A model generated the notes under the pieces. That model was not told where the DNA came from and searched no databases. It saw only the letters and a list, made by a program, of their open reading frames with translations. The position numbers and the translations under genes are program-made. A DNA stretch of 63,657 nucleotides, from assembly GCA_024399015.1 (NCBI GenBank), contig JAKSIC010000016.1:1-63657 (forward strand), read 5' to 3'. The number at the start of each line of letters is the position of its first letter. Within the stretch, counting starts at the first letter, position 1. Source of the stretch: Fibrobacter sp. GTDB lineage: Bacteria > Fibrobacterota > Fibrobacteria > Fibrobacterales > Fibrobacteraceae. Of the stretch, positions 1 to 63,657 are shown piece after piece.

Positions 1-20
1 AATAATAGTTAAGGTGATTT

Positions 21-3000
21 ATGAACACTCCAGAACTTGATTACAAAGAGATTCCTACGTCGCAGATTCCTGCGATGCGTTTGCTTGCAAATTTGGGCTA
101 TAAAATTTTGACCTCTGCTGAAGTCAAATTGCAACGCAAGGGTAAGTTGACGAATGTTCTTCTTGAAGATATTCTAATGTCCCAGCTGCGTAAGTTGAAT
201 TCCTTTACCCATAAGGGAGTCAAGCATGATTTTAGCGAAGAGAACCTGCGCAACGCGATGCTCAAGTTAAAGAATCAGCAGTTCGATGGTCTTGTTCGTA
301 CGAACCTGAAAGTTTATGACATGCTGACTCTGCCGCAGTCAGAAGAAGAATCGGTGGATGGGGACAAACGCAGTTATAACATCCGTTATATTGACTGGCA
401 AGAACCTCAAAATAATGTTTTCCACGCCGTTGCGGAATATTCTGTGGAACGTTCAAAATCCACCAGTTGCGCAACTCCGGATATCGTTCTTTTTGTAAAT
501 GGAATTCCCTTTGCCGTCATAGAAAATAAGTCTCCCGAGGAAGGTGTCGAACAGGGTATTTCCCAAATGCTTCGAAATCAGAGCAAGGAATTTATCCCAG
601 GGTTGTTTATCTATTGCCAGACGCTATTGTCTGTCAGCATGAATAACGCAAAGTATGCGACGGTAAATACTCCTGAAAAATTCTGGAGTTATTGGCACGA
701 ACTGGAAATTAAGGACTCCGAAATAGAAAATACGGTTAACAAAACTGTTTCCGAAGAAGATGAAGATCGTATTTTTTCTGAACCAAAGTTTATTCCGTTC
801 AGGGAATCCTGTAAGCAGACCAAACGCAAGGCTACTGAACAGGACCGTTTGATTTATTGCTTGTGCAAGCCTTATCGACTTTTGGAAATAGCCTATCGCT
901 ACACCTTGTTTGACGAAGGAAAAAAGAAGATTGCCCGTTACCAGCAATTCTTTGTGGTCCGTTCGGCCCTGGATCGCATCCAAAACCATGACAAGGAAGG
1001 CAAACGTAAAGGAGGCCTGGTTTGGCACACCCAGGGATCGGGAAAATCCCTCTCCATGGTCATGCTTGCGAAAGGAATCGCTCTCACGGCAACTTATGAC
1101 CCCAATACAAACATAAAGAATCCTCGCATTATTCTTGTTACCGACAGAACTAATCTGGATAAACAGATTTGCGACACCTTCAAGCATTGCGGTCTTGATG
1201 TAGAAAAGGCGACATCCGGCAAAAATCTTCTAAGTTTACTTGGGCCAGATCACTCCGCCGTTGTTACAACCATCATCAATAAGTTCGATAAGGCGTTAAA
1301 CGCCAGAAACTATACGGAAACTTCCGACAACATTTTCCTTTTGGTTGATGAGGCCCACCGTACTCAATTCAAGAGTCTAAACGCCCGAATGAGGCAGATG
1401 CTCCCTAACGCCAGCTACATCGGCTTTACGGGTACTCCTCTGATGAAAAAGGAAAAAAACAACTTCAAGAAATTTGGCGGTCTCATCGGGCCTTCATATA
1501 CGATTCGCCAGGCTAATGAAGATGGCGCTGTTGTTCCTTTGCTTTATGAAGGACGCCATGCAGAACTAAAACAGGATAAAGAAGCCATTGACCTGTGGTT
1601 CGAAAGATATACGGCAGGGTTGACTGATAAGCAGAAGGCTGACCTCAAGAAAAAATACGCACGCGCAGATATGCTCAACAAGGCCGAACAGGTTGTATAT
1701 ATGCGAGCCTTTGACATCAGTGAACATTTTCGTACAAACTGGCAGGGAACACCTTTCAAGGCGCAGCTTGTCGCCCCCAATAAGGATACGGCTCTCCGTT
1801 ATCATGAATTTTTGGAAGAAATCGGTTATGTATCCTCCGAAGTCATTATTTCGGGTCCGGATGAACGGGAAGGATACACGGAAGTTGATGAAGAACCTAC
1901 CGATCGTGTGGCCAAGTTCTGGAAAAAAATGATGGAAAAATACGGGTCCGAAGAGAACTATAACAATTCCATTATTGATCGTTTTGATTCCGGTAGTGAT
2001 CCTGAAATTTTAATTGTATGCGACAAGCTTCTGACTGGCTTTGATGTGGAACGAAATACTGTTTTGTATTTATGCAGAACATTGAAAGAACACACGCTTT
2101 TGCAGGCTATCGCCCGTGTGAACCGACTTTTTGAAGAGGATGGCAGGGAAAAGGAATTTGGATACATTGTTGATTATGCCAATGTCCGTGATGATTTAGA
2201 CTCCGCACTTGCACTGTATGACTCCTTGGAAGGTTTCGATCCGGCTGATCTTGAAGGAGCCTTCACTGATATTTCTTCGCAGATTGAAAAGCTGCCTCAG
2301 TTGCATTCTGCTGTATGGGATGTTTTTAAGGGCGTAAAGAATAAGCGCGACCACGAACAAATGGAACGCCATTTGGCTGATGAAAAACGTCGTAACGATT
2401 TCTACAAGGCCTTGCGAGATTTTGGTAAGTGCTTGAGTATTGCACTGTCTTCTCAAAAATTCCTTGAGAAAACTCCGAAAAAGGATGTTGATCGCTACCG
2501 TCAAGAATTTAAGGCGTTTACGAATTTGCGTATATCAGTAAAGCATCGCTATGCCGATGATGTGGATTACAGCGAATATGAACCGAAAATCAAGAAGTTA
2601 CTGGATACACATATACAGTCTAATTCTGTAACGCAGACGACTGCTCCCACAGACATTCTTGATAAGTCGTTCCGTCAAGGGGCTCACGACAATCATTCTG
2701 GTTATGACGCGCGCACACCAGCTGCCCGTGCGGATTCAATAGCCCATGCCTTGAAAAAATCCGTTACAGAAAAAATGGAAGAAGATCCTGCCTTCTACGA
2801 GAAATTCTCGAAGATGATTCAGGATGTAATCGATCAGTTCCTTGCTCATAAGATTTCAGATGACGATTACTTGAAATCGGTAATGGAATTGCAGGAACAG
2901 GAACGAAATAAAAAACGAGAAGACTTGCCGGGAGAACTCGTCGGAAACGATGATGCCGCTGCATATTATGGCGTTGCACTAGCCGCCTTTAAAGAAAAGG

Positions 3001-3251
3001 GCGAACGTTCCGACAATGAAGTTAAAGATTATGCCGTAAAAGCCGCCATATTCATTGACAAAGCTTTCTCTGACCATAACAAGGTTCAATTCTGGGAAGA
3101 TACGGACGCGCAAAATCGAGTTCGGGACGAGTTGGACAATTTGCTGTATGATGAAATATGCGTCAGAGAAAATTTAGGATGGACCAATGACGACATTGAT
3201 AATTTCGAAGACAAGATTATGAATATTGCAAGGCGGCGATCTCATGAATAA
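21..3251 (+). CDS. hsdR: Type I restriction enzyme R (motor/nuclease) subunit
   Basis: The 1076-aa product is the ATP-dependent translocase and endonuclease subunit of a type I restriction-modification complex. An N-terminal PD-(D/E)xK nuclease site is visible (D154, E168, K170 in the TPDIVLF...AVIENK stretch). The SF2 motor follows, with Walker A TQGSGKS at 337-343, DEAH at 443-446, GFTGTP as motif III, and LLTGFDVER and AIARVNRLF as motifs V/VI. Length is normal for HsdR. The start at 21 is preceded by AAGGTG. HsdM and HsdS are needed for a working system and are not in the window, so they presumably lie upstream. The stop overlaps the next gene by 8 nt, indicating co-transcription. Very confident of the family; recognition specificity cannot be inferred. 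Confidence 0.96.
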   Translation: MNTPELDYKEIPTSQIPAMRLLANLGYKILTSAEVKLQRKGKLTNVLLEDILMSQLRKLNSFTHKGVKHDFSEENLRNAMLKLKNQQFDGLVRTNLKVYDMLTLPQSEEESVDGDKRSYNIRYIDWQEPQNNVFHAVAEYSVERSKSTSCATPDIVLFVNGIPFAVIENKSPEEGVEQGISQMLRNQSKEFIPGLFIYCQTLLSVSMNNAKYATVNTPEKFWSYWHELEIKDSEIENTVNKTVSEEDEDRIFSEPKFIPFRESCKQTKRKATEQDRLIYCLCKPYRLLEIAYRYTLFDEGKKKIARYQQFFVVRSALDRIQNHDKEGKRKGGLVWHTQGSGKSLSMVMLAKGIALTATYDPNTNIKNPRIILVTDRTNLDKQICDTFKHCGLDVEKATSGKNLLSLLGPDHSAVVTTIINKFDKALNARNYTETSDNIFLLVDEAHRTQFKSLNARMRQMLPNASYIGFTGTPLMKKEKNNFKKFGGLIGPSYTIRQANEDGAVVPLLYEGRHAELKQDKEAIDLWFERYTAGLTDKQKADLKKKYARADMLNKAEQVVYMRAFDISEHFRTNWQGTPFKAQLVAPNKDTALRYHEFLEEIGYVSSEVIISGPDEREGYTEVDEEPTDRVAKFWKKMMEKYGSEENYNNSIIDRFDSGSDPEILIVCDKLLTGFDVERNTVLYLCRTLKEHTLLQAIARVNRLFEEDGREKEFGYIVDYANVRDDLDSALALYDSLEGFDPADLEGAFTDISSQIEKLPQLHSAVWDVFKGVKNKRDHEQMERHLADEKRRNDFYKALRDFGKCLSIALSSQKFLEKTPKKDVDRYRQEFKAFTNLRISVKHRYADDVDYSEYEPKIKKLLDTHIQSNSVTQTTAPTDILDKSFRQGAHDNHSGYDARTPAARADSIAHALKKSVTEKMEEDPAFYEKFSKMIQDVIDQFLAHKISDDDYLKSVMELQEQERNKKREDLPGELVGNDDAAAYYGVALAAFKEKGERSDNEVKDYAVKAAIFIDKAFSDHNKVQFWEDTDAQNRVRDELDNLLYDEICVRENLGWTNDDIDNFEDKIMNIARRRSHE

Positions 3252-3951
3252 TGAATACCGAATCGCTTATGGCGAAAGGCTGATTTCCTATGGCGTTAAA
3301 TTTGGAAATCGCAGAACTATGGAAATTGCGGTTTTGCCCAATTGTTCCGTAGAAGTCAAGGCTCCCGTAGGTTCATCGCTTGAAGCTATTGCCACCAAGG
3401 TAAAGAAACGCGCAGCTTGGATTGTTGAAAAACAGGACTGGTTCGCAAAGTTCCCTAAAAAGCAATCGTCGCGTCAGTATTTGGGCGGGGAGACTCATTC
3501 GTATATGGGTCGCAGGTATCGTTTAAAGATTGAAACCGTAAAGGACTTTGTGACAAAACCTGTTAAAATATCGGGCGGCTTCATTGTGGTTTGCGCAAAG
3601 CTGGATAATCCGCAAACGGTAAAAAAATTACTTGACGAGTGGCTCCGTGAAAAAGCTATTGCAAACTTCAGGAAAATCCTTGAGTTTTACAAAAACAAGT
3701 ATGCGGTTAAATCAAATTTGCGAATGCAGGTCCGCAGTATGAAAACCCGCTGGGGCTCCCTCTCCAAAGGCGGAATTCTAACACTCAATTCAAAACTGAT
3801 TGCAGCTTCCAAAGATTGTATTGAATATGTAATCGTCCATGAGTTATGTCATTTGGTTCACAACGATCATGGCAAAGCCTTCTATAAACTGTTAGAACGC
3901 AGAATGCCCGACTGGGAAAAACGGAAGATGAAATTAGAAAGGGAAAGGTAA
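3244..3951 (+). CDS. YgjP-like (M48/DUF45) zinc metallopeptidase
   Basis: The 235-aa protein has the metallopeptidase signature HELCH at 199-203 with a third ligand candidate H209, after the conserved MKTRWGS block at 167-172. This layout is typical of the YgjP/DUF45 family. ATG 3244 is chosen over TTG 3226 because AAGGCGG sits about 7 nt upstream and the YgjP-like homology starts there. It overlaps hsdR by 8 nt and is translationally coupled. Genes of this family are often found behind hsdR, but their role with restriction systems is not established to my knowledge. There is no signal peptide, so it is cytoplasmic. The substrate is unknown. Confidence 0.85.
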   Translation: MNNEYRIAYGERLISYGVKFGNRRTMEIAVLPNCSVEVKAPVGSSLEAIATKVKKRAAWIVEKQDWFAKFPKKQSSRQYLGGETHSYMGRRYRLKIETVKDFVTKPVKISGGFIVVCAKLDNPQTVKKLLDEWLREKAIANFRKILEFYKNKYAVKSNLRMQVRSMKTRWGSLSKGGILTLNSKLIAASKDCIEYVIVHELCHLVHNDHGKAFYKLLERRMPDWEKRKMKLERER

Positions 3952-3991
3952 ACGGAACGTCTTGAGATTTTTTTTCTACTATTGAACCCCG

Positions 3992-4519
3992 ATGCAATAT
4001 GGTTTAACCTCATCTGTTCTCACGAGATTGAAAATCAAGAATCCGCCGGCTGGTACGGAGTCGGATTTCCGCTTCTGCTGGGAAGTGAATTACGCTTCGA
4101 TTTGCGGCAAGAAACTTTTGATTGTGATTCACGCGGATACTCGCTATGGTATGGTGTTTTGCGACATTAAGCCTGGCGTCTGGAAGGATTTCCCGGCATT
4201 TATGCGGGGTGCAATTCGGGAGGCGTTGCTGCGGGAAGGCTTTGACGATTCTGAAGTGGAAAAATATTTTGCCATGGCTAGTGAAGTTTCCTGTACCAAG
4301 ACTCATGGCAGGAAGGCTATGGGTGGAATGAACCACATTGTCACTAACCTTCCATATATTGACAAGGAACTTGTTCCAGGAATGTTTCAGCCCTGCATAA
4401 CGAATTCTATTAATCGGGATATTTGTACCACGGCCGTACATCCTGAGTGGGATTACTTTTATCCGAATAAGGCGTTTGTGCAGGAAATGTCTAAGCTCTT
4501 GCGAGACGAGTATTTGTAA
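3992..4519 (+). CDS. DUF6933-like protein
   Basis: The 175-aa product resembles the DUF6933 family. It opens with a TSSVLTRLKIK segment, has a central strand-rich region (KKLLIVIHADTRYGMVF), then a helical stretch and a KTHGRKAMGGMNH segment. No catalytic motif is recognised and there is no signal peptide or membrane helix. It lies 40 nt after the metallopeptidase in the same direction, so it may belong to the hsdR transcription unit, although no clear ribosome-binding site precedes ATG 3992. A hairpin at 4540 closes the unit. Family assignment is from memory of the sequence pattern; function is unknown. Confidence 0.6.
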   Translation: MQYGLTSSVLTRLKIKNPPAGTESDFRFCWEVNYASICGKKLLIVIHADTRYGMVFCDIKPGVWKDFPAFMRGAIREALLREGFDDSEVEKYFAMASEVSCTKTHGRKAMGGMNHIVTNLPYIDKELVPGMFQPCITNSINRDICTTAVHPEWDYFYPNKAFVQEMSKLLRDEYL

Positions 4520-4539
4520 AACAATATTCCCCTTCTGCT

Positions 4540-4567
4540 AAAAGTGCGACAGGTTGTAGCACTTTTT
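4540..4567 (+). terminator. Rho-independent terminator of the hsdR unit
   Basis: Stem AAAAGTGC/GCACTTTT with an 11-nt loop followed by T residues, 20 nt after the stop of the DUF6933-like gene. It could also work on the minus strand for the transposase remnant. Confidence 0.75.
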
Positions 4568-4584
4568 CAATCGAAAAATCAATC

Positions 4585-4612
4585 AAAAAGGGCAGTCCCG
4601 TTTGGAACTGCC
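4585..4612 (-). terminator. Terminator retained by the Rpn remnant
   Basis: Read on the minus strand, GGCAGT...ACTGCC forms a stem followed by five T residues, 25 nt downstream of the remnant stop codon. Confidence 0.65.
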
Positions 4613-4636
4613 TTGTTCATTGAATTTTATGGGGTG

Positions 4637-4825
4637 CTACGATTGCAGGGCGTGCACCTGCTCTTCTGTCAAACCGGTGAACTCTGTAATCTCGTTCATG
4701 GGACGATTCTTGGCGAGCATTCTGCGAGCTGTTTCTTCTGCTTGCTGCTCAGCCTCCCAAATATACATCCTTTTTAAACGGCGTTGAGAAACTTTAGCGG
4801 GTCGATTATATGCCGTTTTGAATGT
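4637..4825 (-). pseudogene. C-terminal remnant of Rpn/PD-(D/E)XK family transposase-nuclease
   Basis: On the minus strand a frame is open from 4825 to a TAG at 4637-4639 and closed upstream by TAA at 4826-4828. From ATG 4768 it reads 43 aa, with a charged helix (EAEQQAEETARRML) and a final AKNRPMNEITEFTGLTEEQ segment. This pattern (short linker, then a small helix-turn-helix-like tail) is what I associate with the C-terminus of Rpn/PD-(D/E)XK recombination-promoting nucleases. The catalytic N-terminal part is absent. The upstream open part (AYNRPAKVSQRR) may be degraded remnant. It keeps its own terminator at 4585-4612. Most likely a dead mobile-element relic. Confidence 0.6.
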
Positions 4826-4954
4826 TTACACAAATTGTAAAATAATTTCCTTGTGTTTACAATAATTGTAAAGAGTTTCAATTCGTGAAAATTGGGTGGG
4901 CGGGGTGCAAACCCGAAAATCCTTGAAATTTCGTTGTTTTACCAAAAATGTAAA
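4825..4954 (+). promoter_or_regulatory. Three 17-bp palindromes upstream of dapF (candidate enhancer sites)
   Basis: Three copies of TTTAC(A/C)-N5-TGTAAA occur at 4825-4841, 4856-4872 and 4938-4954. The first two are perfect; the third has one mismatch in its left arm and ends 2 nt before the -24 element. A 6-N5-6 palindrome of 17 bp has the same geometry as NtrC-family activator sites. The binding protein is inferred, not known; the activator at 7422-8942 is the obvious candidate. Confidence 0.7.
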
Positions 4955-4956
4955 AG

Positions 4957-4972
4957 TGGCACGCTTTTTGCT
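4957..4972 (+). promoter_or_regulatory. Sigma-54 (-24/-12) promoter of dapF
   Basis: TGGCAC-N5-TTGCT matches the sigma-54 consensus exactly: GG and GC are 10 nt apart, with TGGCAC at 4957-4962 and TTGC at 4968-4971. Predicted transcription start is near 4983, leaving a 21-nt leader with AAGGA before ATG 5004. Confidence 0.8.
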
Positions 4973-5003
4973 TTTGTAGGGGCGAAAATAAGGATTACAA
5001 TTT

Positions 5004-5885
5004 ATGTCTCTCAAATTCTCTAAATGGACTGGTCTCGGCAACGACTTCGTGCTCGTTGAACCGGGTGAAGCTTTTGATATGACTTTGGGTGCCGACCTGG
5101 AAAAGCGCGTCATCGAACTTTGCGACCGCCGCTTTGGTATTGGTGCCGATGGCGTGGTGGTGGTAACTCCGCTCTCCAGCTCTGACGAATACGTGGTGGC
5201 CGAAAAGGATGTCCGCAAGGATGTGGACTGGAGCAAGCCGGGTAACGGCATCGATTTCGAAATGCGCATTTTTAATGCGGATGGTTCCGAAGCTGCCATG
5301 TGCGGTAACGCCACCCGCTGCGTGGCCAAGTTCATTCGCACCCGCGGCCTGGGCAACGGCGATTCCTTTGTGCTTCACACCAAGAGCGGCCTCATCAAGC
5401 CGACCATCATGGGCGATGCCAACAAGTTGGAAGACGCTCAGGTTTGCGTGAACATGGGCGCTCCCCGCGACTTCCTGGGCTCCATCAAGCTCACGGCAGA
5501 TACTTTTGACTTTACCGGCGAAACCGTTTCCATGGGCAACCCCCACACGGTGATTTTCGTGGATGACATCGAAAAGATCCAGCTGGAAAAATGGGGTGCC
5601 ATTCTCGAAGTGGACAAGCAGTTCCCGGACCGTTGCAATATTGAATTCGCTCAGGTGGTGGCTCCCGGCAAGATCCGTATGCGCGTGTGGGAACGCGGCT
5701 GCGGCGTGACTATGGCTTGTGGCACCGGAAGCTGCGCTACTCTCGTGGCAGCCCAGCGTACTGGCCGCGTAGGCCTCGAAGCGGACGTGGTTCTGGATGG
5801 CGGAACCCTCCATATTAAGCACGAAGACGGTGGCCCGGTTCTCATGACCGGCCCGGCCAAGGAATGCTTTAGAGGCGAGGTTTAG
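5004..5885 (+). CDS. dapF: Diaminopimelate epimerase
   Basis: Converts LL-diaminopimelate to meso-diaminopimelate for peptidoglycan and lysine. The 293-aa product has both active-site cysteines: C100 in AAMCGNATRC and C239 in MACGTGSC. These act as the acid/base pair of this cofactor-independent racemase. The conserved TGLGNDFV start and MGNPHTV motif are also present. ATG 5004 has AAGGA about 9 nt upstream. dapL follows in the same direction after 161 nt, so two consecutive steps of the pathway are adjacent. The promoter looks sigma-54 dependent, which is unusual for a cell-wall biosynthesis gene. Confidence 0.97.
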   Translation: MSLKFSKWTGLGNDFVLVEPGEAFDMTLGADLEKRVIELCDRRFGIGADGVVVVTPLSSSDEYVVAEKDVRKDVDWSKPGNGIDFEMRIFNADGSEAAMCGNATRCVAKFIRTRGLGNGDSFVLHTKSGLIKPTIMGDANKLEDAQVCVNMGAPRDFLGSIKLTADTFDFTGETVSMGNPHTVIFVDDIEKIQLEKWGAILEVDKQFPDRCNIEFAQVVAPGKIRMRVWERGCGVTMACGTGSCATLVAAQRTGRVGLEADVVLDGGTLHIKHEDGGPVLMTGPAKECFRGEV

Positions 5886-5925
5886 CTTGCCGCAATGCGT
5901 CAAAAAGGTGAAATTTAAACAAAGT

Positions 5926-6040
5926 AAACAGTGGTTAGTTGACAGTTCTTTTTTAGAGTGGCGAGCTGGTGCTCGCAAAAAAGATAAGGGCTTCGCCCGT
6001 TCACTAACCACTAACCACTAACCACTAATCACTAACCACT
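5926..6040. repeat. Heptamer array with central hairpins between dapF and dapL
   Basis: A tandem array of ACTAACC heptamers (about five units, one variant) lies at 6003-6040. An inverted copy, AGTGGTTAGT, is at about 5930. Between them are a perfect hairpin GCGAGC-tggt-GCTCGC and GGGC-ttc-GCCC. The whole could fold into a long stem. A related element precedes serA at 47962-48061. Confidence 0.85.
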
Positions 6041-6046
6041 TTTATT

Positions 6047-7255
6047 ATGAACGAATCTATCATTAACCCTTACTACGATCGCCTTCCGGGCAGCTACCTT
6101 TTCTCTACCATCGCCAAGAAAATCAAGGAATACCAGGGCACTCACGCCAATGCCGACATTATCCGTCTGGGTATCGGCGACGTGACCACTCCCATTATCC
6201 CTGCCGCTATTGAAGCCATGCACAAGGCTGTTGACGAAATGGCCTGCAAGGATACCTTCCGCGGTTACGGTCCGGAACAGGGTTACGACTTCTTGCGCGA
6301 AGCCATCATCCGTGGCGAATACACTCCCCGCGGCGTTGAAATGGATCCGGACGATGTGTTCGTCAGTGACGGTTCCAAGTGCGACGTGGCCAACATTCAG
6401 GAACTTTTTGCCGCCGACGTAAAGATCGCCATTCCCGACCCGGTTTATCCTGTCTACTTGGATTCCAACGTGATGGCTGGCCGTACCGGCTTTATGCAAG
6501 ACGACGGACACTTCTCTGAAGTTACCTACCTGGCTTCTACTGCCGAAAACAATTTCCAGCCGGACCTTCCCAAGAACCCGGTGCAGCTGATTTACCTGTG
6601 CAGCCCCAATAACCCGACGGGCACCGTGCTTAGCCGCGAAACTTTGCAGAAGTTCGTGGACTACGCCAACGAAAACGGCGCCCTCATCCTCTTCGATGGT
6701 GCTTACAACTGCTACATCCAGGATGAATCCCTGCCTCACTCCATTTACGAAATCCCAGGCGCCCGCACCTGCGCTATCGAGTTCCGCAGCTTCAGTAAGA
6801 CTGCTGGCTTTACCGGCGTCCGTTGCGCTTACACCATCGTTCCTCACGAACTGGGCAAGCTCCGCGCCATGTGGAATCGCCGTCAGTGCACCAAGTTTAA
6901 CGGCGTGAACTACGTGGTTCAGCGCGCTGCCGAATCCATCTACACTCCCGTGGGCTGGGAACAGACTAAGGCTGTGATCAAGGGCTACATGGACACCGCT
7001 GCCATGATCCGCACCGAACTCACTGCCGCCGGCTACACCGTATTTGGTGGCGAACACGCTCCCTACATCTGGTGGAAACTTGAAAACGGCGAAAAGTCCT
7101 TCGACTTCTTCGATCGCCTCCTTGGCACTTGCGAAGTGGTGGGTACTCCGGGTAGTGGCTTTGGCCCCTGCGGCGAAGGTTATTTCCGCTTGACCGCCTT
7201 CGGTGACCACGAACAGACCAAGGTTGCCCTGAAGCGTATTAAGGAAAAATTGTAA
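6047..7255 (+). CDS. dapL: LL-diaminopimelate aminotransferase
   Basis: This PLP enzyme makes LL-diaminopimelate directly from tetrahydrodipicolinate, bypassing the succinylase/acetylase branches, and so supplies the substrate of DapF. The 402-aa length is normal for DapL. The Schiff-base lysine is K251 in SFSKTAGFTGVRC. YLCSPNNPTG (cofactor region) and the N-terminal NPYYDRLPGSYLF signature are typical. It follows dapF after a repeat-filled spacer; whether the two share a transcript across the hairpins is uncertain. The final codons overlap a candidate control region of the next gene. Confidence 0.97.
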   Translation: MNESIINPYYDRLPGSYLFSTIAKKIKEYQGTHANADIIRLGIGDVTTPIIPAAIEAMHKAVDEMACKDTFRGYGPEQGYDFLREAIIRGEYTPRGVEMDPDDVFVSDGSKCDVANIQELFAADVKIAIPDPVYPVYLDSNVMAGRTGFMQDDGHFSEVTYLASTAENNFQPDLPKNPVQLIYLCSPNNPTGTVLSRETLQKFVDYANENGALILFDGAYNCYIQDESLPHSIYEIPGARTCAIEFRSFSKTAGFTGVRCAYTIVPHELGKLRAMWNRRQCTKFNGVNYVVQRAAESIYTPVGWEQTKAVIKGYMDTAAMIRTELTAAGYTVFGGEHAPYIWWKLENGEKSFDFFDRLLGTCEVVGTPGSGFGPCGEGYFRLTAFGDHEQTKVALKRIKEKL

Positions 7256-7259
7256 AAAT

Positions 7260-7275
7260 TAGCACGGAATTTGCA
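7260..7275 (+). promoter_or_regulatory. Possible sigma-54 promoter of the activator gene
   Basis: TAGCAC-N5-TTGCA starts 3 nt after the dapL stop codon, with correct 10-nt spacing but A instead of G at -25. A near-match to the dapF palindrome, TTTACA-N5-TGCAAA, lies downstream at 7302-7318. The predicted leader would be about 135 nt. Candidate only, because the -25 G is normally important. Confidence 0.4.
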
Positions 7276-7421
7276 AAATCCTATGTAGAATTTGTGAAAA
7301 TTTTACATTTCATGCAAAATCGAATGTATTTTGTAAAGGATTCTTATAAAGATTGCTGACAGGCCCCGCAATTTTTATAAAAACAAGAGTGCCTGAAAAA
7401 GACCCGAACCTAGAGACTATT

Positions 7422-8942
7422 ATGAAACAGCCCATCGGTCCAGAAATATCTGTCATCCAGAAAATCAGCGCTGCCATTATCCATGAACGTAACGTGGAAA
7501 AGCTCCTGTCCAACGTTCTGTCCATTCTGGATTCGGAACTCGGTATGCTCCGCGGCACCTTTACGCTGCGTTTTGGGGATACCCTGAAGATTGAATCCTC
7601 CCACGGGTTGGATGATGCCGAAAAGCAGCTGGGCCAGTATCATATTGGTGAAGGTATTACGGGCCATGTGGCAGAAACTCGCCGCAGCCATGTGATTCCG
7701 GACCTGCGCAAGGATTCCCGCTTTTTGAACCGTACCGGCTCCCGTAATTACGATAGCCAGGTGGCCTTTATTTGCGTGCCGCTGATTCACGATGAAGACC
7801 TCATCGGTACTCTTTCCGTGGACCGCCCGGTGGATGGTGCTACGGACCTGGATCGCGACGTGGCACTGCTTGAAATTATTGCAAACATCACTGGTGATGC
7901 TGCCAACGAATGCATTGAAATCCATGCAGAACAGGATGCGTTGCGCGAAGAAAACCGCAAGCTCCGTGACATGCTTTCCAACAATCCCTCCGACCTGGTG
8001 GGCAACTGCCGCGAAATGCAGATTGTCTACGAGCAGGTCCGTCAGGTGGCTCCCTCCGATGCTACGGTTTTGATCCGTGGTGGTAGCGGTACCGGTAAGG
8101 AAATGATCGCCCGCGCCATCGTGAACATGTCCGGCCGTAAGGATAAGCCTTTCATTACCTTGAACTGCGCCGCCCTTCCCGAAAACCTTGTGGAAAGTGA
8201 ACTCTTCGGTCATGAAAAGGGCGCCTTCACTGGCGCTGTGAACCGCAGAATCGGTCGTGCAGAAGCTGCAAATGGCGGTACTTTGTTCCTGGACGAAATT
8301 GGCGATTTGACCATGCAGACCCAGGTGAAGCTCCTCCGCTTCCTGCAGGAAAAGACTTTCAGCCGCGTGGGCAGTAACGAAGAACTTCATTCCGATGTTC
8401 GCTTCCTTGCTGCAACTAGCCGCAACCTTGAAGAACTGATGGAAAAGAAACTGTTCCGCGAAGACTTGTTCTACCGCTTGAACATTTTCCCGATCTCCAT
8501 GCCGGACCTTGCAAAGCGCCAAAGCGACATCATCCTGCTGGCAGAACATTTCATCGAAAAGATGAACCTGCGCTACAACAAGAAGGTGGCTCGTTTGTCT
8601 ACAACCGCCATTAATTTGCTCATGAGCTATCACTGGCCGGGTAACGTCCGTGAACTTGAAAACTGCATGGAACGCGCCGTGCTTACGGCAAGCGACGACT
8701 GTGTTCACAGCTACAACCTGCCGCCTTCATTACAGACAAGCTTGAGTACCGGTTCTGTGATTTCTGCAGAAATGAAGAGTGCTCCGCTGGACGTGATGAT
8801 GAACAACTACGAACGCGAACTCATTACGGAAGCCATCAAGCGCCACAACGGAAATCTTTCCGCAGCTGGCCGCGAGCTGGGCGTTTCTCCCCGCATGATG
8901 AACTACCGCATGAACAAGCTGGGCATCAAGTCCGGAAAGTAA
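7422..8942 (+). CDS. Sigma-54-dependent transcriptional activator (GAF-AAA-Fis, NifA-like)
   Basis: The 506-aa protein has an N-terminal GAF domain (about 20-165). A sigma-54 interacting AAA+ domain follows, with Walker A RGGSGTGKE at 219-227, the GAFTGA loop at 267-272 and Walker B LFLDEIGDL. A C-terminal Fis-type helix-turn-helix is present (NLSAAGRELGVSPRMMNYRM). The second residue of Walker A is G where E is usual (GESGTGKE). ATG 7422 is preferred to TTG 7353 because the upstream stretch has no family similarity and includes leader-like DNA. There is no receiver domain, so it probably senses a small ligand through GAF. Its position after dapF-dapL, and the sigma-54 promoter with palindromes before dapF, suggest it controls that unit. 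Architecture is sure; target is inference. Confidence 0.93.
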   Translation: MKQPIGPEISVIQKISAAIIHERNVEKLLSNVLSILDSELGMLRGTFTLRFGDTLKIESSHGLDDAEKQLGQYHIGEGITGHVAETRRSHVIPDLRKDSRFLNRTGSRNYDSQVAFICVPLIHDEDLIGTLSVDRPVDGATDLDRDVALLEIIANITGDAANECIEIHAEQDALREENRKLRDMLSNNPSDLVGNCREMQIVYEQVRQVAPSDATVLIRGGSGTGKEMIARAIVNMSGRKDKPFITLNCAALPENLVESELFGHEKGAFTGAVNRRIGRAEAANGGTLFLDEIGDLTMQTQVKLLRFLQEKTFSRVGSNEELHSDVRFLAATSRNLEELMEKKLFREDLFYRLNIFPISMPDLAKRQSDIILLAEHFIEKMNLRYNKKVARLSTTAINLLMSYHWPGNVRELENCMERAVLTASDDCVHSYNLPPSLQTSLSTGSVISAEMKSAPLDVMMNNYERELITEAIKRHNGNLSAAGRELGVSPRMMNYRMNKLGIKSGK

Positions 8943-8964
8943 AGTTTTTAGACTCTGTTAGAGA

Positions 8965-8998
8965 AAGTCGGTGTGGCAAGTTCCGCACCGACTTTTTA
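8965..8998 (+). terminator. Terminator after the sigma-54 activator
   Basis: AAGTCGGTG...CACCGACTT stem with a T run, 22 nt after the stop, directly in front of nadE. Confidence 0.85.
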
Positions 8999-9008
8999 TA
9001 TTTAAATC

Positions 9009-11072
9009 ATGTTCGGATTTTATAGATTTGCTTCTGTTTGCCCCAACCTGAAGGTTGCGGATACTGAATTTAACACCGCCGAAATTATTCGCTGCGGCAA
9101 GATCGCCCAGAATGAGGGCGCCGCTGTGACGGTGTTCCCGGAACTTTGCATCACGGGTTACACCTGCAGCGATCTTTTCCATCAGGAATTGCTGCTGAAG
9201 AAATCCTTTGAAAGCCTGCTGAAGATTGCCGACGAGTTCAAGGATTCCGACATGGTGCTGGCTGTGGGCCTGCCGCTCCGCATGTTCAGTCGTCTGTACA
9301 ATTGCGCCGCCTTTGTGCAGCGTGGCAAACTGATTGCCGTGACTCCGAAAATCCATTTGCCCAACCAGCGCGAATTCTACGAAAAGAGACATTTCTCCAG
9401 CGGTCGCGACTTGCTGAAGCCGGGCGTTAATTTAGTGCAGGGTGCTGGTTTAAACAACGTCGGAATGAACTGCGCCGGCCCCTTGACTTGCTATTTCGAA
9501 GGTGTGGGCGAAGTGCCAGTGACCAACTTCTTTACTGTTAAGGGCAAAGGCTCTGAAATTCGTTTTGGCGTGGAACTTTGCGAAGACCTTTGGACTCCTG
9601 TGCCGCCCAGTGGTGAACTTGCCTTGGCTGGTGCCAACGTTATCTTGAACCTTTCTGCAAGCGACGCCTTGGTGGGCAAGGGCGAATACCGCCGCAACTT
9701 GGTCATGAACCAGTCCGCCCGTTGCATGGCAGCCTACGTCTATGCCTCCGCCGGCGTTCAGGAATCCACCACCGACATGGTGTTCAGCGGTCATTTGATG
9801 ATTGCAGAGAACGGCTCCATGCTGGCCGAAAACAAGAATTACGGTCGTGAATCCGAAATCATCTACGCCGATGTGGATGTGCAGCGCTTGAATATGCAGC
9901 GCCTTAGCGAAGGTTCCTTCCAGGATTACGATTCTACTGCAGCATTTGCCCGCGCCGCTTCCTTTGAAAACATCAAGGATATCGATGTTTTGAAGCACCG
10001 CTATGTTTGTGCAACGCCTTTTGTTCCGGGCAACATTGAAACTCGCGATATTAACTGCAAGGAAATTTTCAATATCCAGTGCGCAGGCCTTGCCAAGCGT
10101 ATGGAGGCTTCCCGTTCCAAGCGTGCCGTGGTGGGCTTGAGCGGTGGCCTGGATTCCACCCTTGCGCTTTTGGTGATCGCCGAAACGTTTAAGCTTTTGA
10201 AACGACCCGCTTCCGAAATCCTGGTGCTGACTATGCCCGGCTTTGGAACTACCAACCGCACCAAGAACAATGCGGTGGAAATGGCAAACCTTTTGGGCGT
10301 TGAACTGCGCACTGTGTCCATCAAGGACGCCTGTATGCAGCACTTCAGCGACATCGGCCACGATCCTGCTGTGCTGAACGTAACCTACGAAAATGTCCAG
10401 GCCCGTGAACGCACCCAGATCTTGATGGATGTAGCCAACAAGGAAGGCGGCATTGTGGTAGGTACCGGCGACCTTTCTGAAATCGCCTTGGGCTGGAGCA
10501 CTTACAATGCGGATCACATGTCCATGTACGCCGTGAACTGCGATATTCCCAAGACACTGGTTCGCCATGTGGTGGCTTGGTACGCCGATCGCGCCCGCAA
10601 TTTCTTTGCCGCAGATGTAGCCGCTGGCTCCGCCGACGAAGCTGCGGCTTTCAAGTCCGCCGATGCGCTTTCCGCAGTGCTTCGCGACATCTTGGATACG
10701 CCGGTTTCTCCGGAACTTCTGCCTGCCGACGCCAACGGCCAGATTGCCCAGAAGACGGAATCTATCCTTGGCGCCTACGAAATTCACGATTTCTATCTGT
10801 ACCATTTTGCAAAGTACGGCGCAGAACCTGCAAAGATGCTGTTCCTGGCAAAGCACGCCTTCGCCGGTCTTTATCCCGACGAAGAACTGGAACGCTGTCT
10901 TACTTTGTTTGTACGCCGCTTCTTTACCCAGCAATTCAAGCGTAGCTGCATTCCCGACGGCCCCAAGGTGGGTACCATCAGCTTGTCTCCCCGCGCCGAC
11001 TGGAGAATGCCAAGCGACGCAAGCTTCGGCGACTGGCTCACCAATTCCCTGAACGCAAGCTTTAGGGAATAG
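9009..11072 (+). CDS. nadE: Glutamine-dependent NAD+ synthetase
   Basis: Last step of NAD synthesis: amidation of deamido-NAD using ammonia from glutamine. The 687-aa two-domain form has an N-terminal nitrilase-type glutaminase with the triad E45, K114, C191 (VFPELC, TPKIHLP, GVELCEDLW). The C-terminal ATP-pyrophosphatase synthetase carries SGGLDS at 378-383. Length fits the long glutamine-dependent form. The start lies only 11 nt beyond the terminator T run and has no clear Shine-Dalgarno, so the leader must be very short or transcription must pass the hairpin. No operon partner is evident downstream. Confidence 0.96.
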   Translation: MFGFYRFASVCPNLKVADTEFNTAEIIRCGKIAQNEGAAVTVFPELCITGYTCSDLFHQELLLKKSFESLLKIADEFKDSDMVLAVGLPLRMFSRLYNCAAFVQRGKLIAVTPKIHLPNQREFYEKRHFSSGRDLLKPGVNLVQGAGLNNVGMNCAGPLTCYFEGVGEVPVTNFFTVKGKGSEIRFGVELCEDLWTPVPPSGELALAGANVILNLSASDALVGKGEYRRNLVMNQSARCMAAYVYASAGVQESTTDMVFSGHLMIAENGSMLAENKNYGRESEIIYADVDVQRLNMQRLSEGSFQDYDSTAAFARAASFENIKDIDVLKHRYVCATPFVPGNIETRDINCKEIFNIQCAGLAKRMEASRSKRAVVGLSGGLDSTLALLVIAETFKLLKRPASEILVLTMPGFGTTNRTKNNAVEMANLLGVELRTVSIKDACMQHFSDIGHDPAVLNVTYENVQARERTQILMDVANKEGGIVVGTGDLSEIALGWSTYNADHMSMYAVNCDIPKTLVRHVVAWYADRARNFFAADVAAGSADEAAAFKSADALSAVLRDILDTPVSPELLPADANGQIAQKTESILGAYEIHDFYLYHFAKYGAEPAKMLFLAKHAFAGLYPDEELERCLTLFVRRFFTQQFKRSCIPDGPKVGTISLSPRADWRMPSDASFGDWLTNSLNASFRE

Positions 11073-11186
11073 CTTGACAAACGTTGTTGGAATTCCAGTC
11101 GCGGGCAAGAACCTGTAAATTAAGTTATACTTAAAACGTAAATGTATGGTGCGAGTATGTAAATCTGGCCCGAGGAAGTAGATTCG

Positions 11187-12518
11187 ATGAATGGAACAAT
11201 TTTTGGAAATAGTTTGGTTAAGTTTGGCTTTGTAGCCTTTGCTCTGGCTTTGGGCCTTGTGGCCTGTGGCGACGGAGGCTCTACAAACGGACCGTCAACT
11301 AATCAAAATGACACAAGTATTTCTTCTGTAGAGTCTGAAGATGATTTGCCCAACTGTACGGAAAATAGGGAAGGCTTCGCCCGCTTTATAAACGGGACGA
11401 AGGAAGGCTTTGTTTGCAAGGACCGTAAGTGGGTTCATTACGATATGATTGCGGACATTGATGACAACTTGCCCGGCTGTACTGGCTCAAGAGAAGGCCT
11501 GTCAGCTTACCTTTATGAAGAAAATCGTGAACTGAAATGCGTAGATGGGGTCTGGGAAAAGATTGGCGAGGAGGCTAGATCCTCCTCTAGCGTTGCCCCG
11601 AGCTCCAGCAGCGTCATTCTGAGCTCATCGAGCGAAGAATCTAGCAGCTCTGTCGCTAGTTCCAGTTCGGAAGAATCTTCAAGTTCCGTAACATCCTCTT
11701 CTTCTGTCGCAAGTAGTTCTTCCTCCAGTGTCCCGGGCTCCTCTTCAAGTGTCATCCCGGGCACTGACCCGGGATCTAGCAGCTCTGTCGCAAGTAGTTC
11801 TTCCTCCAGTGTCCCGAATTCCTCTTCCAGTGTCATCCCGGGCACCGACCCGGGATCTCCCGCCTTCGGTACTCTGACCGACTCCCGTGACGGCCAGGTG
11901 TATAAGACTGTAAAGATCGGCACCCAGATCTGGATGGCAGAAAACCTGAACTACGCATACACTGGCGTGAAGTACAATTACCGCAGTTACACTTCCGATT
12001 CCACCAGCTGGTGCTACGAAAACAAGGCTTCCAACTGCGACAAGTACGGTCGCCTTTATACCTGGAGTGCCGTGATGGACAGTGCCGCACAGTTCAGTGA
12101 GAACGCAGGGACCAAGTGCGGTTTTGGAACGGAGTGTACCCCTAATAGCCCCCACCGCGGCATTTGCCCAGAAGGCTGGCATGTGCCCACGAACGAGGAG
12201 TACAGCACTCTGTACACCTACATCGGAGGTTCCAGCACCGCTGGTTCGTTGTTGAAATCCACCAGTGGCTGGAATGATTATAACGGCAAGAGCGGTAACG
12301 GGACCGACAAGTATGGTTTCTTGGTGCTCCCCGCCGGTGACAGGGACGGCAGTGGCGGTTTCTACAATGAGGGCACCTACGCCAACTTGTGGTCTGCTTT
12401 TGAGGACAATAGCGACTACGCGTGCTACCAGTCCTTCTACTACTATAACGACTACGCGCTCATGTTCAGCACCGACAAGTACGGCGGTCAAAGTTTGCGT
12501 TGCCTCAGGGACTCGTAA
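11187..12518 (+). CDS. FISUMP-domain lipoprotein (one domain)
   Basis: The 443-aa product begins with a lipoprotein signal ending LVAC (C27), so it is probably membrane anchored. Two short similar repeats follow (LPNCTENREGFARF / LPGCTGSREGLSAY), each ending near a W. A long Ser-rich linker (about 130-225) contains two 27-residue tandem units ending in SVIPGTDPGS. The C-terminal FISUMP domain (about 228-443) has FGTLTDSRDGQVYKTVKIG, WMAENLNY, YGRLYTWSAVMD, CPEGWHVPT and a final LRCLRDS. FISUMP proteins are abundant in Fibrobacter; their job is not established, with surface adhesion or carbohydrate binding often suspected. The GAGGAAG motif ends about 9 nt before ATG 11187. The linker DNA contains a palindromic repeat described separately. 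Confidence 0.92.
   Translation: MNGTIFGNSLVKFGFVAFALALGLVACGDGGSTNGPSTNQNDTSISSVESEDDLPNCTENREGFARFINGTKEGFVCKDRKWVHYDMIADIDDNLPGCTGSREGLSAYLYEENRELKCVDGVWEKIGEEARSSSSVAPSSSSVILSSSSEESSSSVASSSSEESSSSVTSSSSVASSSSSSVPGSSSSVIPGTDPGSSSSVASSSSSSVPNSSSSVIPGTDPGSPAFGTLTDSRDGQVYKTVKIGTQIWMAENLNYAYTGVKYNYRSYTSDSTSWCYENKASNCDKYGRLYTWSAVMDSAAQFSENAGTKCGFGTECTPNSPHRGICPEGWHVPTNEEYSTLYTYIGGSSTAGSLLKSTSGWNDYNGKSGNGTDKYGFLVLPAGDRDGSGGFYNEGTYANLWSAFEDNSDYACYQSFYYYNDYALMFSTDKYGGQSLRCLRDS
11670..11857 (+). repeat. 81-bp in-frame tandem repeat in Ser-rich linker
   Basis: Two copies of an 81-bp unit, one ending at 11776 and the next at 11857, encode 27-residue linker blocks. Each contains the palindrome ATCCCGGG-N6-CCCGGGAT (11751-11776 and 11832-11857 with flanks). 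A run of more than 40 bases around 11680-11722 recurs identically at 13464-13507 in the next gene. Confidence 0.85.
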
Positions 12519-12608
12519 GACGAATTTTGCACGAAAGATTGTCTTTTTTTTTGAAAAAAAATAGATTATTAAATGTGTTTTGGGGAGACGTTTATTTAGG
12601 AGGTTCTT

Positions 12609-14081
12609 ATGAACATTTACAAGTGTTTTGGCGCTTGTTCTGTAAAGATCAGCATGTTCGCCCTTGCTTTGGGCCTTGCCGCTTGTGGTGGAGAAAACTC
12701 TACAAGTGCTCCGTCAAACAATCTGAGCGAAGACGAAAAAAATGTTACTGACAAAGCTAGCTGGGAGTATTTGAACCCAGAGATTGCTTATGGTACTTTG
12801 ACGGATGATCGCGACGGCCAAGTCTATAGGACCGTCACCATCGGTACCCAAACCTGGATGGCCGAGAACTTGAATTACGCTTACACTGGAGTGCCTTACG
12901 AATACGACGGTGATTCTTCCAACTCCACCAGTTGGTGCCGTGATAATGACCCAGCCAACTGTGCCAAGTACGGTCGCCTGTATACCTGGAGTGCTGCAAT
13001 GGATAGTGCAGGAATTGTAGATTCAAATGGCGTAGGTAAAGGCTGTGGCGTTGGTAATGGTTGTATTGGCATGGCGCGTGGTGTTTGCCCCAGTGGCTGG
13101 CATTTGCCAAGTTATGACGAGTTTGAAACTCTGATTAAATATGTAGATCCTGATGCTGAATCTTATGGCCATATAGGTAATAAACATGTTCGTTCATCAA
13201 CGGCGGCTAACAGATTGAAATCTAAGTTTGAGTGGGACTCTGTTGGCGTAGGTTTGGATACTTACGGGTTTTCTGCGATATCATCTGGAATCACATACGA
13301 TCCCGATGCTGATTTGTCTTTCTATTATGCTCCTGCACAATTCTGGTCAAATGATGGAAATTCTCGTGAGTTCGCTTATTCCCTGATTATGTATAATAAT
13401 GATGAAACGGTAGTCAATTGGCACGCGATGTCTAGTGCAATTTCGGTTCGCTGTGTCAAGGACTCAAGTTCCGTAACATCCTCTTCTTCTGTCGCAAGTA
13501 GTTCTTCTTCAAGTGTCATCCCGGGCACCGACCCGGGATCTCCCGTCTACGGTACTCTGACAGACATTCGCGACAACCAAGTTTACAAGACCGTCACCAT
13601 CGGTACCCAGACCTGGATGGCTGAGAACCTGAACTACGCTTATACAGAACCTCCGTTTGATGTTGATTACGATACCACGGGTTTGTGTTTTCTTGGTGAT
13701 TATTGTAATGGTCGCCTGTATACCTGGGCTGCCGCAATGGACAGCGCAAGCTTGGTGAATTCGAGTGGTACAGGTGAAACAGTGCGTGGCGTTTGCCCCA
13801 GTGGCTGGCATTTACCCAGTAAAAAGGAGTGGGAGACATTGTGGGACGTGTGTGAGGTTGGAGATATGACCTTCACGCGCATGCCTGTAATAGTCAATCA
13901 CTGCAGTGAATATTTAAAAACGAGCAGTATACTAGCCGGTGGAAATTATGCGCAATTTTGGAGTTCTACAGAAGAGGATGAAGACCGTGCGTTGCGTTGG
14001 TACCCCCTTCACGATGGTTATGCAATCGTATCTAAAAATGAAAAAAGTTCCTTGTTTGCCGTTCGCTGTGTCCAGGACTAA
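12609..14081 (+). CDS. FISUMP-domain lipoprotein (two domains)
   Basis: The 490-aa product has a lipoprotein signal ending LAAC and a short spacer. FISUMP domain 1 spans about 58-276 (YGTLTDDRDGQVYRTVTIG ... VRCVKDSS). A Ser linker carrying SVIPGTDPGS follows, then FISUMP domain 2 (about 310-490, ending VRCVQD). A good ribosome-binding site (AGGAGG, about 12598) supports the start. It is 90 nt behind the single-domain paralogue, and the shared linker DNA implies recombination between them. Domain 2 is shorter than domain 1. Function unknown; a surface lipoprotein is the best guess. Confidence 0.92.
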   Translation: MNIYKCFGACSVKISMFALALGLAACGGENSTSAPSNNLSEDEKNVTDKASWEYLNPEIAYGTLTDDRDGQVYRTVTIGTQTWMAENLNYAYTGVPYEYDGDSSNSTSWCRDNDPANCAKYGRLYTWSAAMDSAGIVDSNGVGKGCGVGNGCIGMARGVCPSGWHLPSYDEFETLIKYVDPDAESYGHIGNKHVRSSTAANRLKSKFEWDSVGVGLDTYGFSAISSGITYDPDADLSFYYAPAQFWSNDGNSREFAYSLIMYNNDETVVNWHAMSSAISVRCVKDSSSVTSSSSVASSSSSSVIPGTDPGSPVYGTLTDIRDNQVYKTVTIGTQTWMAENLNYAYTEPPFDVDYDTTGLCFLGDYCNGRLYTWAAAMDSASLVNSSGTGETVRGVCPSGWHLPSKKEWETLWDVCEVGDMTFTRMPVIVNHCSEYLKTSSILAGGNYAQFWSSTEEDEDRALRWYPLHDGYAIVSKNEKSSLFAVRCVQD

Positions 14082-14146
14082 AGCGATTGTGAGTGTTACG
14101 TAAAAATCGCTGAAGAAAATCAAAATACATCCAACATGGAATATGG

Positions 14147-14170
14147 AAAAGGCACCCAAAGGGGCCTTTC
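14147..14170 (+). terminator. Weak terminator after the FISUMP pair
   Basis: AAAGGC...GCCTTT hairpin with a 10-nt loop; the T tract is poor. Confidence 0.45.
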
Positions 14171-14255
14171 TGTATTTGTAAAGAATTTTTGAATTGTCCG
14201 GCTTATTGGCGGGTTTATAGAATTCAAAATAGGTTGATTTGAAAAGGAGGTTGGT

Positions 14256-15509
14256 ATGAAAAAGATTGTTCTAATTTTTTCGCTGTTGATGTCTGTAGCT
14301 TTCGCAGACAAGTATGATGATGCAGACAATCTGCTGGCTCAGGGTAGTAAACTTCACGATTCGGGCCGTTACGACGAGGCTATTGCCAAGTACAAGGAAG
14401 CGGATAAACTGACCCCTGGCGATGCTTTTATCCTGTATGAATTATCTTACAGCAATTATGCTAAGAAAAATTACAAGGAAGCTGCGGAATATGGTAAGAA
14501 GGCCTTGTCAGCAAATAATGATCCCATTCTCGATGGTCAGATTATTGGCATGCTGGGTTCCATTTACGACTTGATGGGCGACCAGAAAACAGCCCTTAAG
14601 TATTTCGATGATGGATACTCTCGTTCTCCTTGGAACTATATGCTGTGTTTTAATGCTGGCGTGACCAGCGTTAGTGCAAAGAATGATAGCCTGGCTCGTG
14701 TATGGTTCTTGAGAAGTGCAGAAAATACTAAAACACATGAGACGACTTACGCCTCCTTGATGCAGAACAGCGCTAAACTTGGCCTATGGATAGACTTGTT
14801 TGCCTACGGTCTTTATACCAAGTTTATTACTCAGAAAACTGAAATTAAGCAGCAGACTGTAAAGCTTTTGCATCGAATTCCTAAAAATATGGTGTCAATG
14901 GACAGTGTAGGAAAAGATGGGAAAAAACACATTTCCATTAATTTGAATCCATCTAATGGATCTGATGTCCACATGGCTTTTATGCTGACAATTGCTACTA
15001 CAATTGCTGCTGATTCTGTGGGAAATCATCGTTTGTACGAGGCAGATTCCAATGGGGAACACTTGTTTCATTTCTTGACGACAATTTCTAAAACTGCCGT
15101 TGAAATCTTTTCTGAATTTGAACAAAAATACTACGATAGCCCGTTGCAAACCTTCTACAAGGGATTGGTAAAAGAAAAGTTAATCGACGCCTTTGTCAAT
15201 CTTTGTTTTGCAGATGTGGACCGTCCTAGCTTTGCCCAGTGGCGCCTGAAGAACGATAAAGATGCTCAGCGCTTCTTTACTTGGTATAACGAAACCTATT
15301 TGCCGGAAGCAGGGGCTAAAACCAAAGAGGCCTACCAGAAGGCTGCTGAGGAATCCAAAGCCTTGCATGAAGCTAAGAAGGCTGCTCAAGGAAAGACTGA
15401 AAAATCAGTTCCTCTGAAACCTCCTGCAAAAAATACTAATGGAAAGTCAAAGGAAAAGTATGTTCCTTCCACCAACGCACCTCCCAGAAGTCCTGCTACA
15501 CGAGGCTAA
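14256..15509 (+). CDS. Secreted or periplasmic TPR-repeat protein
   Basis: The 417-aa product has a signal peptide (MKKIVLIFSLLMSVAFA). About three tetratricopeptide repeats follow between residues 20 and 160: KLHDSGRYDEAIAKYKEADKL, a following NYKEAAEYGKKAL and QKTALKYFDDGYSRSPWNY. The middle region is uncharacterised, and the lysine- and alanine-rich tail is probably disordered. TPRs mediate protein contacts; no partner is evident. AAGGAGG precedes the start closely. It is bounded by its own terminator at 15532. Confidence 0.85.
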   Translation: MKKIVLIFSLLMSVAFADKYDDADNLLAQGSKLHDSGRYDEAIAKYKEADKLTPGDAFILYELSYSNYAKKNYKEAAEYGKKALSANNDPILDGQIIGMLGSIYDLMGDQKTALKYFDDGYSRSPWNYMLCFNAGVTSVSAKNDSLARVWFLRSAENTKTHETTYASLMQNSAKLGLWIDLFAYGLYTKFITQKTEIKQQTVKLLHRIPKNMVSMDSVGKDGKKHISINLNPSNGSDVHMAFMLTIATTIAADSVGNHRLYEADSNGEHLFHFLTTISKTAVEIFSEFEQKYYDSPLQTFYKGLVKEKLIDAFVNLCFADVDRPSFAQWRLKNDKDAQRFFTWYNETYLPEAGAKTKEAYQKAAEESKALHEAKKAAQGKTEKSVPLKPPAKNTNGKSKEKYVPSTNAPPRSPATRG

Positions 15510-15531
15510 ATTACCCGTGGGTAGATAAAAG

Positions 15532-15570
15532 AAAAATCCCGGCGTTCACACAGAAACGTCGGGATTTTTT
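15532..15570 (+). terminator. Bidirectional terminator between the TPR gene and parC
   Basis: AAATCCCGGCGTT...AACGtCGGGATTTTTT stem flanked by T runs on both strands; it serves the convergent genes. Confidence 0.85.
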
Positions 15571-15592
15571 GTTTAAGGGGTATGCCGGGATT

Positions 15593-15613
15593 GTCGCGGA
15601 ACTGGTCCGCGAC
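15593..15613. repeat. Perfect 8-bp GC-rich hairpin beyond parC
   Basis: GTCGCGGA-actgg-TCCGCGAC lies between the parC stop codon and the shared terminator. It may aid transcript 3'-end stability or be a repeat-element core. Confidence 0.6.
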
Positions 15614-15621
15614 GTTCCTAG

Positions 15622-18156
15622 TTACTTGAACAGGTCGTTGTCGCCGTCGTCTTCAGCGCCATCGTCTTCTACGGAATCGCAGAAGGGGTCGGCGGGGGAG
15701 ATTCGGCTGGTGCGCTTCACCTTCTTGGCGGTGAACTTGCTGCCCAGAGCCTTATAGCCCTTCACGTCGGCGATTTCGGTCAGGTCCAGTTCTTCCTTCT
15801 GGACTTCGCGGCCAACCTGGTATTCCATCAGCTGGCGAGCGTCGTCTGTTGCGAAGAACTCGATCATCTGGGAATCCTTGTGGTCGGAAATCAGGCTGAA
15901 TTCCGTAGTCATGGGGCAGCCTTCCAGGTTGAAGCGCTTGACCATGTAGTTGAAATTGCCGCCTTCGAAGTACAGCACGGTAAAGACCTGTGCGGGGTCG
16001 AACTTGTGGATGTACTTGATGCCGGTACCGATCAAGATAGGATCTGCCATGTCGTGGACGCGGGCGGTGCCGTTTTCTTTGACAATGAGGATCTTGTCCT
16101 TTTCTCCGAATTCACCGATGCGGTCGCCCTTCTTCTGGGTGCTGATGATGCCGCTGGGGGCGTCGAAGTACAGCACGCGTGCGCCCAAGGTGCTAACGCC
16201 CTTCTTGGTGCGCTTGATGCTCTTGATGGGGTACTTGGTGACGATGTTGCCGATGGCGCCACGGCCCTTCACTTCTACAGAGCTGAAATCCACTTCGAAG
16301 TTCAGCTTGGTACGGGGGCGGGGCTTCAGGGTGACTTCCACCACTTCGGCTTCGCCGTTCAGGTTGCTGGACAGGTAAAGAATCTTGCTGCCCGGCTTGC
16401 CCTTGCCCATGAAGTAGTCCTTGTCGCGGGTAACGCCACCCACGTTGAAGCGCTTGATGTAGGCGGCGCCTTCCTTGCCATCCTGGTGGATGACGTTATA
16501 GATATGGCGATCGTCGTCCTTCTTGAACTTTTCAACAAGGATAATGTCTTTACCGACGAAGTCCTTGTCGCTGACCTTGACCACCTTGAAGCTGCCGTCG
16601 GCCTTGAACACGATAAGATCGTCGTATTCGGACACATCGAAGAGGTATTCTTCCTTCTTCATGCCGGTGCCGACGAAACCTTCCTTGCGGTTCACGTAAA
16701 GCTTCTGGTTGGCAAGGGCCACATGGACTGCGCTGACGGTGCCGAATTCGCCGATTTCGGTCTTGCGGTCGCGACCTTCGCCATACTTCTTGAGAATGTT
16801 CTTGAAGTAGTTGACGGCGTAGTCGGTCAAATGTTCCTTGTTGTAGTTGACTTCTTCGATCTTTGCGTCCAGTTCCTTCAACAGTTCGTCGGCCTTCTTG
16901 CGGTCGAAACGGCTGATTCTGCGGACGGGGATTTCTGCCAACTTGAGAATTTCTTCGCGGGTCACTTCGCGACGGAGCTTGCGCACGTAGGGCTTGAGGC
17001 CGTCGTCGATCAACTGCACCATTTCTTCGTGGGTCTTGGCCTGCTTGATGACTTCATAGACTTCGTGTTCAATGAAGATCTTTTCCAGGCTGGTCATATG
17101 CCACTGATCCTGCAGGTGCTTCAGCTGGTTGTCCAGTTCCCAGTCCAGGAGATGAACGGTGTGGTCCGTAGAAAGCTTCAGGAGTTCGGTGGTGTTGCTG
17201 AACTTCGGCTTCTTGTCGATAATGACGCAGGAGTTTGCAGACAGGGAAACCTGGCAGTCGGTAAAGGCGTAAAGTGCGTCGATAGCCACCTGGGGGTCGG
17301 TACCCGGCTGCAGGTGAACCAGGATTTCCACGTTTTCGGTGGTGTGGTCCACAATCTGCTTAATCTTGATTTTGCCCTTGTCGTTTGCCTTGACGATGGA
17401 TTCAATCAGGCTGTCCGTAGTGGTTCCGAAGGGAATTTCACGGATGGCGAGAGTCTTGTTGTCCACCTTTTCGATGCGGGCGCGGACCTTCAGGCGGCCA
17501 CCACGTTCGCCGTCGTTGTATTCGCTGACGTCGATAATGCCGCCGGTAAAGAAGTCCGGATAAAGAACGAATTTACGGCCACGGAGGTAGTCGATGCTGG
17601 CCTGGCAAAGTTCCTTGAAATTGTGGGGGAGGATGGTGGTGGAAAGGCCCACGGCAATGCCATCTACGCCCTGTGCAAGCACAATGGGGAACTTGGCGGG
17701 CAAAGAGACCGGTTCCTTGGAACGGCCGTCGTAGTTGGGGATCCATTCCGTTGTTTCCGGGTTGAACATCACCTCGATGGCGAAGTCGGAAAGCTTACCT
17801 TCGATGTAACGGGGCGCAGCGGCTTCGTTGCCGGTCAGGGGGTTACCCCAGTTACCCTGGGGCTCGATCAGCAGGTTCTTCTGGCCCATGTTCACCAGGG
17901 CGCTGTAAATGGAAGCGTCGCCATGGGGGTGGTAGTGCATGGTATCACCCACGATACCTGCCACCTTATGGAAGCTACCGTCGTGCATTTCGAAAAGGGT
18001 GTGCAGAATACGGCGTTGCACCGGCTTGAGGCCGTCTTCGAAGTACGGCACGGCACGGTCGAGAATAGTATAGCTAGCGTAGTCCAGGAACCAGCCGTTA
18101 TACAGCTTTTCCAGGTGGTTTACGTTGGAGAGGCCAAGTGTCTGATTTTCATCCAT
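15622..18156 (-). CDS. parC: DNA topoisomerase IV subunit A
   Basis: The 844-aa protein is the DNA-cleaving subunit of a type IIA topoisomerase. The catalytic tyrosine is Y117 in AAAPRY; the GLKPVQRRIL and HYHPHGD motifs of the winged-helix region are present. The C-terminal half holds beta-pinwheel-like repeats and an acidic tail (EDDGAEDDGDNDLF). It starts 2 nt after the parE stop codon, so the two are co-translated. The sequence style resembles Bacteroidetes-type ParC (named there topoisomerase IV or gyrase A), so gyrase activity cannot be excluded by sequence alone, but the pairing with a 617-aa ParE favours topoisomerase IV. Confidence 0.93.
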   Translation of the reverse strand: MDENQTLGLSNVNHLEKLYNGWFLDYASYTILDRAVPYFEDGLKPVQRRILHTLFEMHDGSFHKVAGIVGDTMHYHPHGDASIYSALVNMGQKNLLIEPQGNWGNPLTGNEAAAPRYIEGKLSDFAIEVMFNPETTEWIPNYDGRSKEPVSLPAKFPIVLAQGVDGIAVGLSTTILPHNFKELCQASIDYLRGRKFVLYPDFFTGGIIDVSEYNDGERGGRLKVRARIEKVDNKTLAIREIPFGTTTDSLIESIVKANDKGKIKIKQIVDHTTENVEILVHLQPGTDPQVAIDALYAFTDCQVSLSANSCVIIDKKPKFSNTTELLKLSTDHTVHLLDWELDNQLKHLQDQWHMTSLEKIFIEHEVYEVIKQAKTHEEMVQLIDDGLKPYVRKLRREVTREEILKLAEIPVRRISRFDRKKADELLKELDAKIEEVNYNKEHLTDYAVNYFKNILKKYGEGRDRKTEIGEFGTVSAVHVALANQKLYVNRKEGFVGTGMKKEEYLFDVSEYDDLIVFKADGSFKVVKVSDKDFVGKDIILVEKFKKDDDRHIYNVIHQDGKEGAAYIKRFNVGGVTRDKDYFMGKGKPGSKILYLSSNLNGEAEVVEVTLKPRPRTKLNFEVDFSSVEVKGRGAIGNIVTKYPIKSIKRTKKGVSTLGARVLYFDAPSGIISTQKKGDRIGEFGEKDKILIVKENGTARVHDMADPILIGTGIKYIHKFDPAQVFTVLYFEGGNFNYMVKRFNLEGCPMTTEFSLISDHKDSQMIEFFATDDARQLMEYQVGREVQKEELDLTEIADVKGYKALGSKFTAKKVKRTSRISPADPFCDSVEDDGAEDDGDNDLFK

Positions 18157-18158
18157 AA

Positions 18159-20012
18159 TTACAGCTCCTCAACGGCTTCAGTTCTAAGATTTTCAACAAT
18201 AAAGTCCTGGCGGCTCTGGGTGTTCTTGCCCATGTAGTATTCCAGGAGCTTGCCCAGGGAGGCGTCGGAAGGCATGGTCACCGTTTCCAGGTGCATGTTT
18301 TCGCCAATCAGAAGCTTGAAGTCCTCGGAGTCCATTTCGCCCAGACCTTTGAATCGGGTGATTTCCAAATCCTTCTTGTTGATTTCCTTGGCGGCGCGGT
18401 CGCGTTCCTCTTCGTCGTAGCAGTAGAAGGTCTTGGACTTGTCCTTCTTGTGGCGTACGCGGAAAAGCGGTGCCTGGAGAATGTAAAGGTGCTTTTCCTG
18501 CACCAGTTCCGGGAAGAACTGCAAAAAGAAGGTCATGAGGAGGAGGCGGATATGCATGCCGTCCACGTCAGCATCGGTGGCGATAATCACCTTGTCGTAA
18601 CGGAGGTCGTCCAGACCGTTTTCGATGTTGAGGGCGGCCTGGAGCAGGTTCCATTCCTCGTTTTCGTACACAATCTTCTTGCTGAGGCCGAAACTGTTCA
18701 GCGGCTTACCGCGGAGGCTGAACACAGCCTGGGTCTTCGGGTTACGTGCCGTAGTAATGGTACCGGAAGCAGAGTTACCTTCGGTAATGAAGATCATGGT
18801 TTCGTTCTTCAGCGGGTTCTTGGCATCGGTAAGATGCACGCTGCAGTCACGAAGCTTCTTGTTATTAAGATTAGCCTTCTTGGCGCGTTCGTTGGCCAAC
18901 TTCTTTACACCAGCCAGGTCCTTGCGGAGCTTTTCGTTCTGGTTGATGCGGTCCAGCATGGCCTTGGCCACGGCTTCGTTCTTATGAAGGTAGTTGTCCA
19001 GTTCCTTGGAAACGAAGTCCACGATCCAGGAGCGGAGTGCGGGACCATCGGGAGCCGTAGTGGTGCTGCCCAGCTTGGTCTTGGTCTGGGATTCGAAAAC
19101 CGGTTCCTGGATACGCACGGAAACGGCGCCGATAATGCAGTTTCGCACGTCGCTGGCGTCGAATTCCTTCTTGAAGTGGTCGCGGACGCCTTTCACCACG
19201 CCTTCGCGGAAGGCTGCCTGGTGGGTACCACCCTGGGTGGTGTGCTGACCGTTCACAAAGCTGAAATAATGTTCGCCTTCCTGGTTGGAGTGGGTAATGG
19301 CGAATTCAATGTCCTTGCTCTTGCAGTGGATAACATCGTAGCGGATGGTATCGTCGGTACGGCTGTGCAAAAGGTCCAGAAGACCGTTGGGGCTTACGTA
19401 GGTCTTGTCGTTCATGATGAGAGACAAGCCTGTGTTCAGGTAAGCGTAGTTCCAGATCTTTTCTTCCATGTAGGCCGGAAGGAAGCGGAAGTTCTTGAAA
19501 AGGTCGTTATCCGGCACGAAATAGATTTCGGTACCGTTCTTTTCGTTGGTGGGGGCGATCTTGTAGTCCTTGACCAGGATGCCCTTGCTGAATTCGGCCT
19601 TTTTTTCCTTGCCGTCGCGGATACTGCGGACGACGAAAGTGGTGGAGAGGGCGTTCACCGCCTTGGTACCCACGCCGTTCATACCCACGGACTTCTGGAA
19701 AGCTTCGGAATCGTACTTACCGCCGGTGTTCATCTTGCTCACGCAGTCAATGACCTTTTCCAGCGGGATGCCACGGCCATAGTCGCGGACGCGGCAGGCG
19801 TGGTCTTCCATGGTGATTTCGATCTTCTTGCCGGCACCCATGGCGAATTCGTCGATGGAGTTGTCGATCACTTCCTTGGCGAGAACGTAGATACCGTCGT
19901 CGGGGCTCTGACCGTCGCCCAGCTTACCGATATACATACCCGGACGCATGCGGATATGTTCGTACCAGTCCAATGTCTTAATATTACTTTCGTCGTATTT
20001 TACAGTAGCCAT
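18159..20012 (-). CDS. parE: DNA topoisomerase IV subunit B (ATPase)
   Basis: The 617-aa GHKL ATPase subunit of the heterotetramer formed with ParC. ATP-site residues are seen in KEVIDNSIDEF, DYGRGIPLEK and GGKYDSEAFQKSVGMNGVG. The TOPRIM motifs are EGNSASGT, with N where gyrase has D (EGDSA), and DADVDGMHIR. Length is typical of the shorter ParE without the GyrB insert. It is the first gene of a two-gene operon with parC. The ribosome-binding site is weak (GAGAT). The divergent spacer to the esterase gene holds its promoter. Confidence 0.93.
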   Translation of the reverse strand: MATVKYDESNIKTLDWYEHIRMRPGMYIGKLGDGQSPDDGIYVLAKEVIDNSIDEFAMGAGKKIEITMEDHACRVRDYGRGIPLEKVIDCVSKMNTGGKYDSEAFQKSVGMNGVGTKAVNALSTTFVVRSIRDGKEKKAEFSKGILVKDYKIAPTNEKNGTEIYFVPDNDLFKNFRFLPAYMEEKIWNYAYLNTGLSLIMNDKTYVSPNGLLDLLHSRTDDTIRYDVIHCKSKDIEFAITHSNQEGEHYFSFVNGQHTTQGGTHQAAFREGVVKGVRDHFKKEFDASDVRNCIIGAVSVRIQEPVFESQTKTKLGSTTTAPDGPALRSWIVDFVSKELDNYLHKNEAVAKAMLDRINQNEKLRKDLAGVKKLANERAKKANLNNKKLRDCSVHLTDAKNPLKNETMIFITEGNSASGTITTARNPKTQAVFSLRGKPLNSFGLSKKIVYENEEWNLLQAALNIENGLDDLRYDKVIIATDADVDGMHIRLLLMTFFLQFFPELVQEKHLYILQAPLFRVRHKKDKSKTFYCYDEEERDRAAKEINKKDLEITRFKGLGEMDSEDFKLLIGENMHLETVTMPSDASLGKLLEYYMGKNTQSRQDFIVENLRTEAVEEL

Positions 20013-20325
20013 ATCAATATCTCAAAGCGCTTTTCTGCGATCCTCATCTATAGGTATTTAAGCGTTTTACTGAATGCTTTCGCTAGTTTTCGGCAATTTT
20101 AGGAATTTTTCCGTGTCAAAAATGTGCACATTCACAAATATAACAAAAATTTGCAACAAAAAGTGAAAATTTGTGCACTACAATAACGTTGATATTTTAT
20201 CAATAGAACCTTCGGCAGGGTTGGTGATTTTGCTCACGTACCTAATTACTTTATAGGGTGTACGTTGGGGTGGTGCCCAATGTGCGGTAAAGATAGGGTG
20301 TTTCCTATTGAAAAAGGAGTATGGA
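20013..20325. promoter_or_regulatory. Divergent control region between parE and esterase
   Basis: This gene-free spacer holds a perfect inverted repeat TTGATA-TTT-TATCAA at 20189-20203 and two GTGCAC boxes at 20124-20129 and 20173-20178. A weak -35/-10-like pair, TTGCTC-N16-TATAGG, lies around 20234-20261. The palindromes are operator-like; no regulator can be named. Confidence 0.5.
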
Positions 20326-21876
20326 ATGTTGGGCAAAAAGTTTGCTACGGGCATAGTGTCCGCACTTTTGGTGGCTGTTTCTGGATGTTTCTCCATGGCG
20401 GCCGCAGATAATCTCACAGTCGACGGCAAGAACCGTACCATGAATGTGTACGCGCCGAAGAACATCGAGAAGAATCGTCCCCTTATTATTCAAATGCACG
20501 GCATGAATCAGGATGCCCCCTACCAGCAGAACGCTGCCAAGTGGGAATCCATTGCCGATACGGCCCGCTTTATTGTGGTGTTCCCCAATGGCGAAGGCAA
20601 GGCTTGGGACTTGAGCGGTAATAAGGACCTGAATTTCTTGAAGGCCATCATTAACGATATGTATACCCGTTATGGAATCGACAAGAAGCGCGTTTATGTT
20701 TCGGGCTTTTCCATGGGTGGCATGATGAGCTACTACGCTGCAACCAAGATGGCAGACCAGATTGCAGCCATCGCACCTTGCTCTGGTTATCCCCTGGGCG
20801 GAGGAACTCCTTCCGGCAGCCGCCCCATGCCTATTATCCACACTCACGGCACTTCCGATGATGTGGTGAACTACAATGGTGGCGTTAGCAACTTGAAGAA
20901 CTGGGTGAACTACGAAAAGTGCAACACCAATTCTACCAAGTATTCCCAGTACCCGGTGGGCAGAACTTCTTCTGCAGCTTCTCTTGAAGTGTGGACTGGT
21001 TGCCAGGGCGGTAGCGAAATCCGCCTCATGACCATTGCAGGCAAGGGCCACTGGTATTCCATGGATTTGGCCAGCGTCAATACTTCCGATGAAATCTGGA
21101 ACTTTGTCAAACGCTTCTCTCTGGATGGCGCTACTGGCGAAGGAGAGGCTATTGCTCCGGCAATCGTTGTGCCTACCAACCGCGACTCCATTTTCAATGG
21201 CGGTTTTGATAGCACTGCCGTGGCCTGGGACTTGCAGCTGCATAGTGCTAAGGCCGTGGGCGAAATCAAGAATGGCAAGTATGTAATGGACATTGCCTCT
21301 GTTGGTGACCAACCTTATTCTGTGCAGTTAATTCAGCATGACCTGCATCTTGAAAAGAATCAGTGGTACGAAGTAAGTTTTGAAGCTAGCGCTGATGCTG
21401 CCCGCAAGCTTGAAGTCAACGTGGAACAGCATGAATCTCCGTGGGATAGCTACCTGAAGGAAAAGGGCAACTTCGATATTGGTACTGAAGCTAAGACTTA
21501 TAAGCTGCAGTTCCAGATGACTGCAGCAACAGATACCAATAGCCGATTGAGCTTTAATGCGGGTACATCTGAAGGCAAGCTTACCTTGGATAACGTTTCT
21601 ATCAAAAAGATTGAAGCTCCCGCAGTTCAGGAGCCGGTTTGTGAAAGCGCAGATTGTGAAGATCCGAAAACGCAGTCTATCGGTGCTCAGTTGAACCTGA
21701 TGGACGGCACAATGCGAACTTATGACGTGTTTAGCCTTTCTGGCGCCCGTTTAGGACAAGTGAAGGCTTCCAGTATGTATGGCGTTCGCGATCAAATAAA
21801 ACTGATGACCCAGAGGGCTGGCGTCTACTTGGTGAAAACCAAGGGGATGGCTGCCTATAAAATCTCGGTGAAGTAA
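20326..21876 (+). CDS. Secreted carbohydrate esterase (CE1/PHB-depolymerase-like) with CBM and C-terminal sorting-like domain
   Basis: The 516-aa secreted esterase has an alpha/beta-hydrolase core (about 30-265) with oxyanion region QMHGMNQD and nucleophile S129 in GFSMG. Acid and base candidates are HGTSDDVVNY and GKGHWY. This is the layout of feruloyl or acetylxylan esterases of the CE1/PHB-depolymerase group, which release ester decorations from hemicellulose. A carbohydrate-binding-like beta-sandwich follows (about 285-430), then a terminal domain YDVFSLSGARLG...GVYLVKTK resembling type IX secretion sorting domains. ATG 20326 is chosen over TTG 20308 because AAGGAG lies 8 nt upstream. The signal could be cut by peptidase I (after AAA) or at C21 (VSGC). 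Confidence 0.85.
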   Translation: MLGKKFATGIVSALLVAVSGCFSMAAADNLTVDGKNRTMNVYAPKNIEKNRPLIIQMHGMNQDAPYQQNAAKWESIADTARFIVVFPNGEGKAWDLSGNKDLNFLKAIINDMYTRYGIDKKRVYVSGFSMGGMMSYYAATKMADQIAAIAPCSGYPLGGGTPSGSRPMPIIHTHGTSDDVVNYNGGVSNLKNWVNYEKCNTNSTKYSQYPVGRTSSAASLEVWTGCQGGSEIRLMTIAGKGHWYSMDLASVNTSDEIWNFVKRFSLDGATGEGEAIAPAIVVPTNRDSIFNGGFDSTAVAWDLQLHSAKAVGEIKNGKYVMDIASVGDQPYSVQLIQHDLHLEKNQWYEVSFEASADAARKLEVNVEQHESPWDSYLKEKGNFDIGTEAKTYKLQFQMTAATDTNSRLSFNAGTSEGKLTLDNVSIKKIEAPAVQEPVCESADCEDPKTQSIGAQLNLMDGTMRTYDVFSLSGARLGQVKASSMYGVRDQIKLMTQRAGVYLVKTKGMAAYKISVK

Positions 21877-21893
21877 TTTAATTAAGTGATTTG

Positions 21894-21926
21894 AAAGTCC
21901 GGCCTTTTGAGGTCGGGCTTTTTTTG
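21894..21926 (+). terminator. Terminator after the esterase
   Basis: AAAGTCCGGCC...GGTCGGGCTT stem followed by seven T residues. Confidence 0.85.
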
Positions 21927-21937
21927 TTGGAATTTCT

Positions 21938-22044
21938 AATACTTTGTACAAAAATTTTATCCTTGAACAAAGTATTGTGAATTTCTAAATTTACTCGTGG
22001 ATTGGAATTTTACATCAATTGTTTTAGGTGTTTTGGTGTAAAAT
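21938..22044 (+). promoter_or_regulatory. Two inverted repeats upstream of phosphatase lipoprotein
   Basis: A perfect 10-bp inverted repeat AATACTTTGT (21938-21947) / ACAAAGTATT (21967-21976) is followed by a perfect 8-bp pair ATTTTACA (22007-22014) / TGTAAAAT (22037-22044). Both lie in the AT-rich leader. They could be operators or structural. Confidence 0.5.
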
Positions 22045-22059
22045 AGGAAAGGGTGTAAC

Positions 22060-23103
22060 ATGAAAAAATGCGTTCTATGGACCGCGTTGCTTTGGCTCGT
22101 GGCTTTGTTCTCCGCGTGTGAAGATGCTACAAGCGCCAATGGTGAATCCTCCCAAAATTATGTGAGTAGGGTAGATACCCTTGTCATCAAGGATACCTTG
22201 GTGGTAAAGGAAGTAAAGTATGTCTACGATACTTTGGTGAAAATCGATACGGTTGTTCACTTGGATACTTTGCATTCGTTGGATTCCTTGATTGTCAAGG
22301 ATACCATTTATTCCAAGGACACTGTTTTCTCTAAAGACACCGTTTATTCCAAGGATACCGTTTTCAAGGTCGATACCCTTTATTACGAAAACGTCGTATA
22401 CCAAGGTTTGGCGCACGATGCTGTGGGCTACTTTGTTCGTATCCGTGATGTCTTGTCGGGTTTGAGGGAAAATGAGAAGGTCGTGTTCTTTATTCGTCAT
22501 TCTGCTCGTACTGACGACACCAGCATTAATGGTGAATTGACGGAAAAGGGCAAGAGCCAAGCAAGGGAACTTGGCCAAGGTTTGCAAGCTTATGGTGATT
22601 TCACCTTTATTAGCTCGACTTATAAGCGTGCCGCAGAAACCTGCCGCTATATTGCCGAAGGTAAGGGGCAGGGAAACTTCTCTTTGCAGCAGTTTGCCGA
22701 TTTGACGGATGCCTGGTATGTGAAAAATACGGATCTTTTGGCAAAGTACAAGTCTGAAAACAATAATCAAGGTGGCTGGAACGTATTCTCCCGTTGGGCT
22801 TTTACCTCCAGGTATTCCGATGCGTTCAAGGATATCGATGAGGCTAGCCAGGATTTGGTAGATATGTACTTGATTCCTGAATTTGAGAAAATGCCGAAGT
22901 ACACCATTGCTGTTTCCCATGACCAGTTGCTGGTGCCCTTTACCGCTTGGGCGACAAATCGCCTGGTGGATTTGCGCTACTATGAAACGAATAAGTGGCT
23001 TAATTATATGTCTGGAGTGGCTATGGTCGTGGGGGAATCTGGCCATATTCGCTACATCCCGGTTTACCCTGGTGTGACGGATTTGTATTCCGGAACGATG
23101 TAA
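22060..23103 (+). CDS. Histidine-phosphatase-family lipoprotein with Asp-Thr repeat stalk
   Basis: The 347-aa protein has a lipoprotein-like signal (LFSAC). The unusual stalk at about 35-115 is built of 6-residue units of the kind KDTVFS/KDTVYS. The C-terminal histidine phosphatase domain has the catalytic motif FFIRHSAR (S where G is normal in RHG), and the second histidine is in AVSHDQLL. Histidine phosphatases remove phosphate from varied substrates; an extracytoplasmic acid-phosphatase-like role is inferred. A paralogue with the same domain but no repeat stalk is at 38774-39784. Substrate unknown. Confidence 0.85.
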   Translation: MKKCVLWTALLWLVALFSACEDATSANGESSQNYVSRVDTLVIKDTLVVKEVKYVYDTLVKIDTVVHLDTLHSLDSLIVKDTIYSKDTVFSKDTVYSKDTVFKVDTLYYENVVYQGLAHDAVGYFVRIRDVLSGLRENEKVVFFIRHSARTDDTSINGELTEKGKSQARELGQGLQAYGDFTFISSTYKRAAETCRYIAEGKGQGNFSLQQFADLTDAWYVKNTDLLAKYKSENNNQGGWNVFSRWAFTSRYSDAFKDIDEASQDLVDMYLIPEFEKMPKYTIAVSHDQLLVPFTAWATNRLVDLRYYETNKWLNYMSGVAMVVGESGHIRYIPVYPGVTDLYSGTM

Positions 23104-23116
23104 AAAAGTCTTTCCT

Positions 23117-23142
23117 TAGACCCCTAAACGGGGGCTTTTTTC
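23117..23142 (+). terminator. Terminator after phosphatase lipoprotein
   Basis: CCCC-taaac-GGGG stem followed by six T residues. Confidence 0.75.
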
Positions 23143-23188
23143 ATTTTGAAGGTTTTTTGTCCAAATATGTAAGGAAAAAGTGTTTAAA

Positions 23189-23274
23189 TGTAGACTTTTT
23201 ATTTGCAAAAATGTCTACAAAATGTGTTTTTAATGTAAAAATATTTAGCAAATGTAGACTTTTTATTGTATATT
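23189..23274 (+). promoter_or_regulatory. TGTAGAC box cluster and -10 region of the GH43 operon
   Basis: TGTAGAC occurs at 23189-23195 and 23253-23259, and inverted (GTCTACA) at 23213-23219. The last direct copy lies just upstream of a TATATT -10 candidate at 23269-23274, where a repressor would block polymerase. The first direct and the inverted copy form a 7-bp palindrome with a 17-nt spacer. Confidence 0.6.
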
Positions 23275-23303
23275 TGTTGACGTAAAGATAAGAGGATGTG
23301 ATT

Positions 23304-25367
23304 ATGGGTACTGCAACTTTTAAGTCTTTCGCTATGGCTTTCTGTGCATTTTTTGCTGCACAGGGTGCTTTCGCCGCAGATTGGTTCGCCAAGGATAACC
23401 TTCAGCCAGGCCACGATCCTAGCATGATTCGTCTTGAGGATGGCTACGCTCTCATGAGCACGAACAACCATCTTCAACTTTGGACGTCTGAAGATGCTTA
23501 CACTTGGAAAGACAATGGTCGTACCTTAAAGTCTGTTCCTGGCTGGCTTACCACTTACGCTCCCGGCATGGAAGATGTCTGGGCTCCCGATATCTACAAG
23601 TTTGATGATGGTTACCATGTATACTACTGCGGTTCTGAATTCGGTAAGCGCAATTCCGCCATTGGTTATACCGTTTCCAAGTCTATGTTGCCTGGTACTG
23701 ATGGCTATGGCTGGACTGATAAGGGTCATGTTTTCCATACCAAGGAAGGCGTGGACAAGTATAACGCTATTGATGCCGATGTTATCAAGACTAGCAAGGG
23801 CGAATACTGGATGGCTTTCGGCTCCTTTGGCCTTGGCATTCAGTTGATCAAGCTGGATGGAAAGACCGGTTTCCAGGCCAACGACGACAAGACAGTCTAC
23901 AACATTGCTCGTCGTACAAGTACGGCTAGCGGTGGCGCCGAAGAAGGCCCCAGCCTTATTGAACATAATGGTCAGTTCTTCTTGTTTACTGCTTGGGATA
24001 AGTGCTGCCAGCAGGGTGCAAACATTGAACAGACTACTTACAAGACTGCTTATGGTCGCGCCGATAACGTTACTGGTCCTTACAAGGATCGTGCTGGTTA
24101 CAACATGGCTACTGGCGGTGGTACCATTGTGCTGGAACGTTATGGCCGTTACGTGGGCCCGGGTGGTGGCGAAGCCTTCCAGGATTTGAATCGCGTGCGC
24201 TTTGTTCATCATTACTATGACAATGCTGGCGATAAGTACAACCACATTCATATTCGTGATGTCGTGTTTACTGATGACAACTGGGCCGAAATGGGCCAGC
24301 CCTTCTTTGGCCGCTATTTGAGTGCTGAAGCAGAACACGGTGTTTTGACTCGCGCTGTTTCTGGTGACTTGGCTGTGACCCGCGGAACTAAGGCTTCTGG
24401 CAGCGAATACCTGGGCTACATCAATACCAAGGGTTCCCAGATTCATTTGCCCATGAACATTATGCAGGCTGGCGAGTACATTATGCGTTATCGTTATGCA
24501 AACGGCGGTACTGGTACGGCAACCCATAGCGTGACTGTAAACGGCAAGGCTCAGAATGTGAAACTGCCTGCAACTGGCGCTTGGGGCGAATTCCCTGAAA
24601 CTTCCGTGGCTATGATTCCTGCAACCCTCAAGCGTGGCGGTAACTTTATTGATGTGAGCCCCGTACCTGATGGCGAAAACTTTGCAGAACTGGACCGTAT
24701 CGATTTCCTCCGCGTTATTCGCGATACTATTCCGGGTAACGGCTTCGATAACGGTATTCGCGTTCGCTTGAATGAAAAGGATGAGCTGGCCATTAAGGAT
24801 GGTGGCTATGCTCTCTTTGAAAATGTGATCACCGACTCTATCGCATCTAACAATGTAAGCATCCAGGTGAAGAATGCTTCCGGTAAGCTGAGCCTTCGTG
24901 CGGGTTCCAAGTCCGGTACCGTGATTTCCGAATGTGATTTGAGCAAGGCTGTGTCTAGCGCAAATGGCTGGAGTGTGGTGAAGTGCTCTGAAATGAAATC
25001 CCAGAAGGGTGTCCAGGACTTCTATCTTACTGCAAGCGGTGTTTCTGGCGAAGTGGCCGTGGGCAACATTATGTTCAAGGCTGAACCTGCTCCGGCGTCT
25101 AGTTCCAGCGAGGCAAAGGTTGAATCTTCCAGCTCTGGTACCGAAGGCTTTAATGCTCCGGTTTTGCCGGAAGCAGCTCGCTATACTGTGAACCATCAGG
25201 GCAATGACGTGCTGGTTCGTTTGAATATGGTGGGTAAGCATCAGGTTGTCTTGATGAATACCATGGGCCAGTTGGTTGCTGTAAGATTTGTCGATGCCGA
25301 TGAAACTGGTGCCGAGGTTCGGTTTGAAAATCTGCCCAAGGGTCGTTTTGTGGTGAGAGTAAAATAA
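23304..25367 (+). CDS. GH43 arabinan-type glycoside hydrolase with CBM modules
   Basis: The 687-aa secreted enzyme has a signal peptide (to about A25). The five-bladed GH43 domain shows D38 (GHDPS, general base), D157 (NAIDA) and E214 (EEGPS, general acid), the pattern of arabinan-active GH43. Two beta-sandwich modules follow: YLSAEAEHG... (CBM6/35-like, about 335-480) and a degenerate one at about 485-595. A Ser-rich linker and a sorting-like tail complete it (MNTMGQLVAV ... LPKGRFVVRV). ATG 23304 is preferred over GTG 23298 (AGAGG at 23291-23295). A second GH43 gene begins 15 nt downstream, so the two form an operon. Likely cuts arabinan or arabinose side chains of pectin. Confidence 0.88.
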   Translation: MGTATFKSFAMAFCAFFAAQGAFAADWFAKDNLQPGHDPSMIRLEDGYALMSTNNHLQLWTSEDAYTWKDNGRTLKSVPGWLTTYAPGMEDVWAPDIYKFDDGYHVYYCGSEFGKRNSAIGYTVSKSMLPGTDGYGWTDKGHVFHTKEGVDKYNAIDADVIKTSKGEYWMAFGSFGLGIQLIKLDGKTGFQANDDKTVYNIARRTSTASGGAEEGPSLIEHNGQFFLFTAWDKCCQQGANIEQTTYKTAYGRADNVTGPYKDRAGYNMATGGGTIVLERYGRYVGPGGGEAFQDLNRVRFVHHYYDNAGDKYNHIHIRDVVFTDDNWAEMGQPFFGRYLSAEAEHGVLTRAVSGDLAVTRGTKASGSEYLGYINTKGSQIHLPMNIMQAGEYIMRYRYANGGTGTATHSVTVNGKAQNVKLPATGAWGEFPETSVAMIPATLKRGGNFIDVSPVPDGENFAELDRIDFLRVIRDTIPGNGFDNGIRVRLNEKDELAIKDGGYALFENVITDSIASNNVSIQVKNASGKLSLRAGSKSGTVISECDLSKAVSSANGWSVVKCSEMKSQKGVQDFYLTASGVSGEVAVGNIMFKAEPAPASSSSEAKVESSSSGTEGFNAPVLPEAARYTVNHQGNDVLVRLNMVGKHQVVLMNTMGQLVAVRFVDADETGAEVRFENLPKGRFVVRVK

Positions 25368-25382
25368 AAGGGGAGTTGAGAG

Positions 25383-27044
25383 ATGGGGTTGAAAAAGAGT
25401 TTGGGGGTTGTTGCTGCGGGGGTCGTAGGGCTTTGCTCTACAACCCATGCTGCTAATCCGTTGACAACCAGTTTTTATTCTGCAGATGCTGCAGCGCTGG
25501 TTTATCACGATAGCTTGTTTATTTTCGCGGGTCATGACGAACAGGGACCGGAGGGAGCGAACAACAAGTTCTTTCTGATGAATGACTGGCATGTGATGGT
25601 GACCGATGATATGGAAAACTATCACGACTATGGTGCTGTTCTTAGTTACAAGACTTTTGCGTGGGCTGATGCCAGCGCCTTTGCCGGACACTGCGAATAT
25701 CGTAACGGCAAGTTCTACTGGTACGTGGCCGTTCACCACGGCTCCATCAAGCAGGACGAAGGCTTTGCTATTGGTGTTGCCGTAGCCGATCATCCGTCTG
25801 GCCCGTGGAAAGACGCTCTCGGTCATGCGCTGATTACGGACCTTACCGAAAACGATGTCAAGTTGAATATCGACCCCGCCATCTTCTATGATGGTGATGA
25901 CATCTGGATGTATTGGGGCTCCTGGAACGCCGGCCGCCGTGTAAAGCTGAAAGAGAACATGATTGAGCTGGCCAGCAAGCCTGAAGATATCAAGATCAAG
26001 GATTTCTTCGAAGCTCCCTGGATGCATAAGTTCCGTGGAAACTATTACTTTAGTTACGCTTCTGGTTACCCGTCTACAACAAACTATTCCATGGCTCCTT
26101 CCATCAATGGTCCCTGGACCCAGATGGGTGTCATCAATGCCAAGGAAGACAATTCCGAAACCAATCATCAGGCCATTTTCAAGTACATGGGCCACTGGTA
26201 CTTTATGCACCACGGAGCCAATTCCCCTGGTGGCTGGACTTACCGCCGTTCTGTGAATATCGACTATTTGTATTACGATCGTGATGGCAAGATTCAGAAG
26301 ATTGTCCGTACTGCCGGTGTTGACAAGGTGAACAATGCCTTGATCAAGGATGGTGGTTATCGTTTGACCGTAAGCCATAGCAACTTGGCCCTGCAGGATG
26401 ATGGTGACATGGTTGTTCAGCAGGTTGCCGATGAAACTGCAGAAAATCAGTTGTGGGTTATTGCCGCTGGCTCCAAGGCTCGCCATTACACCTTGCAGAA
26501 TTTCGCCACCAAGAAATATTACTGCCCGTCCAATACTTTGTTGGATACCGTTCGTACAAAGGAAACTCCTTGCGAAATCCGTATTGAAAATGCTTCTGAA
26601 AAGAAGGGATATTACCTTTTCGCTAATTACGATGATGATTATTTGGGGGACGTGTTGAATATTTCCAAGGAGCCGGGCATGCCGGTGATTACTTGGGTGC
26701 GTTCCGGAACCGATAATCAGAAGGTCCGCTTTGATGCGGTAGCATTGCCCGAGCCACCGGAATCATCCTCCAGCTCTGCTAATACCTCTAGCAGTTCGTA
26801 TGATATCGGCAGCAGTAGTGGTACCGCATCCTTTGTTTCTGCTGCAAAGCTCGGTGTTCCGCAATTGCTTTCGTTCTCCCGTAATGCTGGAATCCATTTT
26901 TCTGAACCAGTCGACTATATGATGATGGATGTTCAGGGAAACGTTCTCCATAAGGGCTTTGGAGCGGATATTCCTGCTTCAATATTGAATTCTGGATTTT
27001 TTTTGCTGAAATTTGGCGGAAAAATCCAAAGAATTCGCTTGTAA
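25383..27044 (+). CDS. GH43 glycoside hydrolase with ricin-type domain
   Basis: The 553-aa secreted enzyme has a signal peptide ending about THAA and a GH43 core with D35 (SADAAAL), D164 (NIDPAIF) and E210 (FFEAPW). A beta-trefoil (ricin/CBM13-like, about 325-455) follows, with GGYRLTVSHSNLALQDDGD and three QLW/Y-type repeats. A Ser-rich linker leads to a short sorting-like tail (MMDVQGNVLHKGF...GFFLLKFGG). It starts 15 nt after the preceding GH43 with GGGGAG in front, so it is co-transcribed. Probable arabinofuranosidase/xylosidase-type activity on hemicellulose side chains; exact specificity cannot be read from sequence. Confidence 0.87.
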   Translation: MGLKKSLGVVAAGVVGLCSTTHAANPLTTSFYSADAAALVYHDSLFIFAGHDEQGPEGANNKFFLMNDWHVMVTDDMENYHDYGAVLSYKTFAWADASAFAGHCEYRNGKFYWYVAVHHGSIKQDEGFAIGVAVADHPSGPWKDALGHALITDLTENDVKLNIDPAIFYDGDDIWMYWGSWNAGRRVKLKENMIELASKPEDIKIKDFFEAPWMHKFRGNYYFSYASGYPSTTNYSMAPSINGPWTQMGVINAKEDNSETNHQAIFKYMGHWYFMHHGANSPGGWTYRRSVNIDYLYYDRDGKIQKIVRTAGVDKVNNALIKDGGYRLTVSHSNLALQDDGDMVVQQVADETAENQLWVIAAGSKARHYTLQNFATKKYYCPSNTLLDTVRTKETPCEIRIENASEKKGYYLFANYDDDYLGDVLNISKEPGMPVITWVRSGTDNQKVRFDAVALPEPPESSSSSANTSSSSYDIGSSSGTASFVSAAKLGVPQLLSFSRNAGIHFSEPVDYMMMDVQGNVLHKGFGADIPASILNSGFFLLKFGGKIQRIRL

Positions 27045-27053
27045 AGTGTGATG

Positions 27054-27090
27054 AAACGCTACGTAGGAAATTCGTAGCGTTCTTTTTTTT
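27054..27090 (+). terminator. Terminator after the GH43 operon
   Basis: AACGCTACG...CGTAGCGTT stem with eight T residues after it. Confidence 0.88.
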
Positions 27091-27133
27091 AGAACTTTTG
27101 TATATTAAGTGCGTTAAATGAAATGAGGTCTAT

Positions 27134-27589
27134 ATGAAGCTTTCTACTATCTTGACTCGCTCCTTGCTGGCTATGGGTTTTGTTGCCCTGGTTGGTTGCG
27201 ACGACGGTTCTAGCCCTTCTGACAATGGTGGTAATTCTTCCTCCGAACTTGACTGCTCCGTTTCCGATGGCACTGTTGTTGTGTCTCCTAAGGGTGGCGA
27301 AACCTTCAAGATGGGCGACAAGATCAAGGTTGTTTTCGGTACCGACGTCAAGGATGGTACCTATAGAATCATGTTCCGCGCCAATGAAGATTCCGATGGT
27401 ATGGACCTGCTTGAAAAGTCTATTCCTGCCAAGGATGTCGAAATTGACGGCAAGACTTGCAATACTGTAGAAGTTGTCCTGGACGAAGATCACAATGCTG
27501 AAGTTTCCGATGAAGCATGGATTGTCGTAAGACCTTATAGCAAGACTGCTAAGCAGGGCGTTTCTAAAGCCTTCAAGGTTACTGAATAA
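27134..27589 (+). CDS. Small lipoprotein with Kre9/KNH-like beta-sandwich
   Basis: The 151-aa lipoprotein has a signal ending LVGC (about C22) and a Ser/Gly-rich spacer. A single beta-sandwich then starts SPKGGETFKMGDKIKVVF, which resembles the Ser-Thr-rich GPI-anchored (Kre9/KNH) domain found as an extracellular module in bacteria. The stop codon abuts the TTG start of the next gene, so it heads the operon that runs to 35101. Possibly a surface or periplasmic accessory for the sugar-nucleotide, MoxR and transglutaminase genes; this is inference from position only. Confidence 0.75.
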   Translation: MKLSTILTRSLLAMGFVALVGCDDGSSPSDNGGNSSSELDCSVSDGTVVVSPKGGETFKMGDKIKVVFGTDVKDGTYRIMFRANEDSDGMDLLEKSIPAKDVEIDGKTCNTVEVVLDEDHNAEVSDEAWIVVRPYSKTAKQGVSKAFKVTE

Positions 27590-28657
27590 TTGTCTCTGAC
27601 AAGTAAATTTCAAGATTCTTCTATCACCGTGGCTCTTGTGGGCTGCGGTGGTTTTATTGGTAGCCATCTTTTGAAGGCTATCTTGGAACGTACCAGTTGG
27701 CGGGTATTTGGCGTGGATTTGGATTCGTACCGAATTCAGGAACATTTGGCCAATGATCGCTTTGAATTTTTATGTGCGGACTTGAACGAACGTAGTGTCG
27801 TTGAACGTTTGGCTCAGTTTCCCGTTGTAGTCAATCTAGCTGCTATTTGTACGCCAAGCCGATATATGGCTGAAGCGGCAACAGTCATTCGTAGTAACTA
27901 CGATCATCCGGCGCGTCTGGCGGACGCTTGTGCTAAGAGCGGTTCCTGGCTTATTCATTTCTCGACCTCAGAAATTTATGGTAAGACTGCGGCTGACTCT
28001 GGTTTGCTGGATGAGGATAGTTCCGAAATTACTTTTGGCCCGGTAACGGCTAGCCGTTGGAGTTATGCCACTGCGAAACTCTTGACGGAACGCTACTTGA
28101 TGGGGCTTGATGGGCTGCGCTGGACTGTAGTTCGTCCCTTTAATTTTGTGGGTCCCTACATGGATTTCATGCCCGGCGTCGATGGGGAAGGCATTCCTCG
28201 CGTGCTGGCAAATTTCTCCTCAGCGCTTGTTCGTGGAGATGCTCTGAAACTTGTGAATGGTGGTGCTGCAAAGCGTAGCTTTACTTCTGTTCATGATGCG
28301 GTGGACTTTATGTTCCGCTTGTTTGAAACGGGTGCGGCCGCAGAAGGTCAGGCATTCAATGTGGGCAATCCAGACAATGAATTGACCATTGCGGAACTTG
28401 CTTCCCGCATGCGAGTGATTTTTGCGAAAATCAAGGGCGTTGATGAGTCACTTGTTCCGCAGCCGATTGTTGTTGACGGCGAAGAATATTACGGCAAGGG
28501 ATACGAAGATTCCCTGCGTCGCATGCCTAGTGTGACAAAGGCTGAAAAGATCCTTGGATTCAGGGCTACGACTCCTTTGGATGTTGTGCTGGAAGAATCC
28601 TTGAGGTGGTTTGTGGACCATTACCAGGTTGTTGTAAACCCGATGGTGGCGGAATAA
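27590..28657 (+). CDS. NAD-dependent sugar-nucleotide epimerase/decarboxylase (ArnA C-terminal-like)
   Basis: The 355-aa extended short-chain dehydrogenase has the Rossmann motif GCGGFIGSH, the TSEIYG segment and the catalytic Y-x3-K in SYATAKLL. RPFNFVGPYMD and ERT...VDLDSYRI segments match the UDP-glucuronate decarboxylase domain of ArnA. It may make a UDP-4-keto-pentose or a similar activated sugar. Start is TTG 27590, directly after the previous stop; a GTG at 27629 is an alternative closer to the Rossmann core. It overlaps the glycosyltransferase start by 1 nt (TAATG). The pairing suggests sugar transfer to lipid or glycan. Confidence 0.85.
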   Translation: MSLTSKFQDSSITVALVGCGGFIGSHLLKAILERTSWRVFGVDLDSYRIQEHLANDRFEFLCADLNERSVVERLAQFPVVVNLAAICTPSRYMAEAATVIRSNYDHPARLADACAKSGSWLIHFSTSEIYGKTAADSGLLDEDSSEITFGPVTASRWSYATAKLLTERYLMGLDGLRWTVVRPFNFVGPYMDFMPGVDGEGIPRVLANFSSALVRGDALKLVNGGAAKRSFTSVHDAVDFMFRLFETGAAAEGQAFNVGNPDNELTIAELASRMRVIFAKIKGVDESLVPQPIVVDGEEYYGKGYEDSLRRMPSVTKAEKILGFRATTPLDVVLEESLRWFVDHYQVVVNPMVAE

Positions 28658-29442
28658 TGTCCGCACCTGTTTTCGATACCTTTATTTTTGTTCCCGCCTA
28701 TAATGTGGAAAAGACTTTGGCGGGAGTTCTTGATAAAATTCCAGAATCTGTTTGGACGCGCTCCAAGGTTCTTGTGATTAATGATGGTTCCAAGGACGGA
28801 ACGGAAGCCGTTGCCCGCGAGTATGGGGCGATTTGTGATAGTCGCGAAAACCGTGCCGGTCGCTTGAAATATTTTGCGTTTGAACAAAATAGTGGTTACG
28901 GCGCTGTGGTCAAGAAAGGTATAACGGAGGGCCTAGCCAGCGGAGCTAAGTTTGTGGCTTGCCTGCATGGTGATGGCCAGTATCCGGCGGAATTGTTGGA
29001 TAAGTTCTTGGAACATCTGGAAAATTTCAGGGATGAGACCCGTGATGCTGATGGCTCCGTTGAAAAGCGCTGCTTGGCCCTTTTGCAGGGGAGTCGCCGC
29101 GCTGTTGCAGGGGGAGCCAAGGCGGGGAATATGCCTTTGCACAAACGTATTGGCGGGGCCTTCTTGACGGCGCTTGAAAATATTGCTTTTAAGTACAAGC
29201 TAACGGACCGCCATAGCGGATTTATTCTTTATAATACTGAATTTCTGCGCCAGGTAGATGTAGATAAATTAAGTCCCAGTTTCGACATTGACTTGGAATT
29301 GATTTCCATTGCAGACACGAGGTTTGCTTTGGGCGAATTGCCTATTCCCACGGTCTATGCCGACGAAAAATCCAATTTGAATGTGATTATTTACGGCTTT
29401 CGTTGCCTTCGATTGGTTTGGCGGCGTTTGTGGATGAATTAA
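28657..29442 (+). CDS. Glycosyltransferase family 2
   Basis: The 261-aa GT-A fold enzyme has FVPAYNVEKTL, VINDGSKDGT (nucleotide site), HGDGQYP (DxD region) and RHSGFILYN. It looks like the polyprenyl-phosphate glycosyltransferase type (DPM1/ArnC-like), but the C-terminal membrane helices of ArnC are missing. ATG 28657 overlaps the upstream stop by 1 nt and is chosen over GTG 28606, which would add a stretch that is just the other gene read out of frame. It probably uses the product of the adjacent epimerase as donor. The acceptor is unknown. Confidence 0.86.
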   Translation: MSAPVFDTFIFVPAYNVEKTLAGVLDKIPESVWTRSKVLVINDGSKDGTEAVAREYGAICDSRENRAGRLKYFAFEQNSGYGAVVKKGITEGLASGAKFVACLHGDGQYPAELLDKFLEHLENFRDETRDADGSVEKRCLALLQGSRRAVAGGAKAGNMPLHKRIGGAFLTALENIAFKYKLTDRHSGFILYNTEFLRQVDVDKLSPSFDIDLELISIADTRFALGELPIPTVYADEKSNLNVIIYGFRCLRLVWRRLWMN

Positions 29443-29470
29443 CGGCTGATTTGATTATATATTTAAGGAC

Positions 29471-30382
29471 ATGATCAAGTCCTTAACTTCCGCTTTGAAT
29501 AACGTTCTTCTTGGAAAGAACGACACTGTTGAACTTTTGCTTATGGCACTTTTGGCCGATGGCCATGTGCTGATTGAAGATGTTCCCGGTACAGGTAAGA
29601 CCACTTTGAGCAAGGCTTTGGCTGCTGCGGTGGGTGCCGACTTTGCACGAATCCAGTTTACTCCGGATTTGCTCCCTGCTGATGTGACTGGCGGCGCCGT
29701 ATATAATGCCAAGACTGGCGAATTCAATATTAAGAAAGGTCCTGTTTTTACTCAGATCCTTTTGGCTGATGAAATCAACCGTGCGTCGCCCCGAACCCAG
29801 AGTTCTTTGCTGGAAGCTATGGAAGAACGCCAGGTTTCCTTGGAAGGTGAACGCCACAAGTTGCCGGAACTCTTTATGGTTCTTGCTACAGAAAACCCTG
29901 TGGAATTCCACGGGGTGTTCCCGCTGCCGGAAGCTCAGATGGACCGTTTTATGGTGAGAATTTCTGTGGGGTACCCGTCGGAGGAAACGGAACTTGATAT
30001 TCTGCGTAGTCATCGCGAAGGCAGGCCCATTGATAAGGTGACTGCTGTAACGACTCCGTCGGAAATTTTAAAGGCTCGTGCCCAAGTGATGAAAGTTCAC
30101 GTGGATGAGTCCCTGGAGCGTTATGTGGTTTCCTTGGTGCAGGCGACAAGAAACGATGGCGGTGTCCGTTTGGCGGCAAGCCCTCGTGCAGGCTTGAACC
30201 TGATTCGTATGGCTCAGGCTTGCGCCTATATGAATGGCAGGGACTTTGTGAATCCCGATGATATCCAGAGGGTGTTCTTCCCGGTGATGGAACATCGCGT
30301 GTTCGCCAAGGACAGCGCCAATCCCGAGGCTAGTAAAACGATCTTGCAGAACATCCTGAAAAAGGTAAGCATTCCGAAATAA
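29471..30382 (+). CDS. MoxR-family AAA+ ATPase
   Basis: The 303-aa AAA+ chaperone has Walker A VPGTGKTTLS, Walker B ILLADEINR, TQSSLLEAMEERQVS and ATENPVEF. MoxR proteins typically act with a DUF58 and a VWA or transglutaminase partner, to mature or remodel other proteins. Here DUF58 (1-nt overlap) and a transglutaminase follow, the textbook arrangement. The start is 28 nt after the GT2 stop, with AAGGAC in front. The 3' stop codon shares its last base with the next start inside a repeat element. Confidence 0.93.
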   Translation: MIKSLTSALNNVLLGKNDTVELLLMALLADGHVLIEDVPGTGKTTLSKALAAAVGADFARIQFTPDLLPADVTGGAVYNAKTGEFNIKKGPVFTQILLADEINRASPRTQSSLLEAMEERQVSLEGERHKLPELFMVLATENPVEFHGVFPLPEAQMDRFMVRISVGYPSEETELDILRSHREGRPIDKVTAVTTPSEILKARAQVMKVHVDESLERYVVSLVQATRNDGGVRLAASPRAGLNLIRMAQACAYMNGRDFVNPDDIQRVFFPVMEHRVFAKDSANPEASKTILQNILKKVSIPK

Positions 30383-31728
30383 TGTCATTGCGAGGACGAA
30401 GTCCGAAGCAAACGAAGCTGTTCCCTCTCTCAGAAAATAGACCTTTGAAAAACAACTTCTTCACATGGTTTGTAAATAGCGTCCCTCGTGCGCCTAGGCG
30501 TGCGGGCTTGTTGATGCATGCTTACTACCTGTGGCAAGAATATCTGACCACCGCTGGGCGCGCGGCTTTCGCACTGTTTCCGATGGCAATGGCTGCGGGT
30601 ATGATTCCCGGATTCTGGGCTGCCTGGATTTTTTGTGGTCTTGATTTTCTGCTGATTCTTGGAACGATAATTTCCTTGTTCGTTTCCTGCAAACTCAACT
30701 ATGTAACAGTAGATAACGTGGTGGTGACGCCTGCCTATGAAGGCGAGGTGGCGACAATTTCTGCAGAAGTTGGCGTTGGATTGGAAGATTCAGTCAATGC
30801 CATTGGCCGTCGAAAAATTCGAGGAAAAGGTCCCTCCCGATTGGATTCCGTTCAGTTGTATTCTTTCCGGATGGATCCAAGTTTAAAATGCGAAGGTTCC
30901 GAATTTGTTTCTATATCGAAAGCTGATGGATTGAAAAAATTGGAATGTAGGGTCCAGACCAAGAATCGCGGCGCCTATCCCTTGAAAAAGGTTTCTGCCT
31001 GTGTTCTTGAAATCATGGGAATCCTGCAGTGGCCTTATCCATTCAGAGGTTCTGCTGAACTTTTGGTCTATCCGTGGCCTGTAAATGTGGGTGAGTTTCC
31101 GTTTTTGACCGCAGGTGCATCCGGTATGGTATTTGCTCCGCTTTTAATGCCAAGCCTTACCCGCGGAATGAATTTTGTCGGTGTACGTGAATATCGTGAG
31201 GGCGACGCTCTTCGCGATTTGCACCATAGGGCTTTTGCCCGATATGGCCGCCCCTTCACCAAGGAATTTGAAACAGAACGAGGGGCGGGTGCAATACTTG
31301 TTCTGGATACGGCGGCACCGACGTTTACGGAACGTCAACATCTGGAATCCGCCATCAGGCTTACTGCGGGCATTGGCCTGTGGCTTATGGAAAGAAACAT
31401 CCTTGGGCGTTTCTTTATTGATGACGAAGAGATTTCTCTTGCAGGTTCCGGTGCCGCCGATGGTGAACGCCGCAAGAACTTGCTTGACGCCCTTGCTCGC
31501 ATTCCTGCGGCAAGTCTCACCAATGCAAAAAAGCCTACGCCTTGGTCCCCAGCGGCCCGTCCCATGGATCCCGTTTTACGCGTCGGCCTTTTTGCAAAAG
31601 AAGAACCTCTGGTTCACAAGCACATTGTCGTCACCCGCTTCAAGGGTGATGCTCCTGCTAATGGCGAATCTAGTTCCGACAAGATTCTTTACGTTGATGC
31701 AAAAACTTCTAGCGGAGTTTCTCTATGA
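30382..31728 (+). CDS. DUF58 membrane protein
   Basis: The 448-aa product has two N-terminal membrane helices (about 55-110). An extracytoplasmic-like beta domain follows, then the DUF58 core, with GVREYREGDALRDLHHRAFARYGRPFTKEFETERG as its landmark region and a VWA-like fold after it (ILVLDTAAP). It works with MoxR and transglutaminase partners in an undefined envelope process. The first 12 or so residues (MSLRGRSPK...) come from a dispersed repeat with GGAC-gaa-GTCC, so the ancestral start may be ATG 30514 (MHAYYLW). The overlap with MoxR favours translation from 30382. It overlaps the next gene by 4 nt. Confidence 0.88.
   Translation: MSLRGRSPKQTKLFPLSENRPLKNNFFTWFVNSVPRAPRRAGLLMHAYYLWQEYLTTAGRAAFALFPMAMAAGMIPGFWAAWIFCGLDFLLILGTIISLFVSCKLNYVTVDNVVVTPAYEGEVATISAEVGVGLEDSVNAIGRRKIRGKGPSRLDSVQLYSFRMDPSLKCEGSEFVSISKADGLKKLECRVQTKNRGAYPLKKVSACVLEIMGILQWPYPFRGSAELLVYPWPVNVGEFPFLTAGASGMVFAPLLMPSLTRGMNFVGVREYREGDALRDLHHRAFARYGRPFTKEFETERGAGAILVLDTAAPTFTERQHLESAIRLTAGIGLWLMERNILGRFFIDDEEISLAGSGAADGERRKNLLDALARIPAASLTNAKKPTPWSPAARPMDPVLRVGLFAKEEPLVHKHIVVTRFKGDAPANGESSSDKILYVDAKTSSGVSL
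30384..30404. repeat. GTCATTGCGAGG-type dispersed repeat at a start codon
   Basis: GTCATTGCGAGG followed by a perfect hairpin GGAC-gaa-GTCC (30394-30404). The repeat lies across the first codons of the DUF58 gene and provides its ATG context. Confidence 0.65.
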
Positions 31729-33815
31729 AAAAAGAAATCGTAGACATCCGCTACATTGCTAAAATCCTTTTCCTGGTTCTGACCTCAGTGAATCTTGGCC
31801 ATACTTTTGACGTGGTTTGGCTAGGCTTGATTTTTGCAGCGTTCTTTGCGGTGACTGGGTTCTTGAATGCAACCAGTCGCCGAGAATTTTCGAAGCGTCC
31901 CAAGTACAATAAGATTCCCGCTTATGGTGCCATTGTTCCGCTGGCGCTTTACTGGGTGGTGACTCCTGGCGTTGAAAATGGAGTGAATCCGGTAATGGTT
32001 TTCTTGCCGGGCATTTACCTGCTTTTCCTGACAGCGCTTCAGGAACGAAGCCGTGGTAATGGTGGCTTTGACGCCTTTGTTGCCTTTGATGGGATCGCTG
32101 CGCTATTGTTCAGTTTCTATACCATACCCAAGGGCTGGGCTCCTGTAGGTTTTGTTGCTCTCCTGCTAGCAGTATTCTCTTACACCCGCCGTGGAACCGC
32201 ATGGTACAAGTACGTACTTTTCTTGCTAATCGTAGCCATGCTTAGCGCTTCCTCTTACGGGGGCTGGCGTTACTGGAAGGCTCACCGCTATGAACGTGGT
32301 GCCAAGTGGGCTGATGATTACTACCAGCGCGATAGAGTGATGGGCTTTGATCAAGTGGCTGCCCTTGGAAGTTTTGGCAGCAACTATAATGGTAAGTATA
32401 ACAGCCAGGTTGTTCTCCGTGTCTGGGATTCTTTGCCTGCAGCCTATTTGAAAGCTGCTAGCTACGAAAAGTATGTGGCGGGCATTTGGAAACTGCCGAC
32501 TGTTCCCGTAAAGACATTGACCCCCGCTTATTACCAAGTGGACTATGCTGTTCTTGAAGTTGCCGATTCTTTGACAAGATCTTCCGATACAACGGGGGCC
32601 CTGCGCCCTGTTCGTCAGGTGTGGGTGCAATCCACCATCAATAATTTTGGCTTTGTGTTTGCTCCCTATGGAGCTGTAGGCTTTGCAGCCAAGGATGTGG
32701 ACTCCCTGCAATATTTTGCCGGCGGTATGGTTAATGGTTTGGGCCAGAACGGGAAACGTTCGGACTGGCATTACTTCCTTTGCGATGGTCGCGTTAGCTC
32801 TGCTGATTCCGCTGGTTCCGCTGAATTTGCTGATTGTCAAGTTCCGGATTCTCTGCTGGCATACACGGCGGGAGATTTGCAGATTGGAAAACGATACGAA
32901 CCCTTGATGGATTCTGTCATTGATGCCATGGGCCTTGTTCGCCGCGATTCCTTGAATGATTCCTTGGCCGCCAAACAAAGCGTTGATGGTGATAATCTCC
33001 AACGAATCCTCGTGTACTTCAAGGACAACTTTACCTATTCGCTTCAAGTTCCTGGTTTGAATCGTTGGCAGGGCTCAAGTGCTGATCCCTCAAAAGATCC
33101 CTTGTCTATTTTCTGGCACGCAAAGCAGGGCTTCTGTGAATACTATGCCACGTTGTCAGTACTTGCTTTGCGTCGTGTAGGAATTCCTGCTCGTTATGTT
33201 ACTGGATTCGCCCGCCCAGAAGTGGTGGAGGGGAGACCCTATGCAATCTTCCGACGTAAGCACGCTCATTCCTGGGTAGAAGCGTTTGTGGATGGTCGTT
33301 GGGTTATCTTTGATCCTACGCCTCCAATGCTTACGCCTGTCGGTAACGAACCGAATTGGTTTGCTGTAAAGTGGGAAGGCCTGCAGGGACGTTTTGCTCG
33401 TGCAATGCATTTCCTCAAGGAGGGGGAATGGCGTCGTACGGTGGATTCTTGGCAGAACTACACGCAAAAGATTACCGATGGTATTGCCATTTACGTGGCT
33501 CTTGTAATTGTAATCCTTGCTTTTGTTGGACTGAAGATTCGCAGATACTTGAAAGGCCGTCGTCGTAATATAATTTCGCCGAAGAATGCTGCAGCTATGG
33601 AATGGGCTCGTAAGCTTACCAAGGCCGAACTTGTTTTAACAACATTAGGTTATCATCGTGAAGATGGGGAGACTGTAGGTGCGTTTATTAAACGTTTGCA
33701 ACGGGCGGATGCCGGTACTTTGGGCACGAAGATGGCCGATCCTTCGGCAAATGAAAAGTTGCAACAGACAATAAAGATTCTTCAGGATTACGAAGAACAT
33801 AGATGGATGAAATAG
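31725..33815 (+). CDS. Transglutaminase-like membrane protein (TgpA/DUF3488 type)
   Basis: The 696-aa protein has about six N-terminal membrane helices (to about 185), an extracytoplasmic domain and a transglutaminase core. The triad is C471 (GFCEYYAT), histidine in HAHSWVEAF and aspartate in IFDPTP. One more membrane helix and a C-terminal cytoplasmic DUF4129-like tail follow. TgpA-type enzymes are envelope transamidases or hydrolases whose substrates are mostly unknown. It overlaps DUF58 by 4 nt (ATGA) and completes the MoxR-DUF58-transglutaminase set. A FISUMP lipoprotein starts 8 nt after its stop. Confidence 0.9.
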   Translation: MKKEIVDIRYIAKILFLVLTSVNLGHTFDVVWLGLIFAAFFAVTGFLNATSRREFSKRPKYNKIPAYGAIVPLALYWVVTPGVENGVNPVMVFLPGIYLLFLTALQERSRGNGGFDAFVAFDGIAALLFSFYTIPKGWAPVGFVALLLAVFSYTRRGTAWYKYVLFLLIVAMLSASSYGGWRYWKAHRYERGAKWADDYYQRDRVMGFDQVAALGSFGSNYNGKYNSQVVLRVWDSLPAAYLKAASYEKYVAGIWKLPTVPVKTLTPAYYQVDYAVLEVADSLTRSSDTTGALRPVRQVWVQSTINNFGFVFAPYGAVGFAAKDVDSLQYFAGGMVNGLGQNGKRSDWHYFLCDGRVSSADSAGSAEFADCQVPDSLLAYTAGDLQIGKRYEPLMDSVIDAMGLVRRDSLNDSLAAKQSVDGDNLQRILVYFKDNFTYSLQVPGLNRWQGSSADPSKDPLSIFWHAKQGFCEYYATLSVLALRRVGIPARYVTGFARPEVVEGRPYAIFRRKHAHSWVEAFVDGRWVIFDPTPPMLTPVGNEPNWFAVKWEGLQGRFARAMHFLKEGEWRRTVDSWQNYTQKITDGIAIYVALVIVILAFVGLKIRRYLKGRRRNIISPKNAAAMEWARKLTKAELVLTTLGYHREDGETVGAFIKRLQRADAGTLGTKMADPSANEKLQQTIKILQDYEEHRWMK

Positions 33816-33823
33816 GAGGAATC

Positions 33824-35101
33824 ATGAAATATTTATGGAGTTCTGTTGCCGTAGCAGCACTTCTTGCTGCTTGTGGTGATGAGCCTTCGAATGATGTGTC
33901 GAATGCGGAAGATGTAGAATCATCCTCGTCTATATCTAAGGTTGATTCTACGGCAAAGTCTTCGTCAAGTAAAGGAACGAAGTATGAAACTGTTGTTTCC
34001 TACGGTGAAATGACTGACCCGCGAGACTCAAAAACATATAAGACCATTACCTTGAAATATTTTGATGGCAAGGATTCTATAACCAGCGATACCTGGATGG
34101 TTGAAGACCTTGCGTACGATGCAGAATATGCCGATCAAACATTTGCTGGTAGTAAATACTTCTATTATGATGTTGGATCTGCAATGGATTCCTTAAAATC
34201 AGGCTGTGGCACGATATGCTCGGATTGTATGTGGTACTGCAACTTACCGGAAAATTTCCAAGGTATTTGCCCTGACGGTTGGCGCTTGCCGTCCTTTGCT
34301 GAAATTGAAAAGTTTGCTTCGATATTAGAAAACGATGATGAAGCTATGAAAGCGTTCTATCATTCGTCCCCTTCCGACGAATGTCAGGATGATGAACGTT
34401 TCTGGACCAGTACTGAACTCGGATATGGTCTTTTTGCCGGACTTGGAAACACAGAAGCGTGCTTTAGCCCGTATGAATATCCTATAGAATTCTTTGCATC
34501 GGTCCGTTGCTTGAAGGGCGATGGAATCCATGTGGAGGTGATTCCTCCCACACCCAAGAAATACGAAGGTGATTTTGGAACATTGACTGATTCCCGCGAT
34601 GACAAAAATTACAAGACCGTGAAGATTGGCGAGCAGACCTGGATGGCCGAGAACCTGGACTACTATATGTCCGATTCAACCAGCATTTGCAACGATTTGG
34701 ACGAGGATTGCTCCAAGTACCACAGGTTTTATACTTGGGAAGCTGCAAAGGAAGCATGCCCGACAGGATGGCATTTACCGACAGAGGCTGAATTTACAAC
34801 ATTGAAGAACTTTGTGTTGAAGGATTGGCCCGACTACAGTGTGGTAAGCTTGTTGGGTGAACAATACGGCTGGGAAATGGAAACCTATGATGCTTATGGA
34901 TTTGATGCAAAGGAGACTCGCTCTCCCTTTGATAATCCTAGAGGCGAATTCACTTTCAAAGGTATCTCTGCATATTGGTCTTCTACGGAAGGTAAAGATA
35001 GCTCCAAGGCGAAAACCCTTTTGCTGCAGATTCATCACGATATTGAAGGTGATGACATTGATAAGGGCAATTATGCCGGAGTCCGTTGCTTGAAGGATTA
35101 A
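33824..35101 (+). CDS. FISUMP-domain lipoprotein (two domains) in MoxR operon
   Basis: The 425-aa lipoprotein has a signal ending LLAAC and an acidic Ser-rich spacer. FISUMP domain 1 (about 50-240) is divergent and Cys-rich, with WMVEDLAYDAEY and ICPDGWRLPS. Domain 2 (about 245-425) is canonical, with FGTLTDSRDDKNYKTVKIG, WMAENLDY and CPTGWHLPTEAEF. AGGAGG lies right before ATG 33824, so the in-frame ATG 33803 is rejected. It sits in the same operon as the transglutaminase, making it a candidate surface partner or substrate; that link is inference. Confidence 0.9.
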   Translation: MKYLWSSVAVAALLAACGDEPSNDVSNAEDVESSSSISKVDSTAKSSSSKGTKYETVVSYGEMTDPRDSKTYKTITLKYFDGKDSITSDTWMVEDLAYDAEYADQTFAGSKYFYYDVGSAMDSLKSGCGTICSDCMWYCNLPENFQGICPDGWRLPSFAEIEKFASILENDDEAMKAFYHSSPSDECQDDERFWTSTELGYGLFAGLGNTEACFSPYEYPIEFFASVRCLKGDGIHVEVIPPTPKKYEGDFGTLTDSRDDKNYKTVKIGEQTWMAENLDYYMSDSTSICNDLDEDCSKYHRFYTWEAAKEACPTGWHLPTEAEFTTLKNFVLKDWPDYSVVSLLGEQYGWEMETYDAYGFDAKETRSPFDNPRGEFTFKGISAYWSSTEGKDSSKAKTLLLQIHHDIEGDDIDKGNYAGVRCLKD

Positions 35102-35130
35102 AAAATCCTGTTGCAAAAATGGTAATAAAA

Positions 35131-35162
35131 GAAACCCGAACCATGATGGTCCGGGTTTTCTT
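35131..35162 (+). terminator. Terminator of the MoxR/transglutaminase operon
   Basis: AACCCG-ACC...GGT-CCGGGTT stem (one bulge) followed by TTCTTG. Confidence 0.8.
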
Positions 35163-35184
35163 GTTTAAAATTCTCGTCAATTAC

Positions 35185-35219
35185 AAACTATAAATCATAA
35201 TTCATAATTGCGCGAAGCG
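35185..35219. repeat. Heptamer array with GCGC hairpin
   Basis: Units ATAAATC, ATAATTC and ATAATTG are followed by GCGC-gaa-GCGC, immediately before the putP stop codon. Same layout as the other heptamer elements. Confidence 0.6.
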
Positions 35220-35220
35220 C

Positions 35221-36762
35221 TTACAGCTTCATGTCGGAAAGGCGGGTATGTTCCACGGCGTCGAATTCGTCTTGGATTTCCTTGGAAGGAGCCTTGGTCA
35301 AAAGGCTTACCACGATGATGGTGAGGCCGCTGAGAACAAAGCCCGGAACCAGTTCGTAGATCTGGAAGATTTCACCGCTAAGACCGGAGAGGTAGAACTT
35401 CCAGACGAAGGTGGTGATACCGCCGACCAGCATACCGGAAACGGCTGCGGGGAGGGTGGTACGCTTCCAGAAGAGGGCCAGGAGAACCAGAGGTCCGAAT
35501 GTAGCACCGAAGCCACCCCAGGCGAAGCTCACGAGGCTCATGACCACATCCAGGAAGCTCTTGCCCTGCTTGACGCCGTCGGCAGACGGTGCGCCCTGAA
35601 GAGCGACGAGAACTGCGATGATAGCGATGACTGCCACCACAATACGGCTAACCCACATGAGTTCCTTGTTGGAAGCGTTCTTGCGGAAGATGTGCTTGTA
35701 CATGTCGTTACTGAAAGCGGAAGCAGAAACCAGGAGCTGGGAGTCTGCAGTACTCATGATAGCGGCGAGAATTGCAGCCATGAGGATGGAAGCGATTGCC
35801 GGATGGCAGAGGGCCTGGCAGAGAACCATGAAGATACGTTCCGGGTCCTGGATGGAGAGTCCGTTTGCGCTAACGTAGTAGTTGCCCAAAAGGCCGATCA
35901 TAATCACGGCGCCGAGGCAGATGATGACCCAAGTCATGGCGATACGGCGAGAGTGCTTGATTTCTTCGGCGTTCTTGATGGACATGAAGCGAACCAAGAT
36001 ATGGGGCATACCGAAGTAACCGAGACCCCAGGCGAGGCTGGAAATCAAGGAGATGAAACCGATGGCCTTGCCGGTAGAGGCGTTGGTGAAGAGGCTCATC
36101 AGGTAGGGGTTCTGTGCGTTCACTGCATCCATGGTAGCGGCAAAGCCGCCACCGGTAACGCAGATGATGGTGGGAATCACGAGCACTGCGATGAGCATCA
36201 TGGAAGCCTGGATGAAGTCAGTCCAGCAGACTGCGAAGAAGCCGCCCATGAAGGTGTAGCTCACGACCACCACAGCACCGATGATAAGGCCGGTGGTGTA
36301 GTCCAGACCGAAGATGGTGCCGAAGAGCTTAGCGGAAGCTACAAAGCCGGACACGGTGTAGAAGAGGAAGAAGGCGAGGATGAAGAAGGATGCGATTACG
36401 CGGATAATGCCCTTCTTGTCGCGGAAACGGTTGGAGAGGAAGTCGGGGAGGGTGATGGAGTCATTGCAGAAGTGAGAGTACTTACGGAGACGACGGCCCA
36501 CAATCTTCCAGTTGAAGTAAGTTCCGATCACGAGACCGATACCGATCCAAGCTTCGGAGAAACCGCTGACGAAGATGGCGCCCGGGAGACCCATGAGCAT
36601 CCAGCCACTCATATCGGAGGCCTGGGCGGACATTGCCACCACCCACTTGTTCATGCCACGATCGCCCAGGTAGTAGGCATTCAGGCTGTTGGCTTTCTTT
36701 GAGAAGTAGGCACCGATGCCTAGCATCATCAACAAGTAAAGAATAAAGACTACAACGGTCAT
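35221..36762 (-). CDS. putP: Sodium/proline symporter
   Basis: The 513-aa member of the sodium:solute symporter family has about 13 membrane helices. Helix 1 (LYLLMMLGIGAYFS), the LGDRGMNKWVVAMSAQASDMSGWMLMG region with Na+/proline residues, and the GFGATFGPL helix are PutP-like. AAGAGGAA precedes the start. It imports proline with Na+; a related substrate is possible. It stands alone between convergent and divergent neighbours. Its terminator is not obvious apart from the repeat and the shared hairpin at 35131. Confidence 0.93.
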   Translation of the reverse strand: MTVVVFILYLLMMLGIGAYFSKKANSLNAYYLGDRGMNKWVVAMSAQASDMSGWMLMGLPGAIFVSGFSEAWIGIGLVIGTYFNWKIVGRRLRKYSHFCNDSITLPDFLSNRFRDKKGIIRVIASFFILAFFLFYTVSGFVASAKLFGTIFGLDYTTGLIIGAVVVVSYTFMGGFFAVCWTDFIQASMMLIAVLVIPTIICVTGGGFAATMDAVNAQNPYLMSLFTNASTGKAIGFISLISSLAWGLGYFGMPHILVRFMSIKNAEEIKHSRRIAMTWVIICLGAVIMIGLLGNYYVSANGLSIQDPERIFMVLCQALCHPAIASILMAAILAAIMSTADSQLLVSASAFSNDMYKHIFRKNASNKELMWVSRIVVAVIAIIAVLVALQGAPSADGVKQGKSFLDVVMSLVSFAWGGFGATFGPLVLLALFWKRTTLPAAVSGMLVGGITTFVWKFYLSGLSGEIFQIYELVPGFVLSGLTIIVVSLLTKAPSKEIQDEFDAVEHTRLSDMKL

Positions 36763-36863
36763 TTGTTCCTCTTCCGGTTGTGGCGAAACCCATCTCGAGG
36801 TTTTCGCCTGTGTTATTAATTATTCCAAGTTGGAAGATAGAAATATTTTCTATATAGCACGCC

Positions 36864-37583
36864 ATGGTAAATCCCAACGAGTACAATTTCAAGGTCATTG
36901 CAAAAATCAGGAGCGACTTCCCCGACAAATTCGGAATTCCCCGCCAGAGCGGTCTTCTGAAGAAAATGAAGTCCTCCATTGTCTTTGAACCTGAGTTCCG
37001 CGTGGCCGACGCCCTGCGAGGCCTTGAAGGCTTTAGCCATCTTTGGATCCTCTGGATTTTTTCAGAAAATGTAAGACCGGACGAAAATGGAAATAATCGC
37101 TGGAGCCCCACAGTGCGCCCGCCCCGCCTTGGGGGTAACAAGCGCCTGGGAGTCTTTGCGACTCGCAGCAGTTTCCGCCCCAATCCGGTGGCTATGAGCT
37201 GTGTGAAAATTGAAGAGGTGCGCCTGGATGGTCCGGATGGTCCCGAAATCATCGTCAGCGGCGCAGACCTCATGGACGGAACCCCCATTGTGGACATCAA
37301 GCCGTATCTGCCTTATGCCGATTCCGTCCCTGATGCACTGGGCGGTTTTGCAGAAGCCGTTCGCAAAAGGCAGGTGCAGGTGGAATTTCCGGAGGCGCTT
37401 CAGCGGGCCACGGCTCTATCGGCCGAAAAGCTGGAAACATTGACTGAGATCCTTGCCCAAGACCCGCGCCCCGCCTACCAGAACGATCCCGAACGGGTGT
37501 ACGGTTTCAAGTTCGCCGGATTCGATGTTAAGTTCAAAGTCCAGGACGAAGTCCTTACGGTCATCGATCTGATTCAACTATAA
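36864..37583 (+). CDS. trmO: tRNA (N6-threonylcarbamoyladenosine37-N6)-methyltransferase (TrmO)
   Basis: The 239-aa UPF0066/TsaA family protein has RPPRLGGNKRLGVF and the hallmark TRSSFRPNPVAMS with the SAM-binding beta-barrel, plus a C-terminal YxFKFAGFDVKF-type tail. It methylates t6A37 to m6t6A in tRNA-Thr that reads ACY codons. Length fits the two-domain E. coli type. The start has no strong ribosome-binding site (AGCACGCC). Convergent with the small minus-strand gene; they share a terminator. Another t6A37 enzyme, tcdA, is 8 kb away. Confidence 0.93.
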   Translation: MVNPNEYNFKVIAKIRSDFPDKFGIPRQSGLLKKMKSSIVFEPEFRVADALRGLEGFSHLWILWIFSENVRPDENGNNRWSPTVRPPRLGGNKRLGVFATRSSFRPNPVAMSCVKIEEVRLDGPDGPEIIVSGADLMDGTPIVDIKPYLPYADSVPDALGGFAEAVRKRQVQVEFPEALQRATALSAEKLETLTEILAQDPRPAYQNDPERVYGFKFAGFDVKFKVQDEVLTVIDLIQL

Positions 37584-37607
37584 CGATACAGCTACGATAA
37601 AAGCTTA

Positions 37608-37644
37608 AAAAAGACCTCCAGGGAAATCCCGGAGGCCTTTTTCG
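37608..37644 (+). terminator. Bidirectional terminator, trmO / small sorting-domain gene
   Basis: GACCTCC-aggg..ccc-GGAGGCC stem flanked by A and T runs on both sides. Confidence 0.85.
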
Positions 37645-37671
37645 AGTTAGGAGGTTTTTCGATGAAACTTC

Positions 37672-37944
37672 TTACTTATTCACGTGAAGCGGAACTGTCT
37701 TGGAGATTCCTGCCACGGAAATGCTTGCGATGTAGTTGCCGGAGGACAATCTTTGCGTGCTTAGCTTGATGGCTTCGGCGTAGTTCATATTCTTTTCGCT
37801 GAACTTCAGGACTTCGTGACCCAGGAGCGTGTAGACGCGGACGTTGTACTTGTCCTTGACCGGGGTAGCCTCGGCAGTGGCCACAACGCCGGAAACCATT
37901 GCGGAAAGAGCCAGGGCTCTCCCGTATTTCTTCATCCAATCCAT
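37672..37944 (-). CDS. 90-aa secreted protein consisting of a sorting-like domain
   Basis: From ATG 37944 (GGAGA in front) the product is 90 aa. It has a signal peptide (KKYGRALALSAMVSGVVATAEA), then about 62 residues (VKDKYNVRVYTLLGHEV ... LSSGNYIASISVAG ... TVPLHV). This tail aligns by eye with the C-terminal domain of the GH5 enzyme in this window (VQIFDMMGHVV ... LSRGNYMVRV). Such domains are sorting tags of large enzymes, similar to type IX secretion type A domains. Here no passenger is attached. The longer frame up to 38259 has no support. It could be a decoy, anchor or regulator of sorting, or a relic of a larger gene. Function unknown. Confidence 0.75.
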   Translation of the reverse strand: MDWMKKYGRALALSAMVSGVVATAEATPVKDKYNVRVYTLLGHEVLKFSEKNMNYAEAIKLSTQRLSSGNYIASISVAGISKTVPLHVNK

Positions 37945-38158
37945 AATGTTCTCCATAAACGCGGGCCCCACCCGCCAAACACATCCCAAAGATAGAACCT
38001 TGTATTTACGTATAACACCCCTGTATCTTGATCTTTCGTTGTAGGTATTTACAACAAATGTTACCGGAAATTTGCGTTTTTCCGTAAAATAAAGTTCATT
38101 AAGAATCCTATGTCCGCAACTTTTTCTTATATTCCGTAAAAAATAACGAGGTTTTACA
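37945..38158. promoter_or_regulatory. Divergent spacer with imperfect TTTACA palindrome
   Basis: Contains TTTACA-N5-TGTTAC (38048-38064), which resembles the dapF palindrome with two mismatches, and TTGTA-N6-TACAA at about 38040-38055. Possible operator shared by the two divergent genes. Confidence 0.35.
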
Positions 38159-38686
38159 ATGAAAAAGATTTCTATGGCTCTTGCAATTGCCGGTCTTGGC
38201 GCTGCTGCTATGATGACCGCTTGCACCGATAGCGGTACCCAGGCAAAGAAACCCACCAAGGCTCAGGAATGTGCCGCAGGTCTTTCCACCGAATGCCTGA
38301 TTGGTGAATGGTCCGCCAAGGGTGTTGCCAATGTAACTACTGGTGAAATGCATCCTTCCTTCAACTATTCTTCTGCTCCGGGCACTTTGAGCTTTATGGA
38401 TAACGGTCAGTTTATGTATGACGTTCCTGCTGGTGCACCGGCTGCCGCAAACTGCGGTCAGAAGACCTATGGTACTTGGAGCGTTTCTGGAAACACCTTG
38501 ACCATGAAGGCTACCGTGGGTGAACTTTGCTTACCGGCTAAGAGCTATTCCGGAACTCCCAAGGTTACCGTTGGTGCCGGTACTGTGGATCTGGTTTTTG
38601 AAAAGCTCTTCTTCCTGTTCAATGTTTCTGATGAAGCAGGTGACCGCGCCGGTTATGGTGACGTGTTCTCCATCAGCGCTCAGTAA
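38159..38686 (+). CDS. Lipocalin-like lipoprotein
   Basis: The 175-aa product has a lipoprotein signal ending MTAC. A spacer is followed by a beta-rich domain with LIGEWSAKGVANV, PGTLSFMDNGQFMYD, KTYGTWSVSGNTLTMKATVG and VFEKLFFLFNVSD. This resembles small lipocalin-like (DUF4923/DUF5640-type) lipoproteins in the spacing of WxxxG...F.xDG...G.W...L motifs. No enzyme motif is seen. Monocistronic, with a bidirectional terminator at 38718. Function unknown. Confidence 0.7.
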   Translation: MKKISMALAIAGLGAAAMMTACTDSGTQAKKPTKAQECAAGLSTECLIGEWSAKGVANVTTGEMHPSFNYSSAPGTLSFMDNGQFMYDVPAGAPAAANCGQKTYGTWSVSGNTLTMKATVGELCLPAKSYSGTPKVTVGAGTVDLVFEKLFFLFNVSDEAGDRAGYGDVFSISAQ

Positions 38687-38717
38687 TCTTTGCTTTAAGA
38701 ACAAGATTTAGCTAAAA

Positions 38718-38752
38718 GAAAAGCCCTGGTTTTTACCAGGGCTCTTTTGTTT
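38718..38752 (+). terminator. Bidirectional terminator
   Basis: AAAGCCCTGG-N6-CCAGGGCT stem with T runs on both strands; shared by the convergent lipocalin-like and phosphatase genes. Confidence 0.87.
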
Positions 38753-38773
38753 TCTGAAAAAGGTTGAACCGGA

Positions 38774-39784
38774 TTAACGGGTTCCGGATTCACCCCCTTT
38801 AACAGCGACATAACGCCTTTCGTTCTTGTCGTTGATGATGATGGCGACGCCGGCGAGGTAGTTCAGCCACTTGTTGCTGCTGGGGTCGTGAATTTTGATG
38901 TCAATTTCCTTGTTGGTAGCCCAGATGACCAACGGAGCCAGAACCAAGTCGTGGGATGCGGCCAAGGTGTATTTCGGCATTGTTGCATAATCCTTGACAA
39001 CGAGGTCGAGGATTTCGAGGCTACGGTCGTTGAGATCATAGAATACGTCGGCATAGGCGTTTTCGTATGCCCAGGAGGTGTACATGACCTGCACGTTCCT
39101 GATGGAATCTCGAACTTCGTATTCTTTTTGGAGATCCTTGTCCTTGACGTACCAACCGTCCTTAAGCTGCTTCAAGGTGTCGGGCTTGAATGTGGGGGAG
39201 ACGAAGGCCAGATGTTCAACTTCGTCTGCGTCCAGAACAGTAGTCATTTCGAAGGTTTCTTCGCCACGACCTACGGCAAAGCCGAGGGCTGTCTGATAAG
39301 TACGGGTCATTCCGGAGAAGATGTACTTGAAAGGTTCGGCACCGACAATCTTCTGACCTGCAGCTACGGCTTCTGCGAAACCATCTTCGGTAAGGGCGGA
39401 TTCGTTACCGGTGAAGCGTTCGCGTTCACCATGACGCACAATGAAAATCACCTTTTCGTTGCACTGGATGCTCTTGTAGATATCACCGATGTCGATAAAG
39501 TCATTGAGCGGGAAGTCCACGGGGGTTGCCACCTGGCCTGCTGCGCAACCGGCGTCGGCCTGCTGTTCCGGCGGAAGGACCTGACCTGCGGAACTGCTGA
39601 GGTCGCCTACAATGCCTGCGGAGGAGGAGGAAAGGTCTGTGTTCGGCAGGCCTGCAGCGATGGAACTGCTGGACAGATCGTCGGGCTGAGTTGCAGACTT
39701 GCCGTCGTCACCACATGCAGTGAATGTCAAACCTGCGGCAACTGTGGATGCCAAAATCATGCTAGAGAAAAATTTGGACTTCAT
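38774..39784 (-). CDS. Histidine-phosphatase-family lipoprotein
   Basis: The 336-aa paralogue of the protein at 22060-23103 has a lipoprotein signal ending FTAC and a Ser-rich spacer. Its histidine phosphatase domain has the canonical VRHGERERF motif and second histidine ASHDLVL. It lacks the KDTV stalk of its paralogue but keeps the GWYVKD and WLNYLAGVAIII regions near the C-terminus. Probably an outer-surface or periplasmic phosphatase with unknown substrate. It ends at a terminator shared with the lipocalin-like gene. Confidence 0.88.
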   Translation of the reverse strand: MKSKFFSSMILASTVAAGLTFTACGDDGKSATQPDDLSSSSIAAGLPNTDLSSSSAGIVGDLSSSAGQVLPPEQQADAGCAAGQVATPVDFPLNDFIDIGDIYKSIQCNEKVIFIVRHGERERFTGNESALTEDGFAEAVAAGQKIVGAEPFKYIFSGMTRTYQTALGFAVGRGEETFEMTTVLDADEVEHLAFVSPTFKPDTLKQLKDGWYVKDKDLQKEYEVRDSIRNVQVMYTSWAYENAYADVFYDLNDRSLEILDLVVKDYATMPKYTLAASHDLVLAPLVIWATNKEIDIKIHDPSSNKWLNYLAGVAIIINDKNERRYVAVKGGESGTR

Positions 39785-39869
39785 AGATAATCCTTGCTTA
39801 ATTCCATCCTAATATAAATTATTTAGAAAATAAGCTGTGTAAACTCTTGCTCACATGGGGTTAGATGAA

Positions 39870-39895
39870 CAAAAAGGCCCGCTTTGGGGCGGGCT
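39870..39895 (-). terminator. Terminator of the membrane protein gene
   Basis: On the minus strand, GCCCGC-cccaaa-GCGGGC is followed by TTTTTG. Confidence 0.85.
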
Positions 39896-39901
39896 TGCTC
39901 T

Positions 39902-40672
39902 TTAATTCTTATTGTTGTAGTTGCTGGCGTTTCTACGTTTCAACTCGTTGTTCAGCGGTACATAGATGAGGCTGAAAAGAACATATCCGGAAAGCAATAC
40001 CAGCCAATGGTTCCAACCCAGGCGGGTTTCGATAAAGTGCATTTCCAGGAACATGAAGGGGCCTGCAATCAGGAACAGCGGAAGTTGACGGCATTGGTCG
40101 CCCAGAGAGAAACGGCTTTCGTAGCTGACAATGGAATTCATCATGGGGAAACTGGTGCAGAATCCGCCCATGAGCTGCTTGATGAACATGAGGCCACTGA
40201 CCACTCCTGCGATGGCGGGAGCCTTGATGTATATGGGCAGGGGAGTCTTGTATCGTACGCCGGACTTGTACTTCTGCTTCTGGAACATGATGAGACCCAC
40301 GGCAAAGTCGAAGGCGCAGACTCCGATAAAGAAGGCTTCGCCGTCGGGGATGCGGGGCATGAGGAAGGTTCCCATGGCGACAAAGCAGGCAAGCCCTATG
40401 ACGATGGCGGGTACGATAGGGATCTTAGCCTTGTAGTGCAGCACCCGGACGATGTTGGCGTACAGCATGCACATGAATCCGGAAATGGCGTTTGCTGCTC
40501 CGATGGGCAGTCCTACGGCGATATAGGCGAAGCCGAAGGGGATGGGGATGGTCGCCGTGACCGCCTTCAGCTGGGGGTCCTTCAGGTAGGCGCTGAGGGT
40601 TCCCAGGGCGGTGACCATGAAAACCAGAAGCCAGTCGTAGAAGGAAAAGTGGAAGTTTAGGGACTCAAGCAT
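39902..40672 (-). CDS. Unknown integral membrane protein
   Basis: The 256-aa product has about seven hydrophobic helices (e.g. LLVFMVTALGTLSAYL, FAYIAVGLPIGAANAISGF, VPAIVIGLACFVAMGTFL, LFLIAGPFMFLEM) and a basic, Asn-rich tail. I do not recognise the family. There is no enzyme or transporter signature. No clear ribosome-binding site is seen before ATG 40672, so the start is uncertain. Single gene with its own terminator. Confidence 0.7.
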   Translation of the reverse strand: MLESLNFHFSFYDWLLVFMVTALGTLSAYLKDPQLKAVTATIPIPFGFAYIAVGLPIGAANAISGFMCMLYANIVRVLHYKAKIPIVPAIVIGLACFVAMGTFLMPRIPDGEAFFIGVCAFDFAVGLIMFQKQKYKSGVRYKTPLPIYIKAPAIAGVVSGLMFIKQLMGGFCTSFPMMNSIVSYESRFSLGDQCRQLPLFLIAGPFMFLEMHFIETRLGWNHWLVLLSGYVLFSLIYVPLNNELKRRNASNYNNKN

Positions 40673-40751
40673 GGCGTTTTTTTGAAATTCGGGCGTAAAA
40701 ATAGCTAGTGGACGGCGAAAAGTGAATAGTTGAGGCCTTTTTAGTGCAATT

Positions 40752-40786
40752 TTTCTCGTAATTCGTAATTCGTAATTAATAATTAA
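40752..40786. repeat. TTCGTAA heptamer run upstream of rpsO
   Basis: Tandem TTCGTAA units followed by TTAATAA/TTAAG, in the 247-nt spacer between the membrane protein and rpsO. The rest of the spacer is AT rich; TATATT at 40788 may be an rpsO -10. Confidence 0.55.
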
Positions 40787-40919
40787 GTTATATTTCCACC
40801 AACGTCATTTCGCCTTGGTATTCCCGACCAGTTAAATTCCACTGGGAGTGAAAGTAGAATACTCGGGTGCAAACGTGTAAAACAGTAAAACAAACAAACC
40901 AAAAGGAACAGGTAGTAAA

Positions 40920-41192
40920 ATGGCTACTATTACTAAAGAAAAGGCTGCAGAAATCACCGCTAAGTTTGGCGCAAACGAAAAGGACACCGGTAACGTCCGC
41001 GTTCAGATCGCTCTCCTGACCGAAAAGATCAAGAACCTCACTGAACATGCCAAGCAGCACAAGAAGGACCACCACTCTCTGCGTGGTCTGACTGCAATGG
41101 TTGCAAAGCGCAAGAACCTCATCCGCTACTACAGCGAAAAGGACATCATTGCAGCTCGTGCTCTCATCAAGGAACTTGGTCTCCGCGGTTAA
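40920..41192 (+). CDS. rpsO: 30S ribosomal protein S15
   Basis: The 90-aa primary 16S rRNA-binding protein of the small subunit platform. Conserved features are TGNVRVQIALLTEKIKNLTEH, the DHHSLRGL motif contacting rRNA and RRKNLIRYY-like KRKNLIRYYSE. Normal length. AAAGGAACAGG precedes the start. It is followed after 26 nt by pnp, the usual rpsO-pnp order, so they are likely co-transcribed. Confidence 0.98.
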   Translation: MATITKEKAAEITAKFGANEKDTGNVRVQIALLTEKIKNLTEHAKQHKKDHHSLRGLTAMVAKRKNLIRYYSEKDIIAARALIKELGLRG

Positions 41193-41218
41193 TTCTCTCA
41201 CTTTGGAGATTATAACTT

Positions 41219-43489
41219 ATGTCTATTGACGCATACCAAGCCAAGTACGGCAAGATGCTCGATCCGAAGGAAGAGTCCGTTACTCTTCCCGACGGCCGTG
41301 TCATCACGTTCGAAACTGGCCGACTGGCAAAGCAGGCTCGCGGTTCTGCTGTTGCCAAGATGGGTGACGCCTTCCTCCTTTCTACCGTTTGCTACGGTGA
41401 AGAAAAGGATGGCGACTTCTTCCCTCTGACTGTTGAATATCGCGAAAAGTCTTACGCTGCTGGTCGCCTCCCGGGCGGCTACAGCAAGCGCGAACCGGGC
41501 CGTCCCTCCGACGAAGAAATCCTCTCCGCTCGTATCATCGACCGTCCGATCCGCCCGATGTTCCCGGAAAACTTCACTCGTGAAGTCCAGGTCATCGTTC
41601 AGGTTCTCTCCGCAGACAAGAAGTTCGCACCCGACGTTCTCGGCGTGTCCGCAGCTTCTCTGTCCATCGGCCTCTCCGAACTCCCGTTCGAACAGCAGGT
41701 TGCTGCAGTTCGCGTGGCTGTCGTTGATGGTCAGAACATTGTCATGCCTACTTACGACCAGCTCGCTGTGGCCGATCTTGACCTGGTGGTCGCCGGTACA
41801 GAAGACTCTGTCTGCATGGTCGAAGGTGGTGCTTACGAAGTTTCTGAAGACACCATGATCGGCGCAATCCTCGCTGGCCACGAAGTCATCAAGGAAATGT
41901 GCAAGGCTCAGCAGAAGCTCGTTGAACGTTGCGCCAAGCCGAAGATGGAACTCAAGCCCCAGCATGTCGGTGAAGAGCACGACAAACTCCTCGCTACCGT
42001 TAAGGAAGTTGTTTGGGAAGAACTCAATAAGGACGTTCATTCCAACATGGTCAAGACCGACTTCTATCCGGCAATGGCAGACCTCTGCAAGCGCATGCTT
42101 GAAGACGAACGCATTACCGCTATTACCGGTGCAGGTGACGAAGCCGACGCTAAGCTCGTTGCTGACGCTAAGGCAATCTTCAGCGATTACGAACGCACCG
42201 CAATGCGTGAAATGATCTTGAACGAACATGTTCGTCTTGATGGTCGTACCACCACCGAAGTTCGTCCTATCGAAATCGAAATGGGCGTCCTCCCGCGTGC
42301 TCACGGTTCCGCTATCTTCCAGCGTGGTGAAACCCAGGGGCTCGTTATCTGCACCCTCGGTACCAAGGCTGACGAACAGCGTTACGAAAGCTTGCAGGGC
42401 GAAGGCTCCAAGAGCTACATGCTTCATTACAACTTCCCGCCGTACTCCGTCGGTGAATGCAAGAAGCTTGGCCTTTCTCGTCGCGAAATCGGCCACGGCC
42501 ACTTGGCAGAACGCTCTCTCGCCGCAGTTCTTCCGCTCCCGGAAGACTTCCCGTACACCATCCGCGTTTGCTCTGAAATCGAAGAATCCAACGGTTCTTC
42601 TTCCATGGCTTCCGTTTGCGGTGGCTGCCTCTCCTTGATGGACGCTGGCGTTCCTATCAAGGCTCCGGTTGCTGGTATCGCAATGGGCCTCATCTCCGAA
42701 AAGGGTTCCGTGAAGGAAGGCGGCAAGATTGAAATCTTGTCCGACATTACCGGCACTGAAGACCACCTCGGCGATATGGACTTCAAGGTTACTGGTACCG
42801 CTGAAGGTATCACTGCCTTCCAGATGGATATTAAGATCCGCGGCATCACCCCGGAACTCATGCGTCAGGCTCTCGAACAGGCTAAGCAGGGTCGTCTCCA
42901 CATCCTGGAAAAGATGACTACTCTCGGCCTCCCGGCACCGCGTCCGCAGGTTTCCGAAAAGGCTCCCACCATGCTCAAGATGAAGGTGCCCACCAACAAG
43001 ATCCGTGACGTTATCGGTTCTGGTGGCTCTGTCATCAAGGGTATGCAGTCTCAGACTGGTTGCACCATCACCATCGACGACAACGGTAACGTTGATATCG
43101 CTGCTCCGACTGGTAAGGCTGCCGCTGTTTGCCGCCGCATGATCGAAGAACTTACTGCTGAACCGGAAGCCGGTCGCAAGTACAAGGGCAAGGTGAAGAC
43201 GATCCAGCCGTTCGGCGCGTTCGTCGAAATCCTCCCGGGTCGCGATGGCCTCGTTCACATCTCCGAACTTGCCGACCACCGTGTCGATAAGGTCGAAGAC
43301 GTTGTTCACGTCGGTGACGAAGTTGAAGTTCTCTGCCTCGGTGTAGACCCGAAGGGCAAGGTGAAGCTTTCCATGAAGGCTTTGCTCCCGACCAAGGCTG
43401 AAGAAGCTGCTCCTGCTGCAGAAGCCCCGGCTGCTGAAGCACCTGCCGCTGAAGCTCCGGCCGCTCCCGAAGCACCTGCTGAAGCTTAA
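41219..43489 (+). CDS. pnp: Polyribonucleotide nucleotidyltransferase
   Basis: The 756-aa phosphorolytic 3'-5' exoribonuclease has two RNase PH domains, with GRPSDEEILSARIIDRPIRP in the first and the GSSSMASVCGGCL catalytic region in the second. KH (IRDVIGSGGSVIKGMQ) and S1 (KYKGKVKTIQPFGAFVEI) RNA-binding domains follow. A C-terminal tail of about 30 residues is built of AEAPA repeats, longer than in most PNPases. TTGGAG lies before the start. A strong terminator follows at 43514. Confidence 0.97.
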   Translation: MSIDAYQAKYGKMLDPKEESVTLPDGRVITFETGRLAKQARGSAVAKMGDAFLLSTVCYGEEKDGDFFPLTVEYREKSYAAGRLPGGYSKREPGRPSDEEILSARIIDRPIRPMFPENFTREVQVIVQVLSADKKFAPDVLGVSAASLSIGLSELPFEQQVAAVRVAVVDGQNIVMPTYDQLAVADLDLVVAGTEDSVCMVEGGAYEVSEDTMIGAILAGHEVIKEMCKAQQKLVERCAKPKMELKPQHVGEEHDKLLATVKEVVWEELNKDVHSNMVKTDFYPAMADLCKRMLEDERITAITGAGDEADAKLVADAKAIFSDYERTAMREMILNEHVRLDGRTTTEVRPIEIEMGVLPRAHGSAIFQRGETQGLVICTLGTKADEQRYESLQGEGSKSYMLHYNFPPYSVGECKKLGLSRREIGHGHLAERSLAAVLPLPEDFPYTIRVCSEIEESNGSSSMASVCGGCLSLMDAGVPIKAPVAGIAMGLISEKGSVKEGGKIEILSDITGTEDHLGDMDFKVTGTAEGITAFQMDIKIRGITPELMRQALEQAKQGRLHILEKMTTLGLPAPRPQVSEKAPTMLKMKVPTNKIRDVIGSGGSVIKGMQSQTGCTITIDDNGNVDIAAPTGKAAAVCRRMIEELTAEPEAGRKYKGKVKTIQPFGAFVEILPGRDGLVHISELADHRVDKVEDVVHVGDEVEVLCLGVDPKGKVKLSMKALLPTKAEEAAPAAEAPAAEAPAAEAPAAPEAPAEA

Positions 43490-43513
43490 TTCGCGGATTT
43501 CGCAGAATTGAAA

Positions 43514-43549
43514 GACGACCGTCCGGTTTAACCGGCGGCCGTTTTTTTG
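43514..43549 (+). terminator. Terminator of rpsO-pnp
   Basis: CGACCGTCCGG...CCGGCGGCCG stem with seven T residues. Confidence 0.88.
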
Positions 43550-43560
43550 TTTTGGTAAAG

Positions 43561-43589
43561 TTTACAAAAAGCAAGCTTTTTGTTATATA
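43561..43589 (+). promoter_or_regulatory. Sigma-70-type promoter of HD-GYP gene
   Basis: TTTACA-N17-TATATA. The expected start is about 40 nt before ATG 43635. Confidence 0.65.
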
Positions 43590-43634
43590 TAAGTCCATGG
43601 TTGTAGGAAAGTTGTTCTGAATGGAGTATGAACG

Positions 43635-45338
43635 ATGATCTTGGGATATTTGTTTGCGATGTGCATCTTGGCTGCGGTCAACGTAGCCCTGTTGTCTCAC
43701 GCGAACTCCAACTATAATCAGCGTGGTCCCTACGCCGCCATTTTCTTTGCAGCCTTCTTCTCCTGTGTGGGCTACTTGTTCCTGGGGCTTTCCACCAACA
43801 TTGACGAAGCCAACATTGCCAACAAGATTTGCTACCTGGGCGCATCGTTCCTGCCCATGTTCACTTTCCAGGCGATTCTTTTGGTGTGTGATATTAAGGC
43901 TCCCGATCGGCTGAACGGATTCCTTGGAGTATTGTCCTTTGTGGTGTTCGGCCTGGCCGCAACAACAGGCTACAGCGACATTTACTACACCTCTATGAAG
44001 TGGGTGGAACTTTATGGTGTTGGAAACTATGAGGCGACCTTCGGGCCGGGTCACTTGTTGTTCAACTTCATGCTGGTGTTTTACCTTGTTGCGAACGTCA
44101 GCCTTCTGACCTACTCCTTCATCAAGAAGAAAAACGTTTCCTTCAAGAACCTGATTGCCTTGACCTTGGTAGAAATTGCAAGTATCGTGTCCTTCCTGGT
44201 GGCACGAATCATCGGCACCGATACCTTGGTGATGCCTGCGGTCTATGTGTTTGACCAACTGGCCTTGTTGTACATTTGCTTCCGTGTTCGTTATTACGAT
44301 ATTAACCAGAGTGCCATGAATGCCTTGGAAGAAGGCAATACCGATGGCTTTATTTCCGTGTTCTTTGACCATACTTTCCTTGGTTGCAACAAGATTGCGT
44401 ACAAATTCTTTGAACCTCTTAAGGAAAGTCGCGTGGACAAGCCCCTGGTGGGAGATTCTGAAATCGTCAAGTTCCTGAAGAGCTGGGTGGATGAATGCCA
44501 AAGTGGCAATGTTGAACCTGTCAAGGAATTCCAGTTTGGAGTCCGTCATTACAAGTTTTCCGTGAAAGTCCTGAGGGTAACCCAGAGAAGGGCGGTTTAT
44601 CTCTTCAAGGCTGAAGACGACTCGGACGTTCACAATTACGTGCAGATGCTGGGCTCCAGCAACTTGCGCCTCAAGAGCAAAATCAAGAATAGCGCCCACC
44701 AGATTAACGCCATTCAGGAACAGATGATCGTGGGCATGGCTAACATGGTTGAAAACCGCGATAGCAATACCGGTGGCCATATCAAGCGTACTAGCCATCT
44801 GGTGTCCATTCTGGTTAATGAACTTCGCAAGGAAGGCTTTGCCGGCTGTGACGAAGATTTCTACACGGCCCTGGTCAAGAGCGCTCCTATGCATGACCTC
44901 GGCAAGATTGCCGTGGATGACGCCATCCTCCGTAAGCCGGGCAGGTTCACTCCCGAAGAATACGAGGTGATGAAGACTCATCCGGCGAAGGGAGCTGCCA
45001 TTGTGGAAAACCTCCTGGTGTCCCTGGAATCTCCGGAGTTCGTGCAGATTGCAAAGAACGTTGCCTTGTCCCATCATGAACGTTACGATGGCAAGGGCTA
45101 TCCTAACGGATTGAGCGGAACGGATATTCCGGTGGAAGCTCGAATCATGGCTGTGGCTGATGTTTATGACGCTCTGGTCAGTAAGCGTTGCTATAAGGAA
45201 AAGTTCTCCTTTGAAACGGCCTACGGAATCATTATCGACGGTATGGGGACTCAGTTCGATCCCAGCCTGAGGACTTGCTTTGAAAATTCCCGCCAACAGC
45301 TGGAAGATTACTACAGCAGCCTTGTGGACGCGGAATAG
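43635..45338 (+). CDS. Membrane HD-GYP phosphohydrolase
   Basis: The 567-aa protein has seven or eight N-terminal membrane helices (to about 220), like the 7TM sensor region of some histidine kinases. A middle region is followed by an HD-GYP domain, with H420-D421 in MHDLGKIAVDD and the GYP motif region HHERYDGKGYPNGLSG from H480. HD-GYP proteins mostly hydrolyse cyclic di-GMP. Key metal ligands appear intact, so activity is likely. It is a candidate link between an external signal and c-di-GMP. Monocistronic; a short CTGC/GCAG hairpin follows near 45373. Confidence 0.9.
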   Translation: MILGYLFAMCILAAVNVALLSHANSNYNQRGPYAAIFFAAFFSCVGYLFLGLSTNIDEANIANKICYLGASFLPMFTFQAILLVCDIKAPDRLNGFLGVLSFVVFGLAATTGYSDIYYTSMKWVELYGVGNYEATFGPGHLLFNFMLVFYLVANVSLLTYSFIKKKNVSFKNLIALTLVEIASIVSFLVARIIGTDTLVMPAVYVFDQLALLYICFRVRYYDINQSAMNALEEGNTDGFISVFFDHTFLGCNKIAYKFFEPLKESRVDKPLVGDSEIVKFLKSWVDECQSGNVEPVKEFQFGVRHYKFSVKVLRVTQRRAVYLFKAEDDSDVHNYVQMLGSSNLRLKSKIKNSAHQINAIQEQMIVGMANMVENRDSNTGGHIKRTSHLVSILVNELRKEGFAGCDEDFYTALVKSAPMHDLGKIAVDDAILRKPGRFTPEEYEVMKTHPAKGAAIVENLLVSLESPEFVQIAKNVALSHHERYDGKGYPNGLSGTDIPVEARIMAVADVYDALVSKRCYKEKFSFETAYGIIIDGMGTQFDPSLRTCFENSRQQLEDYYSSLVDAE

Positions 45339-45407
45339 TTGAATCCGGGAAACGACTTTGGATAGGAAGGGTCTGCGACCGCAGGCTCTTTTGCTATTTT
45401 TGATCGC

Positions 45408-46130
45408 ATGGATGAACGCTTGAGTCGCATGGAATTGCTGATCGGGGCAAAGGCCCTGGAACGCCTGGCAGGCCTTCGTGTGGCCGTCTTTGGTGTTGGC
45501 GGGGTAGGCAGTGTTTGCGCTGAATCCCTGGTGCGCTCCGGCGTCAAGAACATTACCTTGGTCGACAGCGACTGTGTTGCGAAAAGTAACATCAATCGTC
45601 AGCTGCCGGCTTTCGTTTCTACCGTAGGGTGCCCTAAGGTCTTTGTCATGGCAGAACGCCTGGGCGACATCGCGCCCGACGCCACCATCACTCCGGTGCA
45701 ATCCCTCTATTCCATGGGGAACAAGGAAGGTTTCGACTTCAAGAATTTTGACGTGGTTGTGGATGCCATTGATAGTCTTGCCCATAAGATCGACTTGCTG
45801 GCTACCGCTAGCGAAGCTGGTTGCAAGGTGTTCTGCAGTCTGGGTGCCGCAGGCAAACTGGACCCCACCAAGGTTCGTTCCGCAAGCATCTGGAACACTA
45901 CGGGCTGCCCTCTTGGTAAACTTGTTCGTAATGGTCTTCGCAAGCGTGGCTTTGCCGGCGACTTTATGGCGGTGTACAGCGAAGAAAAATCGGTGGCCTT
46001 TGCGGTGGATCCCGAAACGGCGGAATCCCATGGCGACAGTACCAGGGCCTCCATTCTTGGCAGTGCCATGCCTGTGACTGGCGCTTTCGGCCTTGCTTTG
46101 AGCAGCCTCGTCATCCGTTCTGTGCTTTAA
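45408..46130 (+). CDS. tcdA: tRNA threonylcarbamoyladenosine dehydratase (TcdA)
   Basis: The 240-aa E1-like (ThiF/MoeB) protein has the ATP-binding GVGGVGSVCAESLVRSG, VDSDCVAKSNINRQ, DAIDSLAHK and SIWNTTGCPLGK motifs of TcdA/CsdL. It dehydrates t6A37 to the cyclic form ct6A in tRNAs reading ANN. There is no catalytic ubiquitin-like transfer cysteine loop as in ThiF, which fits TcdA. The start ATG is close to a GATCGC leader with no strong ribosome-binding site. No operon partner is evident. Confidence 0.92.
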   Translation: MDERLSRMELLIGAKALERLAGLRVAVFGVGGVGSVCAESLVRSGVKNITLVDSDCVAKSNINRQLPAFVSTVGCPKVFVMAERLGDIAPDATITPVQSLYSMGNKEGFDFKNFDVVVDAIDSLAHKIDLLATASEAGCKVFCSLGAAGKLDPTKVRSASIWNTTGCPLGKLVRNGLRKRGFAGDFMAVYSEEKSVAFAVDPETAESHGDSTRASILGSAMPVTGAFGLALSSLVIRSVL

Positions 46131-46163
46131 GTTTTCCAAGCCTTTTTGGGTTCTTTTTTTGAG

Positions 46164-46192
46164 TGCCGCCACCTACCTTTGGAGGCGGTATT
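46164..46192 (+). terminator. Hairpin with T tail between tcdA and ispG
   Basis: TGCCGCC...GGCGGTA stem followed by TTTTC, ending 17 nt before ATG 46209. Acts as a terminator or as a leader structure of ispG. Confidence 0.45.
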
Positions 46193-46208
46193 TTCTAAAT
46201 TTGATGCC

Positions 46209-47960
46209 ATGACAAAGTTTTCTGAATTCCCCTATGTTGCCGACCGCTTGAACGCAGTCCGCAGGGAAACTGTACAGGTTCGCGTTGGCGATGCCTTGAT
46301 CGGGGGCGGTGCTCCTATTCTCGTTCAATCTATGACTACCACCAAGCCCAAGGACGTTGAAAAGACCGTCCAGGAAACCTTGGATTTGGCAAAGGCTGGT
46401 TGCGGCCTCGTCCGTATTACCACTCCAACCTATGCTGACGCTGCTGGTCTTGAAGAAGTCATGAAGCGTATTCGCGCTGCAGGTTGCAAGGTGCCGGTTT
46501 CCGCCGACATCCACTTCCAGCCGAAGGCCGCTTTCGAAGCTCTTAAGTGGGTTGAAAAAGTTCGTATCAATCCAGGTAACTTCGTGGACACCGGCATCCT
46601 CACTCTGGAAAACCAGACTGACGCCATGTTCGAAGAAGGTAAGGAAAAGGTTGCCGAACAGTTCACCCCCTTCGTCCAGGAAGCTAAGCGCCTGGGCCGC
46701 GCCATCCGTATCGGCGTGAACCACGGTTCTCTTTCTGCCCGTATGATTTACCGCTATGGCGACACCGTGGAAGGCATGGTGGAAAGTGCCATCGAATACT
46801 TGGCTGTTTGCGAAGCTGAACATTTTGACCAGGTTGTCCTCAGCCTCAAGTCCAGCAATCCTCGTGTGGCAATCGCCGCCTACCGTATGCTGGCTGCCCG
46901 CATTAAGCAGGAAGGCTTCAAGCCTTATCCGTTCCACGTTGGCGTTACCGAAGCAGGCGCTGGTGCCGATGGCCGTATGAAGTCTGCTGCTGGTATCGGT
47001 GCTCTCCTCCTGGATGGCCTTGCCGATACAATCCGCGTTTCTCTTACCGAAGATCCTGTTGCTGAAGTCCCTGTGGCTCACGACTTGATTAAGGCTTGCG
47101 CATTGCCCTCTGCTCCTGTAAGCTACGCAGTGCCTGTTTTTGAAAAGGATCCGTACCACTACGAACGTCGCGAAACTACACCGGTTGTCTTGAACGGTGT
47201 TGAAATCGGCGGAACTCGTCCGGTGATGGTTGGCGTCAAGTCTGACGCGGCAAGCCTCACAGGTGAACGTCGCTCTCCGGAATTCGCTCTCGCTAGCTTG
47301 GATGTAAAGCCGCTGGTGACCTTCAAGGACGAAATGGATATCGCAGGCTTTGCCGCAAATCCCGCTTCCGTTCCGGCCGGCTCCATCTTCTGCTACACCG
47401 GCAAGGAAATGGTGATGGGCGTCCGCGCCATGGCTTCTGCTCTTGCTGCCGCCGGCCGCAAGGACCCGATCCTTCTCTATGCAAATATTTCTGATTCCGA
47501 CAACGATATGCTCCGCGTATCCGCTGACATCGGAAGCCTCGTTACCGATGGTCTCGGTGACGCTGTCGTCATAGAAGGTTACAAGAGCGCCAAGGACTCT
47601 GTGCTCCTCGCTTTCGATATTCTGCAGGCTGCCTACTGCCGTCGCAGTAAGACCAACTTTATCAGCTGCCCCAGTTGCGGCCGTACCCTCTACAACATCC
47701 AGGAAGTCATGGGCAAGATCAAGGCCCGCTTCGGTCACCTGTCCGATATTTCCATCGGCATTATGGGCTGCATCGTGAACGGCCCTGGTGAAATGGCTGA
47801 CGCAGACTTCGGTTACGTTGGTGGCGGTCCGGGTCGTATTACCTTGTTCGAAGGCAAGACTGCTGTGAAGAAGAATATTCCGGAAGCAGACGCCATCGAA
47901 GAATTGGTGGCCCTCATCAAGGAACGCGGCCGTTGGGTAGATGCACCGGAAGCGCAGTAA
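46209..47960 (+). CDS. ispG: (E)-4-hydroxy-3-methylbut-2-enyl-diphosphate synthase, long form
   Basis: The 583-aa [4Fe-4S] enzyme makes HMBPP from MEcPP in the non-mevalonate isoprenoid pathway. The TIM-barrel start (PILVQSMTTTKPKDVEKTV) is present, as are FISCPSCGRT with the cluster CxxC and the third cysteine in GCIVNGPGE. It is longer than the E. coli type by an insert of about 200 residues between the two parts, as in plants, chlamydiae and Bacteroidetes. ATG 46209 is preferred; the upstream 46146 codon would put a terminator-like hairpin inside the gene. Confidence 0.95.
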   Translation: MTKFSEFPYVADRLNAVRRETVQVRVGDALIGGGAPILVQSMTTTKPKDVEKTVQETLDLAKAGCGLVRITTPTYADAAGLEEVMKRIRAAGCKVPVSADIHFQPKAAFEALKWVEKVRINPGNFVDTGILTLENQTDAMFEEGKEKVAEQFTPFVQEAKRLGRAIRIGVNHGSLSARMIYRYGDTVEGMVESAIEYLAVCEAEHFDQVVLSLKSSNPRVAIAAYRMLAARIKQEGFKPYPFHVGVTEAGAGADGRMKSAAGIGALLLDGLADTIRVSLTEDPVAEVPVAHDLIKACALPSAPVSYAVPVFEKDPYHYERRETTPVVLNGVEIGGTRPVMVGVKSDAASLTGERRSPEFALASLDVKPLVTFKDEMDIAGFAANPASVPAGSIFCYTGKEMVMGVRAMASALAAAGRKDPILLYANISDSDNDMLRVSADIGSLVTDGLGDAVVIEGYKSAKDSVLLAFDILQAAYCRRSKTNFISCPSCGRTLYNIQEVMGKIKARFGHLSDISIGIMGCIVNGPGEMADADFGYVGGGPGRITLFEGKTAVKKNIPEADAIEELVALIKERGRWVDAPEAQ

Positions 47961-47961
47961 G

Positions 47962-48061
47962 CAGTGATTGGTAAACAGTGGTTAGTAAGCAGGATCGCAC
48001 GCGAAGAACGTTACCTGCATGCCCTAACCACCAACCACTAATCACTAGCCACTAACCACTA
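47962..48061. repeat. Heptamer array with hairpin upstream of serA
   Basis: CTAACCAC-type heptamers at 48024-48061 face an inverted AGTGGTTAGT region at 47962-47993, with GCAGG...CCTGC between them. Sister of the element at 5926-6040. Confidence 0.85.
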
Positions 48062-48095
48062 TGAATTTTTAACATAAACTACAAGGAATAAAATC

Positions 48096-49262
48096 ATGGC
48101 AACTATTAAGACTATGAACAACATCTCCAAGAAGGGCCTTAGCCTCTTTGGAGCATACTATCAGGTTTCTGATACCGTCGAAAATCCGGATGCAATCCTC
48201 GTGCGCTCCGCTCAGGTTGATACCGACAATTTCGATGGCCTCCTTGCTGTCGCTCGTGCAGGTGCTGGTGTTAACAACATCACCATCGACAAGGCTTCCG
48301 CTAAGGGTGTTTGCGTGTTCAACACTCCGGGTGCAAACGCAAACGCTGTTGCAGAACTGGTGATGACCGTTCTCGGTATGGCTGTTCGTAACGTTGCTCA
48401 GGCTGCTAACTGGGTAAAGAACCTCGACCTCAATGACCCGGATATGGCTAAGACCGTTGAAAGCGGTAAGAAGAAGTTTGCTGGTTCTGAACTTGCTGGC
48501 AAGACTCTCGGTGTTATCGGCCTCGGCAAGATCGGCGTTCTCGTTGCTAACTATGCTCGTTGGAAGAACATGCGCGTTATCGCATACGAACCGTATCCCA
48601 ACGCACTCAACATGCACGAACTTTCCAACAAGGTTGAAATTGCTGATCTCGACACCGTGATTGCAAATTCTGACTTCCTCACCGTTCACGTTCCGTTCAT
48701 CAAGGGCGTTACCGAAAACCTCCTCAACCGCAAGAACCTCGCAAACTTCAAGGGTACTCATATCTTGAACTTTGCTCGTAACGGCCTCGTGGAAATGGAT
48801 CCGGTTTACGACATGCTCGCTAACGGCACCCTCCAGGGCTACCTCAGCGACTTCCCGGATGCAAAGCAGATCCAGAACGACAAGATCATGTGCTTCCCGC
48901 ACCTCGGCGCTTCCACTGAAGAAGCTGAAGAAAACTGCGCAGTCATGGCTGTTGAAGAATTGAAGGACTACCTGGAATACGGTTGCGTTCGTAATTCCGT
49001 GAACTTCCCGGCCCTCATGGACAAACCCCACATGGGCATCAAGAGCCGCGTTGTCGTGATTAACGAAGACGTTCCCAACATGATTGCTGAAATCACCAAG
49101 GTGATCGGCGCTGCTGGCATTAACATCGCTTCCTTCTCCAACAAGAGCAACGGCAAGATCGGTTACAACTTGATCGACTCCGAAGCAACCATCGGTGACG
49201 ATATCATCGACGTTCTTTCCAAGTTGGAAAAGGTCATCAAGGTCCGCGTAATTCACTTCTAA
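48096..49262 (+). CDS. serA: D-3-phosphoglycerate dehydrogenase
   Basis: The 388-aa enzyme of serine biosynthesis has the NAD-binding GVIGLGKIGVLVA, the FARNGLVEMD loop and catalytic histidine in CFPHLGAST. A C-terminal ACT domain (VVVINEDVPNMIAEITKVI) is typical for feedback control by serine. The shorter N-terminus, about 20 residues less than E. coli SerA, is seen in Bacteroidetes-type enzymes. ACAAGGAA precedes the start. It lies just after the heptamer repeat element. Closely related 2-hydroxyacid dehydrogenases are possible, but the ACT domain favours SerA. Confidence 0.92.
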   Translation: MATIKTMNNISKKGLSLFGAYYQVSDTVENPDAILVRSAQVDTDNFDGLLAVARAGAGVNNITIDKASAKGVCVFNTPGANANAVAELVMTVLGMAVRNVAQAANWVKNLDLNDPDMAKTVESGKKKFAGSELAGKTLGVIGLGKIGVLVANYARWKNMRVIAYEPYPNALNMHELSNKVEIADLDTVIANSDFLTVHVPFIKGVTENLLNRKNLANFKGTHILNFARNGLVEMDPVYDMLANGTLQGYLSDFPDAKQIQNDKIMCFPHLGASTEEAEENCAVMAVEELKDYLEYGCVRNSVNFPALMDKPHMGIKSRVVVINEDVPNMIAEITKVIGAAGINIASFSNKSNGKIGYNLIDSEATIGDDIIDVLSKLEKVIKVRVIHF

Positions 49263-49290
49263 GAGAAGTGAGCGACCTTCGGCTCAAATG

Positions 49291-49329
49291 AAAAAAATCC
49301 GACGAGTTCAACTCGCCGGATTTTTTTTG
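49291..49329 (+). terminator. Terminator of serA
   Basis: AAATCCGaCGAGTT-ca-ACTCGcCGGATTT stem with eight T residues. Confidence 0.85.
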
Positions 49330-49332
49330 CCT

Positions 49333-49451
49333 TACGAAATCTCGTACTTAATACCTCGTGCCTCGCCCCTGGAGCCTCGAACCTCGTACTTCGTGCTTCG
49401 TAATTCGTAACTGCGCGCCGCGACTCGTTCCTCGTGCCTCGAACCTCGCCC
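49333..49451. repeat. CTCGNNN heptamer array
   Basis: About thirteen 7-bp units of the type CTCGTGC, CTCGAAC, TTCGTAA run toward the stop codon of the acyl-CoA synthetase gene. They are interrupted by a GCGCGCCGCG core. Same organisation as the other heptamer elements but a different unit sequence. Confidence 0.85.
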
Positions 49452-51227
49452 CTACTTGTACATTTCTTCGATTTCTTCGGCGTAGCGTTCTTCTGCAGCC
49501 TTGCGACGAATCTTGAGGGTGGGAGTGAGCAAGCCTGATTCAACGGTGAGGTTGTCGCCAATGAGAGTCCACTTGCGGATCTGTTCCCAATGGTTCAGCT
49601 TCTTGTTGATGCGGGTGATGTGACGCTGCAAGGCTTCGTTGATGCGGGTGGATTCCATTGCCTTGTCTACGTCGAAATCGCTCTTGTCACGCTTCAGGAA
49701 TCGGCGTGCATTCACCGGGTTCAAGAAGATAAGCACGGAAGCGAACTTACGGTCGTTGGCAATTACCAGGGCCTGTTCCACCAGCGGGTGGCGGCTGATT
49801 TCAAGCTCGATGGGGTTGGGGCTTACGTACTTGCCTGTACTTGTCTTCAGCAGTTCCTTGATACGGCCGGTCAAGTGCAGGTAGCCATCTTCGTCGATGC
49901 TACCCTGGTCGCCGGTTCTAAAGAAACCGTCGTCGGTAAAGCTTTCCCGGTTGGTTTCGGGCAGGTTGTGATAGCCCTTGAATACGCTGTCGCCCTTCAC
50001 CTGGACTTCGTTGTTTTCGCCAATGCGAACTTCCAAGTGGGGGAGTGGGAAGCCTACGCTGCCGGGGCGAACCATGCCGTTCTTGTTGACGCTAACCACA
50101 GGAGAACATTCTGTGAGGCCGTAACCTTCCAGCACATTGACTCCCACGTTCAAAAGGAAGCGGCAAATGGATTTGTTCAAGGCGCCGCCGCCAGAAACGA
50201 TAATGCGGAACCTTCCGCCAATGGCGTCACGCATCTTGCTGTACACCAGCTTGTCGTAAATGGTCTTGCCAAGGTTGAATCCTTTCTTTGTGGGGTCGGC
50301 AATCTTTGCGTACTTGATGGCACGATTCAAAAGCCAACGCTTCGGTCCGAAAAGCTTGTCTGCGGCGCCGGTCATGCTTTCGTACACGCGTTCCAAAATG
50401 CGGGGCACCACCATCATTACGGTGGGACGAACCTCTGCCATCAACTTGGAAGTGTTCTTCGGAGTGTCGCCGAAGTAGACCTTGGTTCCGTTGATGATGT
50501 AGAAGTAAATGGTCATGCGCTCCAGAACGTGGGCTACCGGCAAGATGACGAGGGCCACGTCGGTTTTGCGGTCGAGATGGATGTACTCCCGCTTGATAAC
50601 CTGAATCTGGCTCAGCATGTTTCTGTGGGTCAGTTCCACACCCTTGGGGCGGCCGGTGGAGCCGCTGGTGTAGATGATGCTGAATGGCATATCGGAATGG
50701 ATTTTTTCAACCTGGCGGACCAGCCAAAGGGTGGACTGCTCGTCCTTGGAAAGTTCTTCGCCTTCCTTCAGAAGGGCGTTCCAATAAACGCCATTTTCCG
50801 GAAGTTCGGAAGCGGGGTCGATGCAGATGACAGCCTTGAATCTGCCCAGACATTCCTGAAGGGGCTTATCCAGTTCCTTTACGTTGTTCAAAAGGAGAAT
50901 CTGAACGTCGGAATCGTCGCACTGAAAGTTGAAATTCTCGGAAGAAATATTGGGGAACAGCGGAACGACCTTCGCATGGTTAATCTGGGATGCGATATCG
51001 GTCATGACCCATTCGGGGCAGCTGTTGGCTACAATGCCGATGCTCTGGCCCGGATTGATGCCGTGCTTCTTAAAGGCCAATGCCAAGAAACGGGTGTGAT
51101 CGCGGAGATCCTGCCTGGAAAAATGCACCCACTGTTCGTTTTTGCGGTGGTACCAGCCGGCAAAATCTTCTCGTTCGCAGTTAGAAAAGAAAAGGTGGAC
51201 GAGGGAAGGAGTCTGTAGCGGTTCCAT
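49452..51227 (-). CDS. Long-chain acyl-CoA synthetase (FadD15-like)
   Basis: The 591-aa AMP-forming enzyme has P-loop YTSGSTGRPKG, the YGLTECSPVVS adenylate motif and TGDQGSIDEDGYLHLTGR (A8 region). Long-chain acyl-CoA ligases of about 600 aa with the GYGLTE and IKELLKTSTGKYVSPN sequences belong to the FAA1/FadD15 group. It activates fatty acids for lipid recycling or incorporation. CGGAG precedes the start at good distance. Monocistronic. Confidence 0.93.
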   Translation of the reverse strand: MEPLQTPSLVHLFFSNCEREDFAGWYHRKNEQWVHFSRQDLRDHTRFLALAFKKHGINPGQSIGIVANSCPEWVMTDIASQINHAKVVPLFPNISSENFNFQCDDSDVQILLLNNVKELDKPLQECLGRFKAVICIDPASELPENGVYWNALLKEGEELSKDEQSTLWLVRQVEKIHSDMPFSIIYTSGSTGRPKGVELTHRNMLSQIQVIKREYIHLDRKTDVALVILPVAHVLERMTIYFYIINGTKVYFGDTPKNTSKLMAEVRPTVMMVVPRILERVYESMTGAADKLFGPKRWLLNRAIKYAKIADPTKKGFNLGKTIYDKLVYSKMRDAIGGRFRIIVSGGGALNKSICRFLLNVGVNVLEGYGLTECSPVVSVNKNGMVRPGSVGFPLPHLEVRIGENNEVQVKGDSVFKGYHNLPETNRESFTDDGFFRTGDQGSIDEDGYLHLTGRIKELLKTSTGKYVSPNPIELEISRHPLVEQALVIANDRKFASVLIFLNPVNARRFLKRDKSDFDVDKAMESTRINEALQRHITRINKKLNHWEQIRKWTLIGDNLTVESGLLTPTLKIRRKAAEERYAEEIEEMYK

Positions 51228-51591
51228 TAAAATCTCCGGGAGTTCAGGCTATAAACTTGTTTTGGTACAAGATACATTAAAAATGGGCAAAAAAGGGGAT
51301 TTTTCGGCAGTGTGTGTTATTTAACACGTTTTTGTACAAAATAACTAGGGTCGAGAAAAGGTCGTTTTTGAATGGAATTGCATATTTAACGAAAATTTTG
51401 AGAACTTTGTTTAAATTTTGAGAACGCAAAAGCGAATAAAATCTCTAAAATTGTTTAAAATAATTGAATTTTTCTATTGACTTTTGTGAAAAATTGCTTT
51501 ATATTTGAGAAAGAAAATGAGAACAATGTGACTACGCACTAAAAATAGCCGTCATAAAGTTCTCGGGTGTGTATTTAACAGGGATGTAACT
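51228..51591 (+). promoter_or_regulatory. Long control region of the pectate lyase gene
   Basis: This 364-nt gene-free spacer holds a perfect inverted repeat GTGTTA-TT-TAACAC (51314-51327). A palindromic TTTTGTACAAAA lies at 51330-51341, with a partial copy TTGGTACAAG near 51261. Three TTTTGAGAAC/ATGAGAAC boxes are at 51396-51405, 51416-51425 and 51518-51524, and inverted GTTCTC is at 51559-51564. A sigma-70-type promoter lies within (see separate entry). Confidence 0.6.
51477..51505 (+). promoter_or_regulatory. Sigma-70-type promoter of pectate lyase
   Basis: TTGACT-N17-TATATT, close to consensus with ideal spacing. Flanked on both sides by TGAGAAC boxes. Confidence 0.75.
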
Positions 51592-54078
51592 ATGAATCTT
51601 ATCAAAACCGCTTTCGCTGCTGCAGCCGCTCTTGGTTTCGCTTCCGCAGCTTCTGCCGCTATTACCGTGAATTCCGCCGAAGGCTGGCTTGAATCCGCTT
51701 TCGTGGAATGGGCTCCTGTCAGTGGCGCCTCCAGCTATACCGTTCTTGCCGACGGCAAGGCTATCGACAACCAGTTGATCCGTAACTACGGCTCCTATAT
51801 GCGTGCCGATGTCCTTGGTCTCAAGGCTGGTTCCCATACTCTTCAGGTAAAGTCCAATAATGGCGAAACCTCTGCCGAAAAGACCGTGACCGTCAAGGCT
51901 CACGATCGCTCCGGTTTTGGTTTCAGCAATGGACGCGTTCCTGGCGCCTACAATACCGATGGTACTCTCAAGAGTGGTGCTGTCATCATCTACGTTACGG
52001 AAAAGACCAAGAACAACGTGACTATGGACGTGACCACCAACGCCAAGGGTGCAAAGACTTCCTGCAAGAGCTTCCAGGGTATTTTGAACTGCATGAAGAA
52101 GGGTTACGAAACCCGTCCGGTGGACTTCCGCTTTATCGGTACCGTGACCGACTCTGACTCTCTCGTTGCTGGCGACATGGTCATTGAAACCGGTAGCTCT
52201 GAAAACTCCTACGTCACTGTGGAAGGCGTTGGTAACGACGCTACTGCAAATGGCTGGGGTATCCGTCTCAAGAGTGCTCAGAACGTTGAAATCCGTAACA
52301 TGGGTATCATGAACGTGAACAGCTCCGAAGGAGACAACATTGGCCTACAGCAGAACAACCAGTATGTTTGGGTTCACAACAACGACATGTTCTACGGCGA
52401 TGCCGGTTCCGACAAGGACCAGGTTAAGGGCGATGGTGCCTTGGACTGCAAGAAGTCTACTTACATTACTTTCAGCTACAACCATTTCTGGGATAATGGC
52501 AAGTCCAACTTGCTGGGCCTTTCCGAAGGTACCACCGAAGGCTTGTACATCACTTATCATCACAACTGGTACGACCATTCCGATAGCCGTCATCCTCGCG
52601 TCCGCTTCTACAGCGCCCACGTTTATAACAACTACTACGATGGCAACGCCAAGTACGGTATCGGCTCCACCTTGGGCTCCTCTGTGTTCGCAGAAGCAAA
52701 CTACTTCCGCAACTGTAAGTATCCTATGATGACGTCCATGCAGGGTTCCGATGTCTATGCCGGAACTGAAAAGCGTGATCCCGCCAACTACGCAACTTTC
52801 AGCAAGGAAAACGGTGGTTCCATCAAGGCATTCAACAACTACATCGAGGGCGGAACCTTCATTCCTTATGGCGCAAGCAAGTACACCTTGAAGGGTTCTG
52901 AAGTATCTGTTGGCTCCATCAATACCAAGCAGGATTTTGACGCCTACGTCATTACCAGCCGCAATCAGGAAATGCCTTCTACCGTAACGTCCTATGCTGG
53001 CGGAAACAAGCACAACAACTTTGACTTGAGCGGCTCCATGTACAAGTATACTGCGGACGCTCCGGCGGATGCAAAGGCTAACGTTACCAAGTATGCGGGC
53101 CGCGTCCAGGGTGGCGATTTCAAGTGGTCCTTTACTGCAGCCGACGATGAACTCTACGAAGTCAATCAGCCTCTGAAGAATGCTCTCGTTGCCTACAAGA
53201 CTTCCTTGAAGGCTGTCCAGGGCGAAGGCAGCATGGCTCCCATTGAAACTCCGGTAACTTCCAGCAGCTCTGTTGTGCCTGCAAGCTCCTCCAGCTCCGT
53301 GAACAACTCCTCTAGCTCCGTGAACAGTTCCTCCAGTGTTAAGCCTGCAAGCTCCAGTTCCGTTGGCGGCTCCGAAGGTGCAACTGGTTCCATCAAGGGC
53401 GACATCGTTCATAACTTCACCGAAGACGCTCTCTCCAGCGACGTATTTGACTTCATGGGAACTCTCTCCACTAGCAAGGGAACCGTGGACTACGCTGGCG
53501 AAACCCTTTCCCGCTGCCTCAAGATGGAATCCGCTACCAGCATCGATTTCACTCTGGAATCCGCTGGAAAGATGACCTTGGTATTCAACGATGGATTTAC
53601 CGGTGCTGTGAAGATTGACGGCAACAAGGTTTCTGCAAGCAACGGCGTTGTTGAAGTGGAACTTGCCAAGGGTGCTCACTCCATTACCAAGGGCGATGTG
53701 GCGAACCTCTACCTGATCGTAATCAACATCAAGGCTGCTTCCGGTGAAGGCGAAGGAAACTCCGGCGAAGTCGGCGGCTCTGAAGAAGGCGGAAATAACG
53801 AAGGTGAAAGTGGGGAAGGCGATGCTCAGGGCTTCTCTGCTTCTGTGGCCGGAAACTCCGCAGCCATCTCCTTCAACCCGCGCGATTGTCGCCTGCAGGT
53901 AAGTGCTGATGTCCGTCGCGTAGACATAGTCCGTATGGATGGTCGTAAGGTTAACGCCATTCCTAGCCGCGGCATGGCGGGAGTGAGCTACGATCTCAGT
54001 GCGGTTCAGCCCGGGGTTTATCTGGTTCGCGCTTTGGTGGGTAGCCAGATGGTTGTTCAGAAAATTGTGAAACGATAA
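51592..54078 (+). CDS. Secreted pectate lyase (PL1) with FN3, beta-sandwich and sorting-like domain
   Basis: The 828-aa secreted lyase cleaves polygalacturonate by beta-elimination. In order: signal peptide (to about A22), FN3-like domain (about 23-105), PL1 beta-helix (about 110-420), Ser-rich linker (about 545-590), a beta-sandwich typical of rumen pectate lyases (IVHNFTEDALSSDVFDFMG...), a Gly/Glu-rich spacer and a sorting-like tail (IVRMDGRKVN ... PGVYLVRALVG). The catalytic-site region is SRHPRVR with R336; VWVHNND and the conserved DGALDCKKS Ca-binding part are present. The start follows AGGGATG and GTAACT; the promoter is well defined. Likely surface displayed. Confidence 0.93.
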   Translation: MNLIKTAFAAAAALGFASAASAAITVNSAEGWLESAFVEWAPVSGASSYTVLADGKAIDNQLIRNYGSYMRADVLGLKAGSHTLQVKSNNGETSAEKTVTVKAHDRSGFGFSNGRVPGAYNTDGTLKSGAVIIYVTEKTKNNVTMDVTTNAKGAKTSCKSFQGILNCMKKGYETRPVDFRFIGTVTDSDSLVAGDMVIETGSSENSYVTVEGVGNDATANGWGIRLKSAQNVEIRNMGIMNVNSSEGDNIGLQQNNQYVWVHNNDMFYGDAGSDKDQVKGDGALDCKKSTYITFSYNHFWDNGKSNLLGLSEGTTEGLYITYHHNWYDHSDSRHPRVRFYSAHVYNNYYDGNAKYGIGSTLGSSVFAEANYFRNCKYPMMTSMQGSDVYAGTEKRDPANYATFSKENGGSIKAFNNYIEGGTFIPYGASKYTLKGSEVSVGSINTKQDFDAYVITSRNQEMPSTVTSYAGGNKHNNFDLSGSMYKYTADAPADAKANVTKYAGRVQGGDFKWSFTAADDELYEVNQPLKNALVAYKTSLKAVQGEGSMAPIETPVTSSSSVVPASSSSSVNNSSSSVNSSSSVKPASSSSVGGSEGATGSIKGDIVHNFTEDALSSDVFDFMGTLSTSKGTVDYAGETLSRCLKMESATSIDFTLESAGKMTLVFNDGFTGAVKIDGNKVSASNGVVEVELAKGAHSITKGDVANLYLIVINIKAASGEGEGNSGEVGGSEEGGNNEGESGEGDAQGFSASVAGNSAAISFNPRDCRLQVSADVRRVDIVRMDGRKVNAIPSRGMAGVSYDLSAVQPGVYLVRALVGSQMVVQKIVKR

Positions 54079-54111
54079 TTCAGTGAATTTGGTGTAGGAC
54101 TGTTTGGGTAG

Positions 54112-54141
54112 GGCCTCCGCTTTGGCGGAGGTCTTTTTTTT
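54112..54141 (+). terminator. Terminator of pectate lyase
   Basis: GGCCTCCGC-tttg-GCGGAGGTC with eight T residues. Confidence 0.9.
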
Positions 54142-54306
54142 GAGCTTTGTCTTGTAAAAGTGTATTATCAAAACGGCGAAATTTTAAAGGAAAATCAAGT
54201 TTTCCAAATAATTACATATATATGGAATTCTCAATTCTATTTTTACGCCGGGTATTTTGGGATTAGTTCCACTGGGATTGGAAAACACCAAATAATGAGG
54301 ATGTAA

Positions 54307-56988
54307 ATGAAGAAGCTTATTCTCGGTCTTGCTCTGGCCGCAGCAACGTCTGCAATGGCTGTGAGCGCAAGTCGAATCGGCCCAGTCAGCACCTATGGTG
54401 AACTGAAGGCCAATGGTGGCAAACTGTCTGGCTCTTGCCCGGCTTACGCAAATAAGGCTGTTCAGGTGAAAGGTATGAGCCTTTTCTGGAGCTCGGGTAA
54501 CACTTATTCCACTGACTTCTACTCTGAAAAGGGTATCAACCGCTTGGTTGACGATATGGGCGTCGAAGTGGTTCGTTTTGCCCTTGGCGCTGCTGATGAA
54601 AAGTTCAACAGCTCTGGCCGTTCCTATACTACCGGCGGCGAATCCTTCCAGAAGGCTTTGTTGAAGTCCGTGGTCAATGCTGCTATCGAAAAGGATATTT
54701 ACGTTATTATCGACTGGCACATCGAAAGTTCTACCGGCTACACCAGTGATGCTGTCAAGTTCTTTGAATATGCCGCTAAGGAATACGGTTCCTACAACAA
54801 TGTGATTTTTGAAATTTGGAACGAACCTACCGGTGACATGGGTACTGTCAAGAACCATGCTGACCAGGTCATTCCTGCAATCCGTAAGTACTCTGACAAC
54901 CTGATTCTCGTGGGTAGCCCGGGATGGTCCAGCCAGCCTGATGCTTGCGCTAATGCAGGTATTTCCGACAAGAACTATGGTTGTACCTTGCATTTCTACG
55001 CTGCATCCCACTACATGGGTGGCTACGACAAGGCTGCAGAAACTGCAATGAGCAAGGGTGTTCCCGTTTTCGCAACGGAATGGGGTACCGTTAATGCCAA
55101 TGGCGATGGCCAGCCTGATGAAAATTCCAGTAACCAGTGGATCCAGTGGATGGCTCAGAAGGGCGTTTCCTGGACAAACTGGAACGCTTCTGCTATGGAC
55201 GAAACCTCTGCTGCATTTGCAAACGCTTCCTTTGACAACGGCTTTACCTATACCAATTCTGGTAAGTACGTAAAGGGCAAACTGGGCGGCGCAACTTATT
55301 CTGATTGCGGCCTCCAGAATGGTAATGCAAGCTCTCAAAGCGGTTTCTCTACTGGTGTTGCCAATGGCACCAAGACTTCTATGATCGACGACATGGAAGA
55401 TGGCGACCGTTACAACTACATCGGTGGTGCATGGAGCGCTATCGAAGACCAGGAAAATGGTGGTGCTACCACGATTTCCAACAGCAAGATTACCGATGAC
55501 TTCGGTAAGGAAACCTACAATGTTATCTATCCTTCTGATGGTGGCAAGAATACTTCCAAGTACATGGCTGCCCTTAAGGATGTGAAGATTGGTAAGGGTT
55601 CTCTTTCCTATGGTCCCTACACTGCTCTTATCTTGAACCTTAAGAAGGATACTACGGTTTATGCTGATTTTGCAAACTGCAAGACCATCAAGTATAAGTA
55701 TAAGGGTGCTAGCCATAACTTCCGTATCGAAACTACCGACGTTACTGACTATAACTATCATCGCGTGAATAAGGATGCTTCCGGAGATTGGAAGGAAGTT
55801 GAAATCACCATCGATATGTTGAAGCAGGAAACTTGGGGTAACGACGCTGCTCCTCAGAAGGCAATCAACCTGGCTCATGCAAACCGTATTGCTTGGGAAA
55901 TCAAGGGCCTTGAAAAAATTCCTGATAACCAGAACCAGCCCAAGTATCCGTACCTCTATGTGGATGACGTTAGCTGCGATGGCCTCTCCTTCACTGCAAG
56001 CACCGTTTCCTCCGGAGCCAAGTCTTCTAGCTCCAGCGTGAAGCCCAGTTCTAGTTCCAGCGTCAAGTCTTCATCCAGTGTGAAGCCCGCTTCCTCTTCT
56101 TCTGTCAAGCAGCCTGTATCTACCAATAAGGTTTTGATGGTTCTTGATGATGTGGAAGATGGCGATGAAGTGCTTAACACAACTGGCACTTGGTATGCAT
56201 ACAACGATAATGAATCCAAGGGTCAGTCTTCCTTCACCAACCAGTACAACGCAACTATCGGTGGCTATGCAGTGAACTTCCTCGGTTCTGCCGACGCTAC
56301 CAATGGTACCCAGGGCTTTGTTGGTATTACTGGTATTGTTTGGAATCAGGGTCTTTATACTGAAGCGCCTTTCGTTGCTCTTGGCCTTAACACCATGGCA
56401 GACACTTCTAAGGGTCTCGATATGAGCAAGTGCTCTGGTATTTCCTACCGCTATAAGGGTTCTGAACATGTGTTCAAGGTTCAGGATGGCAATGTGACTG
56501 ACTGGGCTTTCCATCAGTCTATCCAGATGGATGCTGCAAATTGGACCACCGTTACCTTGATGTGGGATGACATTGCTCAGCCGAACTGGACCCAGGATCC
56601 AAAGGACCTGAATGTTGCAAACATCAAGAAGATGGCTTGGGAAGTTGTCGGTTACAAGGGCTTTGATGCCCAGCCGACTATGAACTACCTCTACGTTGAC
56701 GACGTGGTTTGCTTTGAAAAGCAGACATCTTCCATCAACGCCATCGCTCGTGCAGCAAGCTCCATCAAGATTTCTGCCCAGGGCTCTAGCCTCAACGTTA
56801 CTGTTGCAAAGGCTGGCATGACCCGTGTTCAGATCTTCGACATGATGGGTCACGTTGTTGCCAATATGAGCGAAGTCATGTCTGCCGGTACTCATCAGGT
56901 TTCTCTTGAAAGCCTGAGCCGCGGCAACTACATGGTCCGCGTCATGAGCGGTAGCGATGTCAAGACCTCTCGCATCGCAGTGAAGTAA
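54307..56988 (+). CDS. GH5 endoglucanase with two CBM11-like modules and sorting-like domain
   Basis: The 893-aa secreted glucanase has a signal peptide (to about A22). The GH5 TIM barrel (about 45-320) shows acid/base E173 in IWNEPTG and nucleophile E258 in FATEWGT, plus IDWHIESS. Two CBM11-like modules follow (about 358-560 and 605-810), each starting with a DDMEDGD/LDDVEDGD motif and ending YLYVDDV.C. They are joined by a Ser-rich KPSSSSSVKSS linker. The C-terminal tail (VQIFDMMGHVV ... LSRGNYMVRV) is sorting-like. CBM11 binds beta-1,4 and mixed-linkage glucan. AATGAGGATG precedes the start. A core cellulolytic enzyme of this organism. Confidence 0.94.
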   Translation: MKKLILGLALAAATSAMAVSASRIGPVSTYGELKANGGKLSGSCPAYANKAVQVKGMSLFWSSGNTYSTDFYSEKGINRLVDDMGVEVVRFALGAADEKFNSSGRSYTTGGESFQKALLKSVVNAAIEKDIYVIIDWHIESSTGYTSDAVKFFEYAAKEYGSYNNVIFEIWNEPTGDMGTVKNHADQVIPAIRKYSDNLILVGSPGWSSQPDACANAGISDKNYGCTLHFYAASHYMGGYDKAAETAMSKGVPVFATEWGTVNANGDGQPDENSSNQWIQWMAQKGVSWTNWNASAMDETSAAFANASFDNGFTYTNSGKYVKGKLGGATYSDCGLQNGNASSQSGFSTGVANGTKTSMIDDMEDGDRYNYIGGAWSAIEDQENGGATTISNSKITDDFGKETYNVIYPSDGGKNTSKYMAALKDVKIGKGSLSYGPYTALILNLKKDTTVYADFANCKTIKYKYKGASHNFRIETTDVTDYNYHRVNKDASGDWKEVEITIDMLKQETWGNDAAPQKAINLAHANRIAWEIKGLEKIPDNQNQPKYPYLYVDDVSCDGLSFTASTVSSGAKSSSSSVKPSSSSSVKSSSSVKPASSSSVKQPVSTNKVLMVLDDVEDGDEVLNTTGTWYAYNDNESKGQSSFTNQYNATIGGYAVNFLGSADATNGTQGFVGITGIVWNQGLYTEAPFVALGLNTMADTSKGLDMSKCSGISYRYKGSEHVFKVQDGNVTDWAFHQSIQMDAANWTTVTLMWDDIAQPNWTQDPKDLNVANIKKMAWEVVGYKGFDAQPTMNYLYVDDVVCFEKQTSSINAIARAASSIKISAQGSSLNVTVAKAGMTRVQIFDMMGHVVANMSEVMSAGTHQVSLESLSRGNYMVRVMSGSDVKTSRIAVK

Positions 56989-56997
56989 TGTTGGATT

Positions 56998-57024
56998 GCC
57001 ATCCCGGCCTTGAGCCGGGATCTC
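56998..57024. repeat. ATCCCGGC hairpin element
   Basis: GCC-ATCCCGGC-cttga-GCCGGGATCTCC immediately after the GH5 stop. Variant of the GTCAT...GGATC family. Confidence 0.7.
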
Positions 57025-57040
57025 CCGCACTTTAGAAACT

Positions 57041-57076
57041 AAAAAATCCCTCGGCTTAAAGGCCGGGGGATTTTTG
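57041..57076 (+). terminator. Bidirectional terminator, GH5 / tgt
   Basis: AAAAATCCC(t)CGGC...GCCGGGGGATTTTT stem with A/T runs on both flanks. Confidence 0.85.
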
Positions 57077-57083
57077 CATTCAT

Positions 57084-57108
57084 GTCATTCCGGGAGTGTC
57101 CCGGGATC
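57084..57108. repeat. GTCATTCCGGG...CCCGGGATC element (intergenic copy)
   Basis: GTCAT-TCCCGGGA-like stem: GTCATTCCGGGAG then TGTCCCGGGATC. It matches, base for base in the arms, the palindrome encoding VIPGTDPGS in the FISUMP genes. Confidence 0.8.
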
Positions 57109-57111
57109 ACC

Positions 57112-58302
<1,191 letters not shown>

Positions 58303-58440
58303 CTAAACTTTGTAAACTTTTAGCCGTTGTCAATTTGTCCATAGAGATTGAATTTGTATGTGTTATTTCATATTTGAATATGGGTAATTTATAGGTGGGA
58401 TGGTCTGCGTGGTGCAGCTTTCCCGTGTATGGAGTGATGC

Positions 58441-60729
58441 ATGAAAAACATGTTCAAGCGTTGTCTTGGGTTGACAGCAGCATTTGGTCTTGGCGTAAGT
58501 GCCCTGGCATATAACCCGATTTCTACCTATCATTACCTGGCTGACCCTGGTGCAGCCGCCGATGATGAATACTTTTACATCATTACGGACTCCGATGACC
58601 CGGCTCCGTACAATTCTAACGGTTATAAGATTTATGCCCTTTACGGCTTCCGCAGTAAGGACATGCAGAACTGGACTGACTTCGGTATCATCTATGATGC
58701 CCGTCAGATCAGCGGTATTAACGATATTTGGGCATCCGGCATTGCCGCAGATCCCAAGACTGGTAAGCTCTACATCGTGTTCCCCGATGGCGGTGGCGGC
58801 GGTATTGGCTATATCAAGGCCGATAGCATTGCCGGCCCGTGGTCCAACGCTGTAGGCCAGGGTAAGGATAAACTTGTTGGTGGTCGTGGCATTATCGGTT
58901 GCGATGGCGTTTCCTGGTGCTTTGACCCGGGTATCTTCATCGATGACGATGGTACTACCTATGTGACATGGGGTGGTGGCGAAAGCACTAGCCGTCCCAA
59001 TACCGATAACTTTGACGTGGTCAAGCTGAATGATGCCAAGGATGCTCCGGTGGGCAATGGCTCTCACGTGAAGGTGAACGGCCTTTCTACTCGTAAGATG
59101 TTGGAAGCTTCCTACATCCATAAGCATAAGGGTACCTACTATTTCTCCTACAGTACCGGTTGGCAGCAGGGCGCACCTACCATTGACTATGGTATGGGTT
59201 CTAGCCCTATGGGCCCCTTTACTTGGAAGGGCACCATCCTTGGTGACCCCAGCATGAATGGCAAAAGCATTAACGGTAACAACAACCATCACGGTATTGC
59301 CGAATTTAAGGGCCATTCCTACGTTGTTTATCATGACCGTCGTATTGCCAAGGGCCACGATGGCTTGGAAATCATCCCGGCTGATGACGGCATGGCAAAG
59401 CCGAACGAAGGTTACCATCGTAGCGTTTCCGTGGACGAAATGTTCTACAATGCCGATGGTACCATCAAGCAGGTGGTTTGCACCAACGAAGGTCCGAAGC
59501 AGATTGAAAACTTCGATCCGTATGATTGGTATCCGGCTCTGACCAGTTCCAAGCAGAGAGGTGTTCGTAGCCGTTCTCTCTGGGCTCCGGGTAAGGTTTC
59601 TGGTAGCCTTTTGCTGCCCCTTTCCACCAAGGAATCCTGGATCCGTGTTTCTGGCGTAGACTTCGGTACAGCAGCAACAGGTTTCGTTGTTGAAGCTGGT
59701 AGTACTGCCAATGGCAACAAGATTGAAATCCGCAAGGGTTCTGCAACCGGTACCTTGGCTGGTACTTGCGAACTTAAGAATACTGGTTCTAAGACCTCCT
59801 ATGCAGAAAACAAGTGCGAAGTCACAGGTCTTTCTGGCATTGTTGATCAGTTGTTCATGGTGTTCAAGGGTTCTCAGGACTCTACCATGGCCATCAAGGC
59901 ATGGGGCTTCGAAGGCAGTGGTACCACTCCTCCGGAACCGCAGAAGCCGTTTGGTGGCAAGGCATGGGCTATTCCGGGTAAGATCGAAATGGAAAACTTC
60001 GACGTCAGAGGCGTAGGCCGCGGTAGCGATATCGAATCCTACGAAGATAACGACGCTGAAAACCATGGTGATAGCGATTATCGTAAGGATGACGCTCCGT
60101 CTGTTGATCTTTACAAGAAGTCCAACAACCGCGTTGTCGTAGGCTACATCCAGAAGGGTGAATGGCTGGAATACACCGTGAACGTTGCAAAGTCTGGCGA
60201 CTACACCATGTTTGCTGCTGTAGCTTCCGATGGTGGCTCCTCCTTCAAGCTTTCTATGGATGGCAAGGACATCACCGAAGACGTGAAGGTTCCTGCAGCA
60301 AAGAAGGCTGAAGGCGAAGAACAGAACTTTGATGACTACAACAAGGTTCAGGCCAATGTGAAGCTGGAAGCTGGTGAACATATCCTCCGCTTCACCGCAA
60401 CTGCTGACTGGTTCGATATCGACTACATCAACTTCGTTTCCGGTTCTGGTGCTGATGATGATCAGCCGCTTCCGGGTGATTCCACCGTGGTTCCGGGCGA
60501 TACTACCGCTCCGGCAGACACTTCCCAGGCTATTGCGGGCTCTCTCCGCCTGGATATGAGCTCTGCAGCCATGTACGACGTGTTCGGCCTGAATGGTCAG
60601 AAGTTGGCTTCCTTCCGTGCAAACAGCTTCGCTGAAGCTCGTGACATGTGGAAGTCCTCTTCCAAGGGCGCTCAGGGCGTTAGCCTGATCCGCAACCGCA
60701 GCAACGGCGTTATCAAGAAAATCCACTAA
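58441..60729 (+). CDS. Secreted GH43 enzyme with CBM6 modules
   Basis: The 762-aa secreted enzyme has a signal peptide (to about A23) and a GH43 domain with D35 (YLADPGAAA), D162 (CFDPGIF) and E222 (LEASYIHKH). A degenerate CBM6-like region (about 370-495) is followed by a CBM6 (about 510-665, IEMENFDVRGVG ... WFDIDYINF), a Pro-rich linker and a tail YDVFGLNGQKLASF. The tail ends in KKIH without the usual GNY/GVY motif, so its sorting function is less sure. The next GH43, a clear paralogue of the same layout, follows after a 196-nt spacer. Probably an arabinofuranosidase or xylosidase acting on arabinoxylan. Confidence 0.9.
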   Translation: MKNMFKRCLGLTAAFGLGVSALAYNPISTYHYLADPGAAADDEYFYIITDSDDPAPYNSNGYKIYALYGFRSKDMQNWTDFGIIYDARQISGINDIWASGIAADPKTGKLYIVFPDGGGGGIGYIKADSIAGPWSNAVGQGKDKLVGGRGIIGCDGVSWCFDPGIFIDDDGTTYVTWGGGESTSRPNTDNFDVVKLNDAKDAPVGNGSHVKVNGLSTRKMLEASYIHKHKGTYYFSYSTGWQQGAPTIDYGMGSSPMGPFTWKGTILGDPSMNGKSINGNNNHHGIAEFKGHSYVVYHDRRIAKGHDGLEIIPADDGMAKPNEGYHRSVSVDEMFYNADGTIKQVVCTNEGPKQIENFDPYDWYPALTSSKQRGVRSRSLWAPGKVSGSLLLPLSTKESWIRVSGVDFGTAATGFVVEAGSTANGNKIEIRKGSATGTLAGTCELKNTGSKTSYAENKCEVTGLSGIVDQLFMVFKGSQDSTMAIKAWGFEGSGTTPPEPQKPFGGKAWAIPGKIEMENFDVRGVGRGSDIESYEDNDAENHGDSDYRKDDAPSVDLYKKSNNRVVVGYIQKGEWLEYTVNVAKSGDYTMFAAVASDGGSSFKLSMDGKDITEDVKVPAAKKAEGEEQNFDDYNKVQANVKLEAGEHILRFTATADWFDIDYINFVSGSGADDDQPLPGDSTVVPGDTTAPADTSQAIAGSLRLDMSSAAMYDVFGLNGQKLASFRANSFAEARDMWKSSSKGAQGVSLIRNRSNGVIKKIH

Positions 60730-60732
60730 AAA

Positions 60733-60795
60733 TCGTTAAAAACGGCGATTTTAGCCAAATTTTGGCTCCTGGGTCCATGCGACTCGGGAGCATTT
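60733..60795 (+). terminator. Hairpin series after first GH43-CBM6
   Basis: AAAATCG...CGATTTT, then AGCCAA-aatt-TTGGCT, then CTCC...GGAG. No strong T run; partial termination is possible. Confidence 0.4.
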
Positions 60796-60804
60796 CGTGC
60801 TTCC

Positions 60805-60823
60805 TATGGATAAAATGTCCATA
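60805..60823 (+). promoter_or_regulatory. TATGGA-N7-TCCATA palindrome
   Basis: Perfect 6-bp inverted repeat upstream of the second GH43-CBM6. A TGTCCATA half occurs also at 58337-58344, before the first GH43-CBM6. Confidence 0.45.
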
Positions 60824-60925
60824 AAAGGTTGTTTGCTTAGTTCGCTTTGGAATAATTATGGATTTAATTTAAAGATTAAGGGATTGGGTGGGGGATATAT
60901 TGTATCCAAATACTTCGGAGTGTGT

Positions 60926-63175
60926 ATGAATAAGAATTTTAAGAAAGCTCTACCGCGTGCTGTAGGTGCAACTCTTGTCGCTGGCCTCGCTACTTTTGGC
61001 CTCGCCGAAAATCCCATTTCCTCTTATCACTATCTGGCTGACCCGTCTGCCGCTTCCGATGGTGATACCTTCTATATCTTGACTGATACTGACGATATGT
61101 GCGTGAGCACGGACCCATTCCAGTACAACATCATTGGCTTGTATGCCTTCAGTTCCAAGGATATGGTGAACTGGACTGACCATGGCCTGATTTTCCAGTC
61201 AAAGCGTGAATTTGGCACTTACCCTGGTAATACTTGGGCATCTGGTATTGCCGTCCGTAACGGTCGCCCCTTTATCGTTTACCCTGATGGTGCAAGCGGC
61301 GTAGGTATGATTACCGCACCAAGCATTGACGGCCCCTATACCGACCCCATCAGGGAAGCCTACAATGTGAACTACATTGCTGCCAACTGGGGCGGCAGTG
61401 TGATTGGCGGTTGTGACGATATCGACCATTGTTTCGACCCGGGCATTTTCTTTGACGACGATGGCTCCGGCTACGTGATTTTCGGCGGCGGTTCCGCATC
61501 TTCTCAGAAACGTCCCATTGGAAACAACTTTGACCTTATCAAGTTCTCCGAAAGTAATGGCAAGGTGACCGTGGATAAGAATTCTCTCAAGAGAATTTCT
61601 GCGGAAAAGTCCTTTGAGGCTCCTTACATCCACAAGCATGGGGATTGGTACTATATCAGCTTCAATAATAGCAGCCAGGAAATTGGCTATGGTATGTCCA
61701 AGAATCCTGCTGGTCCTTACACCTATAAGGGAATTGCAATTGGCGCAGTGTGGCAGATCAACGACTGCGAAACCCATAGCTGCGATGGCGGTAATAACCA
61801 CCAGGGCTTTGCTGATTTCAAGGGCAAGACTTATGCGGTCTACCATGACCGTCGACTTGTCCGCGCTAAGGAACACCCCGCTTCTCTGGGTGTTGCTGAT
61901 CCGGAACCGGGTAACCACCGCAGCGTAAGTATCGATGAAATCACCTATGCAGCTGATGGCACCATCAATAAGCTGACCTTTACGAAGGAAGGCCCGAAGC
62001 AGGTTGGCAAATTTGACCCGTATAACACATACAAGGCTCTCACCAGCTCCAAGCAGCGTAACGTCCGTAGCCGTACCGACTGGACTAAGGGTCAGCCTGT
62101 TAAGCATGTGCTTACTCCGCTTGCAACCAAGGAATCCTGGATTCGCGTGACTGGCGTAGACTTCGGTAATGGTGCTGAAAATCTCCGCATCAAGGCTGCA
62201 AACGTTGGCGATGGCAACAAGATAGAAATCCGTAAGGGTAGCGTCTCCGGTACCTTGGCTGGTTCCTGCGAACTGGCAAAGACCAGCGGCTGGCAGGCTT
62301 ACACCGATAACGATTGCGCAATGACTGGCCTTACCGGCGTTGTCGATCAGTTGTTCATGATCTTTAAGGGCACTAAGGACTCTACCATGGGCATTCTGGA
62401 ATGGGAATTCCAGGGTACCAAGCGTGAACCGGAACCTCAGACTCCGTTTGGCGGCAAGGCAACTCCGATTCCGGGTAAGCTGGAAATGGAAAACTTTGAC
62501 GAACCGGGCTACGGCGCAGGTAACGATTCCTACTACGAAAACGATGAAGAAGACCATGGCGAAACCGAATACCGTAAGGGTACAGGCGTAGATATCTACA
62601 AGAAGGCTACCGGTTACATCGTTGGCTACAACCAGAAGGGTGAATGGCTTGAATACACAGTGAATGTTGCCAAGGATGGTGACTACACTATGTACGCTGC
62701 AGTTGCTTCTGCAAACGAAACTTCCGGCTTCCAGCTCTCCGTTGACGGCAAGGCTCTTACCGATACCATCATGGTTCCGAAGGCTGCATCTGGTGAAGAA
62801 AACTACGATGACTATAACAAGGTCAAGAGAAACATTTCTCTCACTGCTGGCTCTCATATCATCCGCTTCACCGTAACTGGCGACTGGATGGACATTGACT
62901 ACATCAACTTCCTCGAAGGTAAGGATGCTCCGGATACCGAACCTATTCCTGGCAAGGAAGAAGATCCGAGCCTCGCCATCGGCTCTGTCAAGTTTGACGT
63001 GGCCTCCGCTGCAGAATACAATGTCTTTGATCTCCAGGGTCATCTGAAGGGCTCTGTAAGCCTCACCGGCAAGAATGCGGTTCAGGCTCTGAATGCAGCC
63101 GGCTTCGCTAAGGGCGTGTACATGCTCAAGCAGGTTAGCGGCTCCAAGAAGATGCTGGTGAACTCTGCCAAGTAA
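60926..63175 (+). CDS. Secreted GH43 enzyme with CBM6 modules (paralogue)
   Basis: 749 aa from ATG 60926 (CGGAG in front). The ATG-less upstream extension to 60797 is rejected because it adds no signal-peptide sense. Signal peptide to about A27; GH43 with D39 (YLADPSAA), D171 (CFDPGIF) and E231 (FEAPYIHKH). A degenerate CBM6 (about 370-495) and CBM6 (510-655, LEMENFDEPGYG ... WMDIDYINF) follow, then a tail YNVFDLQGHLKGS ... KGVYMLKQV that is clearly sorting-like. It is the tandem copy of the gene at 58441 with matching domain borders. The active-site trio is intact in both. Specificity may differ because the loop after D39 differs (TDTDDMCVSTDPFQYN). Confidence 0.9.
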   Translation: MNKNFKKALPRAVGATLVAGLATFGLAENPISSYHYLADPSAASDGDTFYILTDTDDMCVSTDPFQYNIIGLYAFSSKDMVNWTDHGLIFQSKREFGTYPGNTWASGIAVRNGRPFIVYPDGASGVGMITAPSIDGPYTDPIREAYNVNYIAANWGGSVIGGCDDIDHCFDPGIFFDDDGSGYVIFGGGSASSQKRPIGNNFDLIKFSESNGKVTVDKNSLKRISAEKSFEAPYIHKHGDWYYISFNNSSQEIGYGMSKNPAGPYTYKGIAIGAVWQINDCETHSCDGGNNHQGFADFKGKTYAVYHDRRLVRAKEHPASLGVADPEPGNHRSVSIDEITYAADGTINKLTFTKEGPKQVGKFDPYNTYKALTSSKQRNVRSRTDWTKGQPVKHVLTPLATKESWIRVTGVDFGNGAENLRIKAANVGDGNKIEIRKGSVSGTLAGSCELAKTSGWQAYTDNDCAMTGLTGVVDQLFMIFKGTKDSTMGILEWEFQGTKREPEPQTPFGGKATPIPGKLEMENFDEPGYGAGNDSYYENDEEDHGETEYRKGTGVDIYKKATGYIVGYNQKGEWLEYTVNVAKDGDYTMYAAVASANETSGFQLSVDGKALTDTIMVPKAASGEENYDDYNKVKRNISLTAGSHIIRFTVTGDWMDIDYINFLEGKDAPDTEPIPGKEEDPSLAIGSVKFDVASAAEYNVFDLQGHLKGSVSLTGKNAVQALNAAGFAKGVYMLKQVSGSKKMLVNSAK

Positions 63176-63244
63176 TCTTGTTGGGTGGTCGCCCGCGCGG
63201 CGATAATACATTCGCCTGGTCGGACCTTCTAGCTTACGAAAATT

Positions 63245-63276
63245 AAAAGACCTCCCGATGTTCGGGAGGTTCTTTT
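63245..63276 (+). terminator. Terminator of second GH43-CBM6
   Basis: ACCTCCCG-atgtt-CGGGAGGT stem followed by TCTTTTG. Confidence 0.85.
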
Positions 63277-63290
63277 GTGCTTTCTAAATC

Positions 63291-63323
63291 GTCATCCTGG
63301 AGCCTCGTTGAGGCAATAGGATC
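63291..63323. repeat. GTCATCCTGG...GGATC element
   Basis: GTCATCCTGGA then hairpin GCCTC-gtt-GAGGC (63302-63314), ending AATAGGATC. Third variant of the family. Confidence 0.7.
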
Positions 63324-63330
63324 AAAAAAG

Positions 63331-63358
63331 AAAAACTCAGCATTTCTGCTGAGTTTTT
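63331..63358 (-). terminator. Terminator of tRNA-Leu
   Basis: On the minus strand, AAAAACTCAGC-N6-GCTGAGTTTTT immediately downstream of tRNA-Leu. Confidence 0.88.
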
Positions 63359-63362
63359 CTTC

Positions 63363-63446
63363 TGCGGTCGGACAGACTTGAACTGTCATGGGATCGCTCC
63401 CACTAGCACCTCAAGCTAGCGTGTCTACCAATTCCACCACGACCGC
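63363..63446 (-). tRNA. tRNA-Leu (anticodon GAG)
   Basis: The 84-nt minus-strand gene has a 7-bp acceptor stem GCGGTCG/CGACCGC and the D-arm TGGTAGACACG. Its anticodon stem is CTAGC/GCTAG around loop TTGAGGT (anticodon GAG, reads CUC/CUU). The long variable arm is TGGGAGCGATCCCA, as in class II tRNAs, and the T arm GACAG-TTCAAGT-CTGTC. CCA is not encoded. Followed by its own terminator. Confidence 0.95.
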
Positions 63447-63609
63447 GAGGTCCTTAACGGAACGGCACAAAGATAACAACATTTTGATTTTTTGTAAATG
63501 TGAAGGGGAGAATCTTTCTGAAAAAATCTTTGGTAAAAGTCCGCAAAATGAAACTGTGGGAAAGCATAGTCGTGAAATTTTTGCAGAAAACAAAGTTTGC
63601 AAAAAAAAG

Positions 63610-63637
63610 AAAAACTCAGCATTTCTGCTGAGTTTTT
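63610..63637 (-). terminator. Terminator of second, truncated tRNA
   Basis: Identical hairpin to the one at 63331-63358, positioned 279 bp away. Confidence 0.85.
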
Positions 63638-63641
63638 CTTC

Positions 63642-63657
63642 TGCGGTCGGACAGACT
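63642..63657 (-). tRNA. Partial tRNA, probably tRNA-Leu (cut by window end)
   Basis: The last 16 nt of the window repeat the 3' acceptor/T-arm sequence of the tRNA at 63363 exactly, 279 bp further on, behind an identical terminator. The anticodon lies outside. Confidence 0.7.

Follow-up and report, generated by a model that had tools for sequence, protein, structure and literature searches.

We analysed a 63,657-nucleotide stretch of Fibrobacter sp. DNA (the window), which is contig C8 of a 3.34-Mb, 43-contig assembly, and compared it with relatives from the genus Fibrobacter. Two FISUMP lipoprotein genes in this window carry short DNA palindromes within their reading frames, and further palindromes of related sequence lie between genes. 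The features are as follows.

11187..12518, + strand: FISUMP lipoprotein gene 1, 443 aa (Pfam Fib_succ_major, E 2e-34)
about 11580-11860, within gene 1: Ser-rich linker containing three palindromes
11613..11641, + strand: coding palindrome GTCATTCTGAGCTCATCGAGCGAAGAATC in gene 1, translation VILSSSSEES
11697..11858, + strand: tandem pair of 81-bp units, alike at 70/81 positions; one VIPGTDPGS palindrome lies in each unit
11751..11776, + strand: coding palindrome GTCATCCCGGGCACTGACCCGGGATC in gene 1, translation VIPGTDPGS
11832..11857, + strand: coding palindrome GTCATCCCGGGCACCGACCCGGGATC in gene 1, translation VIPGTDPGS, in the second 81-bp unit
12609..14081, + strand: FISUMP lipoprotein gene 2, 490 aa (Pfam Fib_succ_major, E 1e-47), in which a Ser linker joins a FISUMP domain to a second domain of this kind (partial FISUMP match; Lcl_C match)
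13515..13540, + strand: coding palindrome GTCATCCCGGGCACCGACCCGGGATC in gene 2, translation VIPGTDPGS, right flank common to the 11832 copy
56998..57022, + strand: intergenic palindrome GCCATCCCGGCCTTGAGCCGGGATC with a mutated tag (GCCAT), directly past the GH5 gene
57084..57108, + strand: intergenic palindrome GTCATTCCGGGAGTGTCCCGGGATC, with GH5 on one side and tgt on the other
63291..63323, + strand: intergenic palindrome GTCATCCTGGAGCCTCGTTGAGGCAATAGGATC, with an imperfect inner stem

The original prediction listed three VIPGTDPGS-encoding palindromes, and all three are present, each in frame 0 of one of the two FISUMP lipoprotein ORFs; a fourth coding palindrome, at 11613-11641, had been overlooked, and its subtype also occurs in the Horse_feces15 MAG (L161). 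The related palindromes that it placed near 56998 and at 63291-63323 likewise exist, and the unmutated form of the 56998 copy has four occurrences in the genome by pattern search. The palindrome at 57084-57108 does lie between GH5 and tgt, but it is a relative of the coding copies and not the same sequence, as it has the loop AGTGT and a change in one arm. In the window as a whole, the pattern GTCATYCC...GGGATC gives four matches against 0.02 expected.

Each of the 11751, 11832 and 13515 copies consists of a perfect 8-bp stem (ATCCCGGG/CCCGGGAT) located 3′ of an unpaired GTC, and the window copies share a 5′ tag, T/CGTCAT. The stem is formed by columns 4-11 paired with columns 18-25, with its first two pairs (AU, UA) almost invariant, and encloses a loop of 5 nt in the 25-nt forms and 6 nt in the 26-nt forms. 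Other subclasses have an outer stem of 5-6 bp and an inner stem, so that single units span 24-45 nt overall. Many intergenic copies continue on the 3′ side with ATC-TCC (26 with TCTCC), and inverted neighbouring palindromes are present at L088 and at C5:69782/69823. In a set of 15 coding copies, pairing holds for 99% of stem cells, a percentage inflated because most elements were retrieved with patterns that already demanded partly complementary arms, leaving columns 11/18 free and columns 9/20 free only in the sets retrieved with the first pattern. Covariation between the arms of these 15 palindromes is 0.53, against 0.16 after shuffling (0 of 500 shuffles reach the observed value) and at most 0.14 when the stem is slid, and covariation in the intergenic set resembles that in the coding set.

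Our genome counts derive from pattern searches, which returned 85 matches to class 1 (GTCATYCY...RGRATC) and 42 to class 2 (GTCATYGCG...GYRATC), compared with 3 and 2, respectively, for the reversed control patterns. Class 2 (GTCATYGCGAG...GYRATC) also occurs within coding loops, where it reads CHCEERSDEAI or VIASPQGEAI. After a stem and energy cut, 74 class-1 matches survive, with 44 intergenic rows (about 40 copies after removal of nested matches) and 27 inside called genes, a split that depends on a simple codon-usage gene caller. The repeat is thus not rare between genes. Since about 89% of the window is coding, class-1 copies are depleted from genes, yet not excluded from them. We found 23 class-1 copies inside 16 Pfam-supported genes, a tally not nested with the 27, as some of these copies fall below the energy cut. 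The 16 hosts are eight FISUMP lipoproteins, a GH16 lipoprotein, TrpC-TrpF, topoisomerase III, MnmE, a glycosyltransferase, NfeD, a DEAD/DEAH helicase and a TonB receptor. The 26-nt form is present in all 19 genus genomes searched and in none of 12 outside the genus (control 0). Two individual cases are of note. A FISUMP lipoprotein has a palindrome in its signal peptide region (MKNSFPSVILSVAKNLAMLSIAAVMFVAC; L070 8396-8420, G000 C13:23195), at which its paralogue L058 reads MDIFKNLAMLSIAAVMFVAC and has no palindrome, and a helicase (L017 1-1818, minus strand) contains, between helicase motifs, the tandem peptide ARGTRPEVRDFGKE beside the palindrome-encoded DPGLRRDD.

One intergenic copy is identical to a coding copy. 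A twin of GTCATCCCGGGCACCGACCCGGGATC, matching at 26/26 letters and with the same tag, lies at C1:343346-343371, in the gap that separates an mlaD gene from one for an ABC-transporter ATPase, and its flanks are unrelated to those of the coding copy (8-9 of 30 positions alike). In the nine relatives in which it can be read, the gap between these two genes is about 9-12 bases and contains no palindrome. The identical 26-mer is also found in a non-coding cluster of G003.

Within the FISUMP linkers, the palindrome persists while the peptide varies. The linkers of relatives of gene 1 read VIPGTDPGS, VIPDSDRGS, VIPDPDRGS, SSSSVPIEDP, SSSSVLIEDL, EIPGQAGND and VILSSSSEES, and, together with the roughly 40 intergenic copies, this bears out the proposal that a dispersed repeat was inserted in frame into coding DNA and has persisted there. 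The further suggestion that this happened twice within gene 1 does not hold as two independent insertions, as an 81-bp tandem duplication (70/81) contains both the 11751 and the 11832 copy. That duplication, with left flanks alike at 17-28 of 30 positions among coding copies and a right flank of the 13515 copy alike to that of the 11832 copy at 24 of 30, points to recombination of Ser-rich linkers, and we consider the chances about even that the linker copies spread mainly in this manner from few primary insertions. However, several subtypes and frames are present in the linkers, with up to four palindromes in one gene (L148), and palindromes are likewise found in enzyme loops, where there is no Ser linker. 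Linker recombination therefore adds to the main explanation set out below and does not replace it.

The presence of palindromes in core enzymes across the genus also shows that the phenomenon is not limited to FISUMP lipoproteins, as first described. MnmE, TrpC-TrpF and TopB sequences from as many as 20 genus-mates are readily aligned outside a few loops, and these loops contain palindromes that vary from species to species, or none, in differing frames and on both strands, with peptides such as VILSEAKNL, CHPERNEVESKDL, VIARERSDRGNP, DPLLRCAQSRMT, CHPEQAQRVEGS, VIASPQGEAI and DPGSEAGMT. In MnmE, a structure model of modest quality (mean pLDDT 65) would place the insert between two G-domain strands, in a low-confidence stretch. 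The PRA isomerase domain encoded by trpC-trpF (L088 2960-3220, G000 C34) has about 85 extra codons that include several palindromes and a 24-bp tandem unit (GKPGMTAE/TTE), and most of this insert is missing in orthologues. In the TopB orthologues L255, L256 and L260, the same loops hold a CGAGAGA-type tandem repeat (TRDERRETRE) instead.

A 26-nt palindrome in reverse orientation recurs at one position of TopB, where about nine species have it at identical codons, with both arms altered. Gene conversion could account for this shared site, as could re-insertion or hairpin selection. In G022, the TopB palindrome is the same 26-mer as 22 other copies in that genome, which fits concerted evolution with the commonest palindrome, a pattern that G001 does not show. 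Compensation that preserves the arms even in coding copies, such as this one, is what would be expected if the hairpins were retained for a job in DNA or RNA (as a terminator, in mRNA stability or as a protein binding site), with the coding copies being needed sites. We regard this as unlikely, in that the palindrome at this TopB position has decayed in L248 and L259 and is absent from L251 and L263, and insertion sites vary between species. Tolerance rather than function would account for the coding copies.

We also searched for a REP-associated transposase of the Y1_Tnp family (RAYT or IS200-like), the obvious candidate if the palindromes were mobilized as GTAG REPs are. In E. coli and other control genomes the search recovers known cases, and it identified Y1_Tnp proteins in 4 of 12 genus-mates (first set), but it returned no Y1_Tnp match in the nearly complete genome studied here, or in G006, despite 64 copies of the 26-nt form in the latter, while G009 has two Y1_Tnp genes and 9 copies. 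A palindrome lies within 1.5 kb at only one of six Y1_Tnp loci in the genus. Mobilization by a RAYT is therefore unsupported, since the presence of Y1_Tnp does not track copy number, and we judge it very improbable; these results favor another copying process, under which survival in genes would be set by frame, lack of stops and position.

That VIPGTDPGS is simply a selected linker peptide, its DNA palindromic through chance or codon bias, is a reading that we reject even though the peptide recurs with the same codons in several FISUMP proteins, since two species have the identical 26-mer between genes, copies are read in other frames and on the opposite strand, the arms covary and the hairpin stays while peptides change, and the probability of a full Watson-Crick stem given peptide and codon usage is 0.0005-0.003 in five of the seven coding forms tried (the other two hold G-U pairs and score 0 in this strict test).

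The explanation that we favor, and consider very probably correct, is that the VIPGTDPGS linkers come from translation of a dispersed, REP-like DNA palindrome that spread by hairpin-directed copying and was filtered in genes. The palindrome, with its unpaired T/CGTC tag, an 8-bp stem starting A-T/T-A and a commonest loop of 5-6 nt, would be scattered through Fibrobacter genomes by a DNA-level process directed at the hairpin and not at any one sequence. Most copies would remain between genes, and those landing in genes would survive only if the frame is kept, no stop is introduced and the site is permissive, as in Ser-rich lipoprotein linkers and core-enzyme loops. Within FISUMP genes, copies would later have multiplied with the linker through tandem duplication and exchange between paralogues. 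That the palindrome has moved into these sites, and has not been lost elsewhere, is the reading we prefer, and the direction of gain versus loss depends on which orthologues are without the repeat; the relatives are too diverged for a target-site duplication or an exact insertion boundary to be established. The linker peptides are presumably translated. Cysteine is absent from all 31 palindrome peptides of exported Ser-linker proteins and present in 14 of 42 from MnmE, TrpC-F and TopB (Fisher p 1.7e-4; 0/21 vs 11/37, p 0.005, with identical elements collapsed), which suggests that the palindrome peptides are translated and filtered; we treat this contrast as suggestive because TopB alone also has zero cysteine and the copies are non-independent. 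More tentatively, and with somewhat less than even confidence, we propose that these hairpins could keep supplying Fibrobacter with new protein sequence, with loops and linkers repeatedly filled, overwritten and erased by RAYT-free, hairpin-directed copying, even at fixed TopB positions.

The closest known elements are the CGTC-tagged REPs (Di Nocera et al. 2013, PMC3733652), a superfamily that includes Rickettsia RPE-4 and RPE-6 and Neisseria dRS3, with an 8-9 bp stem, a 4-5 nt loop, predominantly head-to-head dimers and tails of which most, not all, fit CCA (PMC3733652). These REPs have no known transposase and are mostly intergenic, with in-gene copies in several species, including in DNA-repair genes, and different REPs occupy about the same recB site in two Xanthomonas species (PMC3733652); recurrent use of a site, as in TopB, therefore already has a precedent. 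The Fibrobacter repeats are similar in their unpaired C/TGTC tag, in an 8-bp stem opening A-T/T-A, and in being mostly intergenic with some copies in genes and with no Y1_Tnp match in this genome. However, their commonest loops are 5-6 nt, against 4-5 there, with the 25-nt forms inside that range and the 26-nt forms outside it, the downstream bases are TC(C) and do not fit the CCA tail, other classes have longer imperfect stems, and many copies are in exported lipoprotein linkers. We therefore call them CGTC-like rather than members of the superfamily, in view of their different tail and a loop that tends to be slightly longer. Rickettsia palindromic elements are described as inserted in frame and translated in many unrelated genes, with RPE-4 and RPE-6 in the CGTC superfamily (PMC10969869, PMC3733652). 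Measured against these descriptions, the Fibrobacter palindromes are likewise in frame in unrelated genes and missing from orthologues (MnmE, TrpC-F, TopB), but they are units of 24-45 nt, not about 150 bp as in the first kind of RPE, and they occur in a different phylum, in gut rather than intracellular bacteria. With GTAG REPs and REPINs, which are associated with RAYTs, they have in common short dispersed hairpins and a short conserved tag, but this tag is GTCAT and not GTAG, and there is no RAYT match in this genome.

Fibrobacter is not named by Di Nocera et al. 2013 (PMC3733652) and is absent from the 2025 RepRanger survey, none of the papers listed by our literature searches reports palindromic or REP repeats of this type in Fibrobacter, and searches with the strings HSERSEES, VILSVAKN and GTCATTCTGAGC gave unrelated papers only. 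In-gene palindromes are a known phenomenon in Rickettsia and some other bacteria, and Fibrobacter is a real, new and widespread case, so that protein-coding palindromes, described from Rickettsia and a few scattered cases, now also include a genus of gut bacteria that degrade fibre. The 20 genomes, in which the same loops contain different inserts, provide a natural series for studying how REPs multiply without a RAYT, and for asking if hairpin insertion yields useful linkers. These findings also serve as a warning for annotation, in that peptides like VILSVAKNL, CHPERSEGS and VIPGTDPGS are translated repeats and not conserved motifs.

Finally, a terminator-like stretch of about 55 bp (...GCGGTCGGACAGACT) is directly repeated at the end of the contig (63323-63378 / 63600-63657) and possibly marks an assembly end.
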